Virus record (IMG/VR): IMGVR_UViG_3300028559_001225
Coordinates: 1-46,499 of that record
DNA: 46,499 bases
Source: a virus
Reading direction: 5' to 3' (one strand)
Within the stretch, counting starts at the first letter, position 1; each line of letters starts with the position of its first letter. A program made the position numbers and the translations under genes. This document shows positions 1 through 46,499 of the stretch, piece after piece. Below the pieces are notes generated by a model. It searched no databases, was not told the origin of the DNA, and saw nothing but the letters and a program-made list of their open reading frames with translations.

Positions 1-2326
1 TTGCATAGTTCGCTTCTTCAAGTGAGAATCCAATTAGCTCTGGATTCATGAGTAATTCCATCATATCTTCTTGAGTATTGGGCACACCATATACAGGTAG
101 ATAGTGAGGTTCAAGCAGTTTAACTTCGTCTGGGCGAATATTATTTCTATCTAATTCTCGATACCAAAGTTCAATATTATTTTTAAACTGCACATATTTA
201 TCAACCAATACTGTGCCATCTTCGAGTGGCATCAATCTCATTAAGCTATTTGCTGATGCTGCGTCCTCAAGTGATTGTGGCTGAACTTTTTTGATCGCTT
301 GGCCGCCCACTAAAGTATCAAACTGAAATAGACTTATGACTTCTCCATCTGAGGCAGCCTGCCACATCTGATTCGAATAGTCTAAAACATCTGGGTGCAG
401 ATACTTATCGTATGTCTCTTTTAGAGAGCTCTGAGCCTCGATTAAGCCGTCATCTATTAGCAAGTCTAATGCAACCCTCAGTTTATCCAAGGCTTCTATA
501 GTAAGCAAATCATACTTTAAACAGCCCATGTAATCGCTATCATCCATATCCCATTGAGTAGTAGGTTGTCCATTGGGTGCCTTCATTAGAGCATTACGCT
601 CTACAAAACCATTATTAAAGATATACACACCAGCCGCATGAATAGAACGCTTATTCACAAGTCCCTCGATCTTCAATATCATTTCTTCTAGGCCTTCATG
701 CTTCGCAATTTCAATTTTAAGCGGTTCTATTGGGCGTCTATCCTTTTCAGCATTACCATATAAACAATCGCTCAGTGGCCATGTAAAGCCACGCTCTTGA
801 GGTATCATGCCTGTTAGATATAAACCAATATCGTTGTCTATGCCTAGCCCTCTACACGCAGTTAGGATGGCTGATTTGGGGCCTTCTGTACCAAATGTAC
901 AGATATTTAGCACGTTCTTATCGCCAAAATAAGCCTTGATAGCTTGTAATATTCTATCTCGACGTAGCGCCTGAGTATCAAAGTCAATATCTGGGAATTC
1001 TGGGCGCGTACTTGTGAGATGGCGCCAGTGCGGCAAGTTCCATTTAATAGGATCAAGCTGAGTGATGCCTAGCAGATAGCAACTTAAGAAGCCAGTGGCA
1101 CTTCCTCGCGCAACACCTACTAGACTGTCGCCTTCGTTCCATACGATATCAATAATTTTGGCCATCGTATTGTAATATGAAGTCATTGTGATGCTAAGGT
1201 TCTCAGATATTTCATACAACTCTCTAGCTTCATCATTCAATCTATTTAAATAAGTATCGTTAAATAGTTGTTTTTCTGCTAATTTATTTAAACAAGTTTT
1301 AATCCATACATTATTTTGTATATTATCATCATCTAGCATCTTATCTAGATATATATATTTATCTTTTTGGAATGTAATATCTAAGTTTATTTGTGGTAAT
1401 TTGATCGTTGGAATAATTTGAGGATTGAATAAGTCGTAAAATTCGACTTTGTGCAATATAGTTTTAGAATTTTCAATCATGGCATTAAATTCTTCTTTAG
1501 AAAAGTCATGTTTTAAATATTCCCACACTTCTTCTTCTGACATCATGTACGCTGTAGAATAAAAGTCATCAACTTCTCGCTCACCGTGCTTCGAATTTAA
1601 GAAAGCCTTATGGATGTATCTATCTTCTTTATTGAGGTAGTGTGAATCCGTTGCAAAAATTAGAGGAATTTGGAAAAAACTGGCAATAGATTTCATTCTA
1701 CAATTAACTATTCTCTGTTCTTCCGAATCATTTGGGGCTATTTCTAATAATAAGTCTTGCCCAAAACACTGCTGTAAAAAATCAATAAATAAATATATCT
1801 GCTGCTTATAGAAAGTGGTTTGCTGCTCATCTCCCGCTCCTTCTGCTGCATGTAATTTTAAGATATACTGTGAGAGTTCGCCACCAATACAAGCAGTTGT
1901 GGCAATCAGTGTTCCTTTGTACTTATTTGTTATATCTAACAACTCTTGCTTTGTTACAGGGACGCGCTCAAGCCCTCTATCATAATAAGAATGAGACCAA
2001 GCTATGCTACTAAACTCCCTCAGTGCGCGATGGCCCTCAGCATTTTTAGCCATGAGTAGAAAGTGAGGATATTTTCCACCCATACTTCTATCATCAGTAA
2101 GATAGATCTCATTTCCAAGTATTAGTTTCATTTCAGAATCTTTATATTTCTTTTTATAGTATTGAATAGCTTCTACATGAGCGCTTAGGGACTCATGGTC
2201 TGTTATTGCTAGACCAGAAAGTCCCAATTCATGTGCTCTATCTATTAAATCGCTCGGCTTTATGATGCAATCTAGTAAGCGAAGATTTGAGAAGTGGGTA
2301 TGATTATGCACAGAGACGTAAGACAT
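1..2326 (-). CDS. dnaE: DNA polymerase III alpha subunit (DnaE-like), N-terminal 775 codons, truncated by window edge
   Basis: Replicative DNA polymerase of the C family. The reading frame stays open from an ATG at 2326 to the window edge, so the C-terminal part lies outside. The N-terminus carries a PHP domain (HNHTHFSN at residues 7-14, ITDHES at 41-46). The palm carries PDIDFD at about residues 445-450 (positions 977-994), with a third acidic residue in KYDLLTIEALDKL near residue 606. This spacing matches the three catalytic aspartates of E. coli DnaE. AGGAGG lies 10 nt before the ATG, and another ATG 8 nt upstream is out of frame. It has its own promoter (2361-2389), separate from the replication operon upstream. 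Family assignment is firm; DnaE versus PolC is judged from the N-terminal PHP and absence of an inserted exonuclease. Confidence 0.95.
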   Translation of the reverse strand, partial: MSYVSVHNHTHFSNLRLLDCIIKPSDLIDRAHELGLSGLAITDHESLSAHVEAIQYYKKKYKDSEMKLILGNEIYLTDDRSMGGKYPHFLLMAKNAEGHRALREFSSIAWSHSYYDRGLERVPVTKQELLDITNKYKGTLIATTACIGGELSQYILKLHAAEGAGDEQQTTFYKQQIYLFIDFLQQCFGQDLLLEIAPNDSEEQRIVNCRMKSIASFFQIPLIFATDSHYLNKEDRYIHKAFLNSKHGEREVDDFYSTAYMMSEEEVWEYLKHDFSKEEFNAMIENSKTILHKVEFYDLFNPQIIPTIKLPQINLDITFQKDKYIYLDKMLDDDNIQNNVWIKTCLNKLAEKQLFNDTYLNRLNDEARELYEISENLSITMTSYYNTMAKIIDIVWNEGDSLVGVARGSATGFLSCYLLGITQLDPIKWNLPHWRHLTSTRPEFPDIDFDTQALRRDRILQAIKAYFGDKNVLNICTFGTEGPKSAILTACRGLGIDNDIGLYLTGMIPQERGFTWPLSDCLYGNAEKDRRPIEPLKIEIAKHEGLEEMILKIEGLVNKRSIHAAGVYIFNNGFVERNALMKAPNGQPTTQWDMDDSDYMGCLKYDLLTIEALDKLRVALDLLIDDGLIEAQSSLKETYDKYLHPDVLDYSNQMWQAASDGEVISLFQFDTLVGGQAIKKVQPQSLEDAASANSLMRLMPLEDGTVLVDKYVQFKNNIELWYRELDRNNIRPDEVKLLEPHYLPVYGVPNTQEDMMELLMNPELIGFSLEEANYA

Positions 2327-2360
2327 TCACTCATATCCTCCTAGTTTATTATATATAATA

Positions 2361-2389
2361 ATTATACTATATAATAGTAGTTCTGTCAA
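2361..2389 (-). promoter_or_regulatory. Sigma-A promoter for dnaE
   Basis: On the minus strand TTGACA (2389-2384) and TATAAT (2366-2361) are separated by 17 nt, followed by TATTATATA, an AT-rich downstream segment shared with other promoters in this window. It has no TG-extended -10. The expected start is near 2354, giving a leader of about 28 nt with AGGAGG before the dnaE ATG. Confidence 0.9.
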
Positions 2390-2394
2390 TATAA

Positions 2395-2760
2395 CTACTG
2401 TAAGAGGCCCCGCTCTATAAACTTCTCTACTGATTTAGTAGGCTTTAAAATATTTTTGAATATTTCTACAGCTTCTTCAGGAAAGCATAGATTAGAGCAT
2501 GTATAGCAATCAAATGCAACAAACCCAAATTCTGGATAAGTGTGTATAGAAAGATGAGATTCTTCAAGTAGCACTAGTACAGTTAGCCCCTGAGGCTCAA
2601 AATCTTTATGTATTACGTCAACAACTGTGGCCCCAGTTGCATTTGCGGCAAGCAAGCATAGTGATTTCATGAAAGGTAGATTATCTATGCGATCAGAGTC
2701 GCAACCCCAGAAATCAACTACGCAATGCTTGCCATAAGTGCCAAATGAATTTTGTTGCAT
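2395..2760 (-). CDS. speD: S-adenosylmethionine decarboxylase proenzyme (SpeD/SpeH class 1b)
   Basis: Pyruvoyl-dependent enzyme that normally makes decarboxylated AdoMet, the aminopropyl donor for spermidine. The 121-residue protein has the hallmark EESHLSIHTYPE. Self-cleavage is expected between Glu67 and Ser68, with Ser becoming the pyruvoyl group. Ser68, His73 and Cys88 keep the +5/+20 spacing of the Ser63/His68/Cys83 set of the Thermotoga enzyme. The usual YTCG is YTCS here. The ATG at 2760 is chosen over one at 2778 because GGAGGG precedes it and because TAATG overlaps the stop of the upstream gene, suggesting coupled translation. It is last in the replication operon. No spermidine synthase is visible, so it may act with host SpeE or have shifted substrate, as pyruvoyl relatives can. 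Confidence 0.93.
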   Translation of the reverse strand: MQQNSFGTYGKHCVVDFWGCDSDRIDNLPFMKSLCLLAANATGATVVDVIHKDFEPQGLTVLVLLEESHLSIHTYPEFGFVAFDCYTCSNLCFPEEAVEIFKNILKPTKSVEKFIERGLLQ

Positions 2761-4181
2761 TAATATATTTCCCTCCACTGAGCTGTAACCGCAGCTTTTG
2801 CGCGCACGTTTCCTGTTTCTGTTGTTTTTACAGATATAATATATACTTCAGAATTTGTAGAGTCATAATTTTGAACAATAAAGTTCTTTTTTGAATCAGT
2901 TGCAGAGGGTATTCCAGCAACTCCTTGACTATTTGCAGAACCACCAGCTGGAATGACTACAGAAGATAATACATTTATTACAGTAGTAGAGCCAGTAAAC
3001 GCAGCAGCATCAATGGAATATTCAACAACACTATTTGTATTTACTGAAACCCAAGTTAATGAGGAAGTTCCGCCAGCATTGACTAAATAACTTGCATCTG
3101 GAATTTTTATAATTTCAACATAACTTGAATTGTCTTGTATGTGTGCAGTAATATTATTTAATTTTACAGTTGCTCTATTTGGATAGCCTTGATAGGTATC
3201 TTTTAGTCTAAATGCAAGCACTGGAAATCTAGAGGCACCAGTTGTCGATGTTTGTCTTAGTGACCCACTATCAATAGACCAATCAATTCCGCTTTGTATA
3301 TATCCACCTTCTGCCATAACAGAAGAACATATTTGAGAGAAGCTTGCACTTGCTGATATAGCTGCAGTATTTACAATTTCGCATCGAACTGGCAGGTTTG
3401 GATTAGCGATATACACAGTATTATCGAAGTTTGAGTGATAGTATTCATGCGCAACTATATATTCACCATTATGCACGAATCCACATCTAACTCTACCAAC
3501 TCCGAGCCATTGAAAATCTATAAATATTAGCTGCGCTTTAGATATATTGAGATTAAATTCACTCTTGCCAGTCCCATCGCAACGATCAATATTCCATTGA
3601 CTTTGTGGTATTCGCGTACCAACCTCTGATGCTGTTCCAGTAACATACGATCGTATAACCCAATTTAATGTACCAGCATCTGTACCGTTTGATGTTGGAA
3701 GTCCTACCTGTTCAAAATAGATTCCATCTCTATCATCAAAGTATCCAGTTCTTTTTGTAACATTCGCTTCTGCATATCCAAAATTAAATGAACTTAAAAT
3801 TAATTGTGACTTGCCAGGTTGATAGTGATGGTATAATTTTGTTTGATGTATTACATATGAACCACTACTAGTGCCCGTTGCCAATGTTGCAGCTGCTTGA
3901 TTTAAGGCAAAAGAGACTGTGCCACTAGCACTTACAGAATCTAAAAAGTTTGGGTCAATTGCATATAAATGCTTATAGTCTCCAAGAGTAAGTGGTTCGC
4001 TCACTCTCGCTCTACCAAATGCATCTACACTTCCATTATCTCCTGTACTACCAACACTAACAACTCTAATAGCATCTTGAGAAAGTTCAAGAACATCCGA
4101 ACGTTCGTTTTCTTCGCCAATAAAGTAGGCGCTCTGTGGTGGATAACTTATCGCCAGCTCAGGTCCTGAAATCTCTACCAT
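2760..4181 (-). CDS. Putative virion structural protein (tail or fibre associated)
   Basis: 473 residues, rich in Ser, Thr, Asn and aromatics, with predicted beta-type sequence and no catalytic motif I can see. The middle (about residues 190-270: NIDRCDGTGKSEFNL, FIDFQWLGVGRVRCGF, NLPVRCEI) resembles a protein type I associate with virion structural proteins of many uncultured phages; that is recall, not a search. GGGGGAGA precedes the ATG by 4 nt and the gene starts 11 nt after recJ. The stop overlaps speD. A structural gene between recJ and speD is odd, because replication operons rarely carry one. Alternative: a carbohydrate-binding protein used in adsorption. Confidence 0.55.
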   Translation of the reverse strand: MVEISGPELAISYPPQSAYFIGEENERSDVLELSQDAIRVVSVGSTGDNGSVDAFGRARVSEPLTLGDYKHLYAIDPNFLDSVSASGTVSFALNQAAATLATGTSSGSYVIHQTKLYHHYQPGKSQLILSSFNFGYAEANVTKRTGYFDDRDGIYFEQVGLPTSNGTDAGTLNWVIRSYVTGTASEVGTRIPQSQWNIDRCDGTGKSEFNLNISKAQLIFIDFQWLGVGRVRCGFVHNGEYIVAHEYYHSNFDNTVYIANPNLPVRCEIVNTAAISASASFSQICSSVMAEGGYIQSGIDWSIDSGSLRQTSTTGASRFPVLAFRLKDTYQGYPNRATVKLNNITAHIQDNSSYVEIIKIPDASYLVNAGGTSSLTWVSVNTNSVVEYSIDAAAFTGSTTVINVLSSVVIPAGGSANSQGVAGIPSATDSKKNFIVQNYDSTNSEVYIISVKTTETGNVRAKAAVTAQWREIY

Positions 4182-4192
4182 CTTTTCTCCCC

Positions 4193-5941
4193 CTAAAAAT
4201 AATGTTGAATTTCTTTTGCTTTTGCATAATCTTCAATAAGGACTTGTGGATACAGGCCCCCACTCCACTCATTCATCTGAAATCTACCAACTACATCTAA
4301 TGTGATAAATCCATGCTGTGGTGGCTTTAGTGTAGCGTATTCTTCTAATGACATATTAAATTTCATAAAAGAAATATCGTTTGATGTTATTTTTAACGTT
4401 GGATTTTTATCCGCAGAAAGTAAGACAATATCATCAATCTTTATCTTTATGTTTTTTACGCAAAAGAGTGGCTCTTCAAACCCCTTTCCCCACAAACTCT
4501 TTAAAGAATGTATCTCTTGAAAGAATGAGAAGTTCAATTGTGAGACATCTAGAATACCATCTACTAAATATTGATTATCAAAATTTATATTTAGAAGTTT
4601 AGTATTTGCATATTGAATAAAATCTTCCAGTTTTTCTTTTTTGAATCCAACACCAAAAGCATTAGCATGGCCTTCTGCATACTCTGCTATGGAACTTTCT
4701 ATAATAAAATTTTTAAAATCTTTCAACTCAGATTTTTCATAACCCCTAGCAGAACCTTGCAGCAACTCATTCTCTGTTTCTTTTAAGATCATAACTGGGC
4801 GCTTATACTTTGCCATTATTTTATTTGCAATTAGTCCTGATAAGTTTTTATCAATATTCCCATTATCAACAATTGCAATAATTTTATTTTGTACCAAGTT
4901 ACTCTCCTGTATAATTTCTTCTATACTCTTTATAGAATCGTCACGCATTCTATTTTGACGACTTTTTATATTACTTACCATCCTACAAGCTGCCTCAAAC
5001 ATACTTTCTGTATCGCCTTCTTTTGAGCCACGCTTAGTTGACTGAATTCTTTCATGAGCATCGCTATCTAGAAACGCTTTAAATATAATCATCTTTTCTT
5101 CTGCTGACCCAGCTCTAACAACAGCGTTTATAAGAGGAGAAATATAAAATCCTATGGTTGTTATACTGATTTCATTTCGCATTGAGTATGATTGTTTTTC
5201 GATCAGAGCTTTTAAAAATATATTCTTTATATTATTTAACCCTTGTAAAATTAAACGTCTATTTTCAAGCTCAGTGGTATCCATCATATCTGCAATTAAA
5301 CCTAGTGCAACTAAATCTAGGAGACCATCTGCAATGTCCGTCTGACATTTTTCATCTAATACTTTACAAAATTTATATACTACGGCCGCACCGCTCAAGT
5401 TTTTATTCGGATAAACTCCGTCAATTGTAGGATTTACAACTATCGCTGTTGTTTCATCTTGTATATCAGATTCATGATGGTCTAGAATTATACAATCAAT
5501 ATCAAGATTATTTAATAGCTCATGAATTTCTGCCTGATTTGAGCCAGCATCTGGTATGATTACTAGTTTATATTCATTATCTTTTAAATATTGAACAGTT
5601 TCTTCTAGTAAGCCATGTTGCTTGCCTGTGTGAATTCTATAATCAATATTATCTACTTTTTTTCCATAGTAACGATAAATCCAATTTAATAGCACAGCAC
5701 TTGATGTATATCCATCACAATCAGAGTCTACCTGTATAAATATCTTACTACCTTCATGTAGGTGCATTAGGAATAGTATTGCTGCCATTTCTATATTTTT
5801 GATAGATTGCGGATCATTAATACAAGCAGAAGAAGGAAAAATGAAGTTTTCAATATTTGATATGTCTATATTTCTATTATAAAAAATCTGCTCGACTAAG
5901 GTTAGATTGGGGTTCATTGGTTTTATTAATTCATACTTCAT
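4193..5941 (-). CDS. recJ: RecJ-like single-stranded DNA 5'-3' exonuclease (DHH family)
   Basis: 582 residues. Metal-binding DHH-family motifs are in order: DSDCDG (about 72-77), IIPDAGS (Asp131), LDHHES (DHH at 154-156), VNPTIDG and, in the C-terminal half, EGHANAFG in place of the usual GGHxxAAG. RecJ enzymes degrade ssDNA from the 5' end in recombination and fork repair. The ATG at 5941 is chosen over an upstream in-frame start at 5995 because AGGAGGG sits 5-6 nt before it and the primase stop is 1 nt upstream. A phage RecJ beside primase and helicase probably serves primer removal or recombination-dependent replication. The altered GGH motif could change activity. Confidence 0.93.
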   Translation of the reverse strand: MKYELIKPMNPNLTLVEQIFYNRNIDISNIENFIFPSSACINDPQSIKNIEMAAILFLMHLHEGSKIFIQVDSDCDGYTSSAVLLNWIYRYYGKKVDNIDYRIHTGKQHGLLEETVQYLKDNEYKLVIIPDAGSNQAEIHELLNNLDIDCIILDHHESDIQDETTAIVVNPTIDGVYPNKNLSGAAVVYKFCKVLDEKCQTDIADGLLDLVALGLIADMMDTTELENRRLILQGLNNIKNIFLKALIEKQSYSMRNEISITTIGFYISPLINAVVRAGSAEEKMIIFKAFLDSDAHERIQSTKRGSKEGDTESMFEAACRMVSNIKSRQNRMRDDSIKSIEEIIQESNLVQNKIIAIVDNGNIDKNLSGLIANKIMAKYKRPVMILKETENELLQGSARGYEKSELKDFKNFIIESSIAEYAEGHANAFGVGFKKEKLEDFIQYANTKLLNINFDNQYLVDGILDVSQLNFSFFQEIHSLKSLWGKGFEEPLFCVKNIKIKIDDIVLLSADKNPTLKITSNDISFMKFNMSLEEYATLKPPQHGFITLDVVGRFQMNEWSGGLYPQVLIEDYAKAKEIQHYF

Positions 5942-5942
5942 T

Positions 5943-6986
5943 TTAGCCCTCCTGCAATGTAAATCGTTCTGATAATAAAAATTTAAAAGTGTCAATTCCC
6001 TTGTCTATAGGAGAATCTTTTATGTCTAGCAGATTCCACTTGTCAAACATAAAACTTATTAGTACTTTATTTGAAAACCTTTTAAAAATATTAGTTAAAT
6101 TCTTCACTTGTTTCTCATATAGCTCGTCACCTATGCTACCAAACTCTTTATCAAATGCTACAATGACTTCTTCTACACCTAAGTCAACCAATAACTTTAT
6201 TTGATATGCAGATATACTTGAGCCGCAACAAGCTACCGCACAACTATCTTCATATTTATCTAAAATAAGAACAGACTTTTCACCTTCAAATACTATTGCC
6301 TTCTTATATTTTTTTATATTTTCTTTATTATTACTGAGGCCGAAAAGATTATAAGATAAGGGATGGGGATAGCTTTTACCATTTATAAAAGCTACCCTAT
6401 ACTTACCATATATTTCTTCTTCTTTAACAAGTGTTCTTTGTCGAACGCCAATTAATCTATTGTCTACATCAAAATGCGGTATTATTATACAACAACTAAC
6501 TGGATTATATTTAATCTTATAGTCTTGTATAGTCTGCATTTCTATTCCTTCCTGCATCCAATCCTTAATAAGATATGAGCGCAGTACATTCAAGTCTGAC
6601 TCATCATAAAAAGTGATTTCTTTTTCTATCTCTTCTTTATCTATTTTATTTGTGGTATATGCATCATTTGTAAAAAATGTTTTAGTATGTTTATACAGCC
6701 AATATACACCATTGCTACTTGTTGATTCTTCTCTTTTATTTTTTGAATTTCTAGATATTAATTCAAATATATTAAAAAAATCTCCACAACCAGTATAGCA
6801 TTTAAACATCTTTGTATCTAAGTAATAGTAAAGTTTTTTACTGCCACAGCCAGGCTCGTTGTGACATACTGTATCAAATATCAAGGCACCCTGCACGTAT
6901 ATGGGAGAATCAGAACCTAAAGCAGCTAGCGCTTCTATGATCTGCGATTCATTCAGAGTATCCTTTATAACTCTTAGATTTACCAT
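5943..6986 (-). CDS. dnaG: DNA primase (DnaG-like: zinc finger plus Toprim)
   Basis: 347 residues, shorter than bacterial DnaG (about 600), as phage primases often are. An N-terminal zinc site is suggested by Cys41, His42, Cys47, Cys63 and Cys67. A Toprim domain follows, with VFEGEKS (Glu234) and VAFDKEF (Asp279), the metal-binding acidic residues used for RNA primer synthesis. It lacks the C-terminal helicase-binding domain of bacterial DnaG. It lies 5 nt after the helicase gene and 1 nt before recJ. The start ATG is preceded only by AAAGAG, a weak site, so translation is probably coupled to the helicase gene. Confidence 0.92.
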   Translation of the reverse strand: MVNLRVIKDTLNESQIIEALAALGSDSPIYVQGALIFDTVCHNEPGCGSKKLYYYLDTKMFKCYTGCGDFFNIFELISRNSKNKREESTSSNGVYWLYKHTKTFFTNDAYTTNKIDKEEIEKEITFYDESDLNVLRSYLIKDWMQEGIEMQTIQDYKIKYNPVSCCIIIPHFDVDNRLIGVRQRTLVKEEEIYGKYRVAFINGKSYPHPLSYNLFGLSNNKENIKKYKKAIVFEGEKSVLILDKYEDSCAVACCGSSISAYQIKLLVDLGVEEVIVAFDKEFGSIGDELYEKQVKNLTNIFKRFSNKVLISFMFDKWNLLDIKDSPIDKGIDTFKFLLSERFTLQEG

Positions 6987-6991
6987 AGCGT

Positions 6992-8467
6992 CTACTCTTT
7001 CTTTACAACAATTTCAAAATCCTCCATGTTTATTGTTGTATAGTCATTATCAGTTAAGAATAATGGCTCAACTCTACATGTAGCAAGATCCCCATAACAC
7101 CACAGCTTCACAGATTTAAACTTTCCTCTACGATTCTTATAAATGTGATGCACTATATTTGGCATTGGAATACATGATGCCTGAATAAAGGGTGTTAAAG
7201 CCTCTTTATCCTGCTCAGTAACAGGTAAGCTAATATATCCAACATCCACCTTATCTCCAATTGCTTTTGCTCCCCTCAATACGTTTTGGTTTGAAGTATC
7301 TCTACTCTCCCAATCTGCATTTAATTGAGTTGATGACATAATAAATACGCCCAGTTCATTACATAAATCTTTTAATCTAATAGCTAACATAAATAATATA
7401 TTATCTTCTCTTAATTTCATTCCTTTTGTTCTTTGTGATATCTCTTCTAGTATTTTTAAAGAACTATGAATATAATCAAACCCGTAATATAATACTCCAT
7501 TTTCTCTTCTATTTCTACGTATTACATTTTCTATATCTCTTATAGAGAAATCAGGTAAATGCTCAATCCAAATAGGAGAACGGCCAAGGATTTGCGCTGC
7601 CCGCAAAACCCTATCCTCCTCATCATTGTAATAAGTGCCATTTAATATAGCATCTTCTCTAACGCCACTTATAAAAGCTAGTGCCATAGTCTGACATTCG
7701 TCAATGCCCAACTCTGTACTAATAAAGACTGAGGGTTCTGAGGTACCGTTCTGAACCCATTGTCGCTTTCTAGTGTCGTATATTTCATCGCATGCAAAAT
7801 TACATATATCAGCAATCATCATGCGGCTTTTGCCTAAGCCAGTGGGCGCACTACGTAAGTAAAATTTTCTTAATCGCGCACCTCGTGTAACTGAATTTAT
7901 AAGTGAGCCATATAGTGGAATTCCAAACTCTGGCTGCTCTTTTAAAGATTCAATTAAATCTACTAAGCCTTCACCAGCCTGTTTAGAAATTGACCAAGTT
8001 TTAGATAAATAATCTAGTTTAATCTTCTCTATTCTTTGATCAATGCTATCTGCTAGCTGCTCTATGTCATGCTCATCTAGTATTTCTAACTCTTTATTAA
8101 CATCAATTCCGTTAGAATCATAGGCTCGCAATAAAGTTAATTTCTTTAGTTTTCCATAATAATATTCAAAAGAATTTATATCTGCTTTTTGCTCGGCAGA
8201 TTCCAATAATTCCTTGCCTTTATAAGAGCTAAATAATTCTTTATGATCTGGTCGCGAATGTAAAAAGTTATCAATATCAAAAACAGATATTTGCTCTAAG
8301 CCCTGAACGACTAAATTGTTTATTATAGTGAATATCATTTTGTGAAACTTATTATCAAAATCACCTGTGCTAAAATAATACTTATCAACCTGCTCTAATA
8401 GTAGAGGAAATTTAAACAGGTTGAGCAGCACCGCTTCTTCTGTTTTTTGATCGTAGAATTTACTCAT
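6992..8467 (-). CDS. dnaB: Replicative DNA helicase (DnaB-like)
   Basis: 491 residues with DnaB architecture: a helical N-terminal region (about 1-110), a linker, then a RecA-fold motor. Walker A is APTGLGKS (207-214), the Walker B region is YYGFDYIHSS (Asp331), and sensor-like MSSTQLNADWESRD follows. DnaB hexamers unwind DNA at the fork and recruit primase, encoded next. The gene begins with an ATGA overlap with the preceding zinc-protein gene. No DnaC-type loader ATPase is seen in the operon. The 158-residue zinc protein immediately upstream is the best positional candidate for a loader or partner, but that is inference only. Confidence 0.95.
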   Translation of the reverse strand: MSKFYDQKTEEAVLLNLFKFPLLLEQVDKYYFSTGDFDNKFHKMIFTIINNLVVQGLEQISVFDIDNFLHSRPDHKELFSSYKGKELLESAEQKADINSFEYYYGKLKKLTLLRAYDSNGIDVNKELEILDEHDIEQLADSIDQRIEKIKLDYLSKTWSISKQAGEGLVDLIESLKEQPEFGIPLYGSLINSVTRGARLRKFYLRSAPTGLGKSRMMIADICNFACDEIYDTRKRQWVQNGTSEPSVFISTELGIDECQTMALAFISGVREDAILNGTYYNDEEDRVLRAAQILGRSPIWIEHLPDFSIRDIENVIRRNRRENGVLYYGFDYIHSSLKILEEISQRTKGMKLREDNILFMLAIRLKDLCNELGVFIMSSTQLNADWESRDTSNQNVLRGAKAIGDKVDVGYISLPVTEQDKEALTPFIQASCIPMPNIVHHIYKNRRGKFKSVKLWCYGDLATCRVEPLFLTDNDYTTINMEDFEIVVKKE

Positions 8468-8940
8468 ACTTCCTCCAATTGAATTTCATATATTTTTTTA
8501 AAGATTTCTGAACGAGGGGGGGCTATAGTGACCACAACCTTTTTCAAATCTAAAATCTCACTTGAATTAGCTCTACCTTGCTGGATAGTCCTATAATAGT
8601 TACGCGCTTCTTTATAGTGATACGGAACAATACCAATGCCCTGAGCCTTCTCTGGGCGCATCTTTTTTACCCCATAACAATAGTTTAAAGTACCTAATAT
8701 GCCGCTCAGAGTATAGTTATATTCAGTCTGGAACTGATTTATTTGTCTACCTATAAGGGCAAAGTTTACATCTCCATCCCAGAGTTCAAATATATAAGCA
8801 TTTAGTTCTTTTCTTAATAACTTATCCTGAGCATCACTCTCAGCGCATTGTATGTGGGCGTATCTCTTTTGAACTTGCGTAAATTGCTCTGTATTTCTGT
8901 CTATTGACTTTCCACAGAAGAAACATTTAACTGGCCTCAT
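8464..8940 (-). CDS. Uncharacterised zinc-binding protein of the replication operon
   Basis: 158 residues. A small N-terminal zinc site is likely: CFFCGKSID followed by HIQC (Cys-x2-Cys, His-x2-Cys). The rest looks alpha-helical and ends in a basic then acidic tail. I do not recognise a characterised family. The ATG at 8940 is chosen over a GTG at 8949 because AGGTG sits 6 nt before it. It is sandwiched between the recombinase ATPase and DnaB with an ATGA overlap to the helicase, so a role in helicase loading or fork assembly is plausible but unproven. Confidence 0.8.
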   Translation of the reverse strand: MRPVKCFFCGKSIDRNTEQFTQVQKRYAHIQCAESDAQDKLLRKELNAYIFELWDGDVNFALIGRQINQFQTEYNYTLSGILGTLNYCYGVKKMRPEKAQGIGIVPYHYKEARNYYRTIQQGRANSSEILDLKKVVVTIAPPRSEIFKKIYEIQLEEV

Positions 8941-8986
8941 AAGCAACACCTATCTAAATAAAGGGGGCACGATGGCCCCCTCAGAG

Positions 8987-10251
8987 TTATTTTAATTGCT
9001 TTAAGTCATAAACGATAATGTCTAAAATATCTTTTTGATTTCTAGTCATTTCATTTACTTTCTTACCGTAGCCAATGTGGCGCTCAACAATATCAGTGAT
9101 TTTTGTCACATTCTTTGGATCTTTTGTTACAAGAGTATTTGCAATCTGATTGAATTCATCTAGCAAATCTTCAAAGTCTGTATCAAATAAATTTTGTGTA
9201 TTGATATTGTCTTTACCGCTAGCAGTTTCCATGCCATCTTCTTCTGATTGTTTAATTACAGCATCTTGAATAGCCTTTACAAGATTCTTATAATTAAATT
9301 CAATATAATCTGGTGTGTATTTAAATCGAGAACCAGCCTCAAAGCGCTCAGTACCTCTCATAAATAACAAAGTCTTACTACCATCATCAGTATTAACAGA
9401 ACGACTGTAACCAATAATATCGCACATACGACCAGCAATTAATCTAGGTTTTGCAGGTAGAGTTGGTACAATTTTATTGTACTCTTCGCCTGTTTCATCC
9501 TTGAAAACTTTGTCTGTTGAGTGACTGATAAGAACTAAACCATAATCTTGCTGAACAATCGAGCGTAATTTGCTATCAAATTCTTTGCCAACCTTTGTGT
9601 ATCCACCACCAAAAGGAATATCTCCAATAGTATCTACATTATTCTGGGCGCAGATATATTGTTCGCAATAATCATACGCAATATCAACAGTATCAATAAC
9701 AATAGTTTCATACTTTTCTTTAACAGCAGGGTCTTTAAGCTGTCTAAGAACTTTTAAGAAGTCAATCCAACTATTAATTGGAAGAGCCATAACTCCAGGT
9801 AGAGCCGCATAGCCTTTTTCAAAAGCAACGATTAGTGACTTGGGGAATTTTGAGGCCGTTGTAGTCTTGCCTGATTTGGGCGGGCTCAGGCGAGCCGCGG
9901 ACTATCTCTTATCCAATACGATATATTGGACCTCAGCGCTTGGAATGGTACTTATCTCCATCCTACTCTACTCACTTCCGACTTTTAGTCGTGTTTTCGA
10001 TAGTCTCTAGCCCTTCTCTTTTAAGAGCTTGGGACGGGGTTCTCCTTCACTAATTCCCCGTTGGCATAATTGTGCATAGATATTATACTTCTATTACTCT
10101 AATATTAGAGCCAATTACACACTCGCTAAGTTAGCGATTCACTGAGTTAGGAGAGCCTTATTGTGAAGGCTTACTCTCCATAGAAAAATACAGAATAACC
10201 TCTAAGGTCGTCACTTACCTGATGTGGTTTGATGCTTAATAGATCTAACAT
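8987..10251 (-). CDS. RecA-fold recombinase/AAA ATPase (Sak4-like), split by a group I intron
   Basis: Two exons: 10251 to about 10174 (26 codons) and about 9880 to 8987 (297 codons), joined across the intron to give 323 residues. The join occurs inside the P-loop. Exon 1 ends FFYGE and exon 2 starts with (P/S)KSGKTTTASKFP, restoring GE(P/S)KSGKT, a canonical GxxxxGKT. Exon 2 continues with a Walker B-like TIVIDTVDIAYD and LVLISHSTDK. Unspliced RNA hits a TAA right after exon 1. Sak4-type ATPases act with an ssDNA-binding protein in phage recombination, and such a candidate is encoded two genes upstream. AAAGGAGAT precedes the ATG at 10251. The exact junction is uncertain by 1 nt, which decides Pro or Ser at that position. 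Confidence 0.88.
9881..10173 (-). ncRNA. Group I self-splicing intron, about 293 nt, no homing endonuclease
   Basis: Read on the minus strand, the segment breaks an otherwise continuous ATPase frame and folds like a group I intron. P1: exon 1 GGAGAGT (10179-10173) pairs with guide GCTCTCC (10156-10150), with a U-G wobble at the end. P5: ACGGGG/CCCCGT (10061-10056 with 10039-10034). P7: GACTATC (10005-9999) with GATAGTC (9906-9900), the classic core signature. P9: GGCTC-GCCT-GAGCC (9896-9883). The 3' end ...CCCG leaves a terminal G at 9881. There is no room for an endonuclease ORF, so it is either immobile or mobilised in trans. If the U-G pair marks the 5' site the boundaries shift by 1 nt (10172-9880). 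Confidence 0.88.
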
Positions 10252-10270
10252 TCTAATATCTCCTTTTATT

Positions 10271-10849
10271 TTATATTACAAATAACTTTGTAGTATCCTG
10301 ATTATTTTTTTGCCAAACAAAGTGAGCATACTCAATGCTGTCAGTGTTAGAATTGCCAAAAAAAGAAATTCTCTTTGAATGAACAAAGATATACTTGGGT
10401 GGATTGCTTTCCCAAAATGGCTTTCTTTTCTTAGAGCCTAAGAAATTTAAACGTAATAGCATTATAACATAGCCATTCTCGGCAACATCGCTCAATGCTT
10501 TTTCAATTATCTCAAGAGCGTGACTAAAAGGTGGATTTGTTATTATAACATTGAAGTTTTGTTGTTTAACATCTAAATTAAGATAATCACTTTTCAATTC
10601 AGCAAGCGAATCTTCTCTAATATCAACTGTCATAATATTTCCTTTTATTCCAAAAGCCTCTAGTGCCTGTGGATAGCTCATCGGATGTTGAGCATCTCCA
10701 CCAGCACATGGATCAAGAACTAACTTAAAAACATGTTTGCCTTCTAATTCAATAAATTTATTTAAAAATTCTTTAATAACCTCAACTGGTGTTATATAAT
10801 AATCGGAAATATGATAATTTCTAGAATCACTTCTATTTGTACTACTCAT
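10271..10849 (-). CDS. Probable DNA N6-adenine methyltransferase-like protein
   Basis: 192 residues with a Rossmann-type methyltransferase layout: AdoMet-binding LVLDPCAGGDAQ near residue 43-54, acidic TVDIRED after the next strand, and catalytic-type ITNPPFSHA near residue 104. NPPF is typical of N6-adenine (or N4-cytosine) DNA methylases. No restriction partner is next to it, so it is an orphan enzyme, perhaps protecting phage DNA from host restriction. It lies between the ssDNA-binding candidate (TAATG overlap) and the recombinase exon 1. No separate target recognition domain is seen, as expected at this length. rRNA or other substrates are not excluded. Confidence 0.75.
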   Translation of the reverse strand: MSSTNRSDSRNYHISDYYITPVEVIKEFLNKFIELEGKHVFKLVLDPCAGGDAQHPMSYPQALEAFGIKGNIMTVDIREDSLAELKSDYLNLDVKQQNFNVIITNPPFSHALEIIEKALSDVAENGYVIMLLRLNFLGSKKRKPFWESNPPKYIFVHSKRISFFGNSNTDSIEYAHFVWQKNNQDTTKLFVI

Positions 10850-11703
10850 TAGAAATTAAATGCACCAATCTTGGGCTTCGAAGGTGTTTGTGCAGGAGTA
10901 ATTCCACCAGTAACAGGGCCTGGAGCTTTAAATCTTTCGGCAACTGCAATATTGCGAGCTTGAACCGCAGCATTTAATTCTTCAGGAGTTAACTCTTCAT
11001 CTTCATAAGGCATTGTTTGAGCCCCAGTAATAACATTTTCTTTTCTTGTATAGGCAGATTGTACTACTTTAGCATTGCCAAATGCAGATTCTTCTGTTTT
11101 CTGAGAACCCACTGTATTAATAACTTGAACTCCCCAAATTTTTGTAAATGTATTGGGATTCATATTGCTAAAGAATTCAATTCCCTGTTTATTTTCTACT
11201 ACAAAACGAATTGGTAGCGCATGATTTCTATAATTGAAGATCAAACCATTTACAATAGCGCGACCTGTTTCTTGCTCATTTCTAATTTCTGGCTGAACAG
11301 ATTTTACTACAACATCTACTTCAAATTCTGCTCGCTTATTTGGATTATTAACAACAGTAATATATCCACCACTATTAATAAGTGAAGTTCTTTGCTCTCC
11401 ATCACTCATCCAATCATTTAATTCAAACGCTGAATTTACACGCAATGCTGTTGGATCTTCACTTCCATCATGGATAGTTTTACCATTCGTAAAAATTCCA
11501 GAAAGAACATCGTACTTTTGATTTGCTAAGCCTTTGGATGTTTTTTGTTGCTCAAAAACATCTACAACAATGACATTATTATTTCCAGTATCAATATGTA
11601 GCTTGCCACCAATGTAAGGCACACCAGCTTTTGTTACGCCGCCACGCATATTCTTTTCAACAAGAAACCCCTCAATAAGAGTTCGATTAATCATTTTTTT
11701 CAT
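10849..11703 (-). CDS. Putative single-stranded DNA-binding protein (OB-fold candidate)
   Basis: 284 residues. The N-terminal 200 are beta-rich with alternating hydrophobic and charged strands (for example VPYIGGKLHIDT, VIVVDVFEQQ). The last 70 are acidic then Pro/Gly/Thr-rich (EDEELTPEEL, GPVTGGITPAQ) and end in the aromatic KIGAFNF. A beta-barrel core with a flexible tail and aromatic tip resembles SSB-type proteins, where the tail recruits partners. Placement ahead of methylase, recombinase and helicase fits. I see no diagnostic motif, so the call rests on layout and context. The ATG at 11703 has GGAGA at 7 nt and an ATGA overlap with the upstream small gene. Confidence 0.6.
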   Translation of the reverse strand: MKKMINRTLIEGFLVEKNMRGGVTKAGVPYIGGKLHIDTGNNNVIVVDVFEQQKTSKGLANQKYDVLSGIFTNGKTIHDGSEDPTALRVNSAFELNDWMSDGEQRTSLINSGGYITVVNNPNKRAEFEVDVVVKSVQPEIRNEQETGRAIVNGLIFNYRNHALPIRFVVENKQGIEFFSNMNPNTFTKIWGVQVINTVGSQKTEESAFGNAKVVQSAYTRKENVITGAQTMPYEDEELTPEELNAAVQARNIAVAERFKAPGPVTGGITPAQTPSKPKIGAFNF

Positions 11704-11915
11704 ACAGCTTTCTCCTTTGTAGAATTTACCGTGACTGGCTTTGTATCATGCCAAATTTTCAATAGTTTTTCAAATGTTTCAGTACGCTCATAAACCCAAA
11801 AAGTTTTGCCGTTTTGATGGGTTCCTTTGCTCATAGAATATAATCCATTTGCTTTTAAAAAGCGATGAAAGTTAATTGAAAAACATTGAAAGAAAGTCTT
11901 TTTGTTAGTTGCCAT
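11700..11915 (-). CDS. Small unknown protein, first gene of the replication operon
   Basis: 71 residues. The pattern FLKANGL...GTHQNGKTFWVYERTETFEKLLKIW resembles small single-domain proteins (DUF5659-like) found in phages and Gram-positive mobile elements, function unknown. It is the first gene after the promoter at 11958-11986, and its stop overlaps the next start by ATGA. AGAGGGG lies about 10 nt before the ATG. Confidence 0.75.
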   Translation of the reverse strand: MATNKKTFFQCFSINFHRFLKANGLYSMSKGTHQNGKTFWVYERTETFEKLLKIWHDTKPVTVNSTKEKAV

Positions 11916-11957
11916 TGAAGTATATCCCCTCTAGTTTTTATAATTTCTTACATATAT

Positions 11958-11986
11958 ATTATATCAAATTTTTATGTATTTGTCAA
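11958..11986 (-). promoter_or_regulatory. Sigma-A promoter for the replication operon
   Basis: Minus-strand TTGACA (11986-11981), 17-nt spacer and TATAAT (11963-11958), with TG one base before the -10 (TTTGATATAAT). The TGA inside TTGACA is also the stop codon of the upstream glycosyltransferase gene. It drives the small gene, ssDNA-binding candidate, methylase, recombinase, helicase, primase, recJ, virion-like gene and speD. Confidence 0.9.
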
Positions 11987-12684
11987 CTGTCAATTGTATC
12001 TGGATAATTTTTAATATCATCCAAATTAACACCAACAAATTTTCTAATTGAGTTTGTATATTTTATATTATGCTTTATACAAAGATTTGTTAAGATGCTT
12101 TGATCGTGCCTATGATCAATAAATCCTTCAAGATTAGGCTTACCACAAGTATTAGACATATCTGTTAGTATTCTTGGATCTTTGCAATAATTTAGCCACT
12201 CATAGATAAAATTTTTAGTATTTGAATTATTTTTTAAAACTAGAATACCAGCTTCTGCTTGATGAGCATTCCAATACTTTTCTTCATCACAGTCCATAAA
12301 GTGAAAACAGTCTCTTTTTGTATAGTCTTTTTGAGTAAAAAATGATGTTGATACGACGATATCTTTATCTTTCATCAATTCTTCAATTTTATTTTTAGTT
12401 CCTGTTAAAAAAGTATCGCCAGAATCCAAATAAAATAAAATATCATCCTCGTTCAAATAATTTAAAACTTCTAAAATAATATATGGCTTCCAAAGCCAGT
12501 AACCAGCGCCCCGAGGTTGGTCTAGAACCATTTTGTTTTCTTCATAAAATACAGTTTGTTTTAATTCTTTATCTGTTAATCTAAATAAACCTTCAAATCT
12601 TTCATTTACAGCCATATCTTTTAACACTTCTAGCCTTTGATAAAAGTATGGTTTGTTGGCCGCATAACATAATAATGATATCAT
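11983..12684 (-). CDS. GT-A type glycosyltransferase-like protein
   Basis: 233 residues. RGAGYWLWKPYII followed by ILFYLDSGDTF (a DxD-like metal/nucleotide-sugar site near residue 86) and, later, a HDQSILTNL motif form a pattern typical of bacterial capsule-type glycosyltransferases. Donor and acceptor cannot be read. It stands alone between a terminator and the replication promoter, away from the main glycan operon. AGGAGA precedes the ATG by 6 nt. I see no convincing promoter of its own, so it may depend on readthrough. Confidence 0.75.
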   Translation of the reverse strand: MISLLCYAANKPYFYQRLEVLKDMAVNERFEGLFRLTDKELKQTVFYEENKMVLDQPRGAGYWLWKPYIILEVLNYLNEDDILFYLDSGDTFLTGTKNKIEELMKDKDIVVSTSFFTQKDYTKRDCFHFMDCDEEKYWNAHQAEAGILVLKNNSNTKNFIYEWLNYCKDPRILTDMSNTCGKPNLEGFIDHRHDQSILTNLCIKHNIKYTNSIRKFVGVNLDDIKNYPDTIDS

Positions 12685-12711
12685 TATATATTCTCCTTAA
12701 CTCTTATAAAT

Positions 12712-12734
12712 AAAAAAAGGGGAGCAAGCTCCCC
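12712..12734 (-). terminator. Rho-independent terminator after the head-associated gene
   Basis: On the minus strand GGGGAGC-TT-GCTCCCC (12734-12719) is followed by TTTTTTTA (12718-12711). It sits directly after the stop of the 12737-13993 gene and closes the nucleotide/GDP-sugar operon. Confidence 0.9.
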
Positions 12735-12736
12735 TA

Positions 12737-13993
12737 CTAAGACCTTGTAGACTTCGGATGTTGTTTTGGTAACAAATCATTATCAGTTACATACTTACTA
12801 TCTTTTGGCCTACCATTTTTTAATAAATACAAATATGCATTTACTCTTGCCATTGCCCAAGCACCTCTTGATACACCAGGTCTATGTGAAGTTGAATAAG
12901 CTCCTGCACCTCTACGATATACAGCTCTTAATTGACCTATTGTAGTGCGAGACCAAGACTCTTTATCTAGCTTTCTCATGCTTTCATTGTGCTCTGTAAC
13001 TTTATTTCTTAAAGCAGTTTCAGTCTTTTCATCAATCTTTATCTCTCCACCAGGTCCCTGAGCACTATCTGGCTTGTTTACATCGCTACCTTTTATTCTA
13101 TCTCTCTTGGGTGCTGGAGTGCTAGCTCCAGTTTTTTTTTGAGCGTTAATTAATCCAAAATTTTCTGCTGATTCAAAACTCCCCATGTCTAAATCTAACT
13201 CTCTATAATGCTTCTTTAAATGGTTTTTAGCTTCTGTATTTTCTGGATCTGTTCTCATAAGAAAGGATAGTGCTGTCTGAACGCCATCTCTAGAAACAAC
13301 TAATTTTCCATCTTTAATTTCATGATGTGGATATTTTAAAGCTTCAGAAGGAGCATCTTCCCAATTTTCTTCAACTATTAAATAGGCTTCTTTAACAAGT
13401 TCTCCAGAATTACTAGCTTCCATTATATCATTTCTTAGCTTAGTCTTATCAACATCTCCCCAAGATTTTGTTAAGCTAGCAGAGTCAACTGAATTATCAA
13501 TTTCAATTTTTTTAGCCGCATAATAATCTTGATCTTCTGGAATATGAGCGCCAATAATAATTTGATCTTCTTCATTTTCAATCCAAGCAGGAAATCCAAA
13601 ATCTTGAAGGTTGTCTTTGAACATGGTCCAAAACTTAACATCCTCAATTAACTCTTGATTTTCTGTATCAAGTGTATAATAAATTAAGTTTTTTCCACTT
13701 GGGGCCAAATTACTTATCGATCCAATAGGTAAATATCTTGATTTCACTCCATCTTCATCTGGATGAGCCTCGGCTGTATGTAACTGAGTTTCAATAGCCA
13801 TAAAATCAACTTCATTAATCTTGTCTAATGCTGTAATCGCATATTGCAATTCCATATTAGGCTTTTCTTTCTTTGCTCTACTCTGTATCTCTAAAGCTAT
13901 AGCAACAGCCTGTTTATCAGGATAGCCTTCATCCACAAGTTGTGCTATATTGCTTCGTAGAGTTTTATCAGAATATCCTTTTTTTAGTGGCAC
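12737..13993 (-). CDS. Phage protein with head-maturation-type domains (XkdF-like candidate)
   Basis: 418 residues in at least three parts. Residues 1-40 (KKGYSDKTLRSNIAQLVDEG...QAVAIALE) match a short N-terminal module often seen in phage proteins. The middle (about 60-280) includes EENWEDAPSEALKYPHHE and resembles phage head protease/XkdF-type sequence. The last 100 carry YRRGAGAYSTSHRPGVSRGAWAMA-type sequence, a conserved C-terminal domain of phage head proteins. I cannot identify catalytic residues with confidence. It starts at a GTG (13993) with AGGAG at suitable spacing. It follows the ribonucleotide reductase gene and is ended by a terminator; no portal or capsid gene is nearby. Confidence 0.55.
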   Translation of the reverse strand: MPLKKGYSDKTLRSNIAQLVDEGYPDKQAVAIALEIQSRAKKEKPNMELQYAITALDKINEVDFMAIETQLHTAEAHPDEDGVKSRYLPIGSISNLAPSGKNLIYYTLDTENQELIEDVKFWTMFKDNLQDFGFPAWIENEEDQIIIGAHIPEDQDYYAAKKIEIDNSVDSASLTKSWGDVDKTKLRNDIMEASNSGELVKEAYLIVEENWEDAPSEALKYPHHEIKDGKLVVSRDGVQTALSFLMRTDPENTEAKNHLKKHYRELDLDMGSFESAENFGLINAQKKTGASTPAPKRDRIKGSDVNKPDSAQGPGGEIKIDEKTETALRNKVTEHNESMRKLDKESWSRTTIGQLRAVYRRGAGAYSTSHRPGVSRGAWAMARVNAYLYLLKNGRPKDSKYVTDNDLLPKQHPKSTRS

Positions 13994-14055
13994 TGAACAT
14001 CACTCCTATAATTTTTTCCTATTATAGATGGATTTTCTTAGCTACTTTTTATAAA

Positions 14056-14083
14056 GTTTGCCCTATTACCTAATAGGACAAAC
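14056..14083 (-). terminator. Stem-loop at the 3' end of the ribonucleotide reductase gene
   Basis: Nearly perfect 13-bp inverted repeat GTTTGTCCTATTA/TAATAGGGCAAAC with a 2-nt loop, containing the nrdJ stop codon. It is followed by CTTTATAAAAAG rather than a clean U-run, so it may be a weak terminator or an mRNA 3'-end stabiliser that tunes expression of the next gene. Confidence 0.55.
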
Positions 14084-16414
14084 TCCATTTTCGCATCCTT
14101 CCATTACTTCATCAAGCTGGTCAGAATATAATTCAATATCATACCTCGCCAACATATCTAGCCGCAATGGTTTGTGAATGCTTGACATTTCATTGAATGT
14201 TGCTACATCAATAGTTTCATATGGAGCCAACTGATATGTTCCGCCATCAAGAGCTAAGAAAGAAACTCCTACGTATTCATCCCAGTTATGGAATATTTTC
14301 TCAAACAACTCGCGCCACTCGTTTGGTTTCACAGTAATTGTATTTGAAGTATTCATATCTGTGTAATTTCTTTGGAAGTGTCTGTAGATTTCAAATTGTT
14401 CAAGTGCACTTACATCTTCTTTCGTGCGCTTGGAGCCAGTTGCAACAGGGAAGTCAACTACCCAAGTGCGTGCATTTGCCATTTGCTCATAATAGTCTGC
14501 GCCAAGCGTTCCAACTTCTGGATTAATAGTCCAACCAGAATCGCGAACAGCAAGTGCAAGAGGGTCCTTGCTATTGATGCGAATGCGTCTAATATGATAT
14601 GGTGCGTGTGAGAAGTGTAGGCCTGGACTTACACCACCAGCAACCTGAGATAGAGTTCCTTCTGGCTTGATAGTTGTCACAAATAGAGGAATTGGGATGC
14701 GCAATTCATCAGCATATTGTGTCACAGCATCGTGAGATACTTTTTTAAGAACATCCAATAGCTCATCTTGCTGAGCCTGATCCCACCCCAGCATCTCCAT
14801 AGCATCTTGATACCCTGTCATGCTACAACCTGTAAGTCTAGCCATAGATTGTATCTTATGCCAGTCTGGTAGTTCTAGCTGAATTAGGGTCATTCTAAGA
14901 CCTGCTCGTGCAGAAAGTCTTTGAGCCTTAATTAAGCCTTCTCTATCAAGCACATATCGACTACCTTTATAGCTCTTTACTTCATGAACAAAGTTTTTAA
15001 CATTAATTGTGGTGAGATTGCACAATCCTTTAGAGAATAGAATAATTTCAGCACATGGATTAACGCCAATTTCTTGAGCAATAGTCACAATGGATTCATG
15101 GTCTGGGCGTTTCACACCTTGGGCCTTTAAAATTCTCCGCGCAGCTTCATATAAATTAATCATGCCTGGCTCGCCCTCAAGTTGCATCATATCGCATAGC
15201 ATCATAACATATTCACGACTAGGCTTATCAATAAAGGCAACGGAATTATTGGACATTCTACGATGATGCAGGCCAGTGCCCTCATAGAATCCTTTGTCTT
15301 TAAAATCTATTTTCATTTTTTCAAAGCGAGTACGTGGGTAAGGAATACCAGATGTGCGAATAGATTTTTCAATCTCTAAAAACTTTTCATAATGCTCTGA
15401 TGTCCACAATCCATTCAAACCAAATTTTGCAAATACAGATTCATAGTCGTTAGGGTCAAGTAAAAAAATTTCTGCTGTTCTGCGCACTCCACCAACTACT
15501 ACATTATAGCCAATTAGATTTGCAATATCCATAATATGAATAGGGCGAACATATCCATATTGTGTATTTATTGAATCCACTTCTAATGGTTTCAGATTTT
15601 CAGGGTCTAATTGATTTGTAATTACCTTGTGAATCCCTTCAAACATTTCTTTTAGTGGTTCTGGACCTGATGCTGTACCACCAAAAGTTTTTAAAGGGGT
15701 TCCATTAGGCCTTACATAATTAAAATTTAAACGTATCAACTCTTTTGTTCTATATCTAGGATTAGTAAGAACTTCAAAGAATAAATTAAGAGCTTGAACC
15801 CATCCTTCTTTACTATCTCCAATTATAATTGTAACTGCGCGCTCAGCTTCAGTAATAAATGATTCATTTTTAAGACCTGGGTGCCCCAAATACTCATAGG
15901 GTTCAAAAATCAAATGATAGCCTTTATTTCTAATTGATGGCAATAGCTTTGCATCATCTAAGCGACAACCAAAGCCAGCCCCTGTTCCAACGAGAAGTGC
16001 ATAAAATAAATCGCCTAAGTCATTCCACTTACTAATTTTTGTGTAGGCACAGTTAAAATTAGCCATAGCAAATTTTTGAATACCTTTATTATTGTAATCA
16101 CCAGCCCACATTGTGCGCCCACTCAAAAATTGATTCAGATTATACATTGATTCAAAGAACTCAATTGCCTCTTCTTGCATGCGCTCTCTGCGTTGTTTTG
16201 TGACAGGCATACCAATTCGATTACAATGCTCCCATTCTTGCATTACATTAAACTCAACAGCGCGCCTTACAGTTTCTTTCCAGACTTCTCTACGTTTTTT
16301 TTCTGGTAAATATCTAGAATATGTGCGGAGATATACGAACGCTCCCAAATCATTCATTTTGGGACTAAAATCTGCGTAATTAGAAAGGAAATCTTGTGAG
16401 AATAAATTTATCAT
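14066..16414 (-). CDS. nrdJ: Adenosylcobalamin-dependent ribonucleoside-triphosphate reductase (class II, monomeric)
   Basis: 782 residues. Reduces NTPs to dNTPs using a B12-generated thiyl radical. Cys122 (NFNCAY), Cys454 and Glu456 (NPCAEI) and Cys465 (LCNLTT) reproduce the spacing of Lactobacillus leichmannii Cys119, Cys408, Glu410 and Cys419. The C-terminal pair CENGVC (774/779) matches the 731/736 redox shuttle. The enzyme works aerobically or anaerobically but needs host or scavenged cobalamin, which hints at a B12-competent host. AAGGAAG precedes the ATG. It lies downstream of the GDP-fucose genes in one operon and supplies dNTPs to the replisome encoded 3 kb further on. Confidence 0.96.
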   Translation of the reverse strand: MINLFSQDFLSNYADFSPKMNDLGAFVYLRTYSRYLPEKKRREVWKETVRRAVEFNVMQEWEHCNRIGMPVTKQRRERMQEEAIEFFESMYNLNQFLSGRTMWAGDYNNKGIQKFAMANFNCAYTKISKWNDLGDLFYALLVGTGAGFGCRLDDAKLLPSIRNKGYHLIFEPYEYLGHPGLKNESFITEAERAVTIIIGDSKEGWVQALNLFFEVLTNPRYRTKELIRLNFNYVRPNGTPLKTFGGTASGPEPLKEMFEGIHKVITNQLDPENLKPLEVDSINTQYGYVRPIHIMDIANLIGYNVVVGGVRRTAEIFLLDPNDYESVFAKFGLNGLWTSEHYEKFLEIEKSIRTSGIPYPRTRFEKMKIDFKDKGFYEGTGLHHRRMSNNSVAFIDKPSREYVMMLCDMMQLEGEPGMINLYEAARRILKAQGVKRPDHESIVTIAQEIGVNPCAEIILFSKGLCNLTTINVKNFVHEVKSYKGSRYVLDREGLIKAQRLSARAGLRMTLIQLELPDWHKIQSMARLTGCSMTGYQDAMEMLGWDQAQQDELLDVLKKVSHDAVTQYADELRIPIPLFVTTIKPEGTLSQVAGGVSPGLHFSHAPYHIRRIRINSKDPLALAVRDSGWTINPEVGTLGADYYEQMANARTWVVDFPVATGSKRTKEDVSALEQFEIYRHFQRNYTDMNTSNTITVKPNEWRELFEKIFHNWDEYVGVSFLALDGGTYQLAPYETIDVATFNEMSSIHKPLRLDMLARYDIELYSDQLDEVMEGCENGVCPIR

Positions 16415-16426
16415 TTTTTTCTTCCT

Positions 16427-17362
16427 TTATGTTTTATTTTTTAGATACCAATCATATGTTATTTTTAATCCTTCTTCTAGTTTGGTTTTAGAAGTCCAAC
16501 CTAATGACGCCAATTTTTCTACATTTAAAACTTTTTTAGGGGTTCCATTTGGCTGGTTTAAGTCCCAAACTGCGAATCCATTAAACCCAACAATTTTAGA
16601 AATAATATCTGCTAGATTTTTAATTGTTATTCCAATTCCAGTTCCAACATTTATAATTTCTGAATCATTATAATTTAACATACAAAAAATAGCGGCATCT
16701 GCCAAATCATCAGCAAACATAAACTCTCTTATTGGGGATCCATCTCCCCAAAGATTAACGCTGGCGGCTCCAGATTTTTTTGCATCATGAAACTTTTTAA
16801 TTAAAGCTGGTATAACATGAGAGCTATTTAGGTCAAAATTATCATTAAATCCATAAAGATTTGTGGGCATTAATGATATAGCATTAAAATTATATTGCTG
16901 TTTTAATGATTGACACGCAACTATACCTGCTATTTTAGCAATAGCATAAGAATCATTTGTTTCTTCAAGAGAACCAGTTAATAACTCAGATTCTTTTATT
17001 GGTTGTCGAGCGAATTTTGGATATATACAAGAAGAACCTAAAAATAATAATTTTTTAACTTGACTTTTATGAGAAGTTTGAATAACATTATTTTGAATAT
17101 TTAAATTATCTAAAATAAAATCAGCCTTATAGTTTTTATTTGCCAATATTCCTCCAACTTTTGCTGCGCTTAAAAATACATATTCTGGCTGTTCTTCTCT
17201 AAAAAAGGCTCTAACATCTTTTTGATTTCTCAAATCCAATTCATCTCTAGTTCTGAGAACCAAATTTCTATAACCTTCTTCTTTTAGCTTTCTAACAATT
17301 GCTGAGCCTACAAGTCCTTTGTGACCAGCTACAAAAATTCTAGAATCCCTGTTCATTTTCAC
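16427..17362 (-). CDS. fcl: GDP-L-fucose synthase (epimerase/reductase)
   Basis: 311 residues, short-chain dehydrogenase fold. NAD(P)-binding GHKGLVGSA lies near the N-terminus, SAAKVGGI and LGSSCIYP are family signatures, and the catalytic pair is in YAIAK. Converts GDP-4-keto-6-deoxymannose to GDP-L-fucose. It follows gmd with a 23-nt overlap, giving the two-step pathway. The start is either GTG at 17362 (AAGGA 5 nt upstream) or ATG at 17356. The product would feed the GT10 fucosyltransferase encoded at 24184-25047. Confidence 0.95.
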
Positions 17363-18353
17363 ACATATCCTTTACTAAATTCTTAAATGAAGTTTTTGGA
17401 TACCATCCTAAAATTCTACGCGCCTTATCTGAATCGCCTAATAGGGTCTCAACTTCAGCTGGTCTGAAATATTTTGGATTAACTCGTATAATAGTTTTTC
17501 CAGTATTAGTATCAATACCTACTTCATCTAAGCCTTGACCTTGCCATTCAATATTTATGCCAAAGTAGGGCGCTGCTTCAACTACAAAATCACGAACTGA
17601 ATATTGTTTTCCTGTAGCAATTACAAAATCTTGAGGGTGCTTTTGTTGTAACATAAGCCACATCGCTTCTACAAAATCTTGTGCATGCCCCCAATCCCTG
17701 AGTGCATTTAAATTACCCAGTTGCAATTCTTTTTGAGTGCCTTCTGAAATTGCCTTCAATCCCATAGTAATTTTACGAGTAACAAATGTTTCCCCTCTAC
17801 GTGGAGATTCATGATTAAAAAGAATTCCTGTGCAAGCATATAGACCATATGACTCTCTATAATTTTTTGTTATCCAATATGCATACATTTTAGCAACTCC
17901 ATAGGGAGAGCGTGGATAAAAAGGAGTAGTTTCACGCTGTGGTGTTTCTTGCACAAGTCCAAAGAGTTCAGATGTTGAAGCTTGATATATTTTAGTTTTA
18001 TTTTCAAGATTCAAAATTCTTACTGCTTCTAAAATTCTTAGGGTTCCCAATGCATCAACTTCTCCAGTATACTCTGGAATCTCAAAAGAAACTTTCACAT
18101 GGCTTTGGGCGCCCAAATTATAAATCTCATCTGGTTGAATTTGCTGTATAACTCTAATAAGACTTGATTGATCAGTTAAGTCGCCATAATGTAACTTAAG
18201 ATTTGGATTATTATATAAATGGTCAATTCTTTTTGTGTTTATAGAAGAAGACCTTCTAATGATACCATGGACCTCATAGTTTTTACTTAATAATAGTTCA
18301 GCTAAGTACGAGCCATCCTGCCCTGTGATTCCAGTTATTAATGCTTTTTTCAT
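17340..18353 (-). CDS. gmd: GDP-mannose 4,6-dehydratase
   Basis: 337 residues, the usual length. [14 protein letters not shown] at the N-terminus, [30 protein letters not shown] and the [10 protein letters not shown] catalytic Tyr/Lys are diagnostic. Converts GDP-mannose to GDP-4-keto-6-deoxymannose. First gene of the operon driven by the promoter at 18380-18408; AGGAGG precedes the ATG. GDP-mannose must come from the host. The keto intermediate could also feed other deoxysugars, relevant because a 3-dehydrase is encoded at 21964-23289. Confidence 0.97.
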
Positions 18354-18379
18354 TTAAATCCTCCTAGATATAATATATA

Positions 18380-18408
18380 ATTATATCATATTCAAGTCAT
18401 TCTGTCAA
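18380..18408 (-). promoter_or_regulatory. Sigma-A promoter for gmd-fcl-nrdJ operon
   Basis: TTGACA (18408-18403), 17-nt spacer, TATAAT (18385-18380), preceded by TATGA, an extended -10 (TGn). The spacer overlaps the last codons of the upstream gene at 18397. Confidence 0.9.
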
Positions 18409-19083
18409 CTTACCCCCATCGAAAACAATATTTTTAGAATAATCAATTTTTGAATTTAAAGATTCTGAGTATATTGGATTATCATTTTCATCATAGCCAT
18501 TTCCACAGAAACAATACTTATTAATTAAATTATTTCTACTTTGTGAGAACCAACCACTTATAAATGTATGTGATAAACAACTAGAGCTGTATCTTGGATA
18601 TACATAATCTCTAAGAAAGATTTGATCGCTCAGATAGTATTGATGTTTGAATTTAAAGTCCTGCATTATTTTATACAAGGATTCATGCAATCTTCCTTTA
18701 AATCCAAAAAGTCCAGCCATTATGGGAAATTGAAAATGAGCCTCATGATCTTTAATTGTGTGTAAAAGAGCATCACTATTTAGCCATTCTTCAACAGCCA
18801 TTACCTCTCTTAAAGTTATTCTATCATCAGAATCTCTAATTATTGTTATATTATTATCGTCTTCAAAGAGGGGGTCAAACCTCCAAAATGGCCCCCAACT
18901 GCTTTCATTAACTTCTATTACTCTTACATTATCATTTATATTATCTAATAAACTTAAATTATTTGTATAAATTCTAATTTGCCAATCTGGATAGTTTTTT
19001 TGAGCTAACTCAGCTTGCCTCTGTGCCCCTACAAAATACTTAATATCAGTTCCAAATGCAGACATTGAAATAATTTTATTCAT
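18397..19083 (-). CDS. Glycosyltransferase-like protein, last gene of the glycan operon
   Basis: 228 residues. The pattern YFVGAQRQAELAQKNYPDW, then WGPFWRF, IIRDSDDRITLRE (DSDD near residue 82, a likely metal/nucleotide-sugar site) and LSDQIFLRDYVYP belongs to a recurrent but uncharacterised glycosyltransferase-like family in bacterial surface-polysaccharide loci. Donor unknown. It ends inside the gmd promoter, so it is the last gene of the operon starting at 27929. Confidence 0.7.
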   Translation of the reverse strand: MNKIISMSAFGTDIKYFVGAQRQAELAQKNYPDWQIRIYTNNLSLLDNINDNVRVIEVNESSWGPFWRFDPLFEDDNNITIIRDSDDRITLREVMAVEEWLNSDALLHTIKDHEAHFQFPIMAGLFGFKGRLHESLYKIMQDFKFKHQYYLSDQIFLRDYVYPRYSSSCLSHTFISGWFSQSRNNLINKYCFCGNGYDENDNPIYSESLNSKIDYSKNIVFDGGKLTE

Positions 19084-19095
19084 AATATCACTTCT

Positions 19096-20037
19096 TTACC
19101 AAATAAATTTTTCTTTATTAAATTCCACTATTCTTTTTAATTCATCATCAAAATTTGCATTGGGCTGCCACCCCAGATTTCTTAGCTTATCATCATTGAT
19201 TGAGTATCTGACATCTTGGCCAGGCCTTGTATAATTAAAATCTAAATATTTTTCAAAATTATTATCATTTAAATAAAAGTATATTAATTTTTCTAAAACA
19301 TTTATATTCTTATCTTCATAATTGCCACCAATATTAAAAATTTCATTTACAACTTCAGATTCAATAATACGAATAATGGCTTGGGCAGTATCTTTAACAT
19401 GAAGCCAAGTGCGCATTGGTTGACCTTGCTCATGAACAGGAATTTTTCTTCCTAATGAAATATATTTGCAAGATTTTGGAATCAATTTCTCTGGATTTTG
19501 TCGGATGCCATAATTATTTGATGGGCGCACGATAACATAAGGAACTTTATATGTTCTGGCCCAGGCTAGTACTAACATATCTGCGGATGCCTTTGTTGCT
19601 GAGTATGGGTTGGAAGGTTTCAACAAATCAGTTTCCACATGGGCACTTCCTATATTGTCTCCATAAACTTCGTCTGTACTAAAATGTAGCAATGTGGGCA
19701 TCTTATATCTATGTTTATTTTTTATAAGTTGCAATAAATTATGAACTCCATTGACATTTGTTTTTATGAATTCAACTGAGTCTTCGATCGAATTATCAAC
19801 ATGGGTTTCTGCAGCTGTATTTATTATATAATCACAGTCATATAAAAATTGAAGGTCATTTATATCTGATTTTATAAATTTAAATGAATCATTTTGTGAA
19901 AATTTTTCTATTAAATCTTCATGGGCCGCATACGTTACTTTATCAACACCTATAACTTTCCATCCTTTTTCTAAGCACATTTCTGTTATATGAGAGCCAA
20001 TGAAGCCGAGGCAGCCAGTAATATAAACTACTTTCAT
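19096..20037 (-). CDS. rmlB: NDP-glucose 4,6-dehydratase (RmlB-like)
   Basis: 313 residues. ITGCLGFIGSH cofactor loop, VDKVTYAA, NTAAETHVDNSI, HFSTDEVYGD and YSATKASADML (catalytic Tyr/Lys) are diagnostic of dTDP-glucose 4,6-dehydratases. The product is a 4-keto-6-deoxy sugar, the entry point to rhamnose and dideoxysugars. No nucleotidylyltransferase RmlA or epimerase RmlC is visible, so host substrate pools must be used. True nucleotide preference (dTDP, UDP or CDP) cannot be read by eye; this matters because the E1-like enzyme at 21964 classically uses CDP-sugars. It overlaps the upstream reductase by ATGA. Confidence 0.9.
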   Translation of the reverse strand: MKVVYITGCLGFIGSHITEMCLEKGWKVIGVDKVTYAAHEDLIEKFSQNDSFKFIKSDINDLQFLYDCDYIINTAAETHVDNSIEDSVEFIKTNVNGVHNLLQLIKNKHRYKMPTLLHFSTDEVYGDNIGSAHVETDLLKPSNPYSATKASADMLVLAWARTYKVPYVIVRPSNNYGIRQNPEKLIPKSCKYISLGRKIPVHEQGQPMRTWLHVKDTAQAIIRIIESEVVNEIFNIGGNYEDKNINVLEKLIYFYLNDNNFEKYLDFNYTRPGQDVRYSINDDKLRNLGWQPNANFDDELKRIVEFNKEKFIW

Positions 20038-20822
20038 ATTATATACTGTTTCATTCCTTCCTCTAAGCCTTGAAACTTAAAATTAAAATTATTAAGAGTT
20101 TCAGAGCAACCTGTGTAGTTTTTATAATCTTCTTCAAATGAAATTTTACATTTTAAATTGTGGAAATTTTTAAAAAAAGTTACGATTTCTTTGAGGGTTT
20201 TCTTTTCTTTATAAACTATATTAACATCTTTTATTTCAGGGGAGTTTTCGATAAAATATTCAAAGATTGGAATTAAATCGCGGGCATAAAAAAAATCAAA
20301 ATGTCTATTTTTAATTATAATCTGATTATCATTTATAATTTTATCAAATAATATATTTTTTGAATTTGAAAAGCAACCAAATAATCGCAATGTATAGAAG
20401 TTATTAGCTGATAAAGATATATTAGATATAATATTTTTACTTAGACCATAATGATCTACTGGTCTAATATATTTTATTTCTATTTCTTTTTTTAAATTAA
20501 TTGAATATCTTCTATCATATTCTGCACCAGAACCTAAATTTATAAGTTTGCCAAATAAATCTCTTTGATAATATAAATTAAAGAAAATATTTAAATTTTG
20601 ATTAAAAGATTCAACATTAAAAACCTTTAAATCTCTTTCAAGACTTCCAGCGCAATTTATAATAATTTCTGGGCTATGCGTCTTTAATAAATTTGTTACT
20701 GAGTTAAAATTAGTTAAATCACACTCTGTTCTTGAAATTGGAACTATATTATATGGTAAATTATTTAATAAAAAACTTCCCAAAAATCCTTTTGAGCCAA
20801 GCAGTAGAATTTTATTTTCCAT
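20034..20822 (-). CDS. NAD-dependent sugar reductase/epimerase (RmlD-like SDR)
   Basis: 262 residues. LLLGSKGFLGSFLL nucleotide-binding loop, ECDLTN, IIINCAG and YGLSKN (active-site Tyr/Lys) mark an extended short-chain dehydrogenase. The overall plan resembles dTDP-4-keto-sugar reductases, a final step in deoxysugar synthesis. Very AT-rich, like its neighbours at 19-26 kb. It probably reduces a keto sugar made by the RmlB-like enzyme encoded next or by the E1/TPP pair upstream. Overlaps the TPP subunit gene by 11 nt. Confidence 0.75.
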   Translation of the reverse strand: MENKILLLGSKGFLGSFLLNNLPYNIVPISRTECDLTNFNSVTNLLKTHSPEIIINCAGSLERDLKVFNVESFNQNLNIFFNLYYQRDLFGKLINLGSGAEYDRRYSINLKKEIEIKYIRPVDHYGLSKNIISNISLSANNFYTLRLFGCFSNSKNILFDKIINDNQIIIKNRHFDFFYARDLIPIFEYFIENSPEIKDVNIVYKEKKTLKEIVTFFKNFHNLKCKISFEEDYKNYTGCSETLNNFNFKFQGLEEGMKQYII

Positions 20823-21345
20823 AATCTGGAAATTCCACTAAGATAGTACTTTTATTTTTATAGTATGCATCTTTATATTCATCTAGTATTTTTTCTGGAT
20901 TTTTCAATTCAACTATATCTATATTCTTACACATCAATCTAAATGCATCAGAGAAATTTCCTTTATGTTGATCTTGTGGGTCAACTGGAATTTCTGACCC
21001 TACCGCAACACGCACTATAACCTTTGGATTATATTCTCCGTCGCTCATGAAATATAGTTTATCTAAATGATTTACAAGTTGATCTGTTGCACAGATAAGG
21101 AAGTTCCATCTTGGAAATACAGAGATTGGGACAAATCCATTTAGCGCCATTCCTACACTAAAGCCTAGTTGAAAATTCTCAGCCACAGGAAATTCTAGTC
21201 TTTTATCATCTGATATTTTTTGCAATGTATCAAACATTCCAGTACCTCCCCATGAAACAGATTGACCAATAAATAAAGTATCGCTTTGCTCGGAGAGCCA
21301 TATCATGGCCTCTTCTAATTTTTCTTTATAATATTGTTGTGTCAA
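20812..21345 (-). CDS. Thiamine-diphosphate enzyme, pyrimidine-domain subunit (E1-beta/transketolase-like, compact)
   Basis: 177 residues, equal to only the pyrimidine (PYR) domain of E1-beta or transketolase (full beta chains are about 325). FIGQSVSWGGTGMFDTL, then PVAENFQLGFSVGMAL with the Glu that activates the cofactor, and FPRWNFLICATDQLVNHLDK fit that family. The C-terminal transketolase domain is absent. It starts at TTG (21345) with AAGGAGG 8 nt before it; TTGA overlaps the alpha gene stop. It should pair with the 206-residue subunit upstream to form one active site. Placement beside an E1-type sugar dehydrase suggests C2-unit transfer onto a sugar. Confidence 0.82.
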   Translation of the reverse strand: MTQQYYKEKLEEAMIWLSEQSDTLFIGQSVSWGGTGMFDTLQKISDDKRLEFPVAENFQLGFSVGMALNGFVPISVFPRWNFLICATDQLVNHLDKLYFMSDGEYNPKVIVRVAVGSEIPVDPQDQHKGNFSDAFRLMCKNIDIVELKNPEKILDEYKDAYYKNKSTILVEFPDYGK

Positions 21346-21962
21346 AACTGTATCCTCCTTCCAGCGCCCGCATGAGGATATTTTGTATTGGTATATTTAT
21401 AATATATTAAATTAGGCTGTTCGACCCAATTTGCTACATTCGGTATATACCATGGCTTATCTCTGCCCCAAATTAAATCTGTTGGAGTAGTAACTGATAG
21501 GCCGTTATCTTCTACGACAAATGTTATGGGCAGGTTATGATTAACTGAGTATTTATATGCTTCATGGAAGGCACCTGTTTCAGCGCTCATATCACCCAGC
21601 CAACACCATACCTTTGAATCTTCTTCTTTTCTTTTTATAGATTCAGCTATTCCAACAGCAATAGATGGAATTCCTCCAACAATAGAAGAGCAGACAATTT
21701 TGTACTCGTTTAAATTCATTACCATACTCTTTCCCTCAACTATTTTTGATAATAATTCGTCTGGGGGTACGCCCTTTAACAGGCATTGATAATGATTTCT
21801 CCAAGTGCAACAAACCCAATCATTTTTTACATCTACTCTTTCAAAGACTTTTTGAATTTGTTGCTCGTTATTATAGTATAAATGTATGGGTGCTTTAATT
21901 TCCGCATTATTAAATTTTTCAGCAACTAAACTTTCAAACTGTATCAAATTTTCTTTATCCAT
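21342..21962 (-). CDS. Thiamine-diphosphate enzyme, pyrophosphate-domain subunit (E1-alpha-like)
   Basis: 206 residues. The thiamine-diphosphate/Mg motif is GDMSAETGAF...VVEDN, the GDG-x(n)-NN signature with D at both ends. IVGGIPSIAVGIAESIKR precedes it as in E1-alpha proteins. Shorter than pyruvate dehydrogenase E1-alpha (about 330), lacking phosphorylation-loop and E2-binding regions, so not a standard dehydrogenase complex. The ATG at 21962 (AGGAG at 8 nt) is chosen over upstream in-frame codons that overlap the dehydrase gene, whose stop lies 1 nt upstream. Confidence 0.85.
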   Translation of the reverse strand: MDKENLIQFESLVAEKFNNAEIKAPIHLYYNNEQQIQKVFERVDVKNDWVCCTWRNHYQCLLKGVPPDELLSKIVEGKSMVMNLNEYKIVCSSIVGGIPSIAVGIAESIKRKEEDSKVWCWLGDMSAETGAFHEAYKYSVNHNLPITFVVEDNGLSVTTPTDLIWGRDKPWYIPNVANWVEQPNLIYYKYTNTKYPHAGAGRRIQF

Positions 21963-21963
21963 T

Positions 21964-23289
21964 TTATATACTCCTAAAAAATTCATCAACACATTGTCCA
22001 ATATAATCAATTTGTTCAGGTGTTATAACGGGACTAGTTCCATGAAAAAATGTATCAAGTGTAACTTTTGTTGCATTTGGGTACTTGTGCAAATCCTTTG
22101 CTATATCAGCATACGCTGGTTGCAACATAATGTTACCTGCAAAATATGGTCTAGTTTGAATTTTTTTATCTTCTAAGAAGTCAATATACTTTGCCCTAGA
22201 AAAAGGTGCTACATCTTTTATAGTAAGTGGAAAAGCAAACCAGCTGGGAACACTGCCATTTGTAGCTTTTGGTAGAAAGAAAAAATCCTCATATTTTTCA
22301 TATATAGCAAAAAGTAAGTTGTAATTTCTAATTCTTAAATTTGTTATTGTTTCTAATTTTTCCAACTGCTGTAATCCCATAGAGGCCTGAAGTTCGATTG
22401 GCTTTAGATTGTATCCAATTTCTTCATATACATATTTATGGTCAAATATTTCATTGGGCATTGATGGTAGCCAGTTGCTAAATCTCTTATTACATGTTCC
22501 ACATTTTAAAGTATTTGCTTTTGGTCCTACGCAATAACAACCACGACCCCATTCTCTAAAACTTCTTAGAATGGTTTCTTGCTCTTTTGTATTACACGAA
22601 ACAAAGCCACCTTCGCCCATTGTAATATGATGTGCGGGATAGAAACTACAGGAGGCCATCTCTCCAAAGCTTCCCAATGGCTTACCTTGAAATGTTGAGC
22701 CAAGTGCATCACAGCAATCTTCTAATAAAATTAAGTTGTATTTTTTTACCAGATCCATGACGCGATTCATATTCGGCGGATTACCTAAAACATGAGCAAA
22801 TGTAATTACTTTAATATCATTTTCTTGTAGAGCTTTTTCAGCTTGATCTAAATCTATATTTAAAGTTTCTAGTTCTATATCTACAAATATAGGTTCAAAT
22901 CCAACTTGTAGAATAGGATTCAATGTTGTGGGAAATCCAGCAACAGGCACAAGAACTTTTGTTCCTTTGGGAAAATTATGTCCATTTTTACTTGTAAGAC
23001 TTGTCATCATGAGTAGATTGGCACTCGATCCACTATTTGTCAGTATTCCATAGCTCTTATCAAAAAATCTAGGAAACTTACTTTCAAATTTTAGAGAATC
23101 TGAACCCATCACCAGCCAACCATTTAATAAACTTTGGACTGCGGCCACATATTCAGAGTGGTCAAAGTACGAACCTGCATAGTTAACATAATCTTTTCCA
23201 GCAGTCCAAGTTTTTGTAGCTTGTTTTTCTTCTATATACTCTTGTATTAAATTTAAAATATTATTTAATTTACTATCTCCAATATGCAT
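21964..23289 (-). CDS. rfbH: E1-type sugar 3-dehydrase (RfbH/AscC/DdhC-like; PMP and [2Fe-2S])
   Basis: 441 residues, aspartate-aminotransferase fold of the DegT/StrS group but with the dehydrase signature. SFYPAHHITMGEGG has His220 where aminotransferases have the PLP lysine, as in Yersinia E1. Cys193, Cys251, Cys253 and Cys266 fall exactly at the iron-sulfur ligand spacing I recall for E1 (C-x57-C-x1-C-x12-C). E1 with a reductase (E3) removes the C3 hydroxyl of 4-keto-6-deoxy sugars, giving 3,6-dideoxyhexoses. No E3 gene is visible. The ATG at 23289 follows GGAGA and overlaps the upstream gene by 17 nt. Sugar nucleotide specificity is not readable. Confidence 0.92.
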   Translation of the reverse strand: MHIGDSKLNNILNLIQEYIEEKQATKTWTAGKDYVNYAGSYFDHSEYVAAVQSLLNGWLVMGSDSLKFESKFPRFFDKSYGILTNSGSSANLLMMTSLTSKNGHNFPKGTKVLVPVAGFPTTLNPILQVGFEPIFVDIELETLNIDLDQAEKALQENDIKVITFAHVLGNPPNMNRVMDLVKKYNLILLEDCCDALGSTFQGKPLGSFGEMASCSFYPAHHITMGEGGFVSCNTKEQETILRSFREWGRGCYCVGPKANTLKCGTCNKRFSNWLPSMPNEIFDHKYVYEEIGYNLKPIELQASMGLQQLEKLETITNLRIRNYNLLFAIYEKYEDFFFLPKATNGSVPSWFAFPLTIKDVAPFSRAKYIDFLEDKKIQTRPYFAGNIMLQPAYADIAKDLHKYPNATKVTLDTFFHGTSPVITPEQIDYIGQCVDEFFRSI

Positions 23290-24187
23290 AATTTGTCTCC
23301 AGAGAACTATATTGATTTTTTCTTTGTGGCTCATCTATTTGCAAAGGATATATCCAATGTTCGTTCATCATTTCGTGCCAACCAAAATAAATTTCATGAT
23401 TCATCCATCTATTACCTTTTATACCAAAAAATAATTGCAATATACCACCTGTTTGAATCCCAACCTTACCATTTTCTTTTGCAAAATTAGCATATAATGC
23501 AGATTGTTGAGATACTGCTGAAAGAAGAATATCGTAGTCATACGTTTGAATTTTGGCTTTTATATATTCAACAGTATCTTCCCATGAGTTACAATTAGGA
23601 TATTGTCTATCATCTAATAAGGGATGAAGTGGCGCTCTAATACAATCCACCAATTCAAAAGGAACTATGTTATTTTTATTCTCACCCCATACTAAATCAA
23701 TCTTTTCCCATTGTCTAAGTATGCTTTCGTAGTGTGGACTTATGACCAGTACCTTTTTGTCCTTCAAATTTTTTGTCCAAGGTTCTTCTGGTTTGCCAAA
23801 TTTTGCCCCAAGAAGAAGACACCCTGGGTCTAACACATGATAACTATCGCCAGTAAAAAAAACTGGCTTATCTTTAAATTTTTCTAAGAATCTATGATTG
23901 TGCCTTAATTCTTCGCCCACATCAACAAAACCTAGAATATCAGATTTTAATGCAGCATCTAAAACTTTTGGCAATACTTTTTGATAAGCATATTCCATTG
24001 TTGGAGGATATATTCCAGCCTCAACAAGAACACTAGTATTCCAAATAGATTCAAAGGGTCTAGCCCCCATATCTTGAAAGGATAAAACATGGCCTACCGT
24101 ATTATCAATTCTTACTATAGAAAAAGATTTATTTTCTTTTATCCAATTTGAAATAAGTGTGTTTATTTCAAAAAAATTATTGCTCAT
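23273..24187 (-). CDS. Putative GT-D fold glycosyltransferase
   Basis: 304 residues. An opening RIDNTVGHVLS, then WNTSVLVEAGIYPP, KSDILGFVDVGEE, FFTGDSYHVLDPG, KKVLVISPHYESI and GKVGIQTGGILQLFFGIKG resemble GT-D type (DUF1792-like) glycosyltransferases, where the first acidic residue binds the donor. Recognition is from general pattern, so moderate. It lies between the GT10 gene (ATGA overlap) and the dehydrase, so it may transfer the unusual deoxysugar. Confidence 0.6.
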   Translation of the reverse strand: MSNNFFEINTLISNWIKENKSFSIVRIDNTVGHVLSFQDMGARPFESIWNTSVLVEAGIYPPTMEYAYQKVLPKVLDAALKSDILGFVDVGEELRHNHRFLEKFKDKPVFFTGDSYHVLDPGCLLLGAKFGKPEEPWTKNLKDKKVLVISPHYESILRQWEKIDLVWGENKNNIVPFELVDCIRAPLHPLLDDRQYPNCNSWEDTVEYIKAKIQTYDYDILLSAVSQQSALYANFAKENGKVGIQTGGILQLFFGIKGNRWMNHEIYFGWHEMMNEHWIYPLQIDEPQRKNQYSSLETNYAYWR

Positions 24188-25047
24188 ATAATACCTCTTG
24201 AGATTAAAATTTTCCTTAAAAAGTCATATAGAGGGCCTAGTGTTGGCATATCGTCAAATACAAATTCACGAACAATTCTTGCGAATGAATCTTTATTTTT
24301 TTCAAGATAGTCTATATATTTATAAAAATTTTCTAAATCTAAAAAATTTTTATAATTTATAAAGCTCAAACTATTGAAATCTTTTCTCACAGAATCGTGT
24401 CCAAAATATAGTGGAACTGTACCAGCAACTTTAGCCTCAAGAACCTTTTCTGTTATATAGCCATTTGAAAGTGCATTTTCAAAGCAAATATTGAATCTAA
24501 AATTTTTCAACAATTCAATTTTGGAACCCGCAAATGGATTGTTAAATACAGAGCCAAATCCATATACAGGTTTATACTGATTCAATTTATTTGCAACTTC
24601 TAATCTATTGGGAACAGGATTACCAATAACAATGCTACAAAAGTATGGTCTATTCCAAACCTCATCCACATCCCATTGATACAATAGGTCAGACTTCTTT
24701 ATTTCTGCATGAATAAAATTAGGCTCATCCCACCAATTAATATATAAATACCAATGAGGAAGTCTAAAGTTTCTTCCATCGTGTGTATCAAAGTCAAAAG
24801 ATAAAGAGTAGTCATAGTTAATTAGATTAGGAGATTTATTTTCACCTGTATAAAATATTTTTATTGCCTTGTCATTTTTTACAGATTCAATTCTTTTTCC
24901 GAATGTAGCACCAAGTATTAAATCTGCTTCTTCTGGAGAGGAATTAAAGTTAATCTCTTTATCATTCAATAAGTCTTTAAAAACTAGATTAAACCAGTTA
25001 GAATGTACATCGAAGCCTGGCCACATATCAATATAAGAGATGTTCAT
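24184..25047 (-). CDS. GT10-family (alpha-1,3) fucosyltransferase
   Basis: 287 residues. The C-terminal GDP-fucose motif FNICFENALSNGYITEKVLE followed by AGTVPLYFG and FNSLSFINYKNF is the GT10 signature. The N-terminal acceptor domain is short, as in bacterial enzymes. It matches the gmd-fcl pair downstream, which makes its donor GDP-L-fucose, so synthesis and transfer of fucose are both phage-encoded. The ATG at 25047 is chosen over 25059 because GGAGG lies 5 nt before it. Confidence 0.88.
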   Translation of the reverse strand: MNISYIDMWPGFDVHSNWFNLVFKDLLNDKEINFNSSPEEADLILGATFGKRIESVKNDKAIKIFYTGENKSPNLINYDYSLSFDFDTHDGRNFRLPHWYLYINWWDEPNFIHAEIKKSDLLYQWDVDEVWNRPYFCSIVIGNPVPNRLEVANKLNQYKPVYGFGSVFNNPFAGSKIELLKNFRFNICFENALSNGYITEKVLEAKVAGTVPLYFGHDSVRKDFNSLSFINYKNFLDLENFYKYIDYLEKNKDSFARIVREFVFDDMPTLGPLYDFLRKILISRGII

Positions 25048-25048
25048 T

Positions 25049-25759
25049 TTAACCTCCAAAATAATGGACTAATTCATCTTTATAAAATCTTATAGTATGA
25101 ATAGTGGTTTGTAAGTTCTGATCGCACTTTTCAATAAGATATTGCATTTCTTTATATGCTTCTTCTTGTGCATAACCAGTGCCTTGGGGGTGCTGAACTG
25201 TATAATTATAATCTCTTATAACCAATCTTTTTTGTAAAAAAGAATTGGCACATAATAAAAGATCGAGGCCCCAACCATATTTTAAATGAGTTAATTGTGG
25301 CACAGCATTTTTCAAAATACTTAATACATCTTTATGTATCATCCATACTGTACAGTCTGGATTTGATACAACTTTTAAATTCTCGTATTGTTTGAATTGT
25401 ATTGTATTTACATCTGCATTATTTGCGCTGTACCAAGTATAGTCTACGTTGGGCGCATAAATACCCCATCCAAATTCATCAAAATATTTTATTCCATCTT
25501 TTACTAAATCCTGCCACTTATCAAAAGTAATATCACCTTGAATATGAAAAAATATATCTCCATCAAATAATTCAATTGCTTTTAAAAATTGATGAGCAAA
25601 GTAAGATTCTTCACCTATATTTACCCATTCGTCTTTTTTATTATTATCATCGCTATTTATGACAGTTACCTTATCAAAAATATTCTTTAAATCAGATTCA
25701 ATTTTACAAGTTTTTTCATATTGGCCTCGCCAATTAAATATAAAAGGTTGTATGTTCAT
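25049..25759 (-). CDS. Glycosyltransferase (GT-A/GT2-like)
   Basis: 236 residues. DGDIFFHIQGDITFDKW contains the likely donor-binding acidic site near residue 85-95; CTVWMIHKDVL and KYGWGLDLLLCANSF follow as acceptor-side motifs seen in GT2-like enzymes. ATG 25759 follows GGAGA at 5 nt and lies 2 nt after the upstream gene. Donor unknown. Confidence 0.7.
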   Translation of the reverse strand: MNIQPFIFNWRGQYEKTCKIESDLKNIFDKVTVINSDDNNKKDEWVNIGEESYFAHQFLKAIELFDGDIFFHIQGDITFDKWQDLVKDGIKYFDEFGWGIYAPNVDYTWYSANNADVNTIQFKQYENLKVVSNPDCTVWMIHKDVLSILKNAVPQLTHLKYGWGLDLLLCANSFLQKRLVIRDYNYTVQHPQGTGYAQEEAYKEMQYLIEKCDQNLQTTIHTIRFYKDELVHYFGG

Positions 25760-25761
25760 GT

Positions 25762-26457
25762 TTATCTCCAAGGCACTTGTAAGTTATAGGGATTTCCATA
25801 TTGAACAGAGCTTTCATTTCCAATAACTTGCGAGCCTTGAATTGCGATTGGGGGCTCAAGCCAAAATACTGCAACTTTATTATTTCTTACTGCATTTGTA
25901 AATTCTTCATCAATAGGTAATTTAATTTGCTTCAAGTTCTCATGAAAATGTTTTATAGCTGTTCGATTGAATATTAGACTATCAGCGCATCTAAATTGAT
26001 CAACTGGGGATAATATAACTTGCTGACCATCTGACTGCAATCTAAGCCCCATACCACAACCAATAGAAATGCAATTAAAGTCAACGTCTTGGACTGTCCT
26101 CATAATTTCATTCATAATTAAAATAAAATTAGGGTGAAGAATTACATCACTTTCTAAAATTAAAATTTTATCATAGCTCTTATTATATGCATCTTCAAAT
26201 ACCTTTAAAAAATTTATTGCAATAGAAGCTTCTGAATTTCTAATTGGGTAGCCAGTTCTCCATGGATATAATGATTCTAATGTCCCATCTCTTACTACGT
26301 ATTGATTTACTTCATCTTCTGATAGCTCAGTGCCCCATTTATAAAACTCAATGCTGCCTTTTATACTATTAGTTGATAGCCAATTAGCCCAATTATCGTA
26401 TCGTTCTTTTTCAAATTTTTCAGAACAAATTATATAAACCCAATCTAGATTAATCAT
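25762..26457 (-). CDS. Glycosyltransferase, family-25-like
   Basis: 231 residues. SEASIAINFLKVFEDAY followed by DKILILESDVILHPNF (acidic donor site near 100) and later CADSLIFNRTAIKHF...LPIDEEF and FWLEPPIAIQGSQ reproduce the order of motifs in GT25 (LPS galactosyltransferase-type) proteins. It starts with ATGA overlap with the nucleotidyltransferase gene. Acceptor probably a polysaccharide or glycoprotein. Confidence 0.78.
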   Translation of the reverse strand: MINLDWVYIICSEKFEKERYDNWANWLSTNSIKGSIEFYKWGTELSEDEVNQYVVRDGTLESLYPWRTGYPIRNSEASIAINFLKVFEDAYNKSYDKILILESDVILHPNFILIMNEIMRTVQDVDFNCISIGCGMGLRLQSDGQQVILSPVDQFRCADSLIFNRTAIKHFHENLKQIKLPIDEEFTNAVRNNKVAVFWLEPPIAIQGSQVIGNESSVQYGNPYNLQVPWR

Positions 26458-26885
26458 TTAGCACTCCATTTCTCCAGAATCCAACTTGAACTATTCTTCT
26501 TGTAGTCTCCACCAACTGCAAACTTAAAAGTTAAATTATCGTCTTTTATTGACATTTCTGGTATATTATCTTTTGTTCGATCGCCACCATTGGCGAATAT
26601 AATGTGCTTAGTTGTAAATAGTTTTCTTACCTTTATAATAGCATCTTTTGCTGAATTATCTGTATCGTCAAAATGTAAAACCAAATCAACCATTCTTAAA
26701 TTAGAAATAACAGATTCTCGCTCATCCCAAGTTAAAAAAGGCTTACCCTTTTTTCGTGTAAGCCATTCATCACTATTTATTCCAACTACTAAAAAGTCTC
26801 CCAATGCTTTTGCCGCATTGAAATAAGCTATATGTCCCGAATGAATAGGGTCAAAACCACCTGTTACAAGAACTATTGTTTTCAT
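26454..26885 (-). CDS. Cytidylyltransferase-fold sugar/alcohol-phosphate nucleotidyltransferase (HldE-C/TagD-like)
   Basis: 143 residues. TGGFDPIHSGHIAYFNAAK has the HxGH active site of this fold, and IIFANGGDRTKDNIPE gives the second nucleotide-binding segment. At this length it resembles the heptose-1-phosphate adenylyltransferase half of HldE or glycerol-3-phosphate cytidylyltransferase. It activates a phosphorylated sugar or polyol for one of the downstream transferases. The exact substrate is not decidable by eye; heptose is attractive because S-layer glycans of some Bacillota contain it. Confidence 0.82.
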   Translation of the reverse strand: MKTIVLVTGGFDPIHSGHIAYFNAAKALGDFLVVGINSDEWLTRKKGKPFLTWDERESVISNLRMVDLVLHFDDTDNSAKDAIIKVRKLFTTKHIIFANGGDRTKDNIPEMSIKDDNLTFKFAVGGDYKKNSSSWILEKWSAK

Positions 26886-27172
26886 TTTGCGTATACCTCA
26901 TTCAGTTTATTACAATAGTTTTGGGCCGACTCTTCATTTAAAAACTCTAGGCGGAGTCCTGCTTGCCCACGAAAAACTTTATCAATATCACATATATAAG
27001 TTTCTCTATTAACTTTAACTTGCTGAGGATAAGCTGTATCAACGAACGCAATCCAATCGAGAGCTTTATTAATTCCTAATAAGTGGGCTTGTAATGTCCA
27101 ATCTTCTTTAAATCTATAATTTTTATTATAGACAATATAAGTTTTATTTTTTAGTTTTTCTATTTGAAACAC
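26882..27172 (-). CDS. Small unknown protein, paralogue of the 40866-41159 gene
   Basis: 96 residues with no known motif. The second half (LDWIAFVDTAYPQQVKV...GLRLEFLNEESAQNYCNKLNEV) aligns by eye with the protein at 40866-41159. It probably starts at GTG 27172 inside the upstream gene; SD weak (GGTGG about 12 nt away). Stop overlaps the nucleotidyltransferase start by ATGA. Confidence 0.7.
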   Translation of the reverse strand: MFQIEKLKNKTYIVYNKNYRFKEDWTLQAHLLGINKALDWIAFVDTAYPQQVKVNRETYICDIDKVFRGQAGLRLEFLNEESAQNYCNKLNEVYAK

Positions 27173-27353
27173 GAGTTCGACGCACCACCTTGGGCAGATT
27201 GTTGAATAGTTGTGATTTAGGGTCTGAAATTTTTGGGGCTTTATTAAGTAGCATATCTTGAAATAGGGGTGTTTGTGAAATTCTTTGTAGTTGTGTATCG
27301 TAGACTTTCATTTCTTCTTCAGCCTTACTCCAGCGCTCTAGCAGTGTTTCCAT
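27144..27353 (-). CDS. Small unknown basic protein
   Basis: 69 residues, helical first half (ERWSKAEEEMKVYDTQLQ) and basic C-terminus (VVRRTRVSNRKTKK), suggesting nucleic-acid or partner binding. No family recognised. Overlaps both neighbours; GGAG lies 9 nt before the ATG. Confidence 0.7.
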   Translation of the reverse strand: METLLERWSKAEEEMKVYDTQLQRISQTPLFQDMLLNKAPKISDPKSQLFNNLPKVVRRTRVSNRKTKK

Positions 27354-27750
27354 CTAATTCAGCTCCATCAAAAAAATTATCTGGCAATGATTTCCATTCT
27401 GTGCGTTTTTGTGGATTTCTAAGTTTTTGATGTAGATCAGCCTTGTCCTGAATAAATTGTCCAATAGCCTCATCTAATTCTTTAGCTCGCTCAAAATCTG
27501 ATTCATATAGGCTTTTATAATATTCAGCCCTAGCTAGCAATCGCTTATATTCTTTTCGCTTAAGCCTTGCACGCTTTTGTAAAAAATCTTTTTGTGCACG
27601 CATCTCAGCGATTCCTAAGCCTGTGTATTCGCTTCCATAATCTTGGTCATCTGGATGTAGTCGCGCAACACCCCACGCTGTAATGCCTTTTTTATTTAGA
27701 ACTACTCGTGCAACACCCATATCTTTATCATAATAGAATCTACGCCTCAT
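27325..27750 (-). CDS. Unknown protein with central coiled coil
   Basis: 141 residues. An N-terminal beta-type segment (GVARVVLNKKGITAWGVARL) is followed by a long charged helix (about residues 55-115, rich in Lys, Arg and Glu). Seen in phages only as hypothetical, to my knowledge. The ATG at 27750 forms an ATGA overlap with the upstream gene and has GGAGG 10 nt before it. Confidence 0.7.
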   Translation of the reverse strand: MRRRFYYDKDMGVARVVLNKKGITAWGVARLHPDDQDYGSEYTGLGIAEMRAQKDFLQKRARLKRKEYKRLLARAEYYKSLYESDFERAKELDEAIGQFIQDKADLHQKLRNPQKRTEWKSLPDNFFDGAELDGNTARALE

Positions 27751-27929
27751 ACGCTTTTTGCCTCCCAATCAAATTCCCTCTTTTCGATATGATTTATTTC
27801 ATCTCGACATTTAATACAATAAATCTTCTTTAAATGATTTCGTTCGCGTTGCTGAGAAGCTTTACGTGGAAGAAATGTTTCATTACTACATACTGTGCAT
27901 AAAAATTTGGAAATGGTAAAGTTTCTCAT
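27747..27929 (-). CDS. Small zinc-ribbon protein, first gene of the glycan operon
   Basis: 60 residues with two Cys-x2-Cys knuckles (CTVC and CIKC) about 27 residues apart, a likely single zinc ribbon. ATG 27929 follows AAGGTGA at 5 nt and lies about 30 nt from the -10 of the promoter at 27960-27988. Possibly a small transcription-associated factor; no direct evidence. Confidence 0.75.
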   Translation of the reverse strand: MRNFTISKFLCTVCSNETFLPRKASQQRERNHLKKIYCIKCRDEINHIEKREFDWEAKSV

Positions 27930-27959
27930 ACATATCACCTTTTTCTTTTATATAATATA

Positions 27960-27988
27960 ATTATACCATAATTTAGGGCATCTGTCAA
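27960..27988 (-). promoter_or_regulatory. Sigma-A promoter for the glycan operon
   Basis: TTGACA (27988-27983), 17 nt, TATAAT (27965-27960), with TGG before the -10 (extended -10). The -35 begins only 2 nt after the U-tract of the preceding terminator. It drives 27929 down to 18397, roughly 9.5 kb and fifteen genes. Confidence 0.92.
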
Positions 27989-27989
27989 G

Positions 27990-28019
27990 AAAAAAATAAA
28001 GCCCCTATTAAGGGGCTTT
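27990..28019 (-). terminator. Rho-independent terminator of the lysis module
   Basis: Minus strand AAAGCCCCT-TAAT-AGGGGCTTT stem (28019-27998), then ATTTTTTTC. The stop codon of the phi-LC3-type holin gene lies in the loop. It is directly abutted by the glycan operon promoter. Confidence 0.93.
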
Positions 28020-28211
28020 ATCGTCTTGAAATCCATGGTTTTCTGTATCTGGATTATTAACAATTCCTAGTAAAATTAAAATACCTAAAATTGAATTTAC
28101 ATAAGAGTTCCAATCTTCTGGTAAAATATTTACACCAGAATTCTGAAGAATCATAAATACGAGTGCGGCTAGAGATGTCCAAAGGCCATAATTTTTTAGG
28201 CGATTTTGCAT
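28008..28211 (-). CDS. Holin, phi-LC3 type
   Basis: 67 residues. One clear membrane segment near residues 10-28 and another at about 40-52 (SILGILILLGIVNNP), ending with NNPDTENHGFQDD, the typical tail of phi-LC3 family holins. Lets the endolysin reach the wall. AGGAGG precedes the ATG. Second holin-type gene of the module. Confidence 0.9.
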   Translation of the reverse strand: MQNRLKNYGLWTSLAALVFMILQNSGVNILPEDWNSYVNSILGILILLGIVNNPDTENHGFQDDKAP

Positions 28212-28216
28212 ATAAA

Positions 28217-29362
28217 TTATTTCCTCCTACTCAAAATGATTCCTAGAGTTCCCATATCAACTGGGTCTGTTGCTTTCCAATCAGCAGAAATACCGTAGTT
28301 TTTTTGCAAGAATTCTAACCCATCTTGGCGCCAATCTTTTTTCTTGGCTGCTTCTTCTGCCTCAACTTCGGCCCAATATTTGTCCAAGTATTTAAGAGGG
28401 TCTACATGAAATTTCCAGCCAAAACTAGGACTTGACTTCGACCGTATTTCATAATGAAGATGGGACCCAGCAGATTGGCCTGTATTGCCCTGATAGCCTA
28501 GCAATGTACCCTTATCTACTTTTTGATCTAGGCGAGCAACAATACTATCTAAGTGAGCATAAATATGAACATGTTTGTTCTTGTCAAGGACGCACACAGT
28601 ATTGCCAAATCCGCCTAAGCCAGTGCCTGTTTGTGCAAACGCTGCAAAAAGCACGTCACCAGGAGCTGTTGCATATACTTCACCTTTATGTTGTTTTACA
28701 AGATCTATTCCTGTATGAAAATGCTTTTTCCCTGTAATAGGATGAACGCGCTCAGCAAAAGGCGATGTGAGTCTATCATATGTTTCAAAATGTTTTATTG
28801 TCATGGGTAGTCCTTTCCGCACTATTAGTGCTGATGAAGTAGGGCGTTCCCATCCACTTGTTGGGCTGACAGATCCGCCCCCATCTAGGTTCAGAATATC
28901 TATACAATCTGACATTCTATTAGCTAGCTCTGTGAGTGTTATATTATCGTGTGTTGTATATAAGCGAATAGTTCCATCAGGAAGCACTCCTATAGCAGAA
29001 CGTTTTGTGGCTCTCAATATATCAGGCGCTGTGTTTTCTGCCTTTGAATTTATAAATACTTTTCCATCTTTCTTAATCCCAGGTGTCGAAAGAAATGCTA
29101 GCTTATAATCTGTCCCCTGAATTTGACCCACATAGGGTCTACCTTCAAAAGGAATGATAAAGGCTGACCATGGAAGTTCTTTATAATACTTCTGGTAATA
29201 TTTACCATCCTTTATAACATGACCTATAGGCCAATACTTATTAGCTTTGTCTAAGCCAGCAAAAAGACAATTCTGATAATATATAGCATCATCTGGTTTT
29301 ATTTGAGAAGGTGCTTTACCTACCTCGATTAGTAGGTCTAAATCTTCTGGTCTAAGATACAT
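28217..29362 (-). CDS. Endolysin: phosphodiester-glycosidase (NAGPA) domain fused to M23 peptidase
   Basis: 381 residues. Residues about 60-190 form a phosphodiester glycosidase-like domain (LNLDGGGSVSPTSGW at 158-172 is the family signature). Residues about 200-330 form an M23 zinc metallopeptidase: HTGID (His216, Asp220), IYAHL and HLHYE (His301/His303). M23 enzymes cut peptidoglycan cross-links. The NAGPA-type domain may act on teichoic-acid or phosphosugar linkages of the wall. Located between the XkdX-like peptide and a holin, hence endolysin, although a tail-associated role is possible. The SD is weak; the start overlaps the previous gene by 11 nt. Confidence 0.87.
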   Translation of the reverse strand: MYLRPEDLDLLIEVGKAPSQIKPDDAIYYQNCLFAGLDKANKYWPIGHVIKDGKYYQKYYKELPWSAFIIPFEGRPYVGQIQGTDYKLAFLSTPGIKKDGKVFINSKAENTAPDILRATKRSAIGVLPDGTIRLYTTHDNITLTELANRMSDCIDILNLDGGGSVSPTSGWERPTSSALIVRKGLPMTIKHFETYDRLTSPFAERVHPITGKKHFHTGIDLVKQHKGEVYATAPGDVLFAAFAQTGTGLGGFGNTVCVLDKNKHVHIYAHLDSIVARLDQKVDKGTLLGYQGNTGQSAGSHLHYEIRSKSSPSFGWKFHVDPLKYLDKYWAEVEAEEAAKKKDWRQDGLEFLQKNYGISADWKATDPVDMGTLGIILSRRK

Positions 29363-29486
29363 AAGCTTCGCCTGTTATCTCTTGATACTGGGACGCAGTA
29401 ATTACGCCTTTCTCAACGGCCTTGCCAACCATTATTTTGTTCCATAGTTTTCTATCATAGTTTCTTTTAATCATTTCAAAATCCAT
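29352..29486 (-). CDS. XkdX-like small phage protein
   Basis: 44 residues. IKRNYDRKLWNK followed by KAVEKGVITASQYQEITGEAY is the pattern of XkdX-family peptides found next to tail and lysis genes in Bacillota phages. AGGAGG lies 6 nt before the ATG. Function unknown. Confidence 0.85.
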   Translation of the reverse strand: MDFEMIKRNYDRKLWNKIMVGKAVEKGVITASQYQEITGEAYVS

Positions 29487-29496
29487 ATAAATCCTC

Positions 29497-29832
29497 CTAT
29501 AACATCATCATAGATTGAAACTCTAGAGATGCCGCAATTCTTTCTTCAGCACTTGGTTCAGGGGCTGGGGGATTTTCTTCAAAATAAGAAATAGCATCAA
29601 GTACTTCTTGATCTGTCATACCATCTGTAATTGGTGCACCTAATCTTTTATACATATCTTTTGTCTGATAAAATTCCATAAATACACCTAATGAGATTGG
29701 GGCGTCACATATGATATATTTCATATTATTCATAGCTGCTGCAGGATACTTTGCTTTTACCTGTTCTGCTGTAAGAACTTCACCAATGGGAGTTATTAGA
29801 GTATCTGTTCCATTCCAAATTTTATACTTCAC
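29497..29832 (-). CDS. Tail-associated protein preceding XkdX
   Basis: 111 residues. Opens KYKIWNGTDTLITPIGEVLTAEQVKAKYP and later has ITDGMTDQEVLDAISYFEENPPAPEP, a layout familiar from proteins just upstream of XkdX in Gram-positive phages; function unknown, perhaps distal tail or chaperone. GTG start at 29832 with AAGGAGA at 5 nt. Confidence 0.7.
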   Translation of the reverse strand: MKYKIWNGTDTLITPIGEVLTAEQVKAKYPAAAMNNMKYIICDAPISLGVFMEFYQTKDMYKRLGAPITDGMTDQEVLDAISYFEENPPAPEPSAEERIAASLEFQSMMML

Positions 29833-29833
29833 C

Positions 29834-30226
29834 TTATTCTCCTTTCTGCTTCAAAACATGTATTATTCTTTTTAATTGCGGTGGAAGTGGTAAACCCATT
29901 CTTCCATAATTTTCTACTATACTTATTAATTCATTACATATAAAGAAATAGATAGAGCCATATAAAATTACACTCGTTCCAAGCACTAAGTCTAGCTGAT
30001 GTGACAATGCAACTACTGCAACAATAGCAAATTTTTTAATTAATCCCTTAAACCCTATTGAAGAAGATAGGCCCTGTCCACTGATGACAGCCGCACCCAG
30101 CCCCGACATATAATCGAGCACAATCACAAAGAAGAAGAGGCCAAGCAACGGAGTCCACCCCCCAAAAAAGTATGACACAAGTGCACCTATTACGGCTGCA
30201 GCTCCGTTTAGTATATTCTGTTTCAT
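29834..30226 (-). CDS. Holin, phage holin family 4 (TcdE/Cp-1 type)
   Basis: 130 residues with about four hydrophobic segments (AAAVIGALVSYFFGG, PLLGLFFFVIVLDYMSG, FAIVAVVALSHQLDLVLG, SVILYGSIYFFICNELI) and the family LDYxSG signature, plus a basic C-terminus. Two ATG codons lie in tandem; 30226 has better spacing from GGGGG. First gene of the lysis module. Pairs with the second holin at 28008. Confidence 0.88.
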   Translation of the reverse strand: MKQNILNGAAAVIGALVSYFFGGWTPLLGLFFFVIVLDYMSGLGAAVISGQGLSSSIGFKGLIKKFAIVAVVALSHQLDLVLGTSVILYGSIYFFICNELISIVENYGRMGLPLPPQLKRIIHVLKQKGE

Positions 30227-30246
30227 CATAACCCCCCATTATATAA

Positions 30247-30276
30247 AGTCCTCTTTTCTAAATGAAAATAAGGACT
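30247..30276 (-). terminator. Intergenic stem-loop after thyA
   Basis: AGTCCT(T)ATTTTC/GAAAAGAGGACT, about 12 bp with one bulge, followed by TTATATAATGGGG rather than a U-run. It lies in the 150-nt space between thyA and the lysis module, which also holds a second small hairpin (CGTCT/AGACG near 30360-30377). TATAAT at 30242-30237 has no recognisable -35, so a phage-factor-dependent late promoter is possible but unproven. Confidence 0.5.
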
Positions 30277-30376
30277 CTTAATTTGGGGAAAAATGATATG
30301 AAGATTTTAAAAAATAACTTTGGGGTAAATTAAATTGTATATATGTGCAAAATACTGCCGTCTAACGCGACAGACG

Positions 30377-31198
30377 CTACACAGCTAGCTCTAATTTAAG
30401 GTCAAGCAGCATGGGGTCATACTTGATGAGGTTAAAATTTTCTATTGAGGCGCTTATAAATGGCACAGATGTATCAAAAGATAGTATTGGCTGCTCATAT
30501 GGATCTGGTAAGTCCAACAAAGCCTTGGCGGCCTCCACGTGCCTGTCATAAATGTGCAGATTGTTTACAAAATGCGAGAATTTTCCTACGCTCAACCCAC
30601 ATTCTGCGGCCACCATCATTTGTAAAGCGACATATTGAATCTTATTGATGTGGTGGGCCACTAAAAAATCATTCGATCTTTGCACTAGAGTGCAGTCCAA
30701 GTACCTGTCGCGCACAGCCCATAGTGTTTCATAAGCACAAGGGAATAGTCCATCGCTACTTCTAAAATCATCCCAGTCCCACAGCGTCATAATATGGCGA
30801 CGCCCATAGGGATCGTTCTTAATACCCTGTATAAGGTTATTAATTTGATTGTGCTTTTTAATTGTATGACCGTAGCGCTTACCAATAGTATTTGGCATCT
30901 GCTTAGACTCCCACAAGTCCCACCAATATATACCATACTTTTCTCTGAGTAAGTTAAGGTCATTAGACTGATCTTGATAAATCCAAAAGATTTCTTTGAT
31001 GGCACTCTTCCAAGGTATCTTGCGCAGTGATGTAATAGGAAATTCTTTGAGTGTTAAATCATATGTTTCAAACACCTGCGTTATAAAGTAACTATGCGCA
31101 GGTGTTCCGTCAGCCCATACAGCTCGTGGATTTTTATCCACAGAACCATTCGTGAGTATGTTTTTTATATTCTGTTTAAATATTTGGTCTACTTTCAT
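30377..31198 (-). CDS. thyA: Thymidylate synthase, phi3T/ThyA type
   Basis: 273 residues. Makes dTMP from dUMP with methylene-tetrahydrofolate. The catalytic cysteine is in FPCAYETLW (Cys154); the PCAY form rather than PCHY, and QRSNDFLVAHHINKIQY (Arg174, Asn185), are features of the Bacillus subtilis ThyA/phage phi3T subgroup. RRHIM gives the phosphate-binding arginines. The retained Asn supports dUMP specificity over dCMP. Last gene of the operon begun by uvsE. A hydroxymethylase variant is not excluded. Confidence 0.94.
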   Translation of the reverse strand: MKVDQIFKQNIKNILTNGSVDKNPRAVWADGTPAHSYFITQVFETYDLTLKEFPITSLRKIPWKSAIKEIFWIYQDQSNDLNLLREKYGIYWWDLWESKQMPNTIGKRYGHTIKKHNQINNLIQGIKNDPYGRRHIMTLWDWDDFRSSDGLFPCAYETLWAVRDRYLDCTLVQRSNDFLVAHHINKIQYVALQMMVAAECGLSVGKFSHFVNNLHIYDRHVEAAKALLDLPDPYEQPILSFDTSVPFISASIENFNLIKYDPMLLDLKLELAV

Positions 31199-32328
31199 CA
31201 GACAGTAACTTCCTCTCGTTCTGCTTCTTCTTGCTCTTGTTCGCGAAGTTCAGCGCAACTCTCACATAAAGTATAGCCACCCAAAGTATCATCTAAATAT
31301 ACAGAATCATCTTCGCTAATAGTAAGCCCACAATCATCACAATCTACGTATCTATACTCACATTGATCGCAGAGAAATTTATCTGCTTCAATTATACTGC
31401 TAGATTGACAATAAAAGCATGGCACAGCTTCGCCAGTTAAAATCTGTACATTTTCAAGATTTGAACTTGTTGATAAGACTCTTGCTGCGTGAGTATCTAA
31501 ATCATCATAATGAACAGAGTCATCATTTTTATATATACACTCTCTATCTGCATCTTCTGCAAAATGTGAAAAATCTTTATCGGACCAGATCTCTTTTATG
31601 AAAAGAGCAAGTTGCTCATCTAAGTCTGCTGAGTGATATGGGTACTGTCTATTGAATACAAACGTATTATGATCTCTACTTACATGAACTAGACATCGCC
31701 ACTTCTTAGGCCACCAGTGTCCACAACTTAAATCCTTTTTATTTTCTCCTGTTATATATGCAACAAGCGTACAATCATCTGACATAAGAGCCACAGTACC
31801 TGCCGCATAGTCACCATTAATAGTCTGACATGAATCCCAGTTATAACCACTCTCTGACATTGTGATGTAATCAATAGGATGAACGGAGAGCACAAGATTT
31901 CCTTGGGTAGGCTTGAGCTTCATTAATTGTCTAGAATATTCATTCTCAATTTGAGTAGCTAGATAACTATTGTGCAGTAAGTCTTTCATGAATCTAGTTA
32001 GCTTCATACCTCTAAATTTATTAGCCGCAAACTCTTCACCAGAAACATGTGACATTTCACGAAAGAAACTTCCTAAATATTCAATGCCATAACCCTCAAC
32101 TTTTTTTAGGAACTCAGCTAGGACTTGGCTCTTATAGGCAGAGTCTCTACTTCTATCAATATAGATTTTTTTTCTTACAGAAAAATCGCCTAGCTTTTTA
32201 TATAAATGCTCTTTGTTCTCTTTATATAGATTAAAGATACTATAAGGAACTCCGTGCTCTGCTACGTAAGAATTATGAGATAACATTTTTTTGAATTCAT
32301 GTTGCAATTCTACGTTTAATTCTATCAT
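31198..32328 (-). CDS. Unknown phage protein A of a paralogous pair, with C-terminal zinc knuckles
   Basis: 376 residues. The core (about 140-235: LVLSVHPIDYITMSES, WDSCQTINGDYAAGTVALM, CTLVAYITG, KKWRCLVHVS, FNRQYPY) aligns by eye with the protein at 33256-34347. The C-terminus adds at least three Cys-x2-Cys knuckles (CFYC, CDQC, CDDC, CESC), a zinc-ribbon array, then an acidic tail. The family is widespread in phages as hypothetical; no function is known to me. Co-transcribed with a metallopeptidase between the paralogues. Overlaps thyA by 1 nt. Confidence 0.8.
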   Translation of the reverse strand: MIELNVELQHEFKKMLSHNSYVAEHGVPYSIFNLYKENKEHLYKKLGDFSVRKKIYIDRSRDSAYKSQVLAEFLKKVEGYGIEYLGSFFREMSHVSGEEFAANKFRGMKLTRFMKDLLHNSYLATQIENEYSRQLMKLKPTQGNLVLSVHPIDYITMSESGYNWDSCQTINGDYAAGTVALMSDDCTLVAYITGENKKDLSCGHWWPKKWRCLVHVSRDHNTFVFNRQYPYHSADLDEQLALFIKEIWSDKDFSHFAEDADRECIYKNDDSVHYDDLDTHAARVLSTSSNLENVQILTGEAVPCFYCQSSSIIEADKFLCDQCEYRYVDCDDCGLTISEDDSVYLDDTLGGYTLCESCAELREQEQEEAEREEVTV

Positions 32329-33269
32329 ACAGAGAAAGTCCCCCTAGATAATTTATTGTAAAATGAAGGCTTTTTATTTAAGCGATAATCCTCACAGGCA
32401 TCACATAATCCCATCTCATTTAAGTTGCTCCATTTGTAAACTTTGCTGCAGCCATAGCATGGATACGAGTCCCATGAATCATTCTTTTTTGAAGAACTTG
32501 TAGCTATGTTCCATACGTACTCTGTATCAGAACTAGAGGCTTTTGAGTAACTAATCTTCTCCTTATATTCAAAAGCACGTGGCTCAATTCTATATGCGTC
32601 CAATATCTTTGCCGCTTTGAGCAGAGTGTCATTTAATACTTTTAGATATATTGTTTCGCTCGATGTATGCTCTCGCTCATAGCCCGCAGATAGATTTACT
32701 GCTGCACACTTCCACTCAGGGGCTAGTTCACATATATCTGTGTATGTTCCCCATTGAGTATCAAAACCAAAAGAGTTGATGTAAGTCTCAAATTCAAGAT
32801 GATCTAAGTCATAGTATACAGATTGACCTGAACCTCTGCGGTCAAACTGAATCATGAAGTCTAGCTTCGGATGTATATGAGAAGCCGCAGCTTTAGCCCC
32901 GTAGCCCCCAGTTTCCTCATTCCAAGTAAATAGTACATGAGGCTTATAACCGTGCATGATGAGATTGAGGATTATAAACACGCCACAACGATCATCGCCC
33001 CCAATACCCACAGGCGACCACAGCACATATTGGTCTGCGTCATAAATTATCTCATCTGACTTTGGCTGACTTCTATGAACAGTATCTAGATGCGCCACAA
33101 CACACACATTGATATCGCCTTCTGCGTACAAATAGTTGCCATCAAACTCCCAGATTTCTTCTTCTTTATAATAGTCAATAAGAAACTCATACAAAAAGTC
33201 GTGTAGAGAAGGTTGGTCTAGCATTAGTATAAATTTTAGTAGCTCTAGTCTAGGCTTACTGATTGTCAT
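32325..33269 (-). CDS. M28/M20-clan zinc metallopeptidase with C-terminal zinc ribbon
   Basis: 314 residues. Two-zinc peptidase motifs are in order: AHLDTVH (His60, Asp62), GIGGDDRCG (Asp92/93), WNEETGGYGA (Glu118/119), QFDRRG (Asp143) and REHTSSE (His201). This is the ligand set of co-catalytic zinc aminopeptidases and deacylases. A CYGC...CDAC ribbon follows near residues 275-295. No signal peptide, so it should act in the cytoplasm, on host or phage peptides or on an N-acyl substrate. ATG 33269 is chosen over 33338 because of GGAGGAGG upstream. It sits between two paralogues with overlaps on both sides. Confidence 0.85.
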   Translation of the reverse strand: MTISKPRLELLKFILMLDQPSLHDFLYEFLIDYYKEEEIWEFDGNYLYAEGDINVCVVAHLDTVHRSQPKSDEIIYDADQYVLWSPVGIGGDDRCGVFIILNLIMHGYKPHVLFTWNEETGGYGAKAAASHIHPKLDFMIQFDRRGSGQSVYYDLDHLEFETYINSFGFDTQWGTYTDICELAPEWKCAAVNLSAGYEREHTSSETIYLKVLNDTLLKAAKILDAYRIEPRAFEYKEKISYSKASSSDTEYVWNIATSSSKKNDSWDSYPCYGCSKVYKWSNLNEMGLCDACEDYRLNKKPSFYNKLSRGTFSV

Positions 33270-34347
33270 CCTGCTCCTCCTCCCACTCTTCTGATTCTCT
33301 GTATTCAAAGTGTACCTGTGAAAATAAGCACTCGGCACTATTTATCCACTCCCCGCAGCCGCATATACATCTCATTGAATTAACGCCTACTTTAATAACT
33401 AGAAACTCATGTTCAGTAAATTCAACGAAATCTGAAAAAGATTCTTCTGCACTATTATATAGTACGCTAACTGTATCTACTGATTCTCTTGTAATATCGT
33501 TATACCAAAATTCACACGCATCTTTATCTCTCATTAAATCCTTGTTGATTATATAACTCACGTCTACTCTTTCACGCTTAGCCTCAGGCCAGTTAAACAT
33601 TTCTTTAAGTAAATAGTTAGTTGCTTTGCTATATGCTGTATTGGCAGCTGGATATTGTCGAGATTGAATTGCATACTGTGAGGCTGGAGATACATATATT
33701 AGCTGGCGCCAACACTTTCTACCAGATTCAGTTAGCACATATGCAACCATAGTTACAGAGTCCATGAGGTAAGCTAGTGTTGCAGTCTTATATTGACCAT
33801 CAAGCGATTGACATGAGCGCCAGCCTGTAGTATTCTCAGACATCATAAAGTAGTCTAGCGGATCAATAGATAGTACAAGTGTGCGCTCTTTGCCGAATGA
33901 TTCAAGTATTTTACTATATTCTATTTGAAACTCATTGCGAGCGCCATTGGCTTCGGGGATAAGCTGTAACAGTACTCTGCTTACCTTCATACCAGAGTTA
34001 AACTTTTTACCAAGAATAACACGCTCAGTCGCCAATGCGTTATTCATGATCTCATCTTCTTTTATAGAGTTTAAAAACCAGCAAGCTAGAGTGAATTCTT
34101 TTCTGCGATAGAATCTTTTTGTAAGACTGTATATCATCTCCTGTATTTCTTTTGCAGAAAAAGATGCTGTGATTTTTTTCTCTACTCGAATTACTCCGCC
34201 CATCATATTATAAATAGCTTCTTTATTTTTTGCCCATGTAGAAATCTTGGCAGATAATGAAATGTCAACATTGATATCAGCATGCTTAATTAGAGGATTA
34301 AGTACCTCCTGTAACTCAGTAACATAACTTTGTTCATATTGTATCAT
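33256..34347 (-). CDS. Unknown phage protein B of a paralogous pair
   Basis: 363 residues. Shares LVLSIDPLDYFMMSE, WRSCQSLDGQYKTATLAYL, MVAYVLTESG, WRQLIYVSP and QSRQYPA with the protein at 31198-32328, in the same order and spacing. It has a short CICGCGEW knuckle near the C-terminus and an acidic end. The N-terminal 120 residues are helical. Function unknown. Followed by the metallopeptidase with a 14-nt overlap. Confidence 0.8.
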   Translation of the reverse strand: MIQYEQSYVTELQEVLNPLIKHADINVDISLSAKISTWAKNKEAIYNMMGGVIRVEKKITASFSAKEIQEMIYSLTKRFYRRKEFTLACWFLNSIKEDEIMNNALATERVILGKKFNSGMKVSRVLLQLIPEANGARNEFQIEYSKILESFGKERTLVLSIDPLDYFMMSENTTGWRSCQSLDGQYKTATLAYLMDSVTMVAYVLTESGRKCWRQLIYVSPASQYAIQSRQYPAANTAYSKATNYLLKEMFNWPEAKRERVDVSYIINKDLMRDKDACEFWYNDITRESVDTVSVLYNSAEESFSDFVEFTEHEFLVIKVGVNSMRCICGCGEWINSAECLFSQVHFEYRESEEWEEEQDDNQ

Positions 34348-34351
34348 CTCA

Positions 34352-35632
34352 TTACCTCCCCATATATTCTAAGGCTTCTTTTAAAGAAACATTACATGAT
34401 GTCAGTATTTCTTCTGTTTTATAGTAGTCGTTTGATGAAAGATATATAGCTACTTTATCCCAATGCTTCTTACATATTTCTTTTGTCATTCTATTGCTTG
34501 TATAAATATTCATCATAGTATTTGCTACTTTATTTAAATTGTAAGAATCTTGTCGATTCTTATACTCAAAACATTGATCGATAGCATCTAGCATGCCCAA
34601 GACTTGCTCGTCTGTAATAGTTTGTATAGTGTTTTGTTTAACCTCAAGTGGCCCATACTTTGAAATTACTCTTATTAAGAGATCAAAATCTTCGTAGAAT
34701 AGTGGTTCTAATACTGATTCTAAATCATCACGTTGTAGACCTACAAATAAATTTTGAATATCTATATTGTCCCAATCTTTATGAGTAAGAGTTACAAACT
34801 TTAATTGTCTTCTGAATGTGTAGGAACTTCCTATAACGTGTTCAAAGAATCCAGAAAGTGATGCTTTTACTGCTGGACGTGATATCCCCATATCTAACTT
34901 TGCTACATACTCTATCCACAAGAATTGTAGCATAACCAATACATCTGTAAAGTTATTTACATTTTTTGTTAGATAGTATAGGTGTGATACATGAGTGAGT
35001 TGCTCTAGTTGGTATTGTACTATTTCTGGGTTTATAAAGTCACGAAATCTTAAAAATTGTTTAGCTATGCGTCGATCCGTTAAAACAAAGTCAACTAGTA
35101 CGTCAGCAAGATCAGTGTCATATAATATACATAGTCTTTTAATTAGATTGATTTCTGCACCCAAAGCCACAACAAGAACAATCAAAGATTTGCGATGGTA
35201 GGGACGGAGAGTGAGTAGTTGTGTATCTTCAATATTGCTGATTGTTTGTAACGCTATATCTCTATTTTCTATTAAATAGAATTCATTATTTTTAAGATAG
35301 TTGTCTATATCATGGCAAACAAATTCTAATAAGAATCTATTCGATCCACTTATTCTTCTCAGTACATCTTCATAAGAATTGAATACAGCCTCAAGAGATG
35401 CGCTACTTTCTCTACATATTTGGCGGGCTAAATCTCCAGCACCCACAAGAATAGCGAGGGCTACTAATGCGCGCCCTGTACTTGGTGTTATATAATCAAA
35501 ATCTCTACTTGTAAGGCATCCTAATTCTAGAGCTAGGATTTCCTTGTCTTCCATAATCTTTTCAAAGTGTGTGTCAATGTATTCTTTTATGTGTCTTGAG
35601 TTTAAAATCTCTTTCAAGTTTACGCCTATCAT
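34352..35632 (-). CDS. Unknown 426-residue helical protein
   Basis: I do not recognise this protein. It looks all-helical, with recurring hydrophobic LxxLxxL-type stretches and no obvious metal or nucleotide motif. Two similar helix pairs, ITPSTGRALVALAILVGAGDLAR and LRPYHRKSLIVLVVALGAEINLI, recur about 95 residues apart, hinting at an internal repeat of a HEAT-like kind. ATG 35632 (GGGGTGAT at 3-5 nt) is preferred over an upstream start at 35710. Placed between uvsE and the paralogue/peptidase genes. Confidence 0.75.
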   Translation of the reverse strand: MIGVNLKEILNSRHIKEYIDTHFEKIMEDKEILALELGCLTSRDFDYITPSTGRALVALAILVGAGDLARQICRESSASLEAVFNSYEDVLRRISGSNRFLLEFVCHDIDNYLKNNEFYLIENRDIALQTISNIEDTQLLTLRPYHRKSLIVLVVALGAEINLIKRLCILYDTDLADVLVDFVLTDRRIAKQFLRFRDFINPEIVQYQLEQLTHVSHLYYLTKNVNNFTDVLVMLQFLWIEYVAKLDMGISRPAVKASLSGFFEHVIGSSYTFRRQLKFVTLTHKDWDNIDIQNLFVGLQRDDLESVLEPLFYEDFDLLIRVISKYGPLEVKQNTIQTITDEQVLGMLDAIDQCFEYKNRQDSYNLNKVANTMMNIYTSNRMTKEICKKHWDKVAIYLSSNDYYKTEEILTSCNVSLKEALEYMGR

Positions 35633-35636
35633 AATA

Positions 35637-36527
35637 TCACCCCTGTAGTATTTTTTGTACTGCACGATCTTTGAGCTTGGCTTCGACCATGATGATTGTA
35701 CGCTTGTCACCTATGCCATGTAGCACAGAGTCTAAATCACGTTGTAAGATGTAGTCTGCGTGGGCATGGGCGCCATCTGGACTGCGCTCGGAAGATAAGT
35801 GTAGCTTGGGCATGCGGCTGCCCCATGTGCTGAGAGCAAACTGTATAGAGTCACGCAGGCTGATGCCTTGTATAGATTTTTTGTTGTAGTGAGCATTGTC
35901 GCATACAACAGGGATGCGGATGCGGTCATTGATATATACACAAGAGTCGATGCTGTGAGCGCTTTGGTCATTCTCAACCGCAAGGTACATTTGTGCAAGA
36001 GGAGAAAGAAGATTGTAGTTGTCGCAGAAAGCATCGCAAGCAGCTTTTTGTGTAGGGTATGTGGAGCGAGCGCCTACATGAATAAGTAGAGTAGGGTGAT
36101 TGTCTAGTTGCATAGCGTGCAGGATCTGTGCGAAGATATTGAGGTTTTTGATTGCATTGTCTACTACGTATGGTGTCGCACTGTTAAGCACGAAGAACTG
36201 AGAAGGGTGAAAGCTGAGAAACATATTGTATGTGTTTGCTACCTCGCCGCACTCGCGCAGGAGGGGGTAGAATTCGGCTATGTCGTAATAGCCTAGGTCA
36301 GCCATGGGCAATAAGCTGTCTGGCAAGCGATACGCACCAATGTTGTTGAGCGCATTGCGGCGCAGCAGTTGGGGCAGAGCTTTGAGGTTAGCACGAGCTT
36401 TGGCACGCAGATAGTCTCCACGTTGCTCTAGGGGCAGCTTGTTGATGTAGGTAAGGGTCGAGCCGCCACCTGTTTTAATGTCAGGATGTAGGGCAGATAT
36501 GCAAGCGTAGCCGTATACAATAGTCAC
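35637..36527 (-). CDS. uvsE: UV DNA damage endonuclease (UvsE/UVDE)
   Basis: 296 residues, TIM-barrel nuclease. YGYACIS N-terminus, LSFHPSQFFVLNS, LAVENDQ, CDNAHY, HAHADYI and IMVEAKLKDRAV reproduce the UVDE metal-binding motifs in order. It nicks DNA 5' to UV photoproducts and abasic sites, giving alternative excision repair. GTG 36527 is preferred over 36539 because AGGTGG then has an 8-nt spacer. First gene after the promoter at 36551. It is distinctly richer in G and C than the neighbouring genes, suggesting a separate origin. Confidence 0.93.
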   Translation of the reverse strand: MTIVYGYACISALHPDIKTGGGSTLTYINKLPLEQRGDYLRAKARANLKALPQLLRRNALNNIGAYRLPDSLLPMADLGYYDIAEFYPLLRECGEVANTYNMFLSFHPSQFFVLNSATPYVVDNAIKNLNIFAQILHAMQLDNHPTLLIHVGARSTYPTQKAACDAFCDNYNLLSPLAQMYLAVENDQSAHSIDSCVYINDRIRIPVVCDNAHYNKKSIQGISLRDSIQFALSTWGSRMPKLHLSSERSPDGAHAHADYILQRDLDSVLHGIGDKRTIIMVEAKLKDRAVQKILQG

Positions 36528-36550
36528 TAGTTTCACCACCTTATATAATA

Positions 36551-36579
36551 ATTATAATATATTCTAGCCCCTGTGTCAA
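36551..36579 (-). promoter_or_regulatory. Sigma-A promoter for uvsE-thyA operon
   Basis: TTGACA (36579-36574), 17 nt, TATAAT (36556-36551), then TATTATATAA. No extended -10. The TGA in the -35 is the stop codon of the upstream small gene. The transcript leader is very short (about 16 nt). Confidence 0.9.
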
Positions 36580-36767
36580 GCATCGAAAGTATCTGTGCTC
36601 ACACTTAATTCTATGATATTGTCTAGATCTCTTGCGCCTCGACGGATATATTCTTTACCACCATCCACATACATCTCACCACACTTGCACCATTTGAAGT
36701 CGTGTCTATGTCTAGACTCTACGATGTCTTTGCAGAGTTTACATTGTGCTTTGTTACAAATTATCAT
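36576..36767 (-). CDS. Small zinc-binding protein
   Basis: 63 residues. IICNKAQCKLC...ESRHRHDFKWCKCGEMYVDGG has two Cys pairs plus His residues, a pattern I recall in many Bacillota phage and prophage proteins of unknown function. ATG 36767 is chosen because AGGAG then has a 9-nt spacer. Sole gene of its transcription unit before the uvsE promoter. Confidence 0.8.
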   Translation of the reverse strand: MIICNKAQCKLCKDIVESRHRHDFKWCKCGEMYVDGGKEYIRRGARDLDNIIELSVSTDTFDA

Positions 36768-36798
36768 TGGTATCATCTCCTATTCTTGTAAATACAAA

Positions 36799-36861
36799 AA
36801 CCCCTTGAAATTTAACTTATATAATAATTATATCATATTATATCAGTTTTATCAAGGGGTT
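36799..36861 (-). terminator. Long-loop inverted repeat (terminator-like) enclosing a promoter
   Basis: AACCCCTTGA (minus 36861-36852 arm) and TCAAGGGGTT (36808-36799), 10 bp, followed on the minus strand by TTTTTG. The 43-nt loop contains the -10 of the promoter at 36827-36855, whose -35 lies in the upstream arm. Readthrough RNA could form the terminator; RNA from the internal promoter cannot because it lacks the first arm. Confidence 0.6.
36827..36855 (-). promoter_or_regulatory. Sigma-A promoter for the small zinc-protein gene
   Basis: TTGATA (36855-36850, one mismatch), 17 nt, TATAAT (36832-36827), with extended TATGA and downstream TATTATATAAG. It is nested in the inverted repeat at 36799-36861. 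Confidence 0.85.
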
Positions 36862-36876
36862 GTATGTGATTAGCTT

Positions 36877-37011
36877 CTAATCTTCTTTCTCTATCTTCTG
36901 AATATTAAGTTCAATTCCATCATGTAATCCATCTCTATATCTAAACTCTCCATAAATATACATTGTTATGGCACAGAATATTAGATTACCTATGAAAAGC
37001 CATGTTACCAT
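36877..37011 (-). CDS. Small membrane peptide (44 residues)
   Basis: ATG at 37011 overlaps the stop of the upstream gene. Residues 4-20 (WLFIGNLIFCAITMYIY) form a membrane segment; the rest is charged (YRDGLHDG...IEKED). The SD is weak, so translation is probably coupled to the upstream gene. Function unknown. Confidence 0.65.
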   Translation of the reverse strand: MVTWLFIGNLIFCAITMYIYGEFRYRDGLHDGIELNIQKIEKED

Positions 37012-37271
37012 TTAATCGCTCTTTCTCCAGAAGCGCCATACCTGACGCCTATATGGGTGATTGGTTTTTCATATCTGCGTTGCATCGCATCTAGCAATTG
37101 ATCGCCCGCATCAGACCTCATAAAGTTTTCTAGATAGGCAGAGAACTCTTGTACTGCGTATGTCATGTAAGCATCTCGTATTTGCTTCCTACTCTTTCGA
37201 GGCTTATATCTATCATACTCTGACACTTCCTGAGAAAATCTATAAGCAACCTCACGTAGATACGAATTCAT
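37005..37271 (-). CDS. Small unknown basic protein
   Basis: 88 residues, helical, with a basic patch (YKPRKSRKQIRDAY). Internal sequence has no known motif. ATG 37271 with GGGTGA at 5 nt; first gene after the promoter at 37302-37330. Confidence 0.75.
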   Translation of the reverse strand: MNSYLREVAYRFSQEVSEYDRYKPRKSRKQIRDAYMTYAVQEFSAYLENFMRSDAGDQLLDAMQRRYEKPITHIGVRYGASGERAIKW

Positions 37272-37301
37272 GCTCATCACCCTTTTTTAGATTATATAAT
37301 A

Positions 37302-37330
37302 ATTATATCATGGTTGAGGTGATTTGTCAA
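37302..37330 (-). promoter_or_regulatory. Sigma-A promoter
   Basis: TTGACA (37330-37325), 17 nt, TATAAT (37307-37302), extended CATGA and downstream TATTATATAA. The TGA of the -35 is the stop codon of the upstream GT4 gene. Drives 37271 and 37011. Confidence 0.92.
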
Positions 37331-38343
37331 TTATTTTTGGTTACTAGGTTGGCTATGAACTTGTCTGTCGCTGCGGCCCACGAATAATTATCTTTTACCC
37401 ATTGAGCGCAGATCTCTACATTTGTATCTTTCAAACGAGCTGCTTTATATACAGCGCTTTCCAGATTATCGCTCAATGCTGCAACCTCGGGACTCAGTAT
37501 CCCTCTATTGATTTCTGTGTCGAATGCAGCTACTGGAGTGCCGCAAGAAATAGATTCAATCATCACAAGTCCAAATGTATCTGTGATGCTAGGAAAAACA
37601 AAGCATGAAGCGTTTGCATAGAGTGGGGGTAGCTCCATCTGTGTTCGCGCACCCAGCCAGTCTACACGTGGATACTCTTTCTTTAACCATGGCAATTGAG
37701 GCCCGTCGCCCACAACTTTTTTACCATAAGGAACATCCAAGTCTAGAAATGCTTGCAGATTTTTTTCTGCACTAACTCTGCCCACATATAATATATATGG
37801 AACGCCTGTCGGTTTGATGTGTGAAGTATTAAATATATCTGTATTTACACCGCGAGACCACACAACTGTATTGTGTATATCATAACTAGCCAGCTCATCT
37901 TTCATAGCTGGAGTAGTGACAAATACATTAGAAGATGCCCCATGAAACCAACGTAGATAAGCATAAGTTAGTTCTTCTGGCAAACCTATTAGATTCTTGA
38001 TATATTCTGGAAACTTTGTATGGTAGGCAGTAGTGAATGGAAAGTCGTTCTTTTTACACCAACTGCGAGCGATCATTCCTAGAGTACCTTCTGTTGCAAT
38101 ATGAAGTATATCTGGTTTAATATATTGCATCAATTTGGAAAAGAGTAGTGCTGATTGAACTGGCTCGGCAATTTGTATCTCTGGATAAAACCAGAGTGGG
38201 AAGGTAGTAAAGTACTCAGAGTTTATAACATGAACTTCATACCCTCTATTCTCTAGCTCTCTCTTTGTGTTGAGTAGGGTTACTACGACACCATTTATTT
38301 GGGGCGTCCACGCATCAGTAACAATTACTATTTTCCTGCCCAT
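37327..38343 (-). CDS. GT4-family glycosyltransferase (mannosyl/glycolipid type)
   Basis: 338 residues, GT-B fold. The N-terminal VTDAWTPQINGVVVTL and VGRVSAEKNLQAFLDL then FGLVMIESISCGTPVAAF (donor-binding Glu motif) place it with GT4 enzymes related to GDP-mannose-dependent alpha-mannosyltransferases and glucosyl-diacylglycerol synthases. The upstream gene (16-nt overlap) is an LpxH-like phosphoesterase; such pairs occur together in Gram-negative genomes. Membrane-associated lipid glycosylation is inferred. Confidence 0.85.
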   Translation of the reverse strand: MGRKIVIVTDAWTPQINGVVVTLLNTKRELENRGYEVHVINSEYFTTFPLWFYPEIQIAEPVQSALLFSKLMQYIKPDILHIATEGTLGMIARSWCKKNDFPFTTAYHTKFPEYIKNLIGLPEELTYAYLRWFHGASSNVFVTTPAMKDELASYDIHNTVVWSRGVNTDIFNTSHIKPTGVPYILYVGRVSAEKNLQAFLDLDVPYGKKVVGDGPQLPWLKKEYPRVDWLGARTQMELPPLYANASCFVFPSITDTFGLVMIESISCGTPVAAFDTEINRGILSPEVAALSDNLESAVYKAARLKDTNVEICAQWVKDNYSWAAATDKFIANLVTKNN

Positions 38344-39077
38344 ATATTACCATCCTTGTCAAGGAGATACATCTTGCCATTCCAATCTTCTACAATGCAC
38401 GTACATGACTCTACCCAATCGCCTGTATTATAATAGGTGATATCGCCTAGTTGCTTTATTGCAGCTTGATGTATATGACCGCACAATATGGCATTATAAC
38501 CATTCTTTTCACACTCGTGAATAATAGCTAGCTCAAAGTTACTTATGAAATTTACAGCTTGCTTTACGTGCCTCTTTACATTCGCACTTAAGCTCCAATA
38601 TGGAAGCCCTAGTTTGCGCCGCAACCAATTTAAACTGCTGTTTAATCCAATAAGTATTTCATAACCCCAGCTGCCTAGAACAGCAAGCCAGCGAGCGTAG
38701 CGAGTTATACCATCAAACTTGTCGCCATGTAGTACCAATATTTCGCGGCCGTCAGCAGTACGATGCACACACTCATTTACTATCTCTATATCTCCTAGTG
38801 TGTAGCCATCAAACTTTCGTAGATACTCATCGTGATTCCCAGGGATCAGAAACACTGATGTACCCTCGGCTGCCTGTGCAATCACATGAGCTAGCACTTC
38901 GTTAAACGCAGAGTTCCAATATAGCTTGGCTTGAAGCCGCCAAAAATCTATAAAGTCGCCTACGATGTATAGCTGGTCTGAACTATTGTTTTGTAAAAAG
39001 TGAAGTAGCGCCGCTGCCTGTGAACTTTTAGTACCCATGTGGACATCTGAAATCCAGATCGTTCGCCATTTATTCAT
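38328..39077 (-). CDS. Metallophosphoesterase, UDP-2,3-diacylglucosamine hydrolase (LpxH)-like
   Basis: 249 residues. Calcineurin-type metal motifs: ISDVHMG, VGDFIDFW, IPGNHDEYL, LHGDKFD and CGHIHQA in order. GDFIDFW with LPYWSLSANVKRHVKQAV is characteristic of the LpxH-like group. LpxH hydrolyses UDP-diacylglucosamine in lipid A synthesis, but the relatives paired with GT4 genes have other, unknown substrates. Its presence in a phage with Gram-positive signals is unexpected. Overlaps the GT4 gene. Confidence 0.85.
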   Translation of the reverse strand: MNKWRTIWISDVHMGTKSSQAAALLHFLQNNSSDQLYIVGDFIDFWRLQAKLYWNSAFNEVLAHVIAQAAEGTSVFLIPGNHDEYLRKFDGYTLGDIEIVNECVHRTADGREILVLHGDKFDGITRYARWLAVLGSWGYEILIGLNSSLNWLRRKLGLPYWSLSANVKRHVKQAVNFISNFELAIIHECEKNGYNAILCGHIHQAAIKQLGDITYYNTGDWVESCTCIVEDWNGKMYLLDKDGNIWAGK

Positions 39078-39225
39078 TTAAATTTTCCTCTGTTTTTACA
39101 TATATATGATAGCCATTGCCCAGACAGGCATAGCACACTTCATTCTTTCCATCGAAAAGAAAGTAGCCGTGACCTCTGCACGGCTCACATACTTCTTTAT
39201 GAGTATTGCTGTGTATCTCCTTCAT
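39070..39225 (-). CDS. Small CxxCxGxG (DnaJ-type zinc finger) protein
   Basis: 51 residues with two DnaJ-like repeats, CEPCRGHG and CYACLGNG, enough to bind one zinc. GGAGG lies 7 nt before the ATG. Overlaps both neighbours. Such minimal proteins may mimic chaperone zinc domains; function unknown. Confidence 0.82.
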   Translation of the reverse strand: MKEIHSNTHKEVCEPCRGHGYFLFDGKNEVCYACLGNGYHIYVKTEENLNE

Positions 39226-39400
39226 CCACAAACCTCCAAGATTCAATTAGCTCTTGTGTAGAGGCTGGAGTCGTGCGAACCTTTATGCACGTTCCATCAG
39301 AAAAGAACTCATTGAACTCGACAACAACCCCATTGAGGAAAGGGGCAATTCTACCCCTTGTCCCTGTAGCTTTATGTTCGACAAGTTGTCCCCATATCAT
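39197..39400 (-). CDS. Small unknown beta-type protein
   Basis: 67 residues. GQLVEHKATGTRGRIAPFLNG then VVVEFNEFF suggests a small beta-barrel. Start overlaps the DUF932 gene stop by ATGA; no SD seen. Confidence 0.7.
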   Translation of the reverse strand: MIWGQLVEHKATGTRGRIAPFLNGVVVEFNEFFSDGTCIKVRTTPASTQELIESWRFVDEGDTQQYS

Positions 39401-40335
39401 TGTAGTAATAACTCGTATGCATCATCAAACAGAGCTTCCCCCGCAGCCAGCTTAGCCCATCGGTTGGACTTGTAACTTGCAGTCTGTCGTCTTGGAGTAG
39501 TATGCCCCACATAGTCGCTCACAGCGTTTAAAACGCCCCATGCAGTGCCTCTAAATCGTTGCAGGTCATCCGCCCCATAGGCTGTGATGATGCCCTGTTT
39601 CTGGGCTAATACAGAAGCCTGAGCACGTGGAGTCGAGCCAGTTTCAATAGGGAGTAGAGATTCTAGAATTTCGTTGAAGCGATCTGGCGACACAGGCTTT
39701 TGAGCCAAGAAATCTGCTTCTTCTTCGAGTCGCACGATGTAGCGATCCGCTAATTCTAGTGTTGATTGGGCTGTGTTTAGTCGTGCATTGATATCGCCCA
39801 CATGGGGTGTGGACCAAGAGCGTCGCGCCCCACGTAGTGCAATGTTCAGAGTGTTCTGGCACACGACACGAATAGGCGTCATTAGAACGCGCACAGCACC
39901 TGTACCATCGTGAGAGTTAATAAAGCATAGATAAGGCTCAAAGGCATCACCTAGAAGGCTCATAGAGCGGTTCATGCGTGCCAACATCCAAACTTGACGC
40001 CCACCCTTTAGACTTCCCGCAGTTTCATATCGCACGTCACCATCGCCCACAAGCAAATCTGTGAAGGCAAAGGCTTCGTGATTCTGTACGATTTTATATC
40101 TGTCTGATACGATGCCCAGTAAAGATTGGTCTGAGCTGCGTATATTACCTACATAACCATCTACTAAGAGTTTGACTCCTTCGTGTTCTAAATAGATGGG
40201 CGTTGGATTCACAGTCCAGTCTAGACCGCTGCGCCTCAAGGCTTCTGCTGAATTTGGAGCTTCGTCTAAAACTTCGCCTAATCCATGCCATGGCTTTTCC
40301 CGAACTGTGAACATTGTTTCGATGTTTGCTGGCAC
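39397..40335 (-). CDS. DUF932 phage/plasmid-like protein
   Basis: 312 residues. N-terminal PANIETMFTVREKPWHGLG, then FINSHDGTGAVRVLMTPIRVVCQNTLNIAL, are hallmarks of the DUF932 family (TIGR03299-like), common in phages and plasmids and of unknown function. GTG 40335 is preferred over 40344 because N-termini of the family start with PANIETM and AGGTGAG gives better spacing. It lies in the operon from the promoter at 41192. Confidence 0.88.
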   Translation of the reverse strand: MPANIETMFTVREKPWHGLGEVLDEAPNSAEALRRSGLDWTVNPTPIYLEHEGVKLLVDGYVGNIRSSDQSLLGIVSDRYKIVQNHEAFAFTDLLVGDGDVRYETAGSLKGGRQVWMLARMNRSMSLLGDAFEPYLCFINSHDGTGAVRVLMTPIRVVCQNTLNIALRGARRSWSTPHVGDINARLNTAQSTLELADRYIVRLEEEADFLAQKPVSPDRFNEILESLLPIETGSTPRAQASVLAQKQGIITAYGADDLQRFRGTAWGVLNAVSDYVGHTTPRRQTASYKSNRWAKLAAGEALFDDAYELLLQ

Positions 40336-40336
40336 A

Positions 40337-40510
40337 CTACTCACCTACCCCTATAAGAGTTTCTAGCTCATACTTTACTTGCTCTACATCTGATTCGTCG
40401 AGTAGGCGCCGCAGCCTATTCAACTTGTACGCTAGGGCCAGTAAATGCACCCTAGCATCGTCGTATTCACCATCATCTAGTGCATTGCCTAGCATGAATA
40501 GTTCGCTCAT
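40337..40510 (-). CDS. Small unknown acidic helical protein (57 residues)
   Basis: Too short for most gene callers. Helical with an Arg/Leu core (LAYKLNRLRRLLDES). ATG 40510 overlaps the upstream stop by ATGA and its stop abuts the DUF932 gene start. Confidence 0.75.
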   Translation of the reverse strand: MSELFMLGNALDDGEYDDARVHLLALAYKLNRLRRLLDESDVEQVKYELETLIGVGE

Positions 40511-40869
40511 ACAAGAATATATTTCTTAGGCGAGCCGCCAAGGTCTGTAAGGAAGCCAGAGTCTACTAATTTCTTGATACGAGAAGGAACTTGTCGAGCA
40601 GTAAGACCGTCGATGAGTGGACTCAAATCTTTGTTTTGGAATTCTGTTGCGTCAAAGTTCTTGCGAATGACGTCAAGGATACGGTGTAGCTCTGCGTCAT
40701 TGATTTTTGATTTAGGTTTGCTCTTAGTTGTAGGGGTTGAGCCGCCCTGCCAGCTAGCAAGGGGAGCTGTGTCAGCGTTAATGTCTAATTGAGTTACCAA
40801 GGTGGAAACATCCTCTCCATGTAAATTATTAATATTGTCTAATAAGAATTGCTTTTGTGCATCACTCAT
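40507..40869 (-). CDS. Small protein with a winged-helix-like C-terminus
   Basis: 120 residues. The N-terminus is helical, a Ser/Lys-rich linker follows (TPTTKSKPKSK), and the last 50 residues (LTARQVPSRIKKLVDSGFLTDLGGSPKKYILV) resemble a winged helix-turn-helix. A transcription-regulator role in the early region is possible; no DNA target known. ATGA overlaps on both sides. Confidence 0.75.
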   Translation of the reverse strand: MSDAQKQFLLDNINNLHGEDVSTLVTQLDINADTAPLASWQGGSTPTTKSKPKSKINDAELHRILDVIRKNFDATEFQNKDLSPLIDGLTARQVPSRIKKLVDSGFLTDLGGSPKKYILV

Positions 40870-41159
40870 ATTGTAACAACCCCCTCATTGCAGCGATTAC
40901 ATAGCTCCTGTGCGGCTTCGATACTATTAAATCTGATTAGTAGACCTAGGTACTTGTTGGTAATACCAGAACGATTAGTTTCTATTTTTACTGCAGTACC
41001 ATAGGTCGTTTTTAGAAAATACACATAGTCGAATATAGAGGAAATCTTCAATGCTCGTGCTGGATACTTCCATGTGTCGAAGTTGTGATAGTCCTTACGA
41101 CGAACTACATAATGATATTCTCCAAATAGAGTGGGCGGGACTTTGTCTACCTCGTACAT
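40866..41159 (-). CDS. Small unknown protein, paralogue of the 26882-27172 gene
   Basis: 97 residues. The segment FDYVYFLKTTYGTAVKIET...LLIRFNSIEAAQELCNRCNEG matches the second half of the 26882 protein by eye. AGGAGG precedes the ATG. First gene after the promoter at 41192. Confidence 0.75.
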   Translation of the reverse strand: MYEVDKVPPTLFGEYHYVVRRKDYHNFDTWKYPARALKISSIFDYVYFLKTTYGTAVKIETNRSGITNKYLGLLIRFNSIEAAQELCNRCNEGVVTI

Positions 41160-41191
41160 TGAATTTCCTCCTAATTAATTATTATATAATA

Positions 41192-41220
41192 ATTATATCA
41201 TAGGTTAGTCATTCTGTCAA
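41192..41220 (-). promoter_or_regulatory. Sigma-A promoter
   Basis: TTGACA (41220-41215), 17 nt, TATAAT (41197-41192), extended TATGA and downstream TATTATATAAT. The TGA of the extended -10 is also the stop codon of the small ORF at 41198. Drives the 41159 to 37327 operon. Confidence 0.92.
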
Positions 41221-41353
41221 TATCAATTATGATCAACTGTACGAAAGGAGTAGTGAGCACGCTCATATAATGAGTGGAGGCCCAGCGAAATTTAAAGCGA
41301 CCCGAAAAGAAAGAAAAGATAAAAAGTTGGCGGCCCAGCTTGAACGATCTCAT
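41198..41353 (-). CDS. Candidate small protein (51 residues)
   Basis: ATG 41353 overlaps the upstream stop by ATGA. The sequence is Phe/Arg-rich early (RQLFIFSFFSGRFKFRW) with an Ile/Val-rich end. No SD of its own. An opposing plus-strand ORF (41270-41470) overlaps it. Confidence 0.45.
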   Translation of the reverse strand: MRSFKLGRQLFIFSFFSGRFKFRWASTHYMSVLTTPFVQLIIIDIDRMTNL

Positions 41354-41577
41354 ACTTGTAGGAACATTCCTATAAGTAGCATGGTTAGGACAACACCAGA
41401 GAAGATTAGTACCAAGCTGGGGATGATGCGGTCAGTCCAGCGTTCGCTGTATTTACCCTTAGAGATTTGAGTCATGACCTCTAATAGGATGTCAGCGGTT
41501 TTTGTGTCTTCTTGTTTTAGTAGTTCTTGTACGTGATAGTTGAGGCCGCGCAGTAGTCTTCTGCGATTGATGGTCAT
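41350..41577 (-). CDS. Small single-pass membrane protein
   Basis: 75 residues. The N-terminal 45 are charged and helical; residues about 50-75 (IIPSLVLIFSGVVLTMLLIGMFL) form a membrane segment at the C-terminus. ATGA overlaps on both sides. Tail-anchored type; function unknown. Confidence 0.75.
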   Translation of the reverse strand: MTINRRRLLRGLNYHVQELLKQEDTKTADILLEVMTQISKGKYSERWTDRIIPSLVLIFSGVVLTMLLIGMFLQV

Positions 41578-41777
41578 TCTACGTCTACCTCCACAGTAAG
41601 TAATCTGACGTCAACAGCGTCAGATGTTTGCTTTAGCTCTGTTAATAGTTGGGCGTACTTGAATTCAAAATATGTGTCTAGTTCTTCTTTATCAAGGGAG
41701 AGAATGAAGTCTTCTGTAGACCCTGTGATATGCCACTTGAATTGTATCTCGTTGGTGATAGTGATTATCGTTCTCAC
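41574..41777 (-). CDS. Small unknown protein
   Basis: 67 residues with no motif I recognise. GTG start near 41777, poorly supported by an SD, 3 nt after the glycosyltransferase stop. Confidence 0.65.
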   Translation of the reverse strand: MRTIITITNEIQFKWHITGSTEDFILSLDKEELDTYFEFKYAQLLTELKQTSDAVDVRLLTVEVDVE

Positions 41778-41780
41778 ACC

Positions 41781-42434
41781 CTATGTGAATATTTGTTGTA
41801 GGTCTGCGCCTTCTGCTTCTTTCTGGCGGATGTAGTTTACAAAGTGTTCTTCACCAAATTCAGTTGGGCCCACATGGCCGAACTGCATACCTGTATCACA
41901 GTACATTGGGATTCCAGCTTCCTTGAGCTTGTAACAGAATGTCAAGTCTTCGCCTAGGCCTGGCATTGGATCAAAGTAGGGGCCCTTCACCTTATCAAAT
42001 ACTTCGCGGCTGATGTAGGCACATGCCATACCCGCGCCCTCAATCTCTAAAAGAGTGTTGTTCTGATATTGGATGGGGACTTGTAATGCGGGCTTGCCAT
42101 CTTCGCCAATATCTACTTTTGTATAAAAGCATGGCTGATAGGGTGGAACTCGCTTAAACGCCTTTGCTGTAACAAAAGGCTTTTTAAAGTAAGCTAATCG
42201 ATCAACTGCCTCGTGGTGAAAGGTCATGTCGCTGTCGATCATTACAAGTGCATCATGTCCTGATTTTAGAAAAGCCTCAACAATACTTTCACGAGCTTGG
42301 TACACTAGTGAGTTTTGTACGAACATAAAATCGTAGCTATTGTAAGTTGAGCGATGATTGGCTAGCCGCACAAAACTGATGAATGTAGGTAGCTCGACTG
42401 GTCGATGAACAGGTGATGCAATTAAAATCTTCAT
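41781..42434 (-). CDS. GT-A glycosyltransferase-like protein
   Basis: 217 residues. ILIASPVHRPVE, then FVQNSLVYQAR, ALVMIDSDMTF (DSD donor site) and GAGMACAYISREVFD...LGEDLTFCYKLKEAG give a GT2-like layout. Such small stand-alone enzymes occur in phages, where they may modify DNA or virion glycans. AAGGAG precedes the ATG. First main gene after the promoter at 42532, following a putative leader ORF. Confidence 0.78.
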   Translation of the reverse strand: MKILIASPVHRPVELPTFISFVRLANHRSTYNSYDFMFVQNSLVYQARESIVEAFLKSGHDALVMIDSDMTFHHEAVDRLAYFKKPFVTAKAFKRVPPYQPCFYTKVDIGEDGKPALQVPIQYQNNTLLEIEGAGMACAYISREVFDKVKGPYFDPMPGLGEDLTFCYKLKEAGIPMYCDTGMQFGHVGPTEFGEEHFVNYIRQKEAEGADLQQIFT

Positions 42435-42452
42435 GTGTTTCTCCTTTATTTG

Positions 42453-42521
42453 TTATTCTGATAGGACGATGTGCAAGCAAAAAATGACAAGAAAGAAAAA
42501 AAGAAAAGTCAACAAGCACAT
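42453..42521 (-). CDS. Putative hydrophobic leader peptide (22 residues)
   Basis: ATG 42521 lies only a few nt from the expected transcript start, with AGGA 3 nt before it. Almost every residue is Leu, Phe, Val, Ile or Cys up to a charged end (SE). The frame spans most of a 15-nt-arm inverted repeat (GATAG/CTATC, ATGTGC/GCACAT) between promoter and glycosyltransferase gene. Confidence 0.4.
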   Translation of the reverse strand: MCLLTFLFFFLVIFCLHIVLSE

Positions 42522-42531
42522 CTATCCTTTC

Positions 42532-42560
42532 ATTATATCATAATTATTATGTTTTGTCAA
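42532..42560 (-). promoter_or_regulatory. Sigma-A promoter
   Basis: TTGACA (42560-42555), 17 nt, TATAAT (42537-42532), with TATGA before the -10. The TGA of the -35 is the stop codon of the upstream gene. Drives the 42434 to 41198 operon with a leader of about 90 nt. Confidence 0.9.
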
Positions 42561-43198
42561 GGTTCCCACTCGGGAATATTGGACTGTTCATATATATACT
42601 TATCAGCAACCTCAAAGTTTCGTCGTCCATCAACGCTGTATAGTGTGCTGTCGATGAGGTAGCCAGGGTTGCTCTGGATGCGATGCGCAGTCCATGCAGG
42701 GTCAAACCATATGATGCGGTTGTTGGGGTAGGCGTAGAAGTTACCATCTTCTACTTTGAACACGTGGGCACATTTGTGTTCGGGAGTTTCGCTGAAGTTG
42801 GTATCGAGAATGCTTTTGTCTTCCCAGCCCCAGTCGAGCGTGAACATATAGTCGCCCCAGAGTTTGAGGCCGCTAGGTGTGAGTAGCTGGCCGCGCAGTC
42901 CGCCCAGTCTGTTGCGGATTTGCACATTGATGTAGGGCGAGAGACAATCCCAATAGTATACTTCGCTTAGTGGTACTGGCTTGGCGTCCTTGCTCCAACA
43001 AAAGGCGTTTAAGGGACGTCGGGTCCAGTTGACACCGTTTTCAAGGAAAGCCTCAAAGAGGGGCACACGATGCTCAATAGAGGCCACAGCGTGCACATCG
43101 CACAGACTGAACTGGCCCCAACCCTGAGTATGATTGTATAGGTATTCATTGCGGATGTAGCAAGTAAATGGTGGTAGTGAGTGATTAAGATATGCCAA
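42557..43198 (-). CDS. Uncharacterised conserved phage protein
   Basis: 213 residues. NHSLPPFTCYIRNEYLYNH, VNWTRRPLNAFCW, TLDWGWEDKSILDTNFSE and NRIIWFDPAW resemble a family I have seen in phages only as hypothetical. Rich in Trp and Tyr. TTG 43198 is chosen because GGGAGGG sits 8 nt before it and because longer starts run deep into the upstream gene. Confidence 0.75.
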   Translation of the reverse strand: MAYLNHSLPPFTCYIRNEYLYNHTQGWGQFSLCDVHAVASIEHRVPLFEAFLENGVNWTRRPLNAFCWSKDAKPVPLSEVYYWDCLSPYINVQIRNRLGGLRGQLLTPSGLKLWGDYMFTLDWGWEDKSILDTNFSETPEHKCAHVFKVEDGNFYAYPNNRIIWFDPAWTAHRIQSNPGYLIDSTLYSVDGRRNFEVADKYIYEQSNIPEWEP

Positions 43199-43520
43199 GT
43201 ACGAGTCCCTCCCTCTTACAGGCTTCCCATGTGGCGCGCCCGTCGCTATAGCCGTCGGTGCTGGGGCGAGCCATGAATGTGCCGTCAAAGCCTGCGACAA
43301 ACTCACGAGCATAGTTATAGTCCAGTCCTAGTAGTTCCGCCATGCGGTCTGTTTCATAGTCTACGTTGCCCATGACATTCCATAGATTTTTCCCATGTAT
43401 GTCATATAGGAGGGCGCCCAGTCCGCACGCACAGCCCACATCTTCTTTGTATAGCTCGTGTTGGCGTGCCCGCAACCCTGTGCGCTCGTAGACTTCTAGG
43501 ATAGAGTTTACAGTTATCAT
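43185..43520 (-). CDS. Small unknown protein
   Basis: 111 residues. A Cys-containing opening (ELYKEDVGCACGLGALLYD) is followed by an acidic-aromatic helical part (LGLDYNYAREFVAGFDGT). ATG 43520 overlaps the upstream TAA (TAATG). I recognise no family. Confidence 0.72.
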   Translation of the reverse strand: MITVNSILEVYERTGLRARQHELYKEDVGCACGLGALLYDIHGKNLWNVMGNVDYETDRMAELLGLDYNYAREFVAGFDGTFMARPSTDGYSDGRATWEACKREGLVLGIS

Positions 43521-43732
43521 TAGTTGCACCACTTTCTTCTATAGATTCTTTCTATAGTGTCTATAGCTTCGTCTTCAAATTCCTCTACGTCTATCTCTTT
43601 GCCGCAGGTATCGCAGAGGGCATACTTTACTTCTACTTCTATTTCCCTTTCGTTGAAGGTGAATATTGTAGTTTTCTTTTTTACATGGTAGTGTACTTCG
43701 CATTTACACCATTCGCAAAATATAATAGTCAC
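43520..43732 (-). CDS. Small zinc-ribbon protein
   Basis: 70 residues with CEWC and CDTC knuckles about 30 residues apart. GTG 43732 is supported by its GTGA overlap with the stop of the 29-residue membrane peptide. Acidic C-terminal helix. Confidence 0.78.
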   Translation of the reverse strand: MTIIFCEWCKCEVHYHVKKKTTIFTFNEREIEVEVKYALCDTCGKEIDVEEFEDEAIDTIERIYRRKWCN

Positions 43733-43818
43733 TCTCCCTCGCGCAGATGGGAGGCCAGCATCCATAGAGCAAAACCTGTTACGATAATACCTAACATAAG
43801 TAGAGCGGACATGGGCAT
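43729..43818 (-). CDS. Small membrane peptide (29 residues)
   Basis: ATG 43818 overlaps the upstream TGA (TGATG); a second ATG at 43812 is possible. Residues 4-22 form one membrane helix (ALLMLGIIVTGFALWMLAS). Overlaps the next start by GTGA. Too short for the usual callers; reading is supported by coupling on both sides. Confidence 0.65.
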   Translation of the reverse strand: MPMSALLMLGIIVTGFALWMLASHLREGE

Positions 43819-44054
43819 CAATCCTTTCTCATTCTCTGAAATCTTTCTTCTTCTATGATTCTAGCTATAACAGTATCATTCCATAGTTTGATGATCTTGT
43901 CAACCTCATCGTGCAGGAAGTTTAGTTGGAGATGAGCGGGCGATTCGTTCTCATCTAGCCATGTAACTCTACCCTCTAGCTTTGAGAGAAAACGAAATTG
44001 ACCCATTCGCCGCGCTATATCATCAGCGTACTCTTTAAGTACTTCTAGTTTCAT
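43818..44054 (-). CDS. Small unknown helical protein
   Basis: 78 residues, helical, charged. No family recognised. Translationally coupled by ATGA to the upstream gene. Confidence 0.72.
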   Translation of the reverse strand: MKLEVLKEYADDIARRMGQFRFLSKLEGRVTWLDENESPAHLQLNFLHDEVDKIIKLWNDTVIARIIEEERFQRMRKD

Positions 44055-44287
44055 ACGATTCGCTCCTCGATGATGTCTAGGGCTATGTGCAGTCCGCGCA
44101 GTATGCCTCTAAAGTAGTTGAGCTCGCTAGTGCGGTCAAAGGCGTGGCTGCGCACGATGTCAGTATAGAAGTCTGAAGGAGAGAAGCCTTCTTCTTCAAT
44201 GAGGTGCTTTTGTAAGTCACGGATATATATTTCTATGATGTTTGATTCATCCATAATTTCTTCGACTGATGCTTTAGGGCTTAGCAT
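44051..44287 (-). CDS. Small unknown protein, paralogue of the 44496-44699 gene
   Basis: 78 residues. The C-terminal FRGILRGLHIALDIIEE matches YAQGVKQGLRIAMDILKEE of the nearby gene; TDIVRS/TDIVSE also match. GGAGGTGT precedes the ATG. Confidence 0.75.
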   Translation of the reverse strand: MLSPKASVEEIMDESNIIEIYIRDLQKHLIEEEGFSPSDFYTDIVRSHAFDRTSELNYFRGILRGLHIALDIIEERIV

Positions 44288-44288
44288 G

Positions 44289-44354
44289 TTACACCTCCGT
44301 ATAGTCGTCTATCCATCTCAAGAAGAAGTATAGTAGTGCTGCAGGGACTATCAT
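44289..44354 (-). CDS. Candidate 21-residue membrane peptide
   Basis: ATG 44354 opens a frame with a short hydrophobic stretch (ALLYFFLRW). No good SD. The frame ends 2 nt before the 44287 start. Confidence 0.35.
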   Translation of the reverse strand: MIVPAALLYFFLRWIDDYTEV

Positions 44355-44359
44355 AATAA

Positions 44360-44494
44360 CTAAATCGAGTATGTGAACCCCACCTTCCTCAAATACTCTT
44401 GAGCCCTTTCCCTTTCTGGTAGAGGGGCATCGGCATTGCATAATAGGGCCACAAAGAATTCATCTAGAAAATCTTGGACTTGTTCTATATCCAC
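44360..44494 (-). CDS. Small unknown protein (44 residues)
   Basis: GTG 44494 with AAGGG 4 nt upstream (GGAGG is 9 nt away), one base after the preceding stop. Acidic N-terminus, Pro/Arg-rich middle. No family recognised. Confidence 0.65.
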   Translation of the reverse strand: MDIEQVQDFLDEFFVALLCNADAPLPERERAQEYLRKVGFTYSI

Positions 44495-44495
44495 T

Positions 44496-44699
44496 TTACC
44501 CTTCCTCCTTTAAAATATCCATAGCTATACGTAGACCTTGCTTAACACCCTGTGCATACTTCACATCACCTTCTGAAACTATATCAGTAAGAAATTCTGA
44601 GCGAAGGCGACCATTCGTATGGGTTGCAAATTTTATTAATTCAGTAAGAAATAAGTCAGTTTCAACATACTCTTTTGTAATTTTATCTAGTCCACTCAT
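44496..44699 (-). CDS. Small unknown protein, paralogue of the 44051-44287 gene
   Basis: 67 residues; C-terminal GLRIAMDILKEE helix shared with its paralogue. ATGA overlap with the upstream gene. Confidence 0.75.
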   Translation of the reverse strand: MSGLDKITKEYVETDLFLTELIKFATHTNGRLRSEFLTDIVSEGDVKYAQGVKQGLRIAMDILKEEG

Positions 44700-45028
44700 G
44701 CCTCATCATCCTCACTCCACGTAGGGTTATTACGTATTAATTTCCCTGCTTTATCTAGTATTCCAGCACGCTGTAAAAAGCCTAGGGACTCTTCGGGTGA
44801 CTCGTAGGGGATTTGGGCTGTGTATTGATCCATACGCTCTAGGAGTCTATTATGTCCATCTAAATACGTGCGCCAGTGCCTCATAGCATTTTTTTGTACT
44901 TGTCGTGCAATCACACGATCGAAGTCTATGAGAAGACGCTCGGCTTTCTCACGAGCTTCGTATGATGTGTCGCCGTCGCATAGGACTTCTAGCATATTAT
45001 TGTTGTTCTTCGATGTCCATGACTCCAT
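44696..45028 (-). CDS. Unknown helical protein
   Basis: 110 residues, helical, with an acidic C-terminus. ATG 45028 has GAGGG at 6 nt; an ATG at 44995 follows the upstream stop directly but lacks an SD. No family recognised. Confidence 0.7.
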   Translation of the reverse strand: MESWTSKNNNNMLEVLCDGDTSYEAREKAERLLIDFDRVIARQVQKNAMRHWRTYLDGHNRLLERMDQYTAQIPYESPEESLGFLQRAGILDKAGKLIRNNPTWSEDDEA

Positions 45029-45329
45029 CTGTATCCCTCGCTAACTTGATCGCATGTACGTCTTTTTTCAGATGTTCAATCCAGCGGATACATACAGCCG
45101 CAGTTTGTATAAGTGTGTCACGCAGATACTCATCTCTGCTTTCTTGGTAAGCGTAGGCAACCTTGCCTACTTTTTCTGTGAGGATAGCCATCATCATGTT
45201 GTAGGGGAACGCATGTCGTTTGTCTTGATACTTGCGCTCCTCAATGATCTCATTCGCAATATCGTTCCAAATGAATTGTAGTTCTTCGGCAGTTATACCC
45301 TTGCCTTCGCCAGTTGCTTCACTTGTCAT
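44997..45329 (-). CDS. MazG-like protein with degenerate active site
   Basis: 110 residues. EIIEERKYQDKRH, then MMMAILTEKVGKVAYAYQ and LIQTAAVCIRWIEHL follow the helix pattern of small phage MazG-like NTP pyrophosphohydrolases. The usual EExGE acidic cluster is EKVGK here, so metal binding is probably lost. ATG 45329 follows GGAGG and TAATATG coupling with the upstream micro-gene. Confidence 0.65.
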   Translation of the reverse strand: MTSEATGEGKGITAEELQFIWNDIANEIIEERKYQDKRHAFPYNMMMAILTEKVGKVAYAYQESRDEYLRDTLIQTAAVCIRWIEHLKKDVHAIKLARDTDGVMDIEEQQ

Positions 45330-45330
45330 A

Positions 45331-45426
45331 TTAAAATCCTCCAAATTCTAGTATAGATAAATATATTAATCCGAATACCAAAGCTGAGTAAAGTCCTATA
45401 AGAATTGCTCTCTCTATTTTCTGCAT
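45331..45426 (-). CDS. Micro-gene: 31-residue membrane peptide
   Basis: ATG 45426 after GGGGATTTTAAT, with TAATATG coupling to the gene before it; the same TAATATG links it to the next gene. Residues about 8-26 (ILIGLYSALVFGLIYLSIL) form a membrane helix. Confidence 0.65.
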   Translation of the reverse strand: MQKIERAILIGLYSALVFGLIYLSILEFGGF

Positions 45427-45427
45427 A

Positions 45428-45523
45428 TTAAAATCCCCAGAAGTGTAGAGTGCGCTGCTCGGTGCCGCATTGTACAAGTACGCTGTGCGCGCCCAGTATT
45501 TTAAGAATTGTGAAAGTTGTCAT
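45428..45523 (-). CDS. Micro-gene: 31-residue peptide
   Basis: ATG 45523 follows AAGGAGA at 5 nt. Ends in HFWGF, echoing the EFGGF end of the next micro-gene since both share the GGATTTTAATATG junction. No family recognised. Confidence 0.6.
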   Translation of the reverse strand: MTTFTILKILGAHSVLVQCGTEQRTLHFWGF

Positions 45524-45591
45524 ACATTCTCCTTAGATGGATTTGTTGGCGCAGGGCGAGAGCCATGCGTATATAGATGAATGGAACATGC

Positions 45592-45786
45592 TTATATGTC
45601 GAAGCCAACATCTGCTAATTCGCCCTCGCTCATCTGAACTGTGTGAGTAGCCGCAACTGTACTACCCTTGTAATAGTCTACCCGCACAACTGCTGTATGG
45701 GGATCGAGGAAGTTCACGATTGTGAGCTTGTATGTTTCATCCTCTACATGAAACTTGCGGGTCTGCCCTAGGATATGCTCTCTCAT
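45592..45786 (-). CDS. Small unknown beta-type protein
   Basis: 64 residues, alternating beta pattern (YKLTIVNFLDPHTAVVRVDYY). ATGA overlap with the upstream gene. The 68 nt after it hold no convincing gene. Confidence 0.7.
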   Translation of the reverse strand: MREHILGQTRKFHVEDETYKLTIVNFLDPHTAVVRVDYYKGSTVAATHTVQMSEGELADVGFDI

Positions 45787-46070
45787 GCGAGCACTACCTC
45801 CTTGTCGAATGAGTCAATGAATTGACGGAATTGTGGGACTAGTGTAGAGCTGTCATAGTGCTTAGTGTATGGGTTGTGTAGCTTGTGGCGTAGATGAGTC
45901 ATGAAGTAGAACGAGCGAATGAAGAAGACAAAAGAATTTGAGTCGTTGACTCCAATTTTGATCTGTGACTTCGGCACCCAGAGTAGGCGACCCTCGCCAC
46001 GAAACGCAATAGCCTTATCAGTTTCTTTCTCGAAAGTAAAATTGAGGGCTTCACAAGAAACGTATTTCAT
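45783..46070 (-). CDS. Unknown small protein, first gene after promoter
   Basis: 95 residues, no recognised motif. ATG 46070 has AGGAG 10 nt upstream; a GTG at 46079 is too close to it. First gene of the operon running to 42557. Confidence 0.72.
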   Translation of the reverse strand: MKYVSCEALNFTFEKETDKAIAFRGEGRLLWVPKSQIKIGVNDSNSFVFFIRSFYFMTHLRHKLHNPYTKHYDSSTLVPQFRQFIDSFDKEVVLA

Positions 46071-46104
46071 AGGGAACACACTCCTTATTTTTTATTATAT
46101 AATA

Positions 46105-46133
46105 ATTATATCATAGGATAGTGTGTTTGTCAA
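46105..46133 (-). promoter_or_regulatory. Sigma-A promoter for the 46.0-42.6 kb operon
   Basis: TTGACA (46133-46128), 17 nt, TATAAT (46110-46105), extended TATGA and downstream TATTATATAAT. The preceding gene ends 19 nt upstream of the -35; no terminator lies between. Confidence 0.92.
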
Positions 46134-46151
46134 CGCACAGTATGAGTAGGG

Positions 46152-46499
46152 CTATTTTAAAATATAGGCGTGAACTGTGCGGCGTCCCCAAGAACGAGCG
46201 GCCGTTAGGTCGCTCATGTAGATGTCGAGTTTGCCTTCTACAATTGCGCCTCCACGGTCCTCACAGGTGTACAGGGTATCCCTTTCGATAATGTAGATGC
46301 GCGTCCCTAGGGGCAAGCTACGTGGGCATGCGAGTGTGTGGTGTTCGCGCACATGGGCCCCAGAAGCTGTGATGCCGTAGAGCGGATGTGAGCGAGATTT
46401 GCCTGTCGATTCGCGGCCCGCTGTGTATGCAGTGGCCTCAAAGGTGAGGAGGGGGAGGGATCCGCTGGGCACTATGTAGATTGGTTTTTCTACGTAGAC
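46152..46499 (-). CDS. 3D-domain (double-psi beta-barrel) cell-wall protein, C-terminal part
   Basis: Frame open to the window edge, so the N-terminus is missing. FEATAYTAG...YGITASGAHV, ACPRSLPLGTRIYI, CEDRGGAIVEGKLDIYM are the 3D-domain motifs with the three conserved aspartates of MltA/RlpA-fold lytic proteins. Related domains occur in cell-wall lytic proteins of Bacillota and their phages. An in-frame GTG at 46472 is unlikely to be the true start because the frame continues. Confidence 0.85.
   Translation of the reverse strand, partial: VYVEKPIYIVPSGSLPLLTFEATAYTAGRESTGKSRSHPLYGITASGAHVREHHTLACPRSLPLGTRIYIIERDTLYTCEDRGGAIVEGKLDIYMSDLTAARSWGRRTVHAYILK

Follow-up and report, generated by a model that had tools for sequence, protein, structure and literature searches.

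The locus considered here raises the question of how a phage gene for a Sak4-like ATPase is read when its Walker A codons are split by an insert. The window, that is, the whole stretch of 46,499 nucleotides of viral DNA that was analysed, has on its minus strand a reading frame that begins at 10251 and runs for 26 codons to GGA GAG, where a TAA ends it at once. The translation of 10251–10174 is MLDLLSIKPHQVSDDLRGYSVFFYGE, and the in-frame TAA at 10173–10171 follows directly, in agreement with the 26-residue unspliced product given in the initial annotation of this DNA. Between codons 26 and 27, inside GxxxxGKT, lies an insert of 293 nt (9881–10173, minus strand), and the open frame downstream of it begins CCC AAA TCA GGC AAG ACT. 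Excision of either 9881–10173 or 9880–10172 restores a frame of 323 amino acids, with P or S, respectively, at the junction.

The spliced protein matches PHROG 124 (Sak4-like ssDNA annealing protein; E 2.6e-48) and Pfam AAA_24 (E 1.2e-39), and its Walker A motif is intact, reading GEPKSGKT. The gene had been annotated as a Sak4-like ATPase interrupted in Walker A, and both statements hold. The two exons are intact, with few nonsynonymous changes relative to the intronless relative L001 (exon 2, dN ~0.06 and dS ~1.7); such low divergence is consistent with a working gene, although it may be older than the insertion.

We consider it likely that the insert is a small group I intron without an ORF, probably of type IA, lying in the Walker A codons of the Sak4-like gene and leaving the junction GGAGAG^CCC, with the cut after G. 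The features of the locus are collected in Table 1.

Table 1. Features of the interrupted Sak4-like gene and its group I intron, in window positions.
Feature	Positions	Strand	Description	Basis
Exon 1, Sak4-like ATPase gene	10174–10251	−	Codons 1–26, ending TTC TAT GGA GAG	Translation, intronless relatives
P1, 5′ strand	10173–10179	−	Exon GGAGAG plus intron U10173; U-G at +1, G-C at exon −1	
In-frame stop	10171–10173	−	TAA right behind codon 26, in unspliced mRNA	
Group I intron	9881–10173	−	293 nt, no ORF; starts UAAG, ends CCCG, terminal G at 9881	
Internal guide sequence	10150–10157	−	GGCUCUCC, exact complement of spliced GGAGAG^CC (P1 plus 2-bp P10)	
P3, 5′ strand	10140–10146	−	CUCAGUG, partner 9932–9938	
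Extra hairpin behind P3	10123–10137	−	Shared with close uvsX and terminase introns	
Second extra hairpin	10067–10117	−	Ahead of P4, enlarged in the window copy	
P4, 5′ strand	10056–10061	−	ACGGGG, partner 10034–10039	
P4, 3′ strand	10034–10039	−	CCCCGU; P5 between the P4 strands nearly lost	
P6 and P6a	10011–10033	−	P6, CCC/GGG; P6a, CUCUU/AAGAG	
P7, 5′ strand	9999–10005	−	GACUAUC, partner 9900–9906	
P7.1 and P7.2 hairpins	9943–9993	−		
P3, 3′ strand	9932–9938	−	CGCUGAG	
P8 hairpin	9912–9930	−	UCCAAUA/UAUUGGA	
P7, 3′ strand	9900–9906	−	GAUAGUC	
P9 hairpin	9880–9898	−	Up to the 3′ splice site	
Exon 2, Sak4-like ATPase gene	8987–9880	−	Starts CCC AAA TCA GGC AAG ACT (PKSGKT)	

The Group I Core

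When the DNA was compared with phage records, matches to the 3′ half of the insert were found in introns that Felixounavirus, Fipvunavirus, Pakpunavirus, and other phages have in their DNA polymerase genes. A pattern drawn from the conserved P7–P7.1 stretch retrieved about 85 distinct introns. Fifteen introns of the same layout, the window copy included, were aligned from P3 to P3′. Counted on a structure made by hand, 96.3% of the pairs are standard, and 15 of the 27 tested pairs have compensatory changes, on both sides of the helix. There are 60 double-change cells, as against 16.1 in shuffles, and the covariation score is 0.452 versus 0.144, with none of 500 shuffles reaching the observed value. 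The signal is abolished when the pairing partners are slid along one another, and no slid version comes near it. A covariance model built from 14 relatives, with the window excluded, matches the window once only, at 9932–10065 (105 bits, E 8e-26). Most of the helices also form in an unconstrained fold (z-score −2.67). The core helices, the covariation, and the covariance-model match bear out the group I class first proposed for the insert. At the level of sequence, we regard the group I ribozyme fold and the kinship to phage introns as established.

The initial annotation had also suggested a search with the general Rfam group I model, RF00028. At the gathering score and with E up to 10, this model finds nothing in the window, while the close relative L119 passes it with 51.3 bits against a cut-off of 50. 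Among the controls, other known introns of the same family were missed or under-scored, so the silence of Rfam on the window carries little weight. A search with the exact core pattern gave matches only in contigs of the same phage, and a scan of bacterial genomes yielded two further introns of the broad family.

The conserved core helices P3, P4, P6, P7, and P8 are all present in the window intron. P1 with its U-G pair, P7 (GACTATC/GATAGTC), and P9 are found as initially named; the helix then called P5 is probably P4 (ACGGGG/CCCCGT). In P5, which is present in the relatives, three pairs of the covariance model are non-standard in the window copy. This near-loss makes the splicing efficiency uncertain and lowers the confidence that splicing is efficient; P5 is a typical group I element that is not decisive alone, and the class assignment rests on the remaining core. 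The first P6 pair is C-G in the window copy and G-U in the relatives. The P7.1 and P7.2 hairpins, between P7 and P3′, probably place the intron in subgroup IA.

The Splice Boundary

Sak4 homologues from viral contigs, at up to 92% identity, have no break at the insertion site. The motif GEPKSGKT is continuous in L001 (92%), L005, L006–L010, and others, and in all 11 intronless relatives taken in full length. Every Sak4 relative read has Pro at codon 27, and Ser at this codon is absent from every intronless relative read. It follows that 9881–10173 is not coding, the gene being uninterrupted there in the intronless relatives, and that the S option is unsupported. The boundaries in the initial annotation were thus approximately right; its 1-nt ambiguity is fixed by the relatives to 9881–10173, and of the restored motif GE(P/S)KSGKT, the P form stands and the S form does not. 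Among the best 80 relatives, a longer span is seen only in contigs of the same phage as the window. The identical insert with identical flanks recurs in three further contigs, which are near-identical and apparently from the same phage; the four intron-bearing contigs are not independent of one another. The insert, and its boundaries by homology, we likewise regard as established at the level of sequence.

Pro at codon 27 in the relatives implies the junction GGAGAG^CCC, in which the last base of the 5′ exon is G, not U. With this boundary, the last intron base is G9881. In group I introns, the 5′ exon near-universally ends in U. Group I splicing normally depends strongly on a U-G pair at the 5′ splice site (PMC6274277, PMC6155759). 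P1 here does contain a U-G pair, but relative to the junction derived from the relatives it lies one base further downstream, at +1 of the intron, with an asymmetric internal loop after it. Cleavage after U10173 would give a frameshifted mRNA unless the 3′ site left the terminal G too. Other in-frame combinations of U at −1 with a 3′-terminal G were tried by hand, and none preserves GxxxxGKT.

We propose that the intron RNA would fold into the usual P3–P8 and P4–P6 domains and is predicted to remove itself with a guanosine cofactor. Cleavage after G10174 and joining of the exons would give back an intact Walker A motif; the joined exons, GGAGAG^CC, are matched exactly by the guide sequence GGCUCUCC. 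The initial annotation saw in splicing a possible control point for recombination. Group I introns commonly have a stop codon at their 5′ splice site, which has been read as keeping ribosomes out (PMC4227781); the stop at 10173–10171 would similarly end translation of the unspliced mRNA ahead of the intron. That the intron splices at all, and that it is cut after G and not after U, we infer from the sequence. Counting against a 5′ exon ending in G, all ten relatives with fixed junctions, including the second intron of the same phage, have a 5′ exon that ends in U; nine of these are tabulated (L099, L119, L139, L180, L126, L100, L137, L104, and L187), and the 5′ exon of the tenth, L116, is identical to that of L099, so these two are not independent. 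The last intron base is G in seven of the nine tabulated introns and A in two (L104 and L180).

Related Introns and Mobility

The closest introns found are those in phage uvsX/recA genes (L099, L092, L119, L139, and L180), with 69–71% core identity to the window intron. They share with it the extra hairpins after P3, the P7.1/P7.2 arrangement, the codon phase and register (GGA-NNN^CC), and a YAA start. The RecA motif GN-PETT sets their junctions at GGAAAU^CCAGAG, the introns running YAA...G (A in L180); the window intron starts UAA and ends G in the same phase and register. The uvsX/recA introns differ in that their 5′ exon ends in U where fixed, whereas that of the window ends in G, and in that L092, L119, L139, and L180 have long inserts near P1. 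They also lie in a RecA-like gene rather than in Sak4. L119, L139, and L180 have the guide sequence GG-G-UUUCC, as against GG-C-UCUCC in the window, and these differences match those of the exon at −1 and −3. Within the Sak4-like gene, no site resembles the uvsX site more closely than the insertion site (10 of 14), but others follow at 9, and an ectopic jump from a uvsX site is thus only suggested.

Near P1, the uvsX introns L092 and L119 contain an ORF that resembles an endonuclease gene, by eye perhaps of Vsr or EDxHD type; in other relatives, the P6 or P8 loop is the position used. The terminal A of L180 (uvsX) and L104 (terminase) is apparent when the exons are joined on conserved protein sequence. 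In L098, L106, and L112, group I introns of the same broad family apparently interrupt phage terminase genes close to the Walker A codons, and P-loop codons look like a recurrent target of these introns. An in-frame TAG is present in the terminase exon of L100 and in the intron ORFs of L102 and L125, which suggests that these phages read TAG as an amino acid.

The window intron has no ORF of at least 60 aa, and a search of the window for the HNH, GIY-YIG, and HNH_3 families gave no match. The reported lack of an intron-encoded endonuclease is thus confirmed, with the addition that a second intron of the same phage encodes an HNH endonuclease. This second group I intron, of about 800 nt (L187:1088–1880), is in an overlapping contig, just past the left edge of the window (L187:962). 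Its HNH_3 endonuclease ORF has 171 codons; the intron interrupts a gene of the DNA polymerase III type. The last intron base is G, and the exon preceding the intron ends in U, the joined reading GGG-TAT-TCA having been checked by eye on the sequence.

Comparison with Other Known Systems

IStrons, bacterial hybrids of an intron and a transposon, are the one kind of element for which cleavage after G had been shown before. For the group B IStrons, Tourasse and colleagues (PMC4227781) describe 5′ exons that end in G ahead of an intron starting with U. In nearly all of these elements, the U-G pair is displaced by one position, with an internal loop after it, and one of them, BcISt1, splices after G in vivo. 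The window intron resembles BcISt1 and the group B IStrons in these respects: the exon G, the intron U at +1, the shifted U-G, and the internal loop. Unlike them, it lacks IS607 ORFs and sits in a phage recombination gene. Its P9 is single and short, without the P9.1/P9.2 of group B IStrons, its target ends GAG rather than GG, and its 3′ end is CCCG rather than CGG. An IStron origin was rejected: the 293 nt hold no IS607 ORFs, and the target and end motifs differ. On balance, we think it probable that this is a phage intron spliced after G, with its U-G shifted to +1, outside the IStron setting. The 5′ splice site would then have been shifted independently of the IStrons, the Glu codon of Walker A having forced the G and the guide having changed to pair with it.

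The DNA polymerase introns of Felixounavirus, Fipvunavirus, Pakpunavirus, and others have the P6–P8 core sequence in common with the window intron. They are in another host gene and usually carry an endonuclease gene, and those read have a standard P3–P4 junction, whereas the window intron has two extra hairpins between P3 and P4, as do the uvsX and terminase relatives. The introns of Bastillevirinae phages are mostly of IA type, lie in conserved genes, and in some cases have no ORF, and several have been shown to splice (PMC11878797). The window intron is like them in having no ORF, in its probable IA type, and in its location in a conserved gene. They interrupt genes for DNA polymerase, terminase, thymidylate synthase, and ribonucleotide reductase, with no Sak4 gene in the list (PMC11878797). 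The window has a B12-dependent (class II) ribonucleotide reductase gene at 14066–16414, which is uninterrupted.

Alternative Explanations

The intron might be decaying or recently misplaced, in which case it would either be cut after U10173 and G9881, with a +1 frameshift, or not be spliced, and the gene would be off in this lineage. Both usual splice-site rules, when combined, do give a frameshift, and P5 is nearly lost. We nevertheless judge this reading unlikely, as the exons (whose low nonsynonymous divergence may be older than the insertion) and the core helices are both intact, and the guide sequence matches the Sak4 exon.

Less likely again is an intron of group I that follows the U-G rule, with a cut after U10173, joining to the CC at 9879, and a product reading GESKSGKT. 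The pair U10173-G10156 is available, P1 would then have seven pairs, as in the P1 read in the DNA polymerase intron of the same phage, and the frame would be kept with Ser at codon 27. The intron would then end in C, and the apparent terminal A of L104 and L180 implies that a terminal G is not absolute in the family. Against this, no intronless relative read has the Ser, G9881 aligns with the terminal G of the relatives, and P10 would be reduced to one pair.

It is very improbable that there is no intron and that the insert is a sequencing or assembly artefact, with four assemblies in agreement, or a translational bypassing element, which it superficially resembles in coming after a GAG codon and a stop, since it holds a covarying group I core; bypassing was rejected because the GAG that would match as landing codon does not lie in frame.

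Significance

The preferred reading is thus of an intron whose class is known, the unusual part being the splice-site variant and its setting, for which there is one experimental precedent, BcISt1. In the open-access literature, our search turned up no account of a Sak4 gene interrupted by a group I intron, and Sak4 seems to be a new host gene for such introns. The results are also a warning that the general Rfam group I model misses introns of this type.

The shifted U-G in a short phage intron without an ORF would be a second natural setting for such a pair. The small size of the system would make testable the question raised in PMC4227781, namely whether and how a shifted U-G beside a loop moves the cut site. 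A recombination ATPase of the Sak4 family also joins the genes interrupted by such introns, and the intron in it is close in sequence to those in RecA-like genes of other phages.

Follow-up and report, generated by a model that had tools for sequence, protein, structure and literature searches.

The virus record IMGVR_UViG_3300028559_001225, analysed here over 46,499 nucleotides (the window), probably encodes, to judge from its genes, a route to a C4-branched 3,6-dideoxy sugar. The genes form a minus-strand cassette with the order E1, alpha, beta, SDR and RmlB-type. The cassette is common to many phages and not peculiar to this virus, and its ThDP step is a replaceable module in related phages. 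The domain assignments, the active-site residues, the gene linkage and the swapping of modules are direct observations and are presented below.

Gene content of the cassette

The first-pass annotation had placed an E1-type dehydrase and two small ThDP-enzyme genes correctly; all three are real and lie on the minus strand. It had overlooked two partners, however, an SDR reductase and an RmlB-type 4,6-dehydratase (Table 1), and with these two genes in cis the pathway gene set is complete. The synteny of the adjacent GT-D-like gene is kept in locus L178 and others. Among isolated phages, no megablast match to the first 16 kb of the window was found.

Table 1. Genes of the cassette and its surroundings in the window
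Product	Position	Strand	Basis
E1/RfbH-type PMP/[2Fe-2S] 4-keto-6-deoxyhexose 3-dehydratase, 441 aa	21964..23289	-	NF011936; PDB 3bcx; H220; C193/C251/C253/C266
Alpha, PP half of compact PDH-E1-like ThDP ligase, 206 aa	21342..21962	-	Pfam E1_dh; fold match to PDH E1-alpha; kept across viral cassettes
Beta, PYR half of the same ThDP enzyme, 177 aa	20812..21345	-	PDH E1-beta-like; Glu56; Gln-His126
SDR reductase, 262 aa, proposed ketoreductase of branch or C4	20034..20822	-	Pfam Epimerase
RmlB-type dTDP(/UDP)-glucose 4,6-dehydratase, 313 aa	19096..20037	-	TIGR01181 below cut-off; PDB 2hun; TDEVY
GDP-mannose 4,6-dehydratase (Gmd), neighbouring GDP-L-fucose branch	17340..18353	-	TIGR01472 over cut-off
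GDP-L-fucose synthase-like (Fcl), neighbouring branch	16427..17362	-	NF047922, 462 bits, slightly under cut-off of 500
GT-D-like protein, probable glycosyltransferase	23273..24187	-	Weak Pfam GT-D-like
GT10 fucosyltransferase-like	24184..25059	-	Pfam Glyco_transf_10 and FucT_N

The E1-type dehydratase and its nucleotide sugar

The E1-type protein passes the RfbH equivalog cut-off (452.7 bits against 423; NCBIfam NF011936). As most full-length bacterial members reach ~670-760 bits on this model, the phage protein represents a divergent RfbH clade. Its best PDB match is the Yersinia E1 (3bcx, 355 bits). The His that replaces the catalytic Lys is kept, as first annotated, at residue 220 in the motif YPAHH, and the Fe-S cysteines C193, C251, C253 and C266 are aligned and unchanged in almost every RfbH-type relative from phages. 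The claim that these cysteines stand at the E1 spacing is true for three of the four but fails for the last, since the final gap is X12 in the phage protein (C-X57-C-X1-C-X12-C) and X7 in Yersinia E1 (C-X57-C-X1-C-X7-C); an extra cysteine, C263, is variable. A regular-expression search run with no positive control found no plant-type ferredoxin motif in the window or in ~160 viral loci.

The E1 whose function is known acts on a CDP-sugar. The RmlB-type partner of the phage E1 clade suggests the use of dTDP, and the nucleotide of the sugar is most likely dTDP, not CDP, on the strength of the following motifs. In 4,6-dehydratases, [ST]DE...YxxxK denotes the dTDP/UDP type and [ST]DK the CDP type (motif table, PMC8987622). 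The window protein has TDEVY, and the RmlB-type TDE is found in 73 of 73 phage cassette relatives. Because it scores 303.6 bits on TIGR01181, under the equivalog cut-off of 365.1, it is called RmlB-type by motif and is not a proven RmlB; its PDB matches are 2hun and other dTDP-glucose 4,6-dehydratases. No [ST]DK 4,6-dehydratase was found in 80 viral E1 loci, whereas DK is present in 37 of 42 4,6-dehydratase-like proteins near bacterial RfbH (the other five have no clear motif), for loci covering 1.5 kb on each side, beyond which partners would be missed. The CDP route was dropped as first choice on these counts. A GDP route via the neighbouring Gmd is possible for E1, but the adjoining, always-linked 4,6-dehydratase is RmlB-type, and Gmd and Fcl more simply supply the GT10 fucosyltransferase.

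A compact two-chain ThDP enzyme

The two small genes had been interpreted as one compact TPP enzyme made of PP and PYR halves, and closer analysis agrees. Alpha matches Pfam E1_dh (1.8e-14) and contains GDM(123)...N153. Structural modelling, which the first-pass annotation had suggested for the pair, bears on the alpha half, whose AlphaFold model (pLDDT 88.8) has PDH E1-alpha chains as best fold matches. Beta begins with a TTG codon, overlaps the alpha stop and carries the catalytic Glu56 and His126; its match to PDH E1-beta is confined to the PYR domain. Both chains score far under the cut-offs of the PDH models, which full-length E1 alpha and beta of a PDH complex would pass. The pair combines E1_dh with Transket_pyr, as opposed to the single-chain TPP_enzyme_N/M/C organization of YerE-like proteins of the acetolactate synthase type. 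Like the alpha-KADH2-type enzymes, it is built from homologues of E1 alpha and E1 beta, one chain each, and has the ThDP motif and the catalytic Glu and His; the transketolase (TK) C-terminal domain of that type is absent from the 177-residue, PYR-only beta. In the homologue of cyanophage S-SM2, alpha and beta are fused into a single 402-aa protein. Bacterial alpha-beta pairs, 47-56% identical, adjoin ColD-like His-type 3-dehydratases. A search of GTDB for a bacterial source of the RfbH-linked alpha gave relatives of which the best 80 of 146 showed at most 56% identity and had ColD-type neighbours.

In sequence and fold alpha-beta comes closest to PDH E1, the two-subunit PDH-like branching enzymes that have been characterised take pyruvate (PMC12247030, PMC4802897), and the window cassette is devoid of donor-supply genes. 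These points speak against a donor other than pyruvate, for instance hydroxypyruvate or a hydroxy-2-oxo acid, which would give a longer or hydroxylated branch. Such a donor is rather doubtful but retains some weight, as hydroxylated 2-keto acids serve as donors for ErwE and MMAR_2332 (PMC12247030) and split-TK modules in the E1 slot of relatives suggest hydroxyacetyl transfer there.

Linkage across viral loci

Across the 33 distinct, well-flanked alpha loci from viruses, beta and RmlB are present in all, and the SDR adjoins alpha-beta in 32. A Fe-S E1 is found in 24 and any His-type 3-dehydratase in 30, the other three having none inside 8 kb. E1, moreover, accompanies just 21 of the 40 well-flanked split-TK loci. 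On both counts the ThDP step does not depend strictly on 3-deoxygenation. None of 80 cyanophage RfbH homologues (~40% identical) is accompanied by any of the ThDP modules.

Two-chain keto-acid decarboxylases such as ComDE resemble, in architecture only, compact PP and PYR chains that have no TK C-terminal domain. The phage pair might then be a decarboxylase or keto-acid enzyme of a separate metabolism, lying beside E1 by chance. This is very unlikely in view of the linkage of alpha to RmlB (33/33) and to His-type 3-dehydratases (30/33), and of the other ketone-accepting ThDP classes that take the alpha-beta position in relatives.

Exchange of ThDP modules after E1

The slot after E1 was surveyed in 80 viral loci chosen by E1 alone and gathered by an alignment scan (a single-sequence E1 scan had given only 15). 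It holds an alpha-beta pair, a YerE-like protein, a split YerE-like protein or a split transketolase. One ThDP module is present in 63 loci (YerE-like in 20, alpha-beta in 17, split TK in 16 and split YerE in 10), two in a single locus, and none is in view in 16; alpha-beta thus occurs in only 18 of the 80. Strict mutual exclusivity of the modules was rejected, as a few loci have two classes. To our knowledge, the ThDP superfamilies that branch ketones are the very three whose members fill this slot. The earlier proposals that an E1 product and ThDP-dependent ketol transfer yield a branched 3,6-dideoxy sugar, and that the logic is yersiniose-like with a different ThDP enzyme, gain strong comparative support from these substitutions, the chemistry being predicted.

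The phage YerE-like protein comes closest to JanthE (8rph), itself a YerE-like ligase that accepts ketones (PMC12188165). Three YerE-like loci also carry an acetaldehyde dehydrogenase and a 4-hydroxy-2-oxovalerate aldolase, each over its cut-off, which together would provide 4-hydroxy-2-oxopentanoate, a preferred donor of ErwE (PMC12247030).

Wherever near-identical E1 genes precede different modules (28 of 28 pairs), the DNA ceases to be homologous no more than 10 bp from the E1 stop codon, and the E1 tree requires at least 30 module changes. We lean slightly towards a mechanism of phage glycan diversification in which the 3' end of E1 is where cassettes are exchanged and ketone-accepting ThDP ligases swapped across superfamilies, sometimes with donor-supply genes.

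The SDR has conserved GxxGxxG, S98, Y125 and K129, and its model resembles the C4-reductases MlghC, GDP-fucose synthase and RmlD, and also other extended SDRs. It could accordingly be the enzyme that reduces C4, which would yield a plain 3,6-dideoxyhexose of the abequose or paratose type, the ThDP pair serving another sugar. That role appears unlikely, as the SDR is kept between loci L190 and L187 while the ThDP module differs, and a ThDP module adjoins E1 in most viral E1 loci.

For the 'LPS' clusters of cyanophages, the idea was once raised that they are non-functional filler DNA; their function was unproven and their status left open (PMC3037559). For the sugar genes studied here this is highly improbable. 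Active-site residues are invariant over a divergent phage set, and modules have repeatedly been swapped for functionally equivalent enzymes with frames intact; conserved active sites and like-for-like exchange argue that such clusters are functional.

Proposed pathway and its implications

For the preferred branched-sugar route we infer the following reactions and, with them, donor, nucleotide, stereochemistry and acceptor. The RmlB-type enzyme would convert host dTDP-glucose to dTDP-4-keto-6-deoxyglucose, from which the E1-type PMP/Fe-S enzyme would remove O3. As no dedicated E3 was seen, host ferredoxin or flavodoxin is proposed to deliver the electrons, by comparison with SpnQ. Alpha-beta would then decarboxylate a 2-keto acid, pyruvate being the likeliest, and transfer the resulting acyl anion to the ketone at C4. 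The tertiary alcohol so formed would bear an acetyl branch at C4, whose ketone the SDR may reduce to a hydroxyethyl group. Neighbouring glycosyltransferases might finally join this sugar, together with L-fucose supplied by Gmd and Fcl, to an acceptor belonging to phage or host.

If module exchange by superfamily operates in this way, near-identical phages would carry different C4-branched dTDP-dideoxy sugars and could switch serotype through C-C bond chemistry. Among enzymes of its kind, the PDH-like pair would then be the first compact one to act on surface or virion glycans. Three ThDP superfamilies appear as interchangeable parts of one phage pathway, dTDP-type instead of CDP-type, which provides a concrete hypothesis for phage glycan variation and would offer a ready collection of small, co-evolved catalysts with which to make chiral tertiary alcohols. 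A literature search whose scope lay outside subscription journals found no earlier report of phage branched sugars; a 2025 review proposes that viruses be searched for branching enzymes (PMC12247030).

Comparison with known systems

The same review links LPS sugars to YerE-like enzymes, and antibiotics to those of the PDH-like or transketolase kind (PMC12247030). The yersiniose pathway of Yersinia pseudotuberculosis (E1 and YerE) likewise comprises a 4,6-dehydratase, an E1-type 3-dehydratase, ThDP-dependent addition at C4 and ketoreduction. It uses CDP-sugars and the single-chain, acetolactate-synthase-like flavoprotein YerE, whereas the phage has an RmlB-type (dTDP/UDP) 4,6-dehydratase and a compact PDH-like pair. 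ErwE, JanthE and other YerE-like enzymes belong to a ThDP superfamily other than that of the window pair, but their homologues occupy the E1 slot in sister phages. Similarly, a split-gene TK has been proposed for sugar branching in the miharamycin and amipurimycin pathways (PMC12247030), and a split TK pair fills the E1 slot in other phages, although not in this window.

SpnQ is also a Fe-S PMP 3-dehydratase, acts on a dTDP-sugar and works with no obligatory E3, general ferredoxin/flavodoxin reductases replacing it (PMC8987622). The phage protein, in contrast, is a relative of RfbH/E1, and its substrate would still carry O2.

The two-subunit PDH-like sugar-branching enzymes of antibiotic pathways, AviB1/B2, Plm8/9 and Pau11/12 (PMC4802897, PMC4425429), and KbDH-alpha/beta share with the phage pair two chains akin to PDH E1 alpha and beta. 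In these alpha-KADH2-type systems, addition of a pyruvate-derived acetyl group to a keto sugar has been proposed or shown (PMC4802897, PMC12247030). They make antibiotic sugars in actinomycetes and are longer (325 and 345 aa for Pau11/12; PMC4425429) than the 206- and 177-aa phage chains, which lack the TK C-terminal domain.

The phage cassette and its E1 gene

The 46.5-kb virus record carries phage genes (virion structural protein, DnaB-type helicase, primase, ribonucleotide reductase, thymidylate synthase, holin and endolysin) and, in the order E1, alpha, beta on the minus strand, a 3-dehydratase gene followed by the two halves of a compact ThDP enzyme. E1 scores above threshold in the RfbH equivalog family (452.7 bits, cut-off 423) and aligns end to end with the Yersinia E1 (3bcx). 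The first-pass annotation had ascribed to it the catalytic histidine and four cysteines at the E1 spacing; residue 220 is indeed His, and the Fe-S cysteines are C193, C251, C253 and C266, with a last gap of X12 rather than X7. An additional cysteine, C263, is variable among relatives. The alpha model (pLDDT 88.8) best matches PDH E1-alpha chains, the pair lacks the transketolase C-terminal domain, and a cyanophage S-SM2 homologue holds both halves within one fused protein. The earlier proposal, in which the E1 product and C2 transfer by a ThDP enzyme would give a 3,6-dideoxy, possibly branched, sugar, holds, with two downstream partners that it had missed, an SDR reductase and an RmlB-type 4,6-dehydratase. 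The SDR model (pLDDT 94.8) resembles nucleotide-sugar C4 reductases and RmlD.

Features of the sugar cassette and other genes of the window
Feature	Position	Strand	Description
E1	23289-21964	minus	441 aa; RfbH equivalog match
alpha	21962-21342	minus	206 aa; PP half of PDH-E1-like enzyme
beta	21345-20812	minus	177 aa; PYR half of PDH-E1-like enzyme
SDR	20822-20034		directly downstream of E1-alpha-beta; NAD(P) and S-Y-K motifs intact
RmlB-type 4,6-dehydratase	20037-19096		directly downstream, with SDR
Nucleotidyltransferase	26454-26885	minus	small, HldE-C/TagD-like; upstream end of glycosyltransferase run
S-adenosylmethionine decarboxylase	2395-2778	minus	Pfam AdoMet_dc
GT4-type glycosyltransferase with calcineurin-like phosphoesterase	37327-39077	minus	neighbouring genes; distant from sugar cassette

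Exchange of ThDP modules behind E1

In the nearest relative of the window E1 (locus L178), a split transketolase occupies the slot X after E1, within the shared gene order gt240, GT10, GTx304, E1, X, SDR, rmlB, gmd. Among the matches listed in an E1-alignment scan, at least 599 stretches in all, 595 code for relatives. In the 80 of these closest to the window E1, a sample chosen by E1 only and biased toward the window E1, a single-chain YerE-like enzyme fills the slot in 20 loci, alpha-beta in 17, a split transketolase in 16 and a split YerE-like pair in 10; one locus has two classes, and 16 have no module in view. The viral contigs come from uncultivated viruses, and some of them are short. 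The four classes require at least 30 changes on the E1 tree (37 for shuffled labels, minimum 3), and branches with strong support are by themselves enough to force 9, 8, 5 and 5 changes for the four classes. Where E1 genes at least 90% identical precede different modules, DNA homology stops at -10 to +9 bp relative to the E1 stop (28/28 pairs). L233 and L212 share ~80% DNA identity from rmlB to E1, differ by replacement of alpha-beta-SDR, and are homologous again immediately downstream. A ThDP module accompanies none of 80 RfbH proteins from cyanophages that are more distant from the window E1. Among 40 split-transketolase loci with good flanks, RmlB is present in 38 and E1 in only 21, so the constant partner there is RmlB, not E1.

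The nearest match of the YerE-like slot protein is JanthE (8rph; PMC12188165). Acetaldehyde dehydrogenase and 4-hydroxy-2-oxovalerate aldolase genes, above cut-offs, follow the YerE-like gene in three loci (L184, L229, L238) and would provide 4-hydroxy-2-oxopentanoate, which is among the preferred donors of ErwE (PMC12247030). An AroB-related cyclase, HpcH/HpaI aldolase or NeuB-like synthase near other phage E1/YerE-like loci (L209, L223, L243, L197, L203, L204) possibly marks further donor or sugar pathways. Queuosine-type genes (QueD-like and QueE-like, as judged by sequence) flank many cassettes (L066, L206, L233 and relatives).

Partners of the alpha-beta pair

An alpha-based scan of viral contigs returned 118 relatives, of which 80 were kept, representing 62 distinct loci. 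Beta and RmlB are present in all 33 loci with good flanks, SDR in 32, an Fe-S E1 in 24 and any His-type DegT protein in 30; ColD-like and RfbH-like forms are among the cysteine-free His-type proteins. An RfbH-like DegT protein that keeps the catalytic His and lacks all Fe-S cysteines (FYASHVITAGG motif) occurs in phage alpha-beta cassettes L022, L023, L024, L028, L029, L032, L038, L039, L063 and L075, and a second, ColD-like His-type 3-dehydratase lies near gmd/fcl homologues in L005, L007, L009, L010, L011 and L023.

Among the best 80 of 146 GTDB alpha relatives, which are at most 56% identical, the genes adjoin ColD-like DegT proteins, whose catalytic residue is His in nearly every case; other neighbours include HddA/HddC/GmhA-like, Fcl-like and radical-SAM genes. 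Alpha-beta therefore accompanies His-type 3-dehydratases in two different nucleotide-sugar contexts. Within 1.5 kb of 72 bacterial RfbH loci, alpha-beta was found in none. A conserved bacterial cluster (L082-L161) combines the compact pair with a ColD-like 3-dehydratase, HddA/HddC-like kinase and nucleotidyltransferase, GmhA, an Fcl-like SDR and a ~515-aa B12/radical-SAM-like protein.

Nucleotide and proposed pathway

In 4,6-dehydratases, [ST]DE denotes dTDP/UDP-glucose and [ST]DK CDP-glucose specificity (PMC8987622). TDEVY is read in the window enzyme and in 73/73 relatives tested, whereas the 4,6-dehydratase-like proteins adjoining bacterial RfbH have DK in 37/42, no clear motif in 5/42 and DE in none. 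From these motifs, the phage route is most likely dTDP-linked and the bacterial RfbH route CDP-linked, a nucleotide assignment that revises the first-pass annotation. With a dTDP-linked route, the host could activate glucose-1-phosphate, making a DdhA-like gene unnecessary.

The ketone-accepting ThDP superfamilies listed in PMC12247030 number exactly three: the decarboxylase type (YerE), transketolase and alpha-keto-acid dehydrogenase 2. Since all three alternate in one slot behind a 3-dehydratase, the most economical prediction is that the enzymes of this slot form a C-C bond at the C4 ketone. The known donor of PDH-like pairs is pyruvate (PMC4802897, PMC12247030), and the acetyl branch would be reduced by the SDR. 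E1 may receive its electrons from ferredoxin or flavodoxin systems, which suffice for SpnQ (PMC8987622); no plant-type ferredoxin motif, as a sign of an E3 reductase, was found in the window or in about 160 viral loci, by a regex that had no positive control. Adjoining glycosyltransferases would attach the product, with L-fucose from Gmd and Fcl. Because the window proteins scanned include no flippase, polymerase or initiating transferase, a cytoplasmic acceptor, e.g., a virion protein, is slightly favored over a host surface polysaccharide.

Relation to known systems

The individual parts belong to known families. As far as the literature searched shows, their combination appears to be new, as do a compact PDH-like pair within a phage glycan pathway and the swapping of ThDP superfamilies at a single gene border.
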